DNA from: a virus
Reading direction: 5' to 3' (one strand)
Virus record (IMG/VR): IMGVR_UViG_3300011116_001110
Location: 1 to 29,357 of that record
Length of the DNA: 29,357 nucleotides
The notes beneath the pieces are model-generated. The model saw only the letters and a list, made by a program, of their open reading frames with translations, ran no database searches and had not been told where the DNA came from. Position numbers and translations under genes: made by a program. Of this stretch, positions 1 to 29,357 are shown piece after piece (position 1 is the stretch's first letter; each line of letters opens with the position of its first letter).

Positions 1-225
1 TTATGACTTATTTGCATTTTCGCGTGCCTTTTGTAAGTACAAAATTAAATCAACATACGCTGCATCATACGAGATTGCGCAGCTTTAATATCTATCTAAT
101 AACTGAGATAAATCGTCGAGTGATTCTTTGTAAAGTTTTGTGTCATTTTGCATTAGTTGATCTCTATAAAAATTATAATAAACTTTATTGCACAACTCGT
201 TGATTTCTTTATTATCGTAGTTCAT
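1..225 (-). pseudogene. Small unknown gene interrupted by one in-frame TAA
   Basis: Reading from the ATG at 225, the frame runs 46 codons to a TAA at 87-85, then stays open for 27 more codons to a second TAA exactly at 3-1. The downstream part (reading ISYDAAYVDLILYLQKAREN) has a normal protein-like composition in the same frame, so the two parts look like one ~73-residue gene broken by a single nonsense codon. The functional unit could also simply be the 46-aa product. It is third in a minus-strand run, 12 bp after the 133-aa gene, with a GAAGTG site 11 nt before the ATG. The translation start region resembles that of the 133-aa gene. No family is recognised. Confidence 0.45.
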
Positions 226-237
226 TATTTTATCACT

Positions 238-639
238 TCAATTATTTTGCTCTTTAAATTTTAACATGTTTTTAAAATATTTCGCTTTTCGTTCATAATA
301 TTCGCGATTTAGCTCAATTAAATCAATTAATTCATTCAAATTATTTTGATAATTAACAACATCGTTTGTGTGATCTGAATAGTTTGTTTCACTCATTAAA
401 TCGTTTCGTAGTCCATTAATAAAATTTAGAAATATTTGCTCTAAAGAATTTAACTCATCATCGCTGCAAAACGCATAATTCACTTTGATTAATTTGCTCA
501 ATAAATCATCAAATTTTTCATTTATTGTTTTCTCAAGTTTTTTATGAACATAGATAGCATATGAAGTATATTTTTTGTTCAAACTAATTTTGCTTTTCAA
601 TATTTTACGATTTAAATCGTCTATATAATCAGAGTTCAT
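238..639 (-). CDS. Unknown helical protein, 133 aa
   Basis: The start ATG overlaps the stop of the upstream gene as TAATG and is preceded by GAGGTGAT, so translation is probably coupled. The product is rich in Asn, Lys, Glu and Leu and is predicted by eye to be mostly helical, with a charged coiled-coil-like C-terminal part. There is no signal peptide or membrane segment. I recognise no family. Its position directly after a possible small terminase suggests a phage role, but that is only context. Confidence 0.7.
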   Translation of the reverse strand: MNSDYIDDLNRKILKSKISLNKKYTSYAIYVHKKLEKTINEKFDDLLSKLIKVNYAFCSDDELNSLEQIFLNFINGLRNDLMSETNYSDHTNDVVNYQNNLNELIDLIELNREYYERKAKYFKNMLKFKEQNN

Positions 640-1103
640 TATTCTATCACCTCAAACGCGGCATTTTGCGTCCCTTCTGAATCTTTTTTAGCCAACATTT
701 CTTTATAAAGGGGCACAACTTCTTCTTGTTGAGTTATGTCCGCGTCAATCTTTAGCATTCTCATACAAGTTTCAGCTTCTTGTATACCAATGCTACCTTC
801 TTCGAGAGCGTTGTACAATAGTTTTTTGCGATCAGTATTGTTGTCTCCCCGCAAATCTATGTTTATGTGCGAGTGATATTTTGCTGGGAATAATTTATCT
901 GCTAAAAACATTAGCACTTTCTCGTTACGTTCGTCTAAAGCAATACTAAACAACACGTCTAAAATTTCTTTACCGCGGAGTTGCACGAGTTCTTGAAAGT
1001 ATTTACGTGATTTTGCGTGGGTTTTCGTCGCTTTTCTGCCAGCATCCTGAATTCTTTGCTTAAAGCCCGGTCTTTGAATCAAATCATCATCATTTTCGTG
1101 CAT
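639..1103 (-). CDS. Possible terminase small subunit
   Basis: The product is 154 aa from the ATG at 1103, which I prefer over the ATG at 1124 because the promoter upstream would place the transcript start only a few bases before 1124, and an AGAG-type site precedes 1103. The N-terminal half is basic with a helix containing AGRKATKTHAKSRKYF; the middle (IALDERNEKVLMFLADKLFP) resembles the helical segment of many phage small terminases and related DNA-binding proteins that bind the packaging site and recruit the large subunit. The C-terminal half is acidic and helical. It is first in its operon, far in this window from the large terminase at 27230-28585. Assignment rests on by-eye similarity and could be wrong; another phage DNA-binding protein is the alternative. 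Confidence 0.45.
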   Translation of the reverse strand: MHENDDDLIQRPGFKQRIQDAGRKATKTHAKSRKYFQELVQLRGKEILDVLFSIALDERNEKVLMFLADKLFPAKYHSHINIDLRGDNNTDRKKLLYNALEEGSIGIQEAETCMRMLKIDADITQQEEVVPLYKEMLAKKDSEGTQNAAFEVIE

Positions 1104-1135
1104 GTTCGTCTCTTTTGTCAACATTTAACCAATTA

Positions 1136-1165
1136 ATACTAACAATTAATATACAATTTTGTCAA
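1136..1165 (-). promoter_or_regulatory. Promoter for the minus-strand operon 1103-1
   Basis: On the minus strand there is a perfect TTGACA (1165-1160), an 18-nt spacer and TAGTAT (1141-1136, four of six matches to TATAAT). A transcript would start near 1129. An operator copy (1171-1191) ends five bases upstream of the -35 box. Confidence 0.6.
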
Positions 1166-1170
1166 TTTCT

Positions 1171-1191
1171 TCTAAATTTATAAACTTTTTG
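1171..1191 (-). promoter_or_regulatory. Operator copy 1 (GTTTAT-N9 type)
   Basis: The minus strand reads GTTTATAAATTTAGA, identical over 15 bases to the operator copy at 6135-6155; the far half-site (AGAAAT by position) is degenerate. It sits just upstream of the -35 box of the minus-strand promoter. Confidence 0.5.
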
Positions 1192-1202
1192 ATTTTTTTT
1201 GG

Positions 1203-1231
1203 TTTACGAGCTCAGAAAACTAGTTTATACT
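1203..1231 (+). promoter_or_regulatory. Promoter for the plus-strand operon starting at 1330
   Basis: TTTACG (1203-1208), 17-nt spacer, TATACT (1226-1231, five of six matches). It diverges from the promoter at 1136-1165. The -10 box lies inside a weaker operator-like copy. A transcript would start near 1238, giving a leader of about 90 nt. Confidence 0.5.
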
Positions 1232-1243
1232 AATGGAACATAA
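1223..1243 (+). promoter_or_regulatory. Operator copy 2, weak, over the -10 box
   Basis: It begins with the conserved GTTTAT and shares GGAA with the 6192-6212 copy at the same spacing, matching at roughly two thirds of 21 positions. It overlaps the plus-strand -10 box, where a bound repressor would block transcription. It is less certain than the other copies. Confidence 0.3.
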
Positions 1244-1270
1244 TAACAATAATTAAACAGATAACTAACA

Positions 1271-1291
1271 AGTTATTAACAATTTATAAAC
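1271..1291 (-). promoter_or_regulatory. Operator copy 3
   Basis: The minus strand reads GTTTATAAATT, then six bases, then ATAACT, keeping the GTTTAT-N9-ATAAnn layout of the perfect copy at 6192-6212. Centres of copies 1 to 3 lie at about 1181, 1233 and 1281, that is spaced 52 and 48 bp. Confidence 0.4.
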
Positions 1292-1329
1292 AAAAGAAGC
1301 TTAAAAAATGAAAAAAGAGGAGAAACAAA

Positions 1330-1719
1330 ATGAGCTTAGTACACGTAGTGCCAAAAAAGTTATCAAAACCAGATTTGAGTATTTACTATTTTAAAGGGGG
1401 TTATTGCAGAATAGTAATTGTAAAAAAAATCATTGAAAGTTTAAATTTTATGGAGGGATTAAGTCACAATCGAGTAAATGTATTTTATGATAATGATAAT
1501 AAATTTTTTGTAATTAAGCCGGTTCTTTTAAAAGAAGAATTGGAAACTTCTTACAAAATAAGTTTAGTTAAAAATGATTCAAATACTTATTATACTCAAT
1601 TTAATACGAGTGAAATAATGGGAGAAGAAAAACTTAAATTATCATCATATGAAGTCAAAAAAAATACATTATATTTACAATTAAAAGGAGAAAATAATGT
1701 CAAAACTAAAGAAAAATAA
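1330..1719 (+). CDS. Unknown protein, 129 aa
   Basis: First gene of a plus-strand operon, with a GAGGAG ribosome site 7-8 nt before the ATG. The product mixes basic and hydrophobic stretches in a pattern of short beta strands (for example KFFVIKPVLL, NTLYLQLK) and ends in a Lys-rich tail. It has no signal peptide or membrane segment. No family is recognised. The last 23 bases overlap the next small gene. The leader between promoter and ATG carries operator copy 3, so the gene is probably controlled by the phage repressor. Confidence 0.7.
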   Translation: MSLVHVVPKKLSKPDLSIYYFKGGYCRIVIVKKIIESLNFMEGLSHNRVNVFYDNDNKFFVIKPVLLKEELETSYKISLVKNDSNTYYTQFNTSEIMGEEKLKLSSYEVKKNTLYLQLKGENNVKTKEK

Positions 1720-1849
1720 TCCCTGGCGCATGGAAATAAACAAATCTTGTCAGCGCAAAAGAAACAAAACAAACAAATACACTGACAGACAACTTAATCA
1801 ATTCGCTAATTTTGTTACAAAAGGAGAGCGGAAATGTTTAATAGACTAG
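1697..1849 (+). CDS. Small basic protein, 50 aa
   Basis: The ATG at 1697 has a strong AAAGGAG site 7 nt upstream. The frame overlaps the end of the 129-aa gene and runs into the start of the next gene, ending with TAG at 1847-1849. The product begins MSKLKKNNPWRME and is Lys/Arg/Asn/Gln-rich with two Cys-free halves except Cys18 and Cys47. Its charge suggests nucleic-acid binding, which is only a guess. Tight overlap on both sides and the good ribosome site support that it is real despite its size. Confidence 0.55.
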   Translation: MSKLKKNNPWRMEINKSCQRKRNKTNKYTDRQLNQFANFVTKGERKCLID

Positions 1850-2139
1850 ATTTGTGCGTTGATTATGATGAGTACGGTGCGCCCTACTGGCTTTATCAAA
1901 ACAAATTAGATTCGTTCGATGAAATCAATTCCCCGTCTTATTTCAAAGAAGCAGCTGCAGAGTTGCTCGATAGTGGCATTAACAAAATGCTTGTGATCTC
2001 AAAAGATTATGACGATGTTATTGATATTTTTAATCTGTTTCACTATGGAGTGCAACCGGGAGCTTTTTATGTAATGAACTGTTTGCAATCTATATTCAAA
2101 AACGATTTTAAAGAGATAAGCCAAAAGGGGGATTTATGA
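1834..2139 (+). CDS. Unknown acidic protein, 101 aa
   Basis: The ATG at 1834 follows AAGGAGAG at a normal distance. The product is acidic and aromatic-rich (DLCVDYDEYGAPYWLYQ at the start) with a central alternation of helix and strand (ELLDSGINKMLVISKDYDDV) that looks like a compact alpha/beta fold. No motif identifies it. The stop overlaps the start of the next gene (ATGA), which shows translational coupling. It may form a functional pair with the 143-aa protein that follows. Confidence 0.7.
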   Translation: MFNRLDLCVDYDEYGAPYWLYQNKLDSFDEINSPSYFKEAAAELLDSGINKMLVISKDYDDVIDIFNLFHYGVQPGAFYVMNCLQSIFKNDFKEISQKGDL

Positions 2140-2567
2140 AAATAGTTAACAGAGAAGAGTTTCTTAAAATAGATAAGCCGGTTTTGTACTGTAAAATTGA
2201 ACAAAATATTGACACAAATTTTCCTGTTGATTGTTGGTTGAGAAAAAATTGGAAAAAAGAGCTTTGCATAAAAGACGCAACTATTAGCTTGTGTACTGAA
2301 GATACAGCAGGTGATTGGCGTCTTATAAATATTGCATTAGACCCTGATCATTATGATTCAGATGAGCTCAATAAAGCAATGGATGATATGCGTCAAAACA
2401 AAGTTAGTTATGAAGCAAATGTAGTTAGAGAAAGAGACGGATTATTTGAATATGCCGATTTGTTTTTGGTGTATGAAGATGCCGACATAATTAAAATCAT
2501 AAACTTATTAGCTAGCAGCTTATCACCAGAAGGACAACTTGAACTAGTAATAAAGCACATTTATTAA
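2136..2567 (+). CDS. Unknown acidic protein, 143 aa
   Basis: The start overlaps the previous stop by 4 bp and is preceded by AAGGGGG. The product is acidic and soluble, with a region rich in Trp, Cys and Asp (residues 30-60) and a C-terminal hydrophobic helix pair (IIKIINLLASSL). No recognised family, signal peptide or membrane segment. Position in a plus-strand operon controlled by an operator-bearing promoter suggests an early, possibly host-directed role, as is usual for unrecognised small genes in such operons (inference). Confidence 0.7.
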   Translation: MKIVNREEFLKIDKPVLYCKIEQNIDTNFPVDCWLRKNWKKELCIKDATISLCTEDTAGDWRLINIALDPDHYDSDELNKAMDDMRQNKVSYEANVVRERDGLFEYADLFLVYEDADIIKIINLLASSLSPEGQLELVIKHIY

Positions 2568-2593
2568 TCAATTTATCCACAAGGAGCGTGAAA

Positions 2594-2731
2594 ATGAAAG
2601 TGAAACAAAAATACAACTTTTACAAACAGCAGATGGAGCAAGAACTTTGCCGACAATCCAATAAATTAGCCATGCAAGGTTTAATTATTGTACTAAGTGT
2701 TACATTGATTGCTGTTTTTTTGTGCAAATAA
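2594..2731 (+). CDS. Small single-pass membrane protein, 45 aa
   Basis: ATG at 2594 follows AAGGAGCG at good spacing. The first 28 residues are polar and basic (MKVKQKYNFYKQQMEQEL onward); residues 29-43 form one hydrophobic helix (LIIVLSVTLIAVFLC) followed by Lys and stop. This is a tail-anchored layout with the N-terminus presumably in the cytoplasm. Small tail-anchored phage proteins include superinfection-exclusion and host-takeover factors, but nothing in the sequence selects one. It ends its operon; a large palindrome begins 28 bp later. Confidence 0.6.
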   Translation: MKVKQKYNFYKQQMEQELCRQSNKLAMQGLIIVLSVTLIAVFLCK

Positions 2732-2758
2732 AATAAAAAATTATCTTCGTGTAACTAA

Positions 2759-2815
2759 AATCCCATTTAGCTATTTAAAATCAGGTTTAAAAACCTCTCA
2801 TAGCTTCATGGGATT
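2759..2815. repeat. Nested three-segment palindrome
   Basis: Three complementary pairs are nested around one centre: AATCCCAT (2759-2766) with ATGGGATT (2808-2815), AGCTAT (2769-2774) with ATAGCT (2800-2805), and AGGTTT (2783-2788) with AAACCT (2791-2796). The bulges between them are 2 nt and 3-8 nt. It lacks a clean T-run, so a simple terminator for the operon ending at 2731 is possible but not typical. Confidence 0.75.
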
Positions 2816-2940
2816 GATTTTGGGACGTTTAAATTCAAAATGAATAGGAAGGCCTAGGGTGGAGAAAAATAATTGAAATTAGCTCGATTTGAGAATCAAC
2901 GCGCGTGTATAGTATTAAATATTTATAATATTAAATTATA

Positions 2941-2956
2941 TATAACTTCGGTTATA
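2941..2956. repeat. UUCG-tetraloop hairpin
   Basis: TATAAC, TTCG, GTTATA form a perfect 6-bp stem closed by C-G around a UUCG loop on the plus strand. C(UUCG)G is a known exceptionally stable RNA tetraloop. It stands in a nearly pure A/T stretch. Confidence 0.65.
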
Positions 2957-2991
2957 AAATCTAAGTATTATTTAAATTTATATTATTATGA

Positions 2992-3048
2992 TTTTTTCTT
3001 TTCTTTCTTTTTCTTTTGCTTCTTTTCTTTTTCTTTCTTTTCTTTTTT
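2992..3048. repeat. Perfect polypyrimidine mirror repeat (H-DNA motif)
   Basis: The plus strand is T/C only except for one G. Run lengths of T between single Cs are 6-4-3-5-4 in the left arm (2992-3017) and 4-5-3-4-6 in the right arm (3023-3048), an exact mirror image of 26 nt each around the centre GCTTC (3018-3022). Homopurine-homopyrimidine mirror repeats can form an intramolecular triplex (H-DNA). Confidence 0.9.
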
Positions 3049-3124
3049 GTAAAAAATTGAACAAATGAATGGTTGTTTTTGTTGGTAAATGTGAATTAAT
3101 AATTAAAGTTTAAGGAGAAAATAG

Positions 3125-3415
3125 ATGAGCAATTTAGAAAATGCCGAAGTATTATTTTTAGTTAGAGAGCAAATTTTAAAAGATTCTACATTCGTGGGAG
3201 AGCTTTTCCCAGTGGTATTGGGCTCTTTATACGAGAAAAGTAAATTAGACAGAGAGCAAGCAGCTGATTATGAGGCAGCATTAGCGATGATTTTTAGTGG
3301 AAACTCAGATTTGGCTAAAGAGAAAATAAAAAAATGGGTAAATAAACATTTTTGTGAAGGGTGGGAGGAGAGAGTTGAAAAACAAATTAAAATAGTAGTC
3401 AAAAGGAAAAAATAA
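3125..3415 (+). CDS. Unknown helical protein, 96 aa
   Basis: The ATG follows AAGGAG at 9 nt, just downstream of the mirror repeat. The product is helical with an acidic middle and a strongly basic C-terminal tail (VEKQIKIVVKRKK). No signal peptide, membrane segment or recognised motif. It starts a new run of small genes (3125-4038); the long structured region upstream should be its leader or control region. The next gene starts on the base after its stop codon. Confidence 0.7.
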   Translation: MSNLENAEVLFLVREQILKDSTFVGELFPVVLGSLYEKSKLDREQAADYEAALAMIFSGNSDLAKEKIKKWVNKHFCEGWEERVEKQIKIVVKRKK

Positions 3416-3634
3416 ATGGATAACAAAGAAAGATGGCTTAAAAAAAGTGAGCATTATTTTCAAGAAGCGCCCTATGAGTTCACAGTTGAGCTATGGCAAA
3501 TACAAAGGATGTTGGTTCATTATATGAAATGGGAAGGACTGGGGGTTAATGAAGGGTGTAAATATGCTCAATTTCTTTATGATTGTTTTTATAAACGCAA
3601 GGATCACATAAATGAAGACGGTACTGCACGTTGA
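3416..3634 (+). CDS. Unknown protein, 72 aa
   Basis: The ATG immediately follows the TAA of the previous gene, with AAGGAAA upstream, which implies coupled translation. The product is soluble and aromatic-rich, with two amphipathic helices (around ELWQIQRMLVHYM and CKYAQFLYDCFYK) of the kind seen in small phage DNA-metabolism or anti-host proteins. No family is recognised. Its last 23 bases overlap the next gene in another frame. Confidence 0.65.
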   Translation: MDNKERWLKKSEHYFQEAPYEFTVELWQIQRMLVHYMKWEGLGVNEGCKYAQFLYDCFYKRKDHINEDGTAR

Positions 3635-3782
3635 AACAGTTGAAAACCCTTGGGGGGAAAAGTTTATTAATAAAGCAGAACTAAAAAAAGATATTGAATT
3701 TAACAAAGAAGCATTAAACTGGTTGTTTAAACCTGTTGCGGTGTATGAATTTCAGATTGAAAAGGGGAAAGCGAATGATTGA
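3612..3782 (+). CDS. Unknown protein, 56 aa
   Basis: Starts at the ATG at 3612 inside the end of the 72-aa gene and ends with TGA at 3780-3782 inside the next gene, so it fills the gap between two real genes with overlaps at both ends. The product starts MKTVLHVETVENPWGEKF and contains Trp, Pro and mixed charges like a genuine folded protein. The ribosome site is weak (AAGGATC about 11 nt upstream). No family is recognised. Confidence 0.55.
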   Translation: MKTVLHVETVENPWGEKFINKAELKKDIEFNKEALNWLFKPVAVYEFQIEKGKAND

Positions 3783-4038
3783 TTGGATTAAAATTGATAA
3801 AAATAATTTATGTGAATTGCCATTATATCAGGATGTTTTATTACTATTAAAAGGAGGGATTTTTAATAGTGAGTACCCATTCATAGTGACAGCTAGAGTT
3901 ATAAAAATAATTGCATTTTGCAAAGATTATAATAGTTTTAAATGGGAATTTTTAAGCGGTGACCCTTATGAGAAATATCATGTAATTGAAATTGGGAAAG
4001 CTTCCCATTATGCCCATATAAACCTCCCCTCTGAATAA
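3775..4038 (+). CDS. DUF551-like phage protein, 87 aa
   Basis: I take the ATG at 3775, preceded by AAAAGGGGAAAG, rather than an upstream non-ATG start. The product opens with DWIKI and a short acidic/hydrophobic strand (YQDVLLLLKGG), has a middle beta segment, and ends with SHYAHINLPSE. A start of the form 'W-I-x-hydrophobic' and an end of the form 'H-W/Y-x-x-LP' are typical of DUF551 proteins of phages, whose role is unknown. The match is by eye and the usual Pro-rich start is altered. It overlaps the previous gene by 8 bp and ends its operon 18 bp before a terminator-like hairpin. Confidence 0.5.
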   Translation: MIDWIKIDKNNLCELPLYQDVLLLLKGGIFNSEYPFIVTARVIKIIAFCKDYNSFKWEFLSGDPYEKYHVIEIGKASHYAHINLPSE

Positions 4039-4039
4039 G

Positions 4040-4048
4040 TGATATAAT
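4040..4048 (+). promoter_or_regulatory. Extended -10 element
   Basis: TGATATAAT carries a perfect TATAAT with the upstream TG of extended -10 promoters. No good -35 box is visible, which extended -10 promoters can tolerate. A transcript would begin just before the hairpin at 4057-4086. Confidence 0.35.
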
Positions 4049-4056
4049 AATACCCT

Positions 4057-4086
4057 GCTGCTAAACATGGACGTTGGCAGCTTTTT
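4057..4086 (+). terminator. Intrinsic terminator or attenuator before the alpha-CTD-like gene
   Basis: GCTGC (4057-4061) pairs with GCAGC (4077-4081), an inner AAC (4064-4066) pairs with GTT (4073-4075) around a 6-nt loop, and TTTTT (4082-4086) follows directly. The AAGGA ribosome site of the next gene starts 2 nt later. It could end the 3125-4038 operon or act as an attenuator for 4102-4395. Confidence 0.6.
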
Positions 4087-4101
4087 GCAAGGACGCAGAA
4101 C

Positions 4102-4395
4102 ATGGGCAATATCACGATATGCACGCAATACAGACACGAATTTAGATTTATTAAGGATATATTAATCGAAAAAAAAGACGAGCTTAAACTCTCTCTCAGT
4201 CTCATAAACAAGATTTGTAATGCTTTAATGAGAGCCAGGATTTGTTGTGTTGGCGATGTATTAAGCAAGACCGATCAACAATTGCTTAAAATTCCAGGCG
4301 TCGGTAAGGGAACATTGTTGCTTCTAAGAAAAATATGTGATTATAATAATGAAGCTCTTGTGCCAAGAAGCATAACGAGTAATCGAGGTCGTTAA
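4102..4395 (+). CDS. Stand-alone RNA polymerase alpha C-terminal-domain-like protein
   Basis: Residues ~27-78 align by eye with the alpha C-terminal domain of bacterial RNA polymerase: a helix ending in NALMRARI, then VGDVLSKT, then LLKIPGVGKGTLLLL, matching the family pattern CL..A.I..VGDL...T...LLK.P..GK.SL. The domain contains helix-hairpin-helix-type turns and in the polymerase binds UP elements and activators. In this alignment the DNA-contacting Arg265 of E. coli alpha is Lys, while Asn268 and Gly296 are kept. At 97 aa there is no polymerase-assembly domain. Start ATG has AAGGA 8 nt upstream. It may compete with, or redirect, host polymerase (inference). A generic helix-hairpin-helix DNA-binding protein is the alternative. 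Confidence 0.65.
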   Translation: MGNITICTQYRHEFRFIKDILIEKKDELKLSLSLINKICNALMRARICCVGDVLSKTDQQLLKIPGVGKGTLLLLRKICDYNNEALVPRSITSNRGR

Positions 4396-4402
4396 TGCGT
4401 CC

Positions 4403-4564
4403 TCAGCTTTCTTTAAAATCTTCATTAAAAACATCAAACTTGTTGATATAAAATCGCTTAGCAACTTGCTCAATCAACTCTTCTTCGTCATCAGGTTTAC
4501 ATTCTTTGCGTGCAGATATAACCCTATCAACATATAACATCTGTATAATTTCTTTATCATCCAT
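4403..4564 (-). CDS. Small acidic protein, 53 aa
   Basis: ATG at 4564 is preceded by AAAGGAG at about 10 nt and by a near-consensus promoter (4598-4625). The product starts MDDKEIIQMLYVDRV and is acidic, with a predicted helix-turn-helix-like pattern too weak to call. It ends 7 bp from the stop of the convergent alpha-CTD-like gene. It is transcribed divergently from the 61-aa gene, and the two promoters overlap, so expression of the two is probably mutually exclusive. No family is recognised. Confidence 0.6.
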   Translation of the reverse strand: MDDKEIIQMLYVDRVISARKECKPDDEEELIEQVAKRFYINKFDVFNEDFKES

Positions 4565-4597
4565 AATAATAAATCTCCTTTGCTTTATTATGTATTA

Positions 4598-4625
4598 ACT
4601 ATAGATCATGAACAAAGTCTGTCAA
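4598..4625 (-). promoter_or_regulatory. Promoter of the 53-aa gene
   Basis: On the minus strand: perfect TTGACA (4625-4620), 16-nt spacer, TATAGT (4603-4598, five of six). It overlaps the opposing promoter at 4609-4638. Confidence 0.7.
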
Positions 4626-4638
4626 ATTATGTTATAAT
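4609..4638 (+). promoter_or_regulatory. Promoter of the 61-aa gene
   Basis: TGAACA (4609-4614), 18-nt spacer, perfect TATAAT (4633-4638) preceded by TGT, an extended -10. Its spacer contains the -35 box of the minus-strand promoter. Confidence 0.7.
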
Positions 4639-4686
4639 GAAATTGTATCCGGATAGTTTTAAATTTAACTAACAAGGAGAAAGAAG

Positions 4687-4872
4687 ATGACTAATCAATC
4701 AATTAACCAACAAAAAGGCAACTCAGCTAATCCAGAGCCTCGTTACGAAGAAAAGAAACGTGTTAATGAGGAAAATATGAAAGAAGGTCAGCAACATACT
4801 CATCAAGGGCCAACTAAACATCAACAAGTACCAAACAAAGAAAATACTAAAGACAATCATTTAAATAAATAG
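4687..4872 (+). CDS. Small Gln/Asn-rich, probably disordered protein, 61 aa
   Basis: It is a single-gene unit: strong promoter at 4609-4638, AAGGAG site 8 nt before the ATG, then a structured RNA just after the stop. The product (MTNQSINQQKGNSANPEP onward) contains almost no hydrophobic residues and is dominated by Asn, Gln, Lys, Glu and His, as in intrinsically disordered proteins. There is no Cys or Trp and no signal peptide. Such a unit, with its own promoter and terminator-like end, resembles a phage moron expressed in the lysogen (inference). I do not recognise a family. Confidence 0.6.
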   Translation: MTNQSINQQKGNSANPEPRYEEKKRVNEENMKEGQQHTHQGPTKHQQVPNKENTKDNHLNK

Positions 4873-4884
4873 TATCATAAGACC

Positions 4885-4946
4885 GGATTGGGAATACTCG
4901 GTCGACGGACGTAACTTGGTGAAACCGAGTGCGTCCGTTTTAATCC
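4885..4946 (+). ncRNA. Pseudoknot-shaped RNA at the 3' end of the 61-aa gene
   Basis: Two perfect 7-bp pairings interleave: ACTCGGT (4896-4902) with ACCGAGT (4924-4930), and ACGGACG (4905-4911) with CGTCCGT (4932-4938). The order A-B-A'-B' is that of an H-type pseudoknot. GGATT (4885-4889) and AATCC (4942-4946) can close the whole element. TTTT (4938-4941) follows pairing B, so B-B' could instead act as an intrinsic terminator competing with A-A'. The element lies between convergent genes. Confidence 0.6.
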
Positions 4947-5239
4947 TCTGGCCATATCCTATTATGATCTTTGTCAAATAATTTACTTTCATGAATTAAC
5001 TTGCTATCACAAACTTGAAGACGTCCATTTTTTTTGTCAGCCCAATTATAAAGATACATTCCGTCATATCCCGCATAATGTAAAACAACAATGTTGTATC
5101 TTATTATATGTAAGGCATCTTTAAAAAAATCTGTTAAATCTTTTTTGTCCAAATCTTCATCATAACCATCTTCAACATATTCGCAGTCGTCTCCGTCCCA
5201 TGTGTAATAAACTTGAAACTTCTTAATATCAAAGCTCAT
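4940..5239 (-). CDS. Unknown acidic protein, 99 aa
   Basis: The start is the ATG at 5239, which overlaps the upstream stop (ATGA) and has GGAGGAGAAGAGG in front; a TTG further upstream would include that ribosome site in the protein and is rejected. The product is very acidic (around DGDDCEYVEDGYDEDLD) with aromatic-rich beta segments later (MYLYNWADKKNG). Strongly acidic small phage proteins often mimic DNA or bind DNA-binding proteins, but no motif proves this here. Last gene of the regulator operon; its stop lies inside the pseudoknot's closing stem. Confidence 0.65.
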   Translation of the reverse strand: MSFDIKKFQVYYTWDGDDCEYVEDGYDEDLDKKDLTDFFKDALHIIRYNIVVLHYAGYDGMYLYNWADKKNGRLQVCDSKLIHESKLFDKDHNRIWPED

Positions 5240-5496
5240 TTCCTCTTCTCCTCCCAAAATTGATCAATAATTTGTTGGTACCTATTATTATAATAGTTTA
5301 AATACGCTTCAATTTGTTCATCAATGCAGGTTGAGAATTTTTTTCTTCCTTCTTCAGTAAGAAGCCATTTTTGTTGCGGTCTACATTTTTCAAGCTTAAT
5401 TATATTATTAAAACATGCAACTAAATCACAATGATTGGATAAAATTTCTTCTAATTCTAAATATTCTTCCTTTGTTCTTGCTAACGTGCTTTTCAT
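5236..5496 (-). CDS. Unknown helical protein, 86 aa
   Basis: Overlaps both neighbours by 4 bp (ATGA junctions), which places it firmly in the regulator operon. The product is all-helical by eye, begins MKSTLARTKEEYLELEEIL, has three Cys, and ends in a charged EEKRK tail. A segment WLLTEEGRKKFS resembles winged-helix-type C-terminal strands, but too weakly for a call. It may act with the helix-turn-helix protein encoded just upstream. Confidence 0.65.
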   Translation of the reverse strand: MKSTLARTKEEYLELEEILSNHCDLVACFNNIIKLEKCRPQQKWLLTEEGRKKFSTCIDEQIEAYLNYYNNRYQQIIDQFWEEKRK

Positions 5497-5891
5497 TTCT
5501 TCTTAGCTTCCAAATCATGCAGTAATTTCTTAAGCTTCTTAAGTTGATAGGGCGTCAATATCTTTTTCTGACTCAAAGCGTCTTGCAACAAAATTACATG
5601 TATGTTGGCATAGTGAGAAATCTTAGCAAGGTTTCTATGCTTCAATAGCTCCATAATCACATTAGAAGTTTCAAACAAATGCCGTTCTTCCTCTTTTTTC
5701 TTGAGTTGAATTAGCTTATTGATTTGATAAATATACTTAGGCGGTACGCATTGTCTGGTGTTCTTCCAATGCGAAATGTTAGCCTTTCCTATTTCCAGGA
5801 ATTTTGCTATTTCTGTTTCTGTTGACACCATTAGTGCGCTTGCGAGCAGATTTTTGCCCTGCTGCATAAATTTCTTTGAACATTTTAGCAC
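5493..5891 (-). CDS. Helix-turn-helix regulator, CI/Cro-like
   Basis: I take the GTG at 5891 because AGGAGG lies 9 nt upstream; later ATGs have poor ribosome sites. Residues ~15-55 (ending ISHWKNTRQCVPPKY) match the helix-turn-helix of the phage CI-repressor N-terminal type: a helix, TETEIAKFLEI, a turn, and a recognition helix followed by a Trp and a conserved Pro pair. A second helix-turn-helix-like segment occurs near residues 85-125 (LAKISHYANIHVIL, then LTPYQLKKLKKLL). There is no protease-type C-terminal domain, and at 132 aa it is shorter than lambda CI. It overlaps the upstream regulator gene by 113 bp in another frame. It is a candidate for binding the GTTTAT-N9 operators. Confidence 0.65.
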   Translation of the reverse strand: MLKCSKKFMQQGKNLLASALMVSTETEIAKFLEIGKANISHWKNTRQCVPPKYIYQINKLIQLKKKEEERHLFETSNVIMELLKHRNLAKISHYANIHVILLQDALSQKKILTPYQLKKLKKLLHDLEAKKK

Positions 5892-6075
5892 TATCTATTT
5901 CCTCCTCATCGCTAAATGCTATTATTTTTTCTAGTGTTCTTGCATGCATGTATCGTTCGGGATATTTTATCTTATAAAACACAGTAGTTTGTGAAATTCC
6001 TATTCTCTTGGCGAGCTCGTGATAAGTGCCGTATTCGTATAGTTTTAATTTTAAGAATTTGCTTATTTCGCTCAT
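5779..6075 (-). CDS. Helix-turn-helix regulator, Cro/repressor-like
   Basis: The start is the ATG at 6075 with CAGGAG upstream; the TTG at 6096 would begin at or before the transcript start and is rejected. Residues ~17-50 form a helix-turn-helix (YHELAKRIGISQTTVFYKI) followed by a helix (ARTLEKIIAF), as in small phage repressors and Cro-like proteins. The last ~38 residues are encoded within the overlap with the next gene and are Lys/Arg/Asn-rich, which looks like a by-product of dual coding. It is first in the leftward operon, so it likely controls its own promoter and the divergent early promoter. Confidence 0.65.
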   Translation of the reverse strand: MSEISKFLKLKLYEYGTYHELAKRIGISQTTVFYKIKYPERYMHARTLEKIIAFSDEEEIDSAKMFKEIYAAGQKSARKRTNGVNRNRNSKIPGNRKG

Positions 6076-6099
6076 TTTATAGTTCTCCTGTTTCAAATT

Positions 6100-6127
6100 A
6101 TTATAAATTAATTGCGAAAAATTGCAA
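6100..6127 (-). promoter_or_regulatory. Promoter of the leftward regulator operon
   Basis: On the minus strand: TTGCAA (6127-6122), 16-nt spacer, perfect TATAAT (6105-6100). The transcript would begin near 6093, just before the CAGGAG site of the first regulator gene. Operator 6135-6155 lies just upstream. Confidence 0.55.
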
Positions 6128-6134
6128 TCAAATT

Positions 6135-6155
6135 GTTTATAAATTTAGAATATAC
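6135..6155 (+). promoter_or_regulatory. Operator copy 4
   Basis: A 21-bp site differing at two positions from the copy at 6192-6212, on the same strand. It keeps GTTTAT and ends ATATAC. It lies 8 bp upstream of the leftward -35 box, where a bound protein could repress or activate. Confidence 0.6.
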
Positions 6156-6185
6156 CAGCACAAAAAATTTATTTTAACTAAACTA

Positions 6186-6213
6186 TTGACAGTTTATAAA
6201 TTTGGAATAAACT
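6186..6213 (+). promoter_or_regulatory. Promoter of the rightward early operon
   Basis: Perfect TTGACA (6186-6191), 16-nt spacer, TAAACT (6208-6213, four of six). The spacer and -10 box are covered by operator 6192-6212, so binding there would block RNA polymerase. Confidence 0.6.
6192..6212 (+). promoter_or_regulatory. Operator copy 5, best dyad
   Basis: GTTTAT, nine bases, ATAAAC: perfect 6-bp inverted half-sites, as expected for a dimeric helix-turn-helix repressor. It fills the spacer of the early promoter. Centre-to-centre distance to copy 4 is 57 bp. Confidence 0.65.
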
Positions 6214-6244
6214 AGACATGAGTTAAACAAAAAGGAATTATAAA

Positions 6245-6526
6245 ATGGGTGAAAAAGAGCGTTTCAAAAATATTGTAAGTAAATTAATTCATGATTTTGA
6301 AGAATATTGTAGGGAAGTTGATACAGAAGAATCACCAAGGTTTGTTTATGGTATTATATCAAGTTTTTTAATGACATTTATTTGTAGAGTTTATTTATTA
6401 AATAAAAATAATATTGAAGAAGTCCGGAGAGATATTCATGTAATATGTGAATCAATAAAAAAGCATTCGGTTAGCATTGATTTTGCTATAGAATATAACA
6501 ATAGTTTAAAAGAAACCATGCATTAG
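6245..6526 (+). CDS. Unknown first early protein, 93 aa
   Basis: First gene of the rightward operon, with AAAAGGAA 7 nt before the ATG. It is helical, with acidic and Cys-containing stretches and a hydrophobic middle helix (VYGIISSFLMTFICRVYLL) that could be a buried amphipathic helix or, less likely, one membrane span. No family is recognised. Its place right after an operator-controlled promoter means it is made immediately on infection or induction. Confidence 0.65.
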   Translation: MGEKERFKNIVSKLIHDFEEYCREVDTEESPRFVYGIISSFLMTFICRVYLLNKNNIEEVRRDIHVICESIKKHSVSIDFAIEYNNSLKETMH

Positions 6527-6536
6527 GAGTTTGTAA

Positions 6537-6929
6537 ATGAGTGCTTTAAGTATTGTTGAGTTATCAATAGATTTAGAGAGAAAGTTATTCGGCAGCATGT
6601 CAAGGGGGATGGATTTTGATATTTACCCATCCTTTACAGTGCCAGCTGGTTTTCTTGTAAAAGTTATTTATCCATATGGTGGTGCTGCTATTAGATTTCA
6701 TATTATTGATGAACGCGATCATGATAATTATGCTAGCGTTTATTTAGATATGAAAAGTTGCTTAGGTTCAGGGTATGACCCAAGAACCCGGGAAGACGTT
6801 CCCTATTATGAAGCTTTTATCTCAAGAAACAATGAATGTTATAGGTTTAATTTTGATAGTGAAGATTTCAACCGCATGATGGATTTTATTTATAGTGAAC
6901 TAAAAAAGGAGAGTGGAAATGAAGACTAG
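6537..6929 (+). CDS. Unknown early protein, 130 aa
   Basis: TAGGAG precedes the ATG by 7 nt. The product is a soluble alpha/beta protein with an aromatic- and Asp/Arg-rich middle (RFHIIDERDHDNYASVYLD) and a helical acidic C-terminus (FNRMMDFIYSELKKESGNED). There is no catalytic motif I recognise. It lies directly before the ERF annealing protein, with an 11-bp overlap, so it may belong to the recombination module. Confidence 0.65.
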   Translation: MSALSIVELSIDLERKLFGSMSRGMDFDIYPSFTVPAGFLVKVIYPYGGAAIRFHIIDERDHDNYASVYLDMKSCLGSGYDPRTREDVPYYEAFISRNNECYRFNFDSEDFNRMMDFIYSELKKESGNED

Positions 6930-7536
6930 TGATTCAGTGAGTGAAATTATTAAAGCTTTAATAGCAGCACAAAAAGAGATTCAACATCCTTCAAAAAATA
7001 AAGTTAATCCTCATTTTAAAAATAAATATGCGGATTTGTTAGCAGTTATAGAGGCTGCTGCCCCAGTTTTGAATAAGCATGGAATTTTATTATCTCAAAC
7101 AACTAGAGTTTATAACAACAATGCTCCATATGATGTTTTATTATATACAACTTTAATGCACGAAAGTGGACAGTATATAGAAAGTGAGTATCCAGTTATT
7201 CCTGAGAAACAAAATCCTCAAGGGTGGGGGATTGCTCTCACTTATGCAAAAAGATATGCCCTATCTTCGATATTAGGCATGGCAGCAGATGAAGATACTG
7301 ACGGCGAATATCAAGCAACAGAAAGAAACAATAACAACAATAATATCAAGCCCTTTGTTAAAAACTTCCCTGCGCCAACTGAAGAAGAGCGAGCACAAAT
7401 AATTGATTATGCTAAAAAAGGAGATAAATTAAATTGCAAAAAACTGATAGCGAAATATAATTTAGGGGGCTCTGACAAAACAGTTGTCGAGTGCTCAAAA
7501 TATTTTGCTGACAAAAAACCAAATGAAGGATATTAA
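6919..7536 (+). CDS. erf: ERF-family single-strand annealing protein
   Basis: The ATG at 6919 has AAGGAG 7-8 nt upstream; the in-frame GTG at 6913 is too close to that site. Residues ~5-135 carry the ERF signature: an N-terminal helix (IIKALIAAQKEIQ), NPHFKNKYADLLAVI, a central strand region with PVLNKHGILLSQ, and GWGIALTYAKRYALSSILGM followed by DEDTDGE. ERF proteins (type: P22 Erf) form rings on single-stranded DNA and anneal complementary strands for phage recombination and genome circularisation. The C-terminal ~60 residues include an Asn-rich linker and a helical tail, as is usual. The YqaJ exonuclease and SSB downstream complete a recombination system. Confidence 0.9.
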   Translation: MKTSDSVSEIIKALIAAQKEIQHPSKNKVNPHFKNKYADLLAVIEAAAPVLNKHGILLSQTTRVYNNNAPYDVLLYTTLMHESGQYIESEYPVIPEKQNPQGWGIALTYAKRYALSSILGMAADEDTDGEYQATERNNNNNNIKPFVKNFPAPTEEERAQIIDYAKKGDKLNCKKLIAKYNLGGSDKTVVECSKYFADKKPNEGY

Positions 7537-7538
7537 TT

Positions 7539-7727
7539 GTGTCTAAAGAACCTAATGTTTCAGAATTTAAGAAAAAAATTGAAATGAAAAATTTAATTAA
7601 TCTTTTGATTAAGAGTTCAATGCTTAGCGAATTTTCAAACCAAAGCGTTGCGAGAGAAGCTAATTTAGTTATGAACCAAGAAAACAATTATTTTAGGGAG
7701 GTTAAACGTGGGAAATTTAAGCTTTGA
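7539..7727 (+). CDS. Small unknown protein, 62 aa
   Basis: The best start is GTG at 7539, 3 bp after the ERF stop, with GAAGGA 8 nt upstream. The product is Lys/Glu/Asn-rich and helical (KNLINLLIKSSMLSEF). It overlaps the beginning of the next gene by 20 bp. No family is recognised; small genes at this position in recombination operons often encode accessory factors, but nothing here shows it. Confidence 0.55.
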   Translation: MSKEPNVSEFKKKIEMKNLINLLIKSSMLSEFSNQSVAREANLVMNQENNYFREVKRGKFKL

Positions 7728-8238
7728 AGATGCTTGTTGTGACAGACAAGACATTCCGGATTTCGGTATGCCGTTTATTGCTGAAGAGAACTATTTTAAT
7801 TCAATAAAAGGAGATAAAATGATGAGTGTAAAGCAAAACAGAGCCGAAGTTGTTACATCTATTATGCAATGTGCTTTCTTGAAAATGGGAAACTCAGGTT
7901 ACAATGGAGTAAGCATACAGGATTTAGTTAATGCTATTAAAAAGAAAAAAGCTACGTTCTACAATTACTTTAGATCGAAAGAAGAACTAGTATTTACTTG
8001 CCTAGAATTCATCCAAGACGTAATGATGACCGACGGTATAGTTCCTAATGATAAATCAATATTTAAATTTCTGGCTTCCCTTGCAATGCATATCGATTCC
8101 CTAACCCCCTTCCTCGCGATTAACTTAAAGAACTTAATGCTTCTCCAGCATAACCTCATGGGCAAAGAAGAATTCATTAAAGTTTATGGCGAACTTATTT
8201 ATTCTAACGTGCTTCATTTGAATGATAGGTTTTCATAA
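7708..8238 (+). CDS. TetR-like DNA-binding protein with N-terminal extension
   Basis: Residues ~44-95 match the TetR/AcrR helix-turn-helix: an AFLKMGNSGYNGVSIQDL segment, a turn, then KKKATFYNYFRSKEELV, very close to the family pattern 'tfY.yF.sKeeL'. The rest is a short helical region, so the total is 176 aa against the usual 190-220. Two starts are well supported: GTG at 7708 with GGGAGG 8 nt upstream, and ATG at 7819 with AAAGGAG 6 nt upstream. The second gives a normal 139-aa TetR-type start. The 37-aa extension is acidic with two adjacent Cys. TetR-type regulators are rare inside phage recombination operons. It may regulate host or phage genes in response to a ligand (inference). Confidence 0.75.
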   Translation: MGNLSFEDACCDRQDIPDFGMPFIAEENYFNSIKGDKMMSVKQNRAEVVTSIMQCAFLKMGNSGYNGVSIQDLVNAIKKKKATFYNYFRSKEELVFTCLEFIQDVMMTDGIVPNDKSIFKFLASLAMHIDSLTPFLAINLKNLMLLQHNLMGKEEFIKVYGELIYSNVLHLNDRFS

Positions 8239-8426
8239 TGGAAATAAAAGATTACGAAGAGATTATTATTATCAATTTGAATTTAGATGAGGCAACTACG
8301 ATGCTTGATACATTAAAAGATATTCAGTCCATGATAGCCTACAAAGAATATACTCCACCACAAAAGAATAGAGATATTTTGGATAGTTTTGTTAAAAAAT
8401 TAGAAGGATATATAAATGCAAAATAG
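8238..8426 (+). CDS. Small unknown protein, 62 aa
   Basis: The ATG overlaps the TAA of the previous gene (TAATG), so translation is coupled. The product is acidic with a strand followed by two helices (EIIIINLNLDEATTMLDTL); this short ferredoxin-like start is common in tiny phage early proteins. No family is recognised. It overlaps the next gene by 11 bp. Confidence 0.6.
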   Translation: MEIKDYEEIIIINLNLDEATTMLDTLKDIQSMIAYKEYTPPQKNRDILDSFVKKLEGYINAK

Positions 8427-8607
8427 AATTAGATTTAGTTTAACAGATAAGCACGCAGAGTATTTGCTCGAAACTATTGAACATAGGCTTCTTTATGAAG
8501 CTGAAGAAAATTTACATTTTGGCTTGATCAACTTATCGCATAGGCTTGAGCTTATATTGTTGAAAAGGAAAAGTTTAATGGAGAAGGAAAATGAAACAAG
8601 GAACTGA
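8416..8607 (+). CDS. Small unknown protein, 63 aa
   Basis: AGAAGGA lies 7 nt before the ATG, which overlaps the previous gene. The product has a pattern like that of its neighbour: a short strand (IRFSLTDKHAEYLLETIE) and two helices. The shared layout (strand, then a helix starting DE/DKHAEYLLETI versus LDEATTMLDTL) suggests the two may be distant paralogues, unproven. It overlaps the exonuclease gene by 17 bp. Confidence 0.6.
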   Translation: MQNRIRFSLTDKHAEYLLETIEHRLLYEAEENLHFGLINLSHRLELILLKRKSLMEKENETRN

Positions 8608-9229
8608 TGAGTGGCTTCGCGCCAGATATGGCAAGATAACAGCTTCTAACGTGCATAAAGTTTTGAGCACCAATCCGGGTAAATTCACGCAAACAGCTAT
8701 ATCTTATATGAATCAATTAATAGCTGAGCGCTTGATTAAACCTGGTGAAATGTTTGAGTGCTTTGATAGTGTTGCTTGTCAGTGGGGGAAGGATAATGAA
8801 CCAGAAGCTGCTGCCATATTCAAATCTAACCATCCGCAATTTGCAGAAATAAGTGAAACTGGTTTCCATGAGTCTAAAAATTTAATAGCTGCCGGCTGTT
8901 CTCCTGATTTAATAATTAAAAATCATAATGGCGAAATTATAAGTGGCGTTGAGATCAAGTGCCCCTACAATCCAGCAAATTACATTGAATCAATCACCAC
9001 TGAAATGAAGAAAGAATACTATGCTCAAATTCAGTTTAGTATGTACATTATGGAGGTGGCTTGTTGGTATTATGTTTGCTATCATCCTTATTTAGAACCA
9101 GGCTTTCATGTGCAGCTAATTAATAGAAACGATGTTTTTATTGATGACATGATTAATCAATGCAAATATTTTTTGAATGAGCTAGATAGTCGGATAAGAT
9201 TAATAGTTCCCCGCCACGATGAAATTTAG
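8591..9229 (+). CDS. YqaJ-family phage exonuclease
   Basis: 212 aa. The PD-(D/E)XK nuclease fold of the lambda-exonuclease/YqaJ family is shown by GTDEWLRARYGKITASN (4-20), WGKDNEPEA (65-73), the catalytic SPD (104-106), EIKCP (121-125) with the E-x-K pair, and YYAQIQF (143-149). It degrades one strand of double-stranded DNA from ends, giving 3' tails for the ERF protein to anneal. AGAAGGAA lies just before the ATG, which overlaps the preceding gene. ERF, exonuclease and SSB in one operon form a Red-like recombination system. Confidence 0.9.
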   Translation: MKQGTDEWLRARYGKITASNVHKVLSTNPGKFTQTAISYMNQLIAERLIKPGEMFECFDSVACQWGKDNEPEAAAIFKSNHPQFAEISETGFHESKNLIAAGCSPDLIIKNHNGEIISGVEIKCPYNPANYIESITTEMKKEYYAQIQFSMYIMEVACWYYVCYHPYLEPGFHVQLINRNDVFIDDMINQCKYFLNELDSRIRLIVPRHDEI

Positions 9230-9244
9230 AAGGCGCTGAATGCA

Positions 9245-9517
9245 ATGATAATTGAACTTGGTTTTATGTGGGTTAAATCATACAAATTTGAAACTCCAGG
9301 GGAAACAGTATCAGATGATATTTATTTAGACAAAATATTTAATAAAGCGGTAGGGTTTGAGACTTATAAAATGGAAAATGATTGGGTAATTGATTTTAAG
9401 ATTGAAGGCGAGAATGAGTCTTATACTCTTATGTTTATTTATCCAAATATGACCGATGAACAATTTAAAATTTATTCAAAAGAATTGAAAGAAGGGAAAT
9501 ACAAATGCAAGGTGTAA
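9245..9517 (+). CDS. Unknown acidic protein, 90 aa
   Basis: Lies between the exonuclease and SSB and overlaps the SSB start by 13 bp. A GAAGGCG site is 9-10 nt upstream of the ATG; a nearer ATG at 9240 stops after one codon. The product is a predicted beta-rich soluble protein (YKMENDWVIDFKIEGE, YTLMFIYPNM) with an acidic N-terminal half and a Lys-rich end. No family is recognised. Confidence 0.6.
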   Translation: MIIELGFMWVKSYKFETPGETVSDDIYLDKIFNKAVGFETYKMENDWVIDFKIEGENESYTLMFIYPNMTDEQFKIYSKELKEGKYKCKV

Positions 9518-9909
9518 ACAAAGTTATATTATTAGGGCGCGTTGGCAAAGAACCACAAAGAATCGAAACAAGTTATAGTAAAGGGATGTGCGCCTTAAGC
9601 TTGGCTACCAGCAACAAATTCACTGATGCTAACGGCATTAAACAAGAGAAAACAGAATGGCACAATCTCGTTGCATTTAGTAAGAATGCTGATTTAATTC
9701 TTCAATACGTTAAGAAAGGAACGTTGCTTTATTGTGAAGGCAGTATCAATAACAATCAATACGAAAAAGACGGGGTTAAGAAAAGCCAAGTTAGGATTGT
9801 TGTTGAGAAATTTAATATGATTCCTTCTGGAAATAGAGAGCCACAACAAGAGCAGCCTACTGACCCTATATTAGCTCAGTTTCAAGAAGACGATGACATA
9901 CCGTTTTGA
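9505..9909 (+). CDS. ssb: Single-stranded DNA-binding protein
   Basis: 134 aa, with a bacterial-type OB fold: NKVILLGRVGKEPQ at the start, LSLATSNKF, EWHNLVAFSKNADL, YVKKGTLLYCEGSI and the last strand VRIVVEKFNMI. The linker is short and Gln/Pro-rich, and the C-terminal tip is DDDIPF, the acidic tail that recruits replication and repair partners. It protects single-stranded DNA during phage replication and recombination. Ribosome site GAAGGGAAA before the ATG. Host SSBs are usually about 160-180 aa, so this is a compact phage form. Confidence 0.93.
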   Translation: MQGVNKVILLGRVGKEPQRIETSYSKGMCALSLATSNKFTDANGIKQEKTEWHNLVAFSKNADLILQYVKKGTLLYCEGSINNNQYEKDGVKKSQVRIVVEKFNMIPSGNREPQQEQPTDPILAQFQEDDDIPF

Positions 9910-9921
9910 GGGAGATTATTA

Positions 9922-10353
9922 ATGAATGAACAAAATAAAATAGAATTTGATTGGGAGCTTTATCAAACCGGCGATTATGATTGCTTGACTAAAAGTGGTG
10001 ATGCAATATGTGGGTTAACAAAATATATTGGTAATTCTAGATGCGAATATCCTTTGATTGGGTGGAGAGAAGATGAATATAGAGGAGCATGTGCAGAGTT
10101 TTGGAATTTAAAAGGAAAATTTTATAATAGTTATTGTTTTGGTTCTGCAGATTTAATGTTAGTAAGAAAGAAAAAGACCTACAATGTTATAGTTTATGCT
10201 TCTGGCGATAAAATTATTTTGAGTACTCCCCGCCCAATTTTTGTTAAGAGCGAATTATTTGAATATTATGAAAGTGTTGACGAGGAAGAAAAAAGATTGC
10301 GCCTGACATATAAAAACCTTCGTTATTTAAAAATAATAGAAATTGAAATTTAA
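9922..10353 (+). CDS. Unknown phage protein, 143 aa
   Basis: TTGAGGGAG precedes the ATG, 12 bp after SSB. The N-terminus (EFDWELYQTGDYDCLTKSGD) resembles the start of a group of phage early proteins of unknown role that begin with FD-W/L-E and a T-R/K-x-G-D motif. Four Cys in the first 75 residues. The C-terminal half is basic and Tyr-rich. It ends in a 4-bp overlap with the stop of the opposing gene. Confidence 0.65.
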   Translation: MNEQNKIEFDWELYQTGDYDCLTKSGDAICGLTKYIGNSRCEYPLIGWREDEYRGACAEFWNLKGKFYNSYCFGSADLMLVRKKKTYNVIVYASGDKIILSTPRPIFVKSELFEYYESVDEEEKRLRLTYKNLRYLKIIEIEI

Positions 10354-10604
10354 TTGCTAAACTTTGTAAATTTTTCTTCCTCTAATTTTTTAATTCTATT
10401 GCTTAAACGGCACATGATTTTCATAATAAATGGGTCAAGGGGGCTTCTCTCTAATTTTTCAAGTCGCTCCCCTTTAAATTCAAGTTCTTGCTCTAATGAA
10501 TATATTCTCCGATTAAGAGATTGAAAAACATCAATTAAAGATTCAAAATTATCGTCAATCGCTTTATTGCCAGTTTTATAGTACGTAAAAATATTATTTT
10601 CCAC
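10350..10604 (-). CDS. Small coiled-coil protein, 84 aa
   Basis: Starts at GTG 10604 with GAGG 7 nt upstream and overlaps the end of the nuclease gene. Residues ~15-55 and 65-80 are heptad-like helices (LIDVFQSLNRRIYSLEQEL, LSNRIKKLEEEKFTKF), so a parallel dimer is likely. No enzyme motif. It is the last gene of a minus-strand cassette inside the rightward operon and is convergent with the 143-aa gene. Confidence 0.6.
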   Translation of the reverse strand: MENNIFTYYKTGNKAIDDNFESLIDVFQSLNRRIYSLEQELEFKGERLEKLERSPLDPFIMKIMCRLSNRIKKLEEEKFTKFSN

Positions 10605-10950
10605 TTATAAACCTCTTTGTAGTTTCTAACGCATATCCACTTTTAACGTGAGCGCCAGTAAATCTTAGCACCGTAAATCCCATTAGGCTAGCTTCATTGT
10701 ATTTCTCGCAATCTTTTGTAAATCCTAACGGATTGGTATGTCTGCCACCAGTCCAAATTCCCCCCTCAATCTCAACAATCAACCAATGATCATGCCAAAC
10801 GAAATCACAACGCCATTTTCTTGTAGGACAAAACTTATATTCTCGAGTCGGATGATCAAGACCCTCATCGATTACTTGCTGCAGAAACAACAACTCTAAA
10901 TCATGTTTGGGAGAAAATAACTTCCTGTTTCGTTTAATCTCTTTTGTCAT
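10594..10950 (-). CDS. DUF559/Vsr-like endonuclease
   Basis: Start taken as the ATG at 10950, which overlaps the upstream TAA as TAATG; the ATG at 10962 lies further inside that gene. 118 aa. The core fits a PD-(D/E)XK-type nuclease of the DUF559/Vsr superfamily: RCDFVW (Asp49), VEIEGG (Glu60, Glu62), GGRHTNPLGFTKDCEKYN and GFTVLRFTGAHVKSG. Phage members of this group have a characteristic 'E-I-E-G-G-x-W-x-x-G-R-H' and 'D-x-E-K-Y-N' block, present here. Role could be replication-junction cleavage, host DNA attack or homing; which one is unknown. Confidence 0.8.
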   Translation of the reverse strand: MTKEIKRNRKLFSPKHDLELLFLQQVIDEGLDHPTREYKFCPTRKWRCDFVWHDHWLIVEIEGGIWTGGRHTNPLGFTKDCEKYNEASLMGFTVLRFTGAHVKSGYALETTKRFISGK

Positions 10951-11387
10951 TAATCTTTCCATTGCTGAACAAGTTTTAGTAAAATAAATTGCGCACCCTT
11001 ATCAATCCCAACTCTCTTCTTTAACAAATTAACCGCCTCATCTGAAGAAACAAAGTTGTTATCAATGTAATACTTATAAAGTTTTCTTGTGTTGTTTAAA
11101 TAAATTTTACACCAATCGCACTGCCCTTCTTTGTCAAACGTTTCTGGGTAATTGTATCTAACCAAGTTAACTTCATCATGAAAATGATAAACAGGAGTTG
11201 TTTTAAGGATTTTTTTAAGATAAGGATCATACATAGGAGCCAAACAATAATGCCCAAACATCCATCCTTTCTTTCCGTTTGGCGTGATAAGCTTAATCCA
11301 CCATGCGTATAAACCGTACTCAGGATTTTCAATAACTCCTAAAACGGTACATCCGTAGAACTGTAGTAATTCTCTATAAGAATGCAT
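10950..11387 (-). CDS. Unknown protein with CDWC motif, 145 aa
   Basis: I prefer the ATG at 11387 (GGAAG 5 nt upstream) over that at 11399, which has no ribosome site. Aromatic-rich beta region (YAWWIKLITPNGKKGWMFGH), a CDWC pair that could bind metal with nearby His residues (VYHFHDE), and a C-terminal helical part. No family is recognised. First gene of the minus-strand cassette; coupled to the nuclease by a TAATG junction, so it may help or control that nuclease. Confidence 0.6.
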   Translation of the reverse strand: MHSYRELLQFYGCTVLGVIENPEYGLYAWWIKLITPNGKKGWMFGHYCLAPMYDPYLKKILKTTPVYHFHDEVNLVRYNYPETFDKEGQCDWCKIYLNNTRKLYKYYIDNNFVSSDEAVNLLKKRVGIDKGAQFILLKLVQQWKD

Positions 11388-11456
11388 TTTTACTTCCATT
11401 AAATCTACACATTTTATCTCATTTTGTTAGAATAAAAAACTATTTCTCAAATGTTA

Positions 11457-11484
11457 TTGACAAGGAAATTTTACATGCTATTAA
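11457..11484 (+). promoter_or_regulatory. Promoter of the primase-helicase gene
   Basis: Perfect TTGACA (11457-11462), 16-nt spacer, TATTAA (11479-11484) with TGC immediately before it (extended -10). It restores rightward transcription after the minus-strand cassette. No GTTTAT-N9 operator is seen beside it. Confidence 0.5.
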
Positions 11485-11512
11485 TACACGCTCTTCATAA
11501 GGACATGGCATA

Positions 11513-13309
11513 ATGAAGGCTAAAGAAATTTCTAATCGGTTGTCATTGATGGCAGAAGAAACTGCTAAATATTTACTACCCAATGGTAAAATTAGAGGCG
11601 ACGAATTTTATGTTGGCTCAATAAATGGAGAGGTTGGCGAGTCTCTAAAGATAAAAGTGAGAGGAGAAAAGAAGGGCGTATTTTGTGATTTTGCAAGCAA
11701 TCAAAAAGGGGATTTGCTTGATTTGTGGGCTCTTACTAAAAACGTTAGTATTGAAGTAGCAATTAGAGAAGTAAAGGGTTGGTTAAATTTAAATGAATAT
11801 GAACTTGTCACAACCAGCGCGCCAGTTTTTAATAAACCATTTATACCAGCGCCTCATTTATCAGCTAACGAAGAAACCCTCCATTATTTGATTTATAAAA
11901 GGAAACTAACAAAACAATCGATTGATAAGTTTAAATTAGGTTCAAGAAACAATGAGATAATTTTTCCCTTTTATTACGAAGGGAAACTTTTTAACGCTAA
12001 ATATCTTTCAATTGAAAGAAAAGACAATAAGAAAATAATTCACACAGAAAAAAACTGCAAAAGCATTTTATTTGGATGGCAAGCTCTTAGTAAACTATCC
12101 AGAACAATAATTATAACTGAGGGGGAAATCGATGCTATATCTTTTAATGAATACGGCTATGAGGCGTTATCAATACCATTTGGGGTCAATGATTTAAAAT
12201 GGGTTGAAAATGAGTACGCAAATCTTGCTAGGTTTGATCGCATTTATCTTTGTTTAGATAATGATGAGCCAGGCAAAAAGGCCACGCAAATATTAGCTGA
12301 TAGACTTGGTAAATACCGTTGCTTTATTGTTGAACTTCCATTTAAAGATTGCAACGAATGTTTGCAAAATGACATAAAAAAAGAACAAATTGATTCTTGC
12401 ATTAGTAAAGCAAAGAATTTAATGCCGACACATTTAAAACCGGCAGTTTACTACAATGAGCTTGTAACTAAAATGTTTTATCCAGATGCCAACACAAAGA
12501 AACCATACTACGCACCGTGGCGCAAAGCCCATGGCAAAGTAGATTTTCGCGATGGAGAACTATCAGTTTGGACTGGCATCAATGGTCATGGCAAAACCCA
12601 GTTTCTTGGACAAATTATGTTATCAGCAATGAAGCAAGGTGCTAAAGTTTGTGCAGCCAGTTTGGAACTAAAACCAGAAACTTTTTTGCATAGAATTGTA
12701 AGGCAGGCAACGGGATTAAGAACTCCCACCACTCAGTATTTAGAAGAAGTTTATAAATGGTACTCGGATAAACTTTGGATGGTTAATATTACAGGAACTG
12801 CGAAAGCTGATTTGTTGTTTGAAACATTTCTTTACGCTCATCAATGCTACGGTGTTGATTTCTTTGTAATTGATTCATTAATGAAATGCGGTATGGGAGA
12901 AGAAGATTATGATGCTCAAAAACTGTTTGTCGAGAAGCTTTGTGATTTTAAAAATGATAACAACTGTCAAATCCATGTTGTCATGCACCCACGAAAAGGA
13001 GCGAATGAAGACAAAGCCCCAAGTAAACTTGACATCAAAGGAACCGGTGCGCTCTCTGACTTGGCGGATAATTGCTTTGCGATTTGGAGAAACAAAAATA
13101 AAGAAAGAAAGCTCGCTAAAGTAGAGCGTAACGGTGAAGAGCCGTCACAATCATTATTAGAAGAGCCAGACTGCCTATGGTATTGCGATAAACAACGAAA
13201 CGGGGAGTGGGAGGGTACTTTTGCCCTATATTTTGATAAAGATAGTTTACAATACAGAGCAGCATACACAGAACAAAAAGCACGATATGTTCAATTCCAA
13301 ACTAATTAA
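11513..13309 (+). CDS. Bifunctional primase-helicase, T7 gp4-like
   Basis: 598 aa. The N-terminal ~95 residues (DEFYVGSINGEVGESLKI, FCDFASNQKGDLLDLWAL) are of the type before phage TOPRIM primases; a zinc ribbon is not evident. TOPRIM spans ~198-265 with ITEGEIDA (Glu204) and CLDNDEPGKK (Asp249, Asp251). The RecA-like helicase part begins near 335: Walker A GINGHGKT (355-362), Walker B FFVIDS (450-455), a conserved His-containing strand HVVMHPRKG, and GALSDLADNCFAIWRNK near the sensor region. It should unwind DNA 5' to 3' and make RNA primers at the phage fork. Own promoter upstream; 8-bp convergent overlap with the scaffold gene. Confidence 0.9.
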   Translation: MKAKEISNRLSLMAEETAKYLLPNGKIRGDEFYVGSINGEVGESLKIKVRGEKKGVFCDFASNQKGDLLDLWALTKNVSIEVAIREVKGWLNLNEYELVTTSAPVFNKPFIPAPHLSANEETLHYLIYKRKLTKQSIDKFKLGSRNNEIIFPFYYEGKLFNAKYLSIERKDNKKIIHTEKNCKSILFGWQALSKLSRTIIITEGEIDAISFNEYGYEALSIPFGVNDLKWVENEYANLARFDRIYLCLDNDEPGKKATQILADRLGKYRCFIVELPFKDCNECLQNDIKKEQIDSCISKAKNLMPTHLKPAVYYNELVTKMFYPDANTKKPYYAPWRKAHGKVDFRDGELSVWTGINGHGKTQFLGQIMLSAMKQGAKVCAASLELKPETFLHRIVRQATGLRTPTTQYLEEVYKWYSDKLWMVNITGTAKADLLFETFLYAHQCYGVDFFVIDSLMKCGMGEEDYDAQKLFVEKLCDFKNDNNCQIHVVMHPRKGANEDKAPSKLDIKGTGALSDLADNCFAIWRNKNKERKLAKVERNGEEPSQSLLEEPDCLWYCDKQRNGEWEGTFALYFDKDSLQYRAAYTEQKARYVQFQTN

Positions 13310-14117
13310 CTTTGCTTAATCTAGCGTAGGCATCAGTAACTCTTTGCCTAAACTCAGCGCTAGTATGATACCTTGGATCAGCAAGCATTGCTTTAATTTC
13401 TTCGTGAGATTCAACTCTCTTGACTGGACTGTCCTTACCAGGTATTTCGGCAGCTGCAGTAACGTGCTTCATAAGTTCTTCATACATCTCAACATCATCA
13501 GCTGTCTGAATTGTGTTTTCAAATAATTGATGAAAGTTTTCTGGTAATAAGTTTTTCCCCCACGCAGATACCCTATTAACTCTTTCTAAAGCATCAGGAC
13601 CTAGCCTTTCTTTTGTTGCAGCATCTTCAGCAGCTTGCTCTTCCATAATAACCTTGAACTCTCTATCGCGTTCAGCAACATAAGCGCCAACCAACTTATC
13701 AAAAGTCGCTTGAGTCATTTTTAAATCTTTAGCAGTGGTCATGAAGTTATTTAAAGTTAGGTCATTAATCTCAAGCTTTTCTAAAGTTTCCTTGTCAACA
13801 TTGAGCTTATACATGTCCGGAGCGGTTTCCACATCTCCTTTCTTGCTCAATAATACTCTCAAGTCTTTAGCGCTTTTAGAAGTGCTTCTAGCGTATTGAG
13901 AAGCATTGGTTTGATCGCTTGGCAACCAGTCTGGGCGAGGACCAGTCCCCTTGGTTGATTCATCCCACCACCATTCTTCGCTTTGTTTTTCGGTAGTGAT
14001 GGCCATAGGATGACTATCCATATTTAAATCGCCAGATTCTCCGGCAACTTTATAAGCCACAACTTCTTCGTTGGAGCCAGATGAAGCGGGTTGGGTTGCT
14101 GTTACTGCGTCAGTCAT
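13302..14117 (-). CDS. Capsid scaffolding protein
   Basis: 271 aa, highly charged, helical, without Cys. It has features of T7-type podovirus scaffolds: a disordered acidic N-terminus, a block GPRPDWLP near residues 58-65 (compare 'RPEWLP' in relatives), a long helical middle, and a basic C-terminal helix (FRQRVTDAYARLSKVN) that typically contacts the coat protein. TAGGAG before the ATG. It follows the portal and a small Bbp19-like gene, the usual order in phages with this portal type, but here it ends the late operon and the coat gene is about 9.6 kb upstream. Confidence 0.75.
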   Translation of the reverse strand: MTDAVTATQPASSGSNEEVVAYKVAGESGDLNMDSHPMAITTEKQSEEWWWDESTKGTGPRPDWLPSDQTNASQYARSTSKSAKDLRVLLSKKGDVETAPDMYKLNVDKETLEKLEINDLTLNNFMTTAKDLKMTQATFDKLVGAYVAERDREFKVIMEEQAAEDAATKERLGPDALERVNRVSAWGKNLLPENFHQLFENTIQTADDVEMYEELMKHVTAAAEIPGKDSPVKRVESHEEIKAMLADPRYHTSAEFRQRVTDAYARLSKVN

Positions 14118-14127
14118 TTTTATTCTC

Positions 14128-14385
14128 CTAGTACGTGTTTTTAATATAAGTTTCTAGCCAATGTTCAATCATCATAACCATACGCCTCATTCCTAAAACT
14201 TCCATGATTTCTTTTTCGCTTAGTTTGCTAGGCAAAATTTCAACATCAACATAATATTTTTTAAGCATTTGAATAAAATCTCTGCCTGCCTCGCAATTCA
14301 AAATAGAGCCAGTTTTAATCAACAGTTCTTTTTCCATCGCGCTAATATGAGACTCATTGATTCTATCAATCACAGGATTAGTCAT
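14128..14385 (-). CDS. Bbp19-like small structural protein
   Basis: The ATG at 14385 follows the portal TAA by 2 bp; a GTG at 14394 is possible. 85 aa, helical. The segment CEAGRDFIQMLKKY and the later LGMRRMVMMIEHWL match the pattern 'tpeGR.fL...L' and 'eGrR.vg..l' of small proteins encoded between portal and scaffold in podoviruses related to Bordetella phage BPP-1 (Bbp19). Its precise job is not known; it is thought to be a minor structural or assembly component. Call is by eye and supported by position. Confidence 0.5.
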   Translation of the reverse strand: MTNPVIDRINESHISAMEKELLIKTGSILNCEAGRDFIQMLKKYYVDVEILPSKLSEKEIMEVLGMRRMVMMIEHWLETYIKNTY

Positions 14386-14386
14386 T

Positions 14387-16003
14387 TTACTCACTCACAG
14401 ATAATGGTTGTTGTTCTTGATTAGGAGATTGTTGCTGAGCTTGTTGCGCAATGTTGGCAAAGTTCTGCTGCATTTTTTTGTCTGTTTGTTTGTTCTCAAT
14501 CACCGACTTATACATCTTCTGATCGATATCAAATTTCTCGCAAATATAAGGTGTAATTTGAGGTACATTGAAAGTAAGTAGATTGTTTGGTGGAGGCTCA
14601 ATAGTTGAAACAGCAGCATAGCATTCTTGAAAATTTCTAACTTCATCTCGTTTAGCGCTTTCAAATAATGGGCTAATAATTTCAATTGCAATCATGCCAT
14701 CAGTAACATCATACGAAAGAGGACCATAAGGAGTGGCCATTTTTGGCAGAAGTCCTTTCTCTTCAAGCTTAAGCAATTGAACTTCTGCATGAGGAACGCC
14801 AAACTCTCGCTGGAATCTCCAGAAACTTGAGGCGGATTTTCTAATCCAGTTTTCTTGCAAGATTTTAACTTCAGTTGCAGTTTTATCAGAGCCGTCATTA
14901 ATGATTGGGTCGGCATACATCATATCTCTAATGACTTGCTGAATACGCTCTAAGCTCACTTGAGTTAATTGAATATTCCCCCCAACGTCCAACGGAATCA
15001 GCGGAGGACGCATCGTATCTTTAATTTGAATAATTGCACCAGGCCGCATGGCAATCATATTAGGGTTAGCAAGCTCCATTGTATTGACCATGAGAGGTCT
15101 TGATGCTTGAAAGCCAGCAGAATTCATCTCATACATAGCGAGCGAGTTAGCCATGCGAATATAATCTAAGCACGAAAGAACAGGACCAGTTCCCCAATCT
15201 TCCCCAGGAACAGCAGCCCAGCGGAAAGGAATCCAATCACTGTATTTCTTTTTGGATTGAAATATTTTTTTCTTTCCCTCAACGTCATCCACTGTATAAA
15301 TGTAGCGTTCGTTCTTAGGATTAAGTGGGTAGTAAATTGTGCTCTCAACTAAATCAATCGGAATCCTTTTGTTTTCTTTCATCTTCCTTTTGATGCTGTC
15401 AGTAAGCTCTGCTGCTGGCCAATAAGAAAGGATTTCTTCAGCGGGTATTTGATACTTTCGCCAAATGTTTTTAATAGTACTGCCATATTGCATAACATAG
15501 GCTTGGTACATTGGGATAGACTCGTATTTAATTGGGCAATGATAATCAATGGAGTCTTTAATCTGAAGCAAACCAGTAGATACCCCGCACTCTTTGATAG
15601 ATAGATTAGCTTCCATCGTGAAGTTCGACGCTTGAGTGATGTTGTAACAGATTTCAGATGCAGCATCCAAAACCTCTTGCAAGCCTTCTACAGGAGCTTT
15701 AATCTTTGGTCCTGGTTTTAGTCTAAATAACTTCTTGTAGGGGTTGGCGTAGTAAGTCTGCACGTTAGACGCAAAGACTGATAGCGCCTCAATTGCCGTT
15801 ATGTCCCAGCGCATGATTGTTCTGTCTTGGCCAGGAGATACTACAAACCAATTATTCTCATCAGGAAAAGCGTAGCGATAACCTTGCTGCAACAGATTTT
15901 CTTTGTAGAGCCTCTTTTGTTTTGCTACTTCAAACATCTTAAAGCGAGCCTCAAAAGAATCATCATATTTATGCCTGGGCTTAGCTTCCTTTTCATTTTC
16001 CAT
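14387..16003 (-). CDS. Portal protein (head-to-tail connector)
   Basis: 538 aa, the normal size for T7-type connectors. N-terminus with LLQQGYRYAFPDENNWF is the classic opening of the 'head to tail connecting protein' family; later come VPGEDWGTGPVLSCLDYIRM and a region with Pro/Thr and DPIINDGSDKTATEVKI, then RFQREFGVPHAEVQLLKL. The family forms a dodecameric ring at one capsid vertex through which DNA enters and leaves and to which tail proteins attach. The C-terminal ~35 residues are Gln-rich and probably disordered. AGGGGG precedes the ATG. Confidence 0.92.
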   Translation of the reverse strand: MENEKEAKPRHKYDDSFEARFKMFEVAKQKRLYKENLLQQGYRYAFPDENNWFVVSPGQDRTIMRWDITAIEALSVFASNVQTYYANPYKKLFRLKPGPKIKAPVEGLQEVLDAASEICYNITQASNFTMEANLSIKECGVSTGLLQIKDSIDYHCPIKYESIPMYQAYVMQYGSTIKNIWRKYQIPAEEILSYWPAAELTDSIKRKMKENKRIPIDLVESTIYYPLNPKNERYIYTVDDVEGKKKIFQSKKKYSDWIPFRWAAVPGEDWGTGPVLSCLDYIRMANSLAMYEMNSAGFQASRPLMVNTMELANPNMIAMRPGAIIQIKDTMRPPLIPLDVGGNIQLTQVSLERIQQVIRDMMYADPIINDGSDKTATEVKILQENWIRKSASSFWRFQREFGVPHAEVQLLKLEEKGLLPKMATPYGPLSYDVTDGMIAIEIISPLFESAKRDEVRNFQECYAAVSTIEPPPNNLLTFNVPQITPYICEKFDIDQKMYKSVIENKQTDKKMQQNFANIAQQAQQQSPNQEQQPLSVSE

Positions 16004-16004
16004 C

Positions 16005-16259
16005 TTAGCCCCCTAGCCGGCTAGCTAAACTTGTGCGCGCTAAATCTTGAGCAGAGCCTTGAACTTGGCCAGCTGCAACAGCTTTATCTAGAGCATTTGG
16101 AGCAGTTGGTACGGCAGATTGCATGCGCGCAATTAAACTTAACTGTCGTTGCTGTAAACTCTGATTTTGTTTGTTTCTCTGCTTATCTAGCTCAAGCTGT
16201 CTTCGTTTAATTTCTTCGCTAGCAGCACTTAATCCATCGCTTCTATTATCGTCACCCAT
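16005..16259 (-). CDS. Small Gln-rich coiled-coil protein, 84 aa
   Basis: AAGGAGG before the ATG; overlaps the upstream gene by 8 bp and ends 2 bp before the portal start. Residues 12-48 form a charged, Gln-rich helix (EEIKRRQLELDKQRNKQNQS), followed by an Ala/Leu-rich tail ending LASRLGG. Small coiled-coil proteins occur just before podovirus portals; function unknown. Base composition is slightly more GC-rich at its end, with a CTAGCCGGCTAG palindrome over the stop codon. Confidence 0.65.
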   Translation of the reverse strand: MGDDNRSDGLSAASEEIKRRQLELDKQRNKQNQSLQQRQLSLIARMQSAVPTAPNALDKAVAAGQVQGSAQDLARTSLASRLGG

Positions 16260-16683
16260 CGCAAACCTCCTTCTCAGCTAGTCTTACTGTCATTGATTCA
16301 ATACCAAAATATTCGAAATCTTCTATACCAAGATTGGATAGTTTTTTATAAAGCTGGTAAGGAGTGTAAGCCTTAATTTTCAGCCCAATAAAATAAAGAA
16401 CTTGGCCAACACATGTGAAAATAGGATTGAAAAAAGTTCTTTTTAGAGTTTTTGAGCAGGTAGTTATTTCGATTGAATGGAATTGTTTCCACTGAGTGGC
16501 TATTTCCTCAAAAGAAGCAGCCTCTACTCGATAAAAATCCAAGTAATGGCGAAGTGGATCGTAAATGAAAAATAAACCGTTCATCTCGAAAATAACAAGT
16601 AAGTGCTGAAAATCTTTCTTCATCAACCTACATATTGGTAGAGTTGAGTTTTTAAATATCAGCAAGTACCGGTTTGGAATCAT
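16252..16683 (-). CDS. Phage protein of conserved 'CV...LYKKL' type
   Basis: Up to 143 aa; the ATG at 16623 (residue 21) may be the true start because a 32-bp overlap with the previous gene would disappear and TAGG lies just before it. Block LFFIYDPLRHYLDFY and the C-terminal block TCVGQVLYFIGLKIKAYTPY plus QLYKKL match a family found near portal genes in podo- and siphophages, in which 'W..iDP' and 'C-V...K..LGI....TP.QLYr.L' are conserved. A Cys opening a helix recalls papain-like folds, but a catalytic His is not clear. Function unknown. Confidence 0.6.
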   Translation of the reverse strand: MIPNRYLLIFKNSTLPICRLMKKDFQHLLVIFEMNGLFFIYDPLRHYLDFYRVEAASFEEIATQWKQFHSIEITTCSKTLKRTFFNPIFTCVGQVLYFIGLKIKAYTPYQLYKKLSNLGIEDFEYFGIESMTVRLAEKEVCDG

Positions 16684-16858
16684 CGTTGTTCAAAATCTCA
16701 TCGTAAATGTTAATGACAATATAACTAAATTTGTCATTAAAATCTACAACTTCATCAATCTTTTGACTCTTTTTTTTGACAATTACCTTGAATGAATTAG
16801 AAGCTCCCTTATCATCTAGGAGCTTCATAATCTCTTCTTTTAACTTTGCTGCGTTCAT
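16652..16858 (-). CDS. Small unknown protein, 68 aa
   Basis: Starts with an ATGA overlap with the 126-aa gene. An N-terminal helix (AAKLKEEIMKLLDDKGA) and a beta segment (FSYIVINIYDEIL), acidic overall. No recognised family. As part of the late operon it is probably a minor virion or assembly component. Confidence 0.6.
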   Translation of the reverse strand: MNAAKLKEEIMKLLDDKGASNSFKVIVKKKSQKIDEVVDFNDKFSYIVINIYDEILNNDDSKPVLADI

Positions 16859-17235
16859 TCTGTTCTGTACACGTGAGCAAATATATAGGCATTGGAAGTG
16901 CCTAAATTGTAAAAGTGCAATTCATCGTCAGCTGGGAATGATGCATCAAAAAATAAAACATGCTTTTGGTAGGGAGTTATTAATCCACCAGGCCAGCCTG
17001 AACTCACCCACTCATCACCAGGAACAGGAGGTATTTCTCCACTAGGAACCATTCCCCACATAATGGGCTCAGTAGTTTCTACTTTAACCCAGCTAGGTGT
17101 GTTGGCAACCATTGGAGTTATCCATGTATCAGTTGTTGCCGCCAATCTAATGTTAAAATATAAATCAGGGTCGCATAATGAATCGCAACACGTTACGGTT
17201 GATTTGTAATCCTTTCGCACGCTGTATATAGGCAT
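16855..17235 (-). CDS. Probable minor structural protein, 126 aa
   Basis: AAGGATG before the ATG. The protein is beta-rich, with many Trp, Pro, Thr and Gly (SGWPGGLITPYQKHVLFF, YNLGTSNAYIFAHVYRTE) and a Cys-containing N-terminal part. This composition is typical of virion surface or tail-associated proteins. No specific family is recognised. It lies between a small basic protein and other small late genes upstream of the portal. Confidence 0.6.
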   Translation of the reverse strand: MPIYSVRKDYKSTVTCCDSLCDPDLYFNIRLAATTDTWITPMVANTPSWVKVETTEPIMWGMVPSGEIPPVPGDEWVSSGWPGGLITPYQKHVLFFDASFPADDELHFYNLGTSNAYIFAHVYRTE

Positions 17236-17236
17236 T

Positions 17237-17437
17237 TTATTTCATCCTTTTGGTTAATGGTGATTTGCGTTTCTTCTTTAAAATATTTAAATAAAAGTTA
17301 GCTTCTTTCTTTTGCAAAGAGGTTCCGTGCTCTGCTAATTCATGTACGCGGTCTTCATGTTCAGAAGGCTTGCCACCAACTAATCTAGTTAATGCCCCTC
17401 TCCTTTTAATGGCGTTTTTAAAAACACTTCGTTTCAT
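17237..17437 (-). CDS. Small basic protein, 66 aa
   Basis: GGGAGG 7 nt before the ATG. Very basic at both ends (MKRSVFKNAIKRRG and KKKRKSPLTKRMK) with a His/Glu-rich middle. It may bind DNA or the portal interior; this is inference. It follows the 808-aa protein by 10 bp and precedes the 126-aa gene by one base. Confidence 0.6.
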   Translation of the reverse strand: MKRSVFKNAIKRRGALTRLVGGKPSEHEDRVHELAEHGTSLQKKEANFYLNILKKKRKSPLTKRMK

Positions 17438-17447
17438 TTTTGCCTCC

Positions 17448-19874
17448 CTATTTGTTTTTCTCTAAAAAACTCTTTGCAGCCTCAATATCATTATTAATAT
17501 TTTTTGTGGGAATAAAGTGATTGACTGCAGATTCTAGCTCTTGTGAAAAAATAGATGAATTAGGGTTATCTATAGAGCGGTTTATGATTCTCGATATAGC
17601 CAAATCCCTATTTTCTTTTCCTTTGATTTGTAACTTAGAAACTTCTGCATTTAGTTCATCATATAACTTACTTTGAGGATTTCCCAAATCAGTAAAATCA
17701 ACAGTCATGGGTTTATAACCTTCTGGAGTTTTAATCTTTACAGGTCTATTATGAACGTCCATATAAACCATTCTCGTGTCCCCATCTTGCTGCCATCTCC
17801 CTAAACCAAGGATGTTGTTCTTATAATTTTGCATAGCAATTTGGTTTAATTCTTTGTCTTTAGTTTGTGGAATGGCTAGTTCTGAATTAAGCATTTTCTC
17901 CATTTGAATTTTAAGAATGGCTTGCGTGTCAGATGGGTTAATTTTATTGCCATAATAATCAAACTTGGGCACCAATACTTGGCTAGAATTGTATCCAATC
18001 TTATGGTATTGATTGCTAACTATTCTATCAACTGCAGTTTGTGCGGCTTTAGATATACGAGAATTTTCCCCAGTTAATATTTGATAAGAAGCATATTTAG
18101 TTGCTGGCCCTAGTAACTGCGAAACAGTTTCAACCTTATTTATTCCTTGCGCCTCAAAATTTGACAATTCATCTCGAAGAGCCCCCTCAACTTGATATTG
18201 AACATCATTGTACTTAAGATTTTTGTCAGATAATTGCTTCTTTATGTCAGTATTTGGAAGGCTGATAGACGATACAAAATCTTCAGTAAATTGATTAGTC
18301 TCGGGGTTTTGATTCATGGCCAGAGCAATTGAGTAATCATTCTTAAGTCCATTGCGTTTTAAATCACGTAGTTTAACATTAAACAAAAAAGGGTCTCCAA
18401 TTTGGCCTTTAAGCTGATTTAAAGAATTCACAGCATCAATTGGCTCCATAGAGTTTATTTGTTTTGCTTGAAGAGCAGAGAATTTCTTACTACCAACTGA
18501 TAATTGGTTTTGATCGAGCCCCCATTCCATTTGCTTAGCTACCATATATTTAAGCTTGTTTGTTTCAGGGTTATTAACAGGGTCAATTCTATTAGCATTT
18601 ACCACAGCTAAATAACCGGGGTCTTTTGAAATTAAACTTACAGGGTCTAAATATTTAGTTTTAGCAATTTCATCCATTCTTTTTATTGTTTCACTAAGAA
18701 CTTTTTGCTGTTCGATAGAACCATTTTGTGAGTAATCTATATTTGCCAAATTAGCAGAAGCAGTTTGCCTCAATTCTTGCATTTGCAATGGATTTGCATT
18801 TGTATAAAGATTTAATTCATTGTGAGCTGCAGTAGCATAATCAAAGTAACTTTGTGATTGTTGAATCTTTTCTGGTGGCAAAATATTTTGCAATAAATCC
18901 CATTTAGCAGAATCTACTTGGCCATTGTCAAATGCTTGTTTCTTTAATTGCTGAAGCTCATAGTTTGCGTTCTTTGCCGACACCCCTAAATCTTGAGAGA
19001 AGTTATTAAAAATAGACTTCATTTGAATTTGCAAAGAATGCTTTTGCACTGGGTTTAGCAAAGAATTAGTCTGAGAATTGTTTAACAAACTCTCTTCATA
19101 TTTTCTAGCTTCCCCCACTTTTTGCTCAACGCTTTTGTTTGGATCGTTAAGTAAGTTCTGGTATCTTCCCAACGCGTCATATGTATAAAACTTCTTATTA
19201 ATCGCATCAACTTTATTTGCATAACCAGTCCCAGACAAAATGCCAGCATTGTATGCAGAACCTAATGAATTAGTAAGATTAGCTCGTAAAACTGAAGCTA
19301 AATGAAGGTCACCGCTAGCTGCTGAATTTTCCATTTTATTGGTATTTTCATCGAAGCTTTGCGTTAAATTAACAAGAGCATCTTGCTTTTGTCTTGCTCT
19401 TAAGTCAGTTAATAATGAGTTTTTATTTTTAAGAAAATCATGTGTTAAAACATTCCTAACATAAAGCTTGTTTTCAATCGGAGTTGTGTCAACTATTCCT
19501 TTAACAAGTTCGGTAGCCTTATTTTCATAATCTAAAACAGACTTCTCATCAACATTATTTTTGTAGTTTTGATAAAGAGTTGTTAATGTTTCAAACCCTG
19601 TTGCAGAGTTATTTAGTCTGTTTGCGCTTAATGCAGCCTGGTTAAAAACTTTGCTGGCATAACCAATTTCATTAATACTTTGATATCCAGGATTTAAACC
19701 TGCCATCTCCCCTTGCTTTTTAGCTTCTTGTCCAACCAAACTATTGGTAACGTTGCGCGCAAGATTTGATGAGGCAGTAAAAATAGTGGAGTAGTCTTTG
19801 TATTCTTCTCCATTAACTAATTTAGAACCTTCCGTGTAGGCAATTTGATTTTGATACTTTTGTATTTCAGCCAT
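17448..19874 (-). CDS. Large internal virion (DNA ejection) protein, 808 aa
   Basis: Long, almost entirely helical, Asn/Gln/Lys-rich protein without Cys or membrane segments. Position (after the tail tube and a gp14-like protein) and composition fit the ejection-core proteins of T7-type phages, such as gp15, which leave the capsid on infection and build a channel across the cell envelope. No lysozyme or transglycosylase motif is visible, unlike T7 gp16. The start overlaps the previous stop (TAATG). The assignment is from context and size, not from a diagnostic motif. Confidence 0.6.
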   Translation of the reverse strand: MAEIQKYQNQIAYTEGSKLVNGEEYKDYSTIFTASSNLARNVTNSLVGQEAKKQGEMAGLNPGYQSINEIGYASKVFNQAALSANRLNNSATGFETLTTLYQNYKNNVDEKSVLDYENKATELVKGIVDTTPIENKLYVRNVLTHDFLKNKNSLLTDLRARQKQDALVNLTQSFDENTNKMENSAASGDLHLASVLRANLTNSLGSAYNAGILSGTGYANKVDAINKKFYTYDALGRYQNLLNDPNKSVEQKVGEARKYEESLLNNSQTNSLLNPVQKHSLQIQMKSIFNNFSQDLGVSAKNANYELQQLKKQAFDNGQVDSAKWDLLQNILPPEKIQQSQSYFDYATAAHNELNLYTNANPLQMQELRQTASANLANIDYSQNGSIEQQKVLSETIKRMDEIAKTKYLDPVSLISKDPGYLAVVNANRIDPVNNPETNKLKYMVAKQMEWGLDQNQLSVGSKKFSALQAKQINSMEPIDAVNSLNQLKGQIGDPFLFNVKLRDLKRNGLKNDYSIALAMNQNPETNQFTEDFVSSISLPNTDIKKQLSDKNLKYNDVQYQVEGALRDELSNFEAQGINKVETVSQLLGPATKYASYQILTGENSRISKAAQTAVDRIVSNQYHKIGYNSSQVLVPKFDYYGNKINPSDTQAILKIQMEKMLNSELAIPQTKDKELNQIAMQNYKNNILGLGRWQQDGDTRMVYMDVHNRPVKIKTPEGYKPMTVDFTDLGNPQSKLYDELNAEVSKLQIKGKENRDLAISRIINRSIDNPNSSIFSQELESAVNHFIPTKNINNDIEAAKSFLEKNK

Positions 19875-20344
19875 TAAATAACACTCCCACTCGGAATGCT
19901 CATCGTAAAATTAGAATTATATTTATTCCACGGAACGCCGCCATAATTAAAATAATCCCCAGCAAGTCTTAATCCAGTTTTCGCTATATTAAATGGTAGC
20001 CTATCATTAAGAGCCCCAATATTTTGTTGAACAGAAAGGTTTTGCCAATAATCATTTAAACTTTCAGCGTCCTCATCTTCTTGAAATCTCTCTAAAGTTG
20101 AGCGTTGGATGTTTGTAAAATTAGGGTTGCTTAAACTCTGACCTTGAGCAGCAGCAACTGCTATTTGATGAGAAAGCAAACTATTTGCATTTCTATCCAT
20201 CTGAATTTGACGCTGAGTTTGAGCAAGCTTTTGTTCTTGCAATTGAAGTTCTAAAGCATCTTCTTGCGCGTCATCATATTCATTTTCTGCAAATAAATTA
20301 AAAGCCTCAGAAGCCCCCATCATTGCTAGTGCTAATCCAATCAT
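19874..20344 (-). CDS. Internal virion protein, T7 gp14-like
   Basis: 156 aa. A hydrophobic, Gly/Ala/Met-rich start (IGLALAMMGASEAFNLF), then a long Gln-rich helix (LELQLQEQKLAQTQRQIQ), then AVAAAQGQSLSNPNF, the 'AA.G.s....p' block seen in gp14-type inner core proteins of podoviruses. These help DNA cross the outer membrane during ejection. Coupled by TAATG overlaps to both neighbours. Good by position and pattern. Confidence 0.65.
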   Translation of the reverse strand: MIGLALAMMGASEAFNLFAENEYDDAQEDALELQLQEQKLAQTQRQIQMDRNANSLLSHQIAVAAAQGQSLSNPNFTNIQRSTLERFQEDEDAESLNDYWQNLSVQQNIGALNDRLPFNIAKTGLRLAGDYFNYGGVPWNKYNSNFTMSIPSGSVI

Positions 20345-22341
20345 TATACTGCCACCTCCAACATTATGCCCCGTAATAAAAACGGTATGGGCATATTTTG
20401 CTCTATAGTTATCGTGGCGTCAACCTCCCATTCACCAGTAGGCATATCATATTGACCAGTAAGCAAGGGAACAGGCTGATCAAGAGTTGTTGAACTAAAG
20501 CTTAATTCTGGTATAGGGCTGCCATTCAAATAAAGCCCATTAGTTTGATAATAAGAAATAAACGACCTGCAAATGCTTTTGGGAAAATAAAGTCGTCCAG
20601 AACCAATAATAGAAACTGGCACAGTCTCAATTAAAATCGGGATAGGTATGCCAACCTGAACTGATTTAGCACTAATAGAAATGGTTATGTTCCCATCATC
20701 TGGCACTATTTGAGGCGGTAAAATAAAACCATCAGCATTAATTTGGACGTTTATGCCGGCTAAATGATTTAAATTAGTGACTGTGTTAGTTGGGTTTTCA
20801 GTTTGTTGCCAAGTGCAGCAATCTAGGTAAACTTTGAAGCTAAGTTCTTCTAAATGCAGCGAACTTTCACCATCCATAACCCTTCTAACTACAACATACG
20901 TGTGGTTAGCAACAGTAACAATATCAACAAATTTGCCATCTGTTGGAACAAAATTCCCAATATCCAGCAAATCTTGTCCAGTTAGCTTTAAACTCCAAGC
21001 GCTAATGTCTTGATTAGCAACTGACTGGTAAATAGCAAGACTGCCGTCTCCATTAACAACAAACAAATAGTCTGAATCATCAATTTCTGAACCAATTAAT
21101 GACGCCATTCTCACAGGATTATTAATTAATTGAGAAGAAACAGAAGAAGCGCTAGGTGATTCATAATATCCGCTAGCGTTGTTACCAGTTAATGTGTAAG
21201 CCATTATTTCATTGCCACCACGCTTAACAAAGAAGGTTTTGTTGTCCATAGTAACTGGTTGAACGTCTTCGCTTCCTTTGTCTGTTTGTTGGCGAATAGA
21301 TGAGGTGGTGGCTGTAAATGGCTGATCAAACCCCTGCATAGAACTATGCTCAGAGCTTGTGCAAAATATTTGTAGCGTTTTATCTCCAACCATATGAAGA
21401 ATAGGGTCATATTTAGTAGATGTTAGCGTGTAGATTATTGCGTCGTCTTCTTGAGCATCTCCCTGGTCAAAATTCAGATAGTCTCCAATCTTTGAATAAA
21501 AGCTTACGAATGGAAGAGATTTAGTTCCTCCTAATCCTAGTCGCGATTCGTAAGTGCAAATAGCTCTTGGCCAACCTCTTGCATCTGAAAAAGCAACTTC
21601 CCCTAAAAATGATGATGAGCCAGGGAGCGCAAAACCACTTGCAAATTCACTTAATACATCCATAACAACTACAGTTGGAGATGTGTATGCCGTAATTCTT
21701 GCCACCCCCAAACTAATTCCGCTTGCAGGCCCTAAAGAAATAAATAATCCCCCAACATGAGCAGGAACAAAGACAGCCGTACTTGCTGTTAAAGTAATTC
21801 CCGTTCCGATCCCGCCCGCTCCTGGCAAGAATGTAGTTGTGTAGTAGTCTTTTCTAAAATCAAAAGCTGGTAAGTTTTTAAATACTGCTTGTCCAAATGT
21901 CCAGTTAGTATCTGCTGGGCCATTGAATGTTAAAATATCTGGTGTGAAGTTTTGATGAACAATGTAAAGTGTTTGCTCTATTTGCTGGCATTGCATAGAG
22001 GAAAGTTCATCAGTTGTATAGGGCGTGCTGAATGTGTATACGTAAGCTATGCGAGTATCGTTGTCGCCGAATCTTCTATAAAATTGAATGGAATCAGTAG
22101 AGAAAATTAAAATAAAATGTTGTCCACCTGAGCCAATGAAACTAAAGATTCTAAAATTGTCGTAGAGAACCTTTCCCCACATAATGCTGCCTGGGGCTTT
22201 CTTAGGCGCGCCATTTTTTGTGATCACCACGTTTCTTAATTTCTTGGCTGACTTATAATAAGGAGCCCAATCGACGTTGCCGAATTGTTTCTCATCTAAC
22301 TCGCCATGAGAAAAATTATTTTGCATCACTATTTCTGTCAT
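20344..22341 (-). CDS. Tail tube / nozzle protein, 665 aa
   Basis: Begins with the recognisable podovirus block FSHGELDEKQFGNVDWAPYY, then LRNVVITKNGAPKKAPGS, matching 'F..GEls....gR.D...Y..g...l.N..v...G....rpGt' of tail-tube/stabilisation proteins (T7 gp12 role). The rest is beta-rich with GLGGTKSLPFVSFYSKIGDY and FVKRGGNEIMAYTL typical of the family. It forms the tail nozzle below the adaptor ring. Overlaps the adaptor gene by 4 bp and the gp14-like gene by 1 bp. Confidence 0.8.
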   Translation of the reverse strand: MTEIVMQNNFSHGELDEKQFGNVDWAPYYKSAKKLRNVVITKNGAPKKAPGSIMWGKVLYDNFRIFSFIGSGGQHFILIFSTDSIQFYRRFGDNDTRIAYVYTFSTPYTTDELSSMQCQQIEQTLYIVHQNFTPDILTFNGPADTNWTFGQAVFKNLPAFDFRKDYYTTTFLPGAGGIGTGITLTASTAVFVPAHVGGLFISLGPASGISLGVARITAYTSPTVVVMDVLSEFASGFALPGSSSFLGEVAFSDARGWPRAICTYESRLGLGGTKSLPFVSFYSKIGDYLNFDQGDAQEDDAIIYTLTSTKYDPILHMVGDKTLQIFCTSSEHSSMQGFDQPFTATTSSIRQQTDKGSEDVQPVTMDNKTFFVKRGGNEIMAYTLTGNNASGYYESPSASSVSSQLINNPVRMASLIGSEIDDSDYLFVVNGDGSLAIYQSVANQDISAWSLKLTGQDLLDIGNFVPTDGKFVDIVTVANHTYVVVRRVMDGESSLHLEELSFKVYLDCCTWQQTENPTNTVTNLNHLAGINVQINADGFILPPQIVPDDGNITISISAKSVQVGIPIPILIETVPVSIIGSGRLYFPKSICRSFISYYQTNGLYLNGSPIPELSFSSTTLDQPVPLLTGQYDMPTGEWEVDATITIEQNMPIPFLLRGIMLEVAV

Positions 22342-22919
22342 ATTAGCGCAGGCCCTGCATACTTGGACGCATACACTAAATTACCAAATTGTAATGATGG
22401 TTGAGTTTGACTGTCTGATTGAATTGCTTTAAATAATAATTTTTCAACTTTATTTTCATAAGAAATAGTTAAATCTGTCCTCTCTGTGATCGGCATACAA
22501 AATAATGCCGCCATATAATAATGTATATAGGGCTTAAAATATTCTGGCAATAAATCTTCAGATACTGGGCCGGTGTAATACAGAGTTATCCCTGATGGTG
22601 AATTGCAATAAAGCAGATTGCCAACAATTTCGAAAGGAATACGTCCATCAGTTTTGTAAGTTAAACCAAAGTCAGAAGGAAGCTCATAAGCATACATGTA
22701 ATTGGGATATTTAGGAGGATTAGTTACTTTGTTAAGGCTAAATTGCTTAATCGCAAACCGCCAATTGTAATCCATCGCAAAAATACTTGGATAAAATTCG
22801 TCGTATAAAGCCGAACAATTCTTGATATAATCAGGAGAGTCATTGGTAATATCAGAACAGCCCTTTTTGCCAAGTAGCAAAAGGGCTGCGTTGATAATAC
22901 GAATCTTAGAGGTAGCCAT
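22338..22919 (-). CDS. Tail adaptor protein (T7 gp11-like)
   Basis: 193 aa. N-terminal SKIRIINAALLLLGKKG and LYDEFYPSIFAMDYNWRFA fit the conserved start of podovirus head-tail adaptor/tail tubular A proteins ('i.N.AL..lG......ds......c...yd..r...L....W.FA'). The C-terminal half has the expected helix with FKPYIHYYMAALFCMP. It forms the ring between portal and tail nozzle. Directly upstream of the nozzle gene, the normal order. Confidence 0.8.
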   Translation of the reverse strand: MATSKIRIINAALLLLGKKGCSDITNDSPDYIKNCSALYDEFYPSIFAMDYNWRFAIKQFSLNKVTNPPKYPNYMYAYELPSDFGLTYKTDGRIPFEIVGNLLYCNSPSGITLYYTGPVSEDLLPEYFKPYIHYYMAALFCMPITERTDLTISYENKVEKLLFKAIQSDSQTQPSLQFGNLVYASKYAGPALI

Positions 22920-22946
22920 TTGTTCCCCTTTTTAGATTTACATATC

Positions 22947-23429
22947 TTACACTGTTAACATCCAGCTAATGCTACTACCACCAGTTGGATCAGCATTAGT
23001 GATTATTGTTATCTGATCAACAGCGGGGACAACATTAATAACATATAAAGGACTTCCTGTTGCGTTTTCTTTAACAGTTGCAAATGCTGCCATAGAAGAC
23101 TCTGCACCAGGGACACTAACTACAGTAGAAGTAGAACCAGCTGTAGTATCTACAGTTCCAGAAGCAAAAATATTTTTCCCAACGCCACCACCAGTAACTG
23201 ATGCTACAGTCACATGTGGTGAAACTGCAGTAACATAAACTAAATCTGCTCCATCAGAACCTTGTATAAAAATAAAATCCTTTACGCTTATAAGAGAGGA
23301 TGCAGGGTCAAAATAGTTAGCAGCGGTAATGGTTGCTAAAGCATCAGCAGAAACCCCGTATCCAAAATTTTTAAACCCATTAGCAGAATAATTGCCATTA
23401 ATAAATAACATTTTTAAATCAAAAGCCAT
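22947..23429 (-). CDS. Decoration-type capsid protein, long copy, 160 aa
   Basis: Residues 1-76 are homologous to the 79-aa neighbour and contain GYGVSADALATITAANYFD and VSPHVTVASVTGG, the pattern of small proteins encoded right after podovirus major capsid genes, which coat or link the capsid surface. Residues 77-160 add a second beta domain rich in Thr, Val, Gly and Ser (TVDTTAGSTSTVVSVPG). GGAG before the ATG. It probably arose by tandem duplication followed by gain or loss of the C-terminal domain. Confidence 0.7.
   Translation of the reverse strand: MAFDLKMLFINGNYSANGFKNFGYGVSADALATITAANYFDPASSLISVKDFIFIQGSDGADLVYVTAVSPHVTVASVTGGGVGKNIFASGTVDTTAGSTSTVVSVPGAESSMAAFATVKENATGSPLYVINVVPAVDQITIITNADPTGGSSISWMLTV
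23308..23339. repeat. 32-bp direct repeat, copy A
   Basis: Identical over 32 bp to copy B at 23560-23591, in the coding part for the shared ATITAANYFD segment of the two decoration-type genes. Distance between copies is 252 bp. Confidence 0.85.
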
Positions 23430-23441
23430 TGCAATTCTCCG

Positions 23442-23681
23442 TTAAGTAAGTGCACCAACAGTCACATGTGGCGAAACTGCAGTAATATATCTAATTCCAG
23501 CTGCATCACTTCCAACTGCATAAATTTTGTCACCGATATTAAATGATGTTGAAACATCATCAAAATAGTTAGCAGCGGTAATGGTTGCTAACGTATCAGT
23601 AGAAACACCATAACCCCACGACTTCGGATTGTTAGCCGTGGAGTTACCATCTATGTATAAAAGTTTAATATCAAAAGCCAT
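23442..23681 (-). CDS. Decoration-type capsid protein, short copy, 79 aa
   Basis: Single-domain version of the 160-aa protein downstream, with the same opening (MAFDIKLLYIDGN against MAFDLKMLFINGN) and the same ITAANYFD and AVSPHVTV blocks. AAGGAC site before the ATG, 11 bp after the capsid gene. It is likely a capsid surface protein. The stop comes where the long copy continues into its second domain. Confidence 0.7.
   Translation of the reverse strand: MAFDIKLLYIDGNSTANNPKSWGYGVSTDTLATITAANYFDDVSTSFNIGDKIYAVGSDAAGIRYITAVSPHVTVGALT
23560..23591. repeat. 32-bp direct repeat, copy B
   Basis: Identical to copy A at 23308-23339; lies in the short decoration-type gene. Exact identity where the flanking sequence has diverged suggests recent duplication or gene conversion. 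Confidence 0.85.
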
Positions 23682-23692
23682 GATAGTTGTCC

Positions 23693-24559
23693 TTATGCGC
23701 CTGGAGTGACTGATTCATCAACATTAAGAATAATCACGCCCTTTGGTTTAGTAACAAGCGCGCCTAAACTCATCATTGCTAAAGTTTCAATACGAGCATT
23801 TTGCTGAACTGCAACCATTCTGACGTTTGGATCCATTCGATAACCAGTCGTAATCGCTTTCTTAGCATAAGCAAAGTTTGAGCGAATGTTTCCAGTTTTG
23901 GGGATACCGCCTTCTTCTCTATCACCAAGAATGCGAATATTAAACCCACCAAACGAAGCGCTTTTACCATCGGGATTAACAAGCGGTTTTGCAGTATTAA
24001 AGATAGAACTCAAATATTCAGTTTGTTGCATTAACTGGTAAAAGCTTTTTGCATCCACAACTAAATAAAGTTCATCGTTTCCGGAAATTTCATTGCTAGT
24101 CATGATTTGGAAAGCTTGAGTTAACATTTCAACAGTTAAAGCATCTCCAGTACCACCAATAACTTGGGTAACAACACCCGTATCAGTTGCAGCATTAATC
24201 TTAATTTGGTCTTCCATACGAGCTAAGGCATAAGCATGCTCTTCTGCGTAGGCATCTAGAGGAGAAGCATTCATGTTCAAAACGTCAAATTCAGACAGAA
24301 CAAGTTTGTTTTCAAAGTCTTGGAAAACCATAGTGGGTGAATAAACAGAAACAGGCGAAGCAGGGATATCACTAGAATATGATAAAACAGGCTTCATAAT
24401 GGTGCTGTTCATTATTTTTGGTTTCCAAGCATCACCTTGTAAACCGTGTAATTCTTGAGTTAAACCTCTTAAACGGCCTTGCGCTTGGTAGTTTAATTCC
24501 CAGTAATCAGTAAATTGTTGACTATACGTTGCGACGAAATCGCTAGCAGGTGTTGCCAT
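23693..24559 (-). CDS. Major capsid protein
   Basis: 288 aa, HK97-fold type by pattern: N-terminal helix (FVATYSQQFTDYWELNYQAQ), a long spine-like region (YAEEHAYALARMEDQIKINAA), then VVDAKSFYQLMQQTEYLSSIF and GGFNIRILGDREEGGIP, the conserved 'P-domain' stretch of this podovirus capsid group, and a C-terminal strand (LGALVTKPKGVIILNV). It self-assembles on the scaffold into the icosahedral head. AGGAG 9 nt before the ATG; a consensus promoter lies about 215 bp upstream. Confidence 0.85.
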   Translation of the reverse strand: MATPASDFVATYSQQFTDYWELNYQAQGRLRGLTQELHGLQGDAWKPKIMNSTIMKPVLSYSSDIPASPVSVYSPTMVFQDFENKLVLSEFDVLNMNASPLDAYAEEHAYALARMEDQIKINAATDTGVVTQVIGGTGDALTVEMLTQAFQIMTSNEISGNDELYLVVDAKSFYQLMQQTEYLSSIFNTAKPLVNPDGKSASFGGFNIRILGDREEGGIPKTGNIRSNFAYAKKAITTGYRMDPNVRMVAVQQNARIETLAMMSLGALVTKPKGVIILNVDESVTPGA

Positions 24560-24771
24560 CAGCTAAATCTCCTAAAAATTAATAGAAAACCTTGCGCTTA
24601 ACGCAAAGCATTTATCGATTTTCAGCGAGTAAGCTGATTTGATTGCAACAAGAATTTGGAGTACTAAACCTTAAAATGGATTGATTAACAATTGAGCATT
24701 TTTCAGTGTTTAGCTTTTTCTGCAAATCCATGTATATAAATAAAATACAGGAACGCTTAAAATGTAGTTTC
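24560..24771 (-). other. Capsid gene leader with two hairpins
   Basis: About 205 nt of transcript precede the capsid ATG. Two short hairpins are visible: TCAGC/GCTGA (24622-24626 with 24633-24637) and TTGCG/CGCAA (24592-24596 with 24602-24606), the latter ending about 15 nt before the AGGAG site. They may stabilise the mRNA or tune translation. Nothing else is seen. Confidence 0.5.
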
Positions 24772-24799
24772 ATTATACATTTAGATTGTTAATTGTCAA
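24772..24799 (-). promoter_or_regulatory. Consensus promoter of the capsid-tail operon
   Basis: On the minus strand: perfect TTGACA (24799-24794), 16-nt spacer, perfect TATAAT (24777-24772). It is the best sigma-70 match in the window and has no GTTTAT-N9 operator beside it, so it should be active whenever host polymerase is. Confidence 0.8.
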
Positions 24800-24962
24800 G
24801 GGGGAGATTTGCAAATGTTTATTTGGGAATTTGTTTAAAATTTTTAAGCAAATCAATAACTTATAAAAAAATTTGTTAATTGTTTGAATTTGGAGTTTGA
24901 AATGATCATAAAGGATTTTATATTTGCAAAAGGAGTTGATAATGAAAATAAGGAAATAAAAA

Positions 24963-25000
24963 ACCCCTCGGGGTGCGCATTATTAAGAGGCGTGAGGGGT
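24963..25000 (-). terminator. Intrinsic terminator after the exported-protein gene
   Basis: On the minus strand ACCCCTC (25000-24994) pairs with GAGGGGT (24969-24963) around a 24-nt loop that holds an inner CGC/GCG pairing; the stem runs into a T-run (GGGGTTTTTTATTT). It separates the lysis/moron block from the capsid promoter. Confidence 0.75.
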
Positions 25001-25075
25001 GTTGTTAGATTTATGATAATACAGAACCAAGAAGCTGGCAAGGCTATTCTATCCTCAAACCGGCAGCTCCCTAAT
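25001..25075 (-). other. 3' untranslated stretch of the exported-protein gene
   Basis: Short stretch between the TAA of the exported protein and the terminator stem. It has a possible imperfect GCTG/CAGC hairpin (25036-25069) but no gene. The plus-strand frame across it is judged spurious. Confidence 0.4.
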
Positions 25076-25498
25076 TTAGAATATGTAAAGCGGCGTTATG
25101 TAATCCTGCCTGTAAATCTTGCAATTTTCTTTTTCTTCATCATACAAACAAACCTTGGCATTTACTAACGCATATCGATTGTTATTTGCTTGTATTTGTA
25201 CCATATCGCTCATCAATGTCAAATAATCAATATTAAGCATACATTTGTTATTGATAAAAGAAACACAATCTCTTTGGGAATTAACATAAGAAAATTGGTT
25301 GTCTAATAATTCTATAGAAGCGGTGTTAAATGGATGAACAGTCCAATTATGAGCGCCGACGCAAATGCTAAAGTTAGCGGCATTTTCTCTAGTGTTATGC
25401 GCTTCCACAAAAGGACAACCGCCCATAGACAATATATTTTCGTTAGCAAATGAACAAGTTGCAAAAAAACATAAAACAATAGCCATAATTTTTTTCAT
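25076..25498 (-). CDS. Exported Cys-rich protein, probable moron
   Basis: 140 aa. A clear signal peptide: MKK, hydrophobic IMAIVLCFFA, then CSFA before a predicted cut at residue 19. The mature part has six Cys (in GGCPF, SICVG, RDCVSF, NKCML, KVCLY, ENCKI), consistent with disulphide bonds in the periplasm or outside the cell. AAGGAG before the ATG. It sits between the spanins and the capsid promoter and ends at its own terminator, an arrangement typical of lysogenic-conversion genes (superinfection exclusion, virulence, envelope change). No known family is recognised. Confidence 0.7.
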   Translation of the reverse strand: MKKIMAIVLCFFATCSFANENILSMGGCPFVEAHNTRENAANFSICVGAHNWTVHPFNTASIELLDNQFSYVNSQRDCVSFINNKCMLNIDYLTLMSDMVQIQANNNRYALVNAKVCLYDEEKENCKIYRQDYITPLYIF

Positions 25499-25560
25499 TT
25501 CTATATTCTCCTTTTAAAAAAATAGAGAAGATAGTTTAATCCTCAATTATTAAGGAAATA

Positions 25561-25839
25561 TTAAGACCGATCGTTAATGTTTTTTATAGCTTCTAGTTTT
25601 AAATTGCTTTCATAAATAGCAGATACTAAATTGACCACATCTACCCCTCTGCTTCTAACTTCTAATTGGCAATTAGTTGGCTTATGAGTGTAATTGCCGA
25701 CAAGCTTATTGAAGTAAGTTTTGTTAAGCAGGTTTTGAGGAATCAGCTGTTTTTCCACTTGTATTGAATTCGTAGGCGCGCAACCAAGCATCGAACTTGC
25801 CGTCATCAATAAAACCATCATCTCCAATTTTCTTAGCAT
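25561..25839 (-). CDS. Outer-membrane spanin lipoprotein (Rz1-like)
   Basis: Start taken at 25839 (GAAGG 8 nt upstream), giving a lipoprotein signal: LRKLEMMVLLMTASSMLGC, with the Cys in the lipobox position followed by AP. The mature part is ~74 aa. Its beginning is encoded in another frame inside the end of the Rz-like gene, the hallmark of overlapping spanin pairs. With Rz it fuses inner and outer membranes in the last step of lysis. The -3/-2 lipobox residues (M, L) are not canonical. Confidence 0.7.
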   Translation of the reverse strand: MLRKLEMMVLLMTASSMLGCAPTNSIQVEKQLIPQNLLNKTYFNKLVGNYTHKPTNCQLEVRSRGVDVVNLVSAIYESNLKLEAIKNINDRS

Positions 25840-26053
25840 AAGTGTTACCTTCAAACTTAACATGATTAATTTTCTCTTGCGCTTCGCCTGATATTCTGTT
25901 TGATACTTCCTGTTGTTTTTTTAAGTTGTTGATAACGGTTTGTTGTGCTGCATATTGCTGTTTTATGACCGCATAACTTTGAAGAGTTTTAACAACAAAA
26001 AAAGCTAGAGCAAAAGCAGCCACGACGCTCATCAATTTTAAATAAAGAATCAT
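25724..26053 (-). CDS. Inner-membrane spanin (Rz-like)
   Basis: 109 aa. One N-terminal membrane helix (LKLMSVVAAFALAFFVVKTL, residues 5-24) followed by a coiled-coil-like periplasmic helix (YAAQQTVINNLKKQQEVSN) and a soluble tail. This is the type II signal-anchor layout of Rz. The 3' part overlaps the Rz1-like gene by 116 bp. Overlaps the upstream 63-aa gene by 4 bp. Confidence 0.75.
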   Translation of the reverse strand: MILYLKLMSVVAAFALAFFVVKTLQSYAVIKQQYAAQQTVINNLKKQQEVSNRISGEAQEKINHVKFEGNTYAKKIGDDGFIDDGKFDAWLRAYEFNTSGKTADSSKPA

Positions 26054-26241
26054 TTAACATCCTCTTTATTTTGTTCTTTGCCTTGTTCTTTTTTAACAAG
26101 AAACAAATCACTCTCACACTCGGAACCATCAAGCCCATCAAGTTGTTTTCTTGCAGCCATTATTGCATCACAATGACTCATGCCTTTTCTTTCGTATGCC
26201 TCAATCATATCGTCCATCACATCAAAAATTGCAATTCGCAT
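26050..26241 (-). CDS. Small unknown protein, 63 aa
   Basis: Coupled to neighbours by TAATG and ATGA overlaps within the lysis block. Acidic N-terminal helix (IFDVMDDMIEAYERKGMSH), Cys23, Cys42, and a Lys/Glu-rich tail. No membrane segment, so not a holin. No family is recognised. Confidence 0.65.
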   Translation of the reverse strand: MRIAIFDVMDDMIEAYERKGMSHCDAIMAARKQLDGLDGSECESDLFLVKKEQGKEQNKEDVK

Positions 26242-26420
26242 TATTCATTCCTTTTCAAATGACTAACCAACTCATTCTCCATACCAACTTGTTGCTCTGA
26301 AATTTGCTTAATCATGTCATAGTTGTGTAAGCTTCTACAAAGAACGCCAACGTTAAAAGCAACGCTTAAAAATGATGTTAAGATTGCTATGATCAAAGTT
26401 AATTTCCAATACCATTGCAT
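26241..26420 (-). CDS. Single-span membrane protein, holin or antiholin candidate
   Basis: 59 aa, ATG at 26420 with GGAGAG 8 nt upstream; stop overlaps the next start (TAATG). Residues 5-27 form one hydrophobic helix (WKLTLIIAILTSFLSVAFNV), then a short polar helix. It is encoded between the endolysin and the spanins, the usual place for holins. Because the endolysin carries its own export signal, a pinholin that only depolarises the membrane would suffice (inference). Confidence 0.6.
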   Translation of the reverse strand: MQWYWKLTLIIAILTSFLSVAFNVGVLCRSLHNYDMIKQISEQQVGMENELVSHLKRNE

Positions 26421-26431
26421 TTTTTTCTCTC

Positions 26432-26707
26432 CTATTTTTTAATTTTTTCTAGTACTTCACTAGCATAATCGCCCACTTTGTTAACAACATTTAAAACTTC
26501 AGTTTTTGAATAACATTCTGGGAAGGCTGAATGATGCAAATCTATAACATGCATAAGGCAAAAATTTTCGCAATCATCGGCGCTTTTAATTAATCCAAAA
26601 TTTAATAAATCATTTACCATTGAATTTTTTAGCTCACGCACATCTTTAATTAATGAATCAAGCTCCCTATCAAACTTTTCAGTTTCCAAATTTATTATAT
26701 TATTCAC
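26432..26707 (-). CDS. Small helical protein, 91 aa
   Basis: ATGA overlap with the endolysin stop. Helical, with a Cys/His-rich middle (DDCENFCLMHVIDLHHSAF) that could bind a metal ion. No membrane segment. Lies in the lysis block between endolysin and holin candidate. No family is recognised. Confidence 0.6.
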   Translation of the reverse strand: MNNIINLETEKFDRELDSLIKDVRELKNSMVNDLLNFGLIKSADDCENFCLMHVIDLHHSAFPECYSKTEVLNVVNKVGDYASEVLEKIKK

Positions 26708-27303
26708 ACCACCCCCTCCATAACGCGATTCCTAATGCCATTTTCAATCTTAACCCAAAGCGTAGATTTAACAACCTTCTCTTTGTATAGATAGAATAGC
26801 ATATACCCATATCCAGGCCACAAGTATTTGCAGTTATTAATCTTCTCGACTTCTTGGTCACTTAAATGACCATTCGGAACTAAATTAGTTTTGCAAAAGT
26901 CATTAAGCATTTTTTCAAGAAGCATATTAGGGCGTGAAGGACCAAGGTTAATTTGCGCTAGCACAACTGCAGTAGCCAATTCATCATTAGCTATGTTATC
27001 AGCATTGTACTTGTACCAAAAATTATCTTCATAAAATTGCATCGCTTCTTTTTCAGTTAAAAGCTTAAGTTGTTCTTTAGTGATATTTTTCTTGGTAACT
27101 GCATTGTAAGTTCTGAGGGTTATTCCGTACTTTGTAGGGCCACCTGGGTCCCAGCTATGATCAGTATAAGCAGCTCCTTCATATTTTAAAATATTTGGGA
27201 AAATGTCGTGCTGGAATCGATAAGAGGCATTAGCGCATGTAATTGTGAAATTTGTTACTAAAAATATCAGTACCAAGCAGATTCGGTTTAATATTAGGCT
27301 CAT
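26704..27303 (-). CDS. Exported endolysin (GH108-type muramidase)
   Basis: 199 aa. Residues 1-26 are a signal sequence (hydrophobic LILNRICLVLIFLV, then CANA before Ser27), giving Sec export or a signal-arrest-release type. The catalytic part shows ILKYEGAAY (Glu42, proposed catalytic acid) and WDPGGPTKYGIT (51-62), the signature of glycoside hydrolase family 108, then FYEDNFWYKY and a C-terminal helical domain with AQINLGPSRP. It cleaves peptidoglycan glycan strands in the periplasm. The first 74 bp overlap the end of the terminase gene in another frame. Confidence 0.88.
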   Translation of the reverse strand: MSLILNRICLVLIFLVTNFTITCANASYRFQHDIFPNILKYEGAAYTDHSWDPGGPTKYGITLRTYNAVTKKNITKEQLKLLTEKEAMQFYEDNFWYKYNADNIANDELATAVVLAQINLGPSRPNMLLEKMLNDFCKTNLVPNGHLSDQEVEKINNCKYLWPGYGYMLFYLYKEKVVKSTLWVKIENGIRNRVMEGVV

Positions 27304-28585
27304 AATTTCTATCTCCTTTCATTTTATTCTGAACTTGAGCCATTAACATAAATGCATCAGTTCCGTCTGTTGACCAGTCTTTATAGGGCTCATCTCCGTA
27401 TTTCATTAAAATATCATTCCATTTTGCTCGGTAATTTCTCAGACAATCAAGCCCTCTTTCACATGCCGGCATACGAATAAAAACTCGGCTAAAAATGCTC
27501 TTCGTAATATCAATTGCCAGCTTTTTGTTAGGTATTCTTTCAACGCTACTAACATTCTTTCCTAGTTGTCTAGACTGATTTATATAACTGTCTGAAGTGG
27601 CTTTCATGTGCTCAGAATCATGAGGAAGGAAATGTTCTTTGTAATGCAAATTGTTCTTAACCCCGAACTCATCAACCCAATTCCAATAATGATTTAGCTC
27701 TTCAAAGCAATTTTCATAGTAAGCAATTGCTCTAATCTCGTTCATGTAAAATTGAAAAACCCAAATGGCAGTAGCATTTTTCCAACCAATATCCCAGAAA
27801 GTAAATGTGGGTATAGTTGAATCAACCGCGAAGTTAGTTATTCGTTTATCTTCTTCAGCATTTTTAAGCTCTTTAGAGAAATACGTACCACTGGATGAGG
27901 CTGTCCAACTTAAATAAAGCTCTTGAAGAATAGTATCTTCATCCAAGCCAAGTGCGCTAATATCTTCAACTGGGAATATATTTTTGCCTTCATTATCAAA
28001 TGTTTTATCAACTGGCAAATACTGGCAATGCCAAATATTAGGATTAGCCATTGCTTCATTGTAAAGCCTATATCCATGGTTGTTGCCTCTGGGCGTGAAC
28101 GTGAGCATTTCAAAGCCGCCATTCTTCAAAATGATAGGCGCCATGTAATTACGAGCAGCTGGGTTTTGAATCGAATATTCATCAAAAAACACCCCAAAAG
28201 CATTCGCCCCCATCTTCTTATTGAATGTTGATTTATCAATCCCAATGAGTTTAATAATAGAGCCGTTCTTAAAAGTTATTTTCATTTCTGAATTATTAAT
28301 TTTATCGATCAGCTCTTTAGGGATGTAATCAATGAATCGCCTACCTTGTTCATCAATAGCGTCCCATACAACCAACTTAGCTTGCGATATTTGAGGAAAT
28401 ACCAATAAGTATAGGGCAACCTTCTTCATTGCAAATGCAGTGGCTATATTGAGCATTAGAAGGGTTTTGCCGGCACGTCTATGAAGCACTAACAAGATAT
28501 GGCGCTTATGCTCATGAAATAAAGCATTCCACGCCTTTTTCTGATATGGATAGAGGTCTAGCTTATACGGTAGTTCTATAATCAT
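27230..28585 (-). CDS. terL: Terminase large subunit
   Basis: 451 aa. ATPase part: Walker A HRRAGKT (35-41), Walker B GVFFDEY (131-137), and a TFTPRGNNHG motif near 161. Nuclease part: FWDIGWKNATAIW (Asp264), LPHDSEH (319-325, Asp322) and the C-terminal GTDAFMLM with the third metal-binding Asp. It powers DNA translocation into the procapsid and cuts genome ends. Size and motif spacing are those of podovirus terminases. ATGA overlap with the tail-fibre gene upstream. Confidence 0.93.
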   Translation of the reverse strand: MIIELPYKLDLYPYQKKAWNALFHEHKRHILLVLHRRAGKTLLMLNIATAFAMKKVALYLLVFPQISQAKLVVWDAIDEQGRRFIDYIPKELIDKINNSEMKITFKNGSIIKLIGIDKSTFNKKMGANAFGVFFDEYSIQNPAARNYMAPIILKNGGFEMLTFTPRGNNHGYRLYNEAMANPNIWHCQYLPVDKTFDNEGKNIFPVEDISALGLDEDTILQELYLSWTASSSGTYFSKELKNAEEDKRITNFAVDSTIPTFTFWDIGWKNATAIWVFQFYMNEIRAIAYYENCFEELNHYWNWVDEFGVKNNLHYKEHFLPHDSEHMKATSDSYINQSRQLGKNVSSVERIPNKKLAIDITKSIFSRVFIRMPACERGLDCLRNYRAKWNDILMKYGDEPYKDWSTDGTDAFMLMAQVQNKMKGDRNYEPNIKPNLLGTDIFSNKFHNYMR

Positions 28586-29357
28586 AATTTAATGTAATAA
28601 TCTATCGCTAGACTTGGATTGCTAACATCAAGCGGCACGTTGCCACCAGTAGTTGTCGTGTCATTAAACGCGCCAGTTGCTTCTGCGATTGGGAATTGAA
28701 ACTCGCCACCCGAGTATTGCTCGACGGTAAAATAACCAAATGTGTGCTTATGATTGACCAAAGTATTAATGTCTTGTTGAGTTGTGTTGTTACCAAAATA
28801 CTCAGAAAGCACAACTTCTCTACTTTGATATGGATACATGTATTGAGATCCGTCACCATCACTGCCCCAGCTTACAAATGCCCCACTAAACGCGTTTGCA
28901 ATTGAAGTTGCTAGTTTGTAAGTTGTACCAGTTTGCCAGACTAGGTAATAGGTTTGATCATACTCTAAACCAAATGGATATTGATCATAAGTAAGCACTC
29001 TAACTGGCTGGTAGTTTTGAAATGGCAGATTAGCAAAACTACCTTTGATTATGACATTACTGTTTGCAAAATCAGATACGTACTCTGTACGCAAATAATC
29101 AGACATAGATCCAGTAGAAACAAATGAACGCCCGCTGATATTAGGCAAATACATTGCTTTGTTTGCCGTAAAATCTTGGCCTGCAGTAATTCCTCTCCCA
29201 CCATCAACAGGGCAAGCCCATTGACTACATCTATTCCATAAATTCATATAAAGGTTAGCGCAATCTGCATTAGCTCTGATGCTCGCTCCTGAAGCCTCAG
29301 CACCAATAGAACCATAACGCATAAGTAAGAACCCGTACGCAGTTAAGTCTGTAAAAG
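28582..29357 (-). CDS. Tail fibre protein, C-terminal part (cut by window edge)
   Basis: The frame is open to the right edge with no stop, so the gene continues beyond it; the ATG at 29322 is probably internal. The visible 258 residues look like a tail-collar/fibre tip: GASIRANADCANLYMNLW, then GGRGITAGQDFTANKAMYLPN and ISGRSF, the 'a..DWaaN..i.LPdl.GR' pattern of fibre C-termini that bind host receptors, followed by beta-rich repeats and the end AIDYYIKL. Directly upstream of the large terminase by an ATGA overlap, which is unusual. Confidence 0.8.
   Translation of the reverse strand, partial: FTDLTAYGFLLMRYGSIGAEASGASIRANADCANLYMNLWNRCSQWACPVDGGRGITAGQDFTANKAMYLPNISGRSFVSTGSMSDYLRTEYVSDFANSNVIIKGSFANLPFQNYQPVRVLTYDQYPFGLEYDQTYYLVWQTGTTYKLATSIANAFSGAFVSWGSDGDGSQYMYPYQSREVVLSEYFGNNTTQQDINTLVNHKHTFGYFTVEQYSGGEFQFPIAEATGAFNDTTTTGGNVPLDVSNPSLAIDYYIKL

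What the first reader, a model, noticed from the sequence alone, without database searches (positions are those of the whole stretch)
2992..3048. Perfect 57-bp polypyrimidine mirror repeat able to form H-DNA
T-run lengths are 6-4-3-5-4 on one side and 4-5-3-4-6 on the other, giving two exact 26-nt mirror arms around GCTTC. Homopurine-homopyrimidine mirror repeats are the known requirement for intramolecular triplex DNA. Perfection over 26 nt in non-coding DNA is unlikely to be chance and implies selection or a special origin. It sits between an A/T-only stretch and a gene start, suggesting a role in replication, transcription control or packaging.
Basis: partly seen in the sequence, partly recalled or inferred. 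Interest (0 to 1): 0.82.

Follow-up and report, generated by a model that had tools for sequence, protein, structure and literature searches.

The report
Phage DNA mirror repeat forming triplex
A 57-base stretch of T and C between two genes of an uncultured phage reads almost the same forwards and backwards, and many unrelated phages and mobile elements carry differently spelled versions that keep the same mirror symmetry around the same five-letter centre, which suggests that evolution maintains the ability of this DNA to fold into a three-stranded structure.

Summary
In detail: 2992-3048 is a T/C tract with two exact 26-nt mirror arms around GCTTC, in a 393-bp intergenic region. No arm over 9 nt arose in 200 order-3 Markov copies of the window; the next best in the window is 6. 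Scans of viral contigs and bacterial genomes give about 100 non-redundant T/C mirror repeats around G[C/G]TTC. Left and right run lengths are equal far above permutation: GGTTC scan 76/92 (expected 28), then 52/53 (18), then 15/16 (3); non-mirror pairs stay at chance. Orthologues change both arms together, and in viruses A/T-rich DNA lies on the 5' side of the T/C strand. A marine-virus class has 21-29-nt arms around 4-nt loops. Best reading: a selected intramolecular Y.R*Y triplex (H-DNA) element, probably the H-y5 isomer, at control regions of phages and mobile elements; relatives in Clostridia are single-strand triplex hairpins. Structure formation and role are inferred, not shown. Literature found describes prokaryotic triplex motifs, but not this family.

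The parts
2992..3017 (+). 5' arm of the mirror repeat (T6 C T4 C T3 C T5 C T4); proposed Hoogsteen third strand (H-y5 isomer)
   Evidence: isomer assignment is inference
3018..3022 (+). central GCTTC, conserved as G[C/G]TTC across the family
3023..3048 (+). 3' arm, exact mirror of the 5' arm; proposed to stay Watson-Crick paired
2966..2989 (.). A/T-only stretch directly 5' of the tract; in viral members the A/T-rich flank lies on this side
   Evidence: polarity test
2732..3124 (.). intergenic region holding the element
2757..2815 (+). imperfect long hairpin in the same intergenic region (z about -2.9 for 2755-2825); relation to the mirror repeat unknown
3125..3415 (+). downstream small ORF (96 aa, no family match), first gene after the element

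Best explanation
The tract is a DNA element selected for intramolecular triplex formation (H-DNA, Y.R*Y). The 3' arm of the T/C strand stays Watson-Crick paired with the purine strand; the 5' arm unpairs, folds back over the GCTTC turn and lies as Hoogsteen strand in the major groove (isomer H-y5), leaving the purine strand of the 5' half and the adjacent A/T-rich DNA open. Isolated Cs between T-runs of unequal length would lock the register; the G[C/G]TTC centre would make the tight turn. In phages and mobile elements it would act as a supercoil- or synthesis-driven opening or pausing element in a control region between genes. Shown: mirror symmetry, its covariation, the conserved centre, the flank polarity in viral members. 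Inferred: that the triplex forms in vivo, the isomer, and the biological role.
For: Exact 26-nt arms, far beyond chance. Mirror covariation: GCTTC viral scan run 1 equal 39/55 (expected 15.5), run 2 20/22 (7.4); genome scan 58/62 (31.4), 23/28 (10.7), 8/8 (2.8); GGTTC scan 76/92 (27.9), 52/53 (18.2), 15/16 (2.9); non-mirror pairs at chance. Orthologues with symmetric change: L074/L476 (4,5) versus L230 (5,5); all 17 of that group are symmetric. In a scan that fixed the first two runs but left the centre free, long non-periodic, non-coding mirrors had GCTTC or GGTTC centres (or ACCT/ACTC/GTCC in a marine class) almost alone. Viral 5' flanks are A/T-richer than 3' flanks (53 versus 13; p about 1e-6; 38 versus 13, p about 6e-4, without the largest group; at least 90% A/T in 22 versus 0); in H-y5 the reactive junction lies left of the pyrimidine tract, and loop sequence steers isomer choice (PMC9171763). 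Eleven elements in bacterial contigs (mostly Clostridia) add the purine complement on the same strand, with the left arm matching the stem. Exactly one pattern hit in each of 10 phage contigs. Copying is antiparallel, so simple duplication cannot create an aperiodic mirror.
Against: No structural or in vivo data. Neighbouring genes vary (terminase small subunit, repressors, replication genes, recombinases, RHH regulators), so no single role emerges. GC skew does not mark the element as an origin. The pattern is rare in bacterial chromosomes, where raw counts are close to the reversed-pattern control. A/T polarity is not significant for the bacterial members (p 0.38). Scans were seeded with T/C patterns, so the true range of centres and lengths is unknown. 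The related terminase contigs lack the pattern. Many neighbour assignments rest on a crude ORF caller.
Confidence: 0.62

Rival explanations
1. The triplex forms during DNA synthesis: a polymerase copies the 3' arm of the T/C template, the still single-stranded 5' arm folds back on the new duplex and stops it, so the element is a polar replication pause or terminus in phages.
For: Same geometry as H-y5; the Clostridia form has exactly this layout (5' Y arm, G, STTC stem); one copy per phage contig. Arrest of polymerases at mirror Y/R tracts is established in vitro (from memory).
Against: No link to skew or a fixed genome position; nothing here separates it from supercoil-driven H-DNA.
Confidence: 0.17
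2. The element works in RNA: the U/C transcript folds as a clamp on a purine-rich strand, or as a single-strand triplex, in a 5' UTR or small RNA.
For: In many loci a gene on the T/C sense strand starts 30-230 nt downstream; the marine class follows a hairpin-rich conserved segment; hairpin forms exist in Clostridia.
Against: In phage members of the main class no purine complement lies on the same strand nearby (0 of the viral members; only the opposite strand in the window); the 3' gene has no preferred strand (25 versus 20); no Rfam family covers it.
Confidence: 0.1
3. A rigid or curved A-tract, protein-binding or low-complexity spacer whose mirror symmetry is incidental.
For: A/T-rich context; short T-runs with single C.
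Against: Protein sites favour inverted, not mirror, symmetry; run lengths match left to right far beyond permutation while non-mirror pairs do not.
Confidence: 0.06
4. Chance, a Lys-rich coding tract, or an assembly artefact.
For: Many seeded hits in other loci are coding and have short arms; a short frame of about 26 codons crosses the tract.
Against: Markov control; same class in a single-cell amplified virus genome and in isolate genomes such as Marinitoga lauensis; intergenic here.
Confidence: 0.03

Closest known systems
H-DNA-forming homopurine-homopyrimidine mirror repeats (e.g. mouse genome survey, PMC9171763)
   Same: T/C mirror arms with a short centre; predicted Y.R*Y triplex; H-y5 isomer with reactive 5' junction
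   Different: Phage and mobile-element family with a conserved G[C/G]TTC centre, aperiodic runs that covary between arms, and a 5' A/T-rich flank in viral members; not a simple repeat
Intrastrand triplex motifs of prokaryotes (ITxF, TMECO/PIT; PMC4666352)
   Same: The Clostridia relatives found here have the three-block single-strand triplex layout
   Different: The window element lacks the third block on its strand; TMECO is G/C-rich, purine-motif, proteobacterial, and its authors found no association with mobile elements
Iteron plus A/T-rich control or origin regions
   Same: One marine group has repeated GCCATTCA motifs, A/T-only DNA and RHH genes beside the mirror repeat
   Different: Window has only one CCATTCAT-like 8-mer (3065-3072, reverse strand) and no recognised initiator beside it

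Membership tests
H-DNA-forming mirror repeat | homopurine-homopyrimidine tract with mirror symmetry and short loop | tested here: met
   26-nt exact arms, 5-nt loop
H-DNA-forming mirror repeat | mirror symmetry maintained by selection | tested here: met
   permutation tests and orthologue changes across the family
H-DNA-forming mirror repeat | forms a triplex in supercoiled DNA | not testable with these tools
   needs chemical or nuclease probing
Intrastrand triplex motif (ITxF class) | three consecutive blocks on one strand | tested here: not met
   purine complement only on the opposite strand in the window; present in 11 of 107 relatives
Intrinsic terminator | G+C-rich hairpin followed by a T run | tested here: not met
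   no terminator-like site at 2700-3200
Replication origin | position at a GC-skew extreme or beside an initiator gene | tested here: inconclusive
   no clear skew signal in 8 contigs; a few relatives lie beside replication genes

The most novel reading that the evidence does not exclude
Phages and transposable elements share a portable triplex switch: a G[C/G]TTC-centred H-y5 H-DNA element, placed once per genome next to A/T-rich DNA, selected for three-stranded structure as RNA stems are selected for pairing, which opens DNA or stops a polymerase in a set direction. It would be a naturally selected functional H-DNA element outside eukaryotes.
Probability: 0.4. Interest if true: 0.92.

Novelty: new variant of a known kind. 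Interest (0 to 1): 0.8.

Why it matters
Whether H-DNA has selected functions in living cells has long been argued from indirect evidence. Here the structure leaves an evolutionary signature of its own: matched changes in both arms, a conserved turn, and a polar A/T flank. This gives a natural set of about 100 sequences, with ready-made paired variants, for testing triplex formation and its effect on transcription or replication in simple bacterial systems.

Tried and rejected
Close relatives of the window: none by megablast in phages, none for the downstream gene or the primase in viral contigs; terminase relatives are distant and lack the pattern. Replication origin by GC skew: no clear signal. 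Terminator: not found. Known RNA family over the element: none. Conserved neighbour gene: none. Coding: the ATG at 2988 opens a short frame (about 26 codons) through the tract, not credible. ACCT-seeded scan: mostly Lys-rich coding hits; only a handful are real marine-class mirrors. Pattern counts in about 800 chromosomes are near the reversed control, so it is not a common chromosomal feature. Searches failed on input limits or format.

Full report
What is there. The window is a 29,357-base linear virus record with a podovirus-like gene set: terminase, head-tail adaptor, major head protein, tail proteins, primase/helicase, Erf-like annealing protein and exonuclease. Its nearest named relatives by protein are Vibrio and other phages at 30-43% identity. 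At 2992-3048, in a 393-bp intergenic region, stands TTTTTTCTTTTCTTTCTTTTTCTTTT-GCTTC-TTTTCTTTTTCTTTCTTTTCTTTTTT. The two arms are exact mirrors. The GCTTC centre is not symmetric and holds the only purine. An A/T-only stretch precedes it and a small gene of unknown family begins 77 bases after it.

Is it chance? In 200 order-3 Markov sequences the longest T/C or A/G mirror arm was 9; the best elsewhere in the window is 6. With the observed run lengths only 60 of 18,900 orders are symmetric.

Family. A scan of IMG/VR with one arm returned three contigs of another phage with a different T/C tract that mirrors around the same GCTTC. A loose seed that fixes only GCTTC and short T-runs, with free run lengths, returned many non-coding tracts with different run lengths that mirror exactly, plus coding matches with arms of 3-7. 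A scan that fixed the first two runs but left the centre free showed that long, non-periodic, non-coding mirrors have GCTTC or GGTTC centres, or ACCT/ACTC/GTCC in a marine class with 21-29-nt arms. A GGTTC-seeded scan gave the cleanest set. One scan of bacterial and archaeal genomes gave further cases.

Test of mirror selection. Among non-redundant hits, with right halves permuted: GCTTC viral scan, first run equal 39/55 (expected 15.5), second 20/22 (7.4); GGTTC scan 76/92 (27.9), 52/53 (18.2), third 15/16 (2.9); genome scan 58/62 (31.4), 23/28 (10.7), 8/8 (2.8). Non-mirror comparisons within the same loci (L1 with R2, L2 with R1) stay at about a fifth to a third. In one marine group of 17 sites all are symmetric although the first run is 4 in fifteen and 5 in two, always on both sides; L074 and L476 have the same flanks but GCTTC and GGTTC centres. 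The marine class shows the same: L217, L204 and L156 have first runs of 4, 5 and 6 on both sides. Because DNA copying is antiparallel, aperiodic mirror sequence is not a product of duplication; a structure in which two T/C arms of one strand sandwich one purine strand needs exactly this symmetry.

Anatomy. Viral members have A/T-rich DNA on the 5' side of the T/C strand: 53 of 66 non-tied cases (p about 1e-6); 38 of 51 without the largest group (p about 6e-4); at least 90% A/T in 22 five-prime flanks and in no three-prime flank. The bacterial members do not show this significantly (p 0.38). A seeded pattern finds exactly one hit in each of ten phage contigs tested. The gene on the 5' side tends to point away from the element (35 versus 15, p 0.007); the 3' side has no bias. 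Neighbours are diverse: terminase small subunit, repressors, replication genes, exonucleases, RHH regulators. Bacterial cases include sites about 220 bp upstream of proteins that read as IS110 transposases (L259, L269) and of a serine recombinase (L302) (identified by eye). In Clostridia and a few others the right arm is followed by its purine complement on the same strand; the left arm matches the stem in sequence and length, a single-strand triplex layout.

Mechanism. The Clostridia layout puts the 5' T/C arm as Hoogsteen strand, G as linker and [C/G]TTC paired with GAA[G/C]. Transferred to double-stranded DNA this is the H-y5 isomer. In published H-y5 DNA the sequence left of the pyrimidine tract is reactive, loop sequence steers isomer choice, and H-y5 forms at low superhelical density (PMC9171763). 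The 5' A/T flank of the viral members fits. I therefore propose a selected H-y5 triplex element that opens DNA, or stops a polymerase, in a control region. The symmetry, covariation, conserved centre and polarity are shown; triplex formation, isomer and role are inferred.

Known literature. Holder et al. 2015 (PMC4666352) catalogue intrastrand triplex motifs in prokaryotes, mainly the G/C-rich TMECO without mobile-element association; the Clostridia forms fall in that general kind. A survey of prokaryotic mirror repeats (PMC4060949) reports mostly normal representation. Full-text searches found no description of G[C/G]TTC-centred mirror repeats or of H-DNA elements in phage genomes; subscription papers are not covered.

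Limits. The scans are seeded and stop at 120 rows, so counts are not frequencies. In ordinary bacterial chromosomes raw pattern counts are near the reversed control; the excess is in the symmetry, not in the raw count. Gene calls around relatives are simple ORFs. No close relative of the window's own site was found.

Noticed in passing
window 24963-24999 (-): Match to Rfam abiF RNA (RF03085, 47.5 bits against a gathering score of 37) with no obvious AbiF-type gene beside it; possibly an orphan or decoy copy of a defence-associated RNA in a phage.
   Followed up: partly
window 2755-2825: Hairpin-rich segment (z about -2.9) in the same intergenic region as the mirror repeat.
   Followed up: partly
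L204:1800-2100 (-), L217:4570-4840, L147:4680-4880 and relatives: Marine viruses carry a conserved, probably structured segment (ACTTGC...GCTTGG, a hairpin CTGAG/CTCAG replaced by CTTCG/CGAAG) directly before a 21-29-nt mirror T/C tract; no Rfam match.
   Followed up: partly
L259:1122, L269:95, L268, L273, L299 and others: Bacteroidota contigs with near-identical mirror tracts, in L259 and L269 about 220 bp upstream of an IS110-type transposase, so probably in the left non-coding end that would hold the bridge RNA; many copies sit at contig ends.
   Followed up: partly
L321:6830-6960 (Marinitoga lauensis): Two mirror repeats back to back: a purine mirror around GAACC and a pyrimidine mirror around GCTTC, separated by an A/T-only stretch; the left one may be coding.
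   Followed up: no
L326 and L284, between ORFs that look like pyrF and pyrK: Triplex-type hairpin between two pyrimidine-biosynthesis genes in Oscillospiraceae; Pseudoflavonifractor sp. 60 has nine pattern hits.
   Followed up: no
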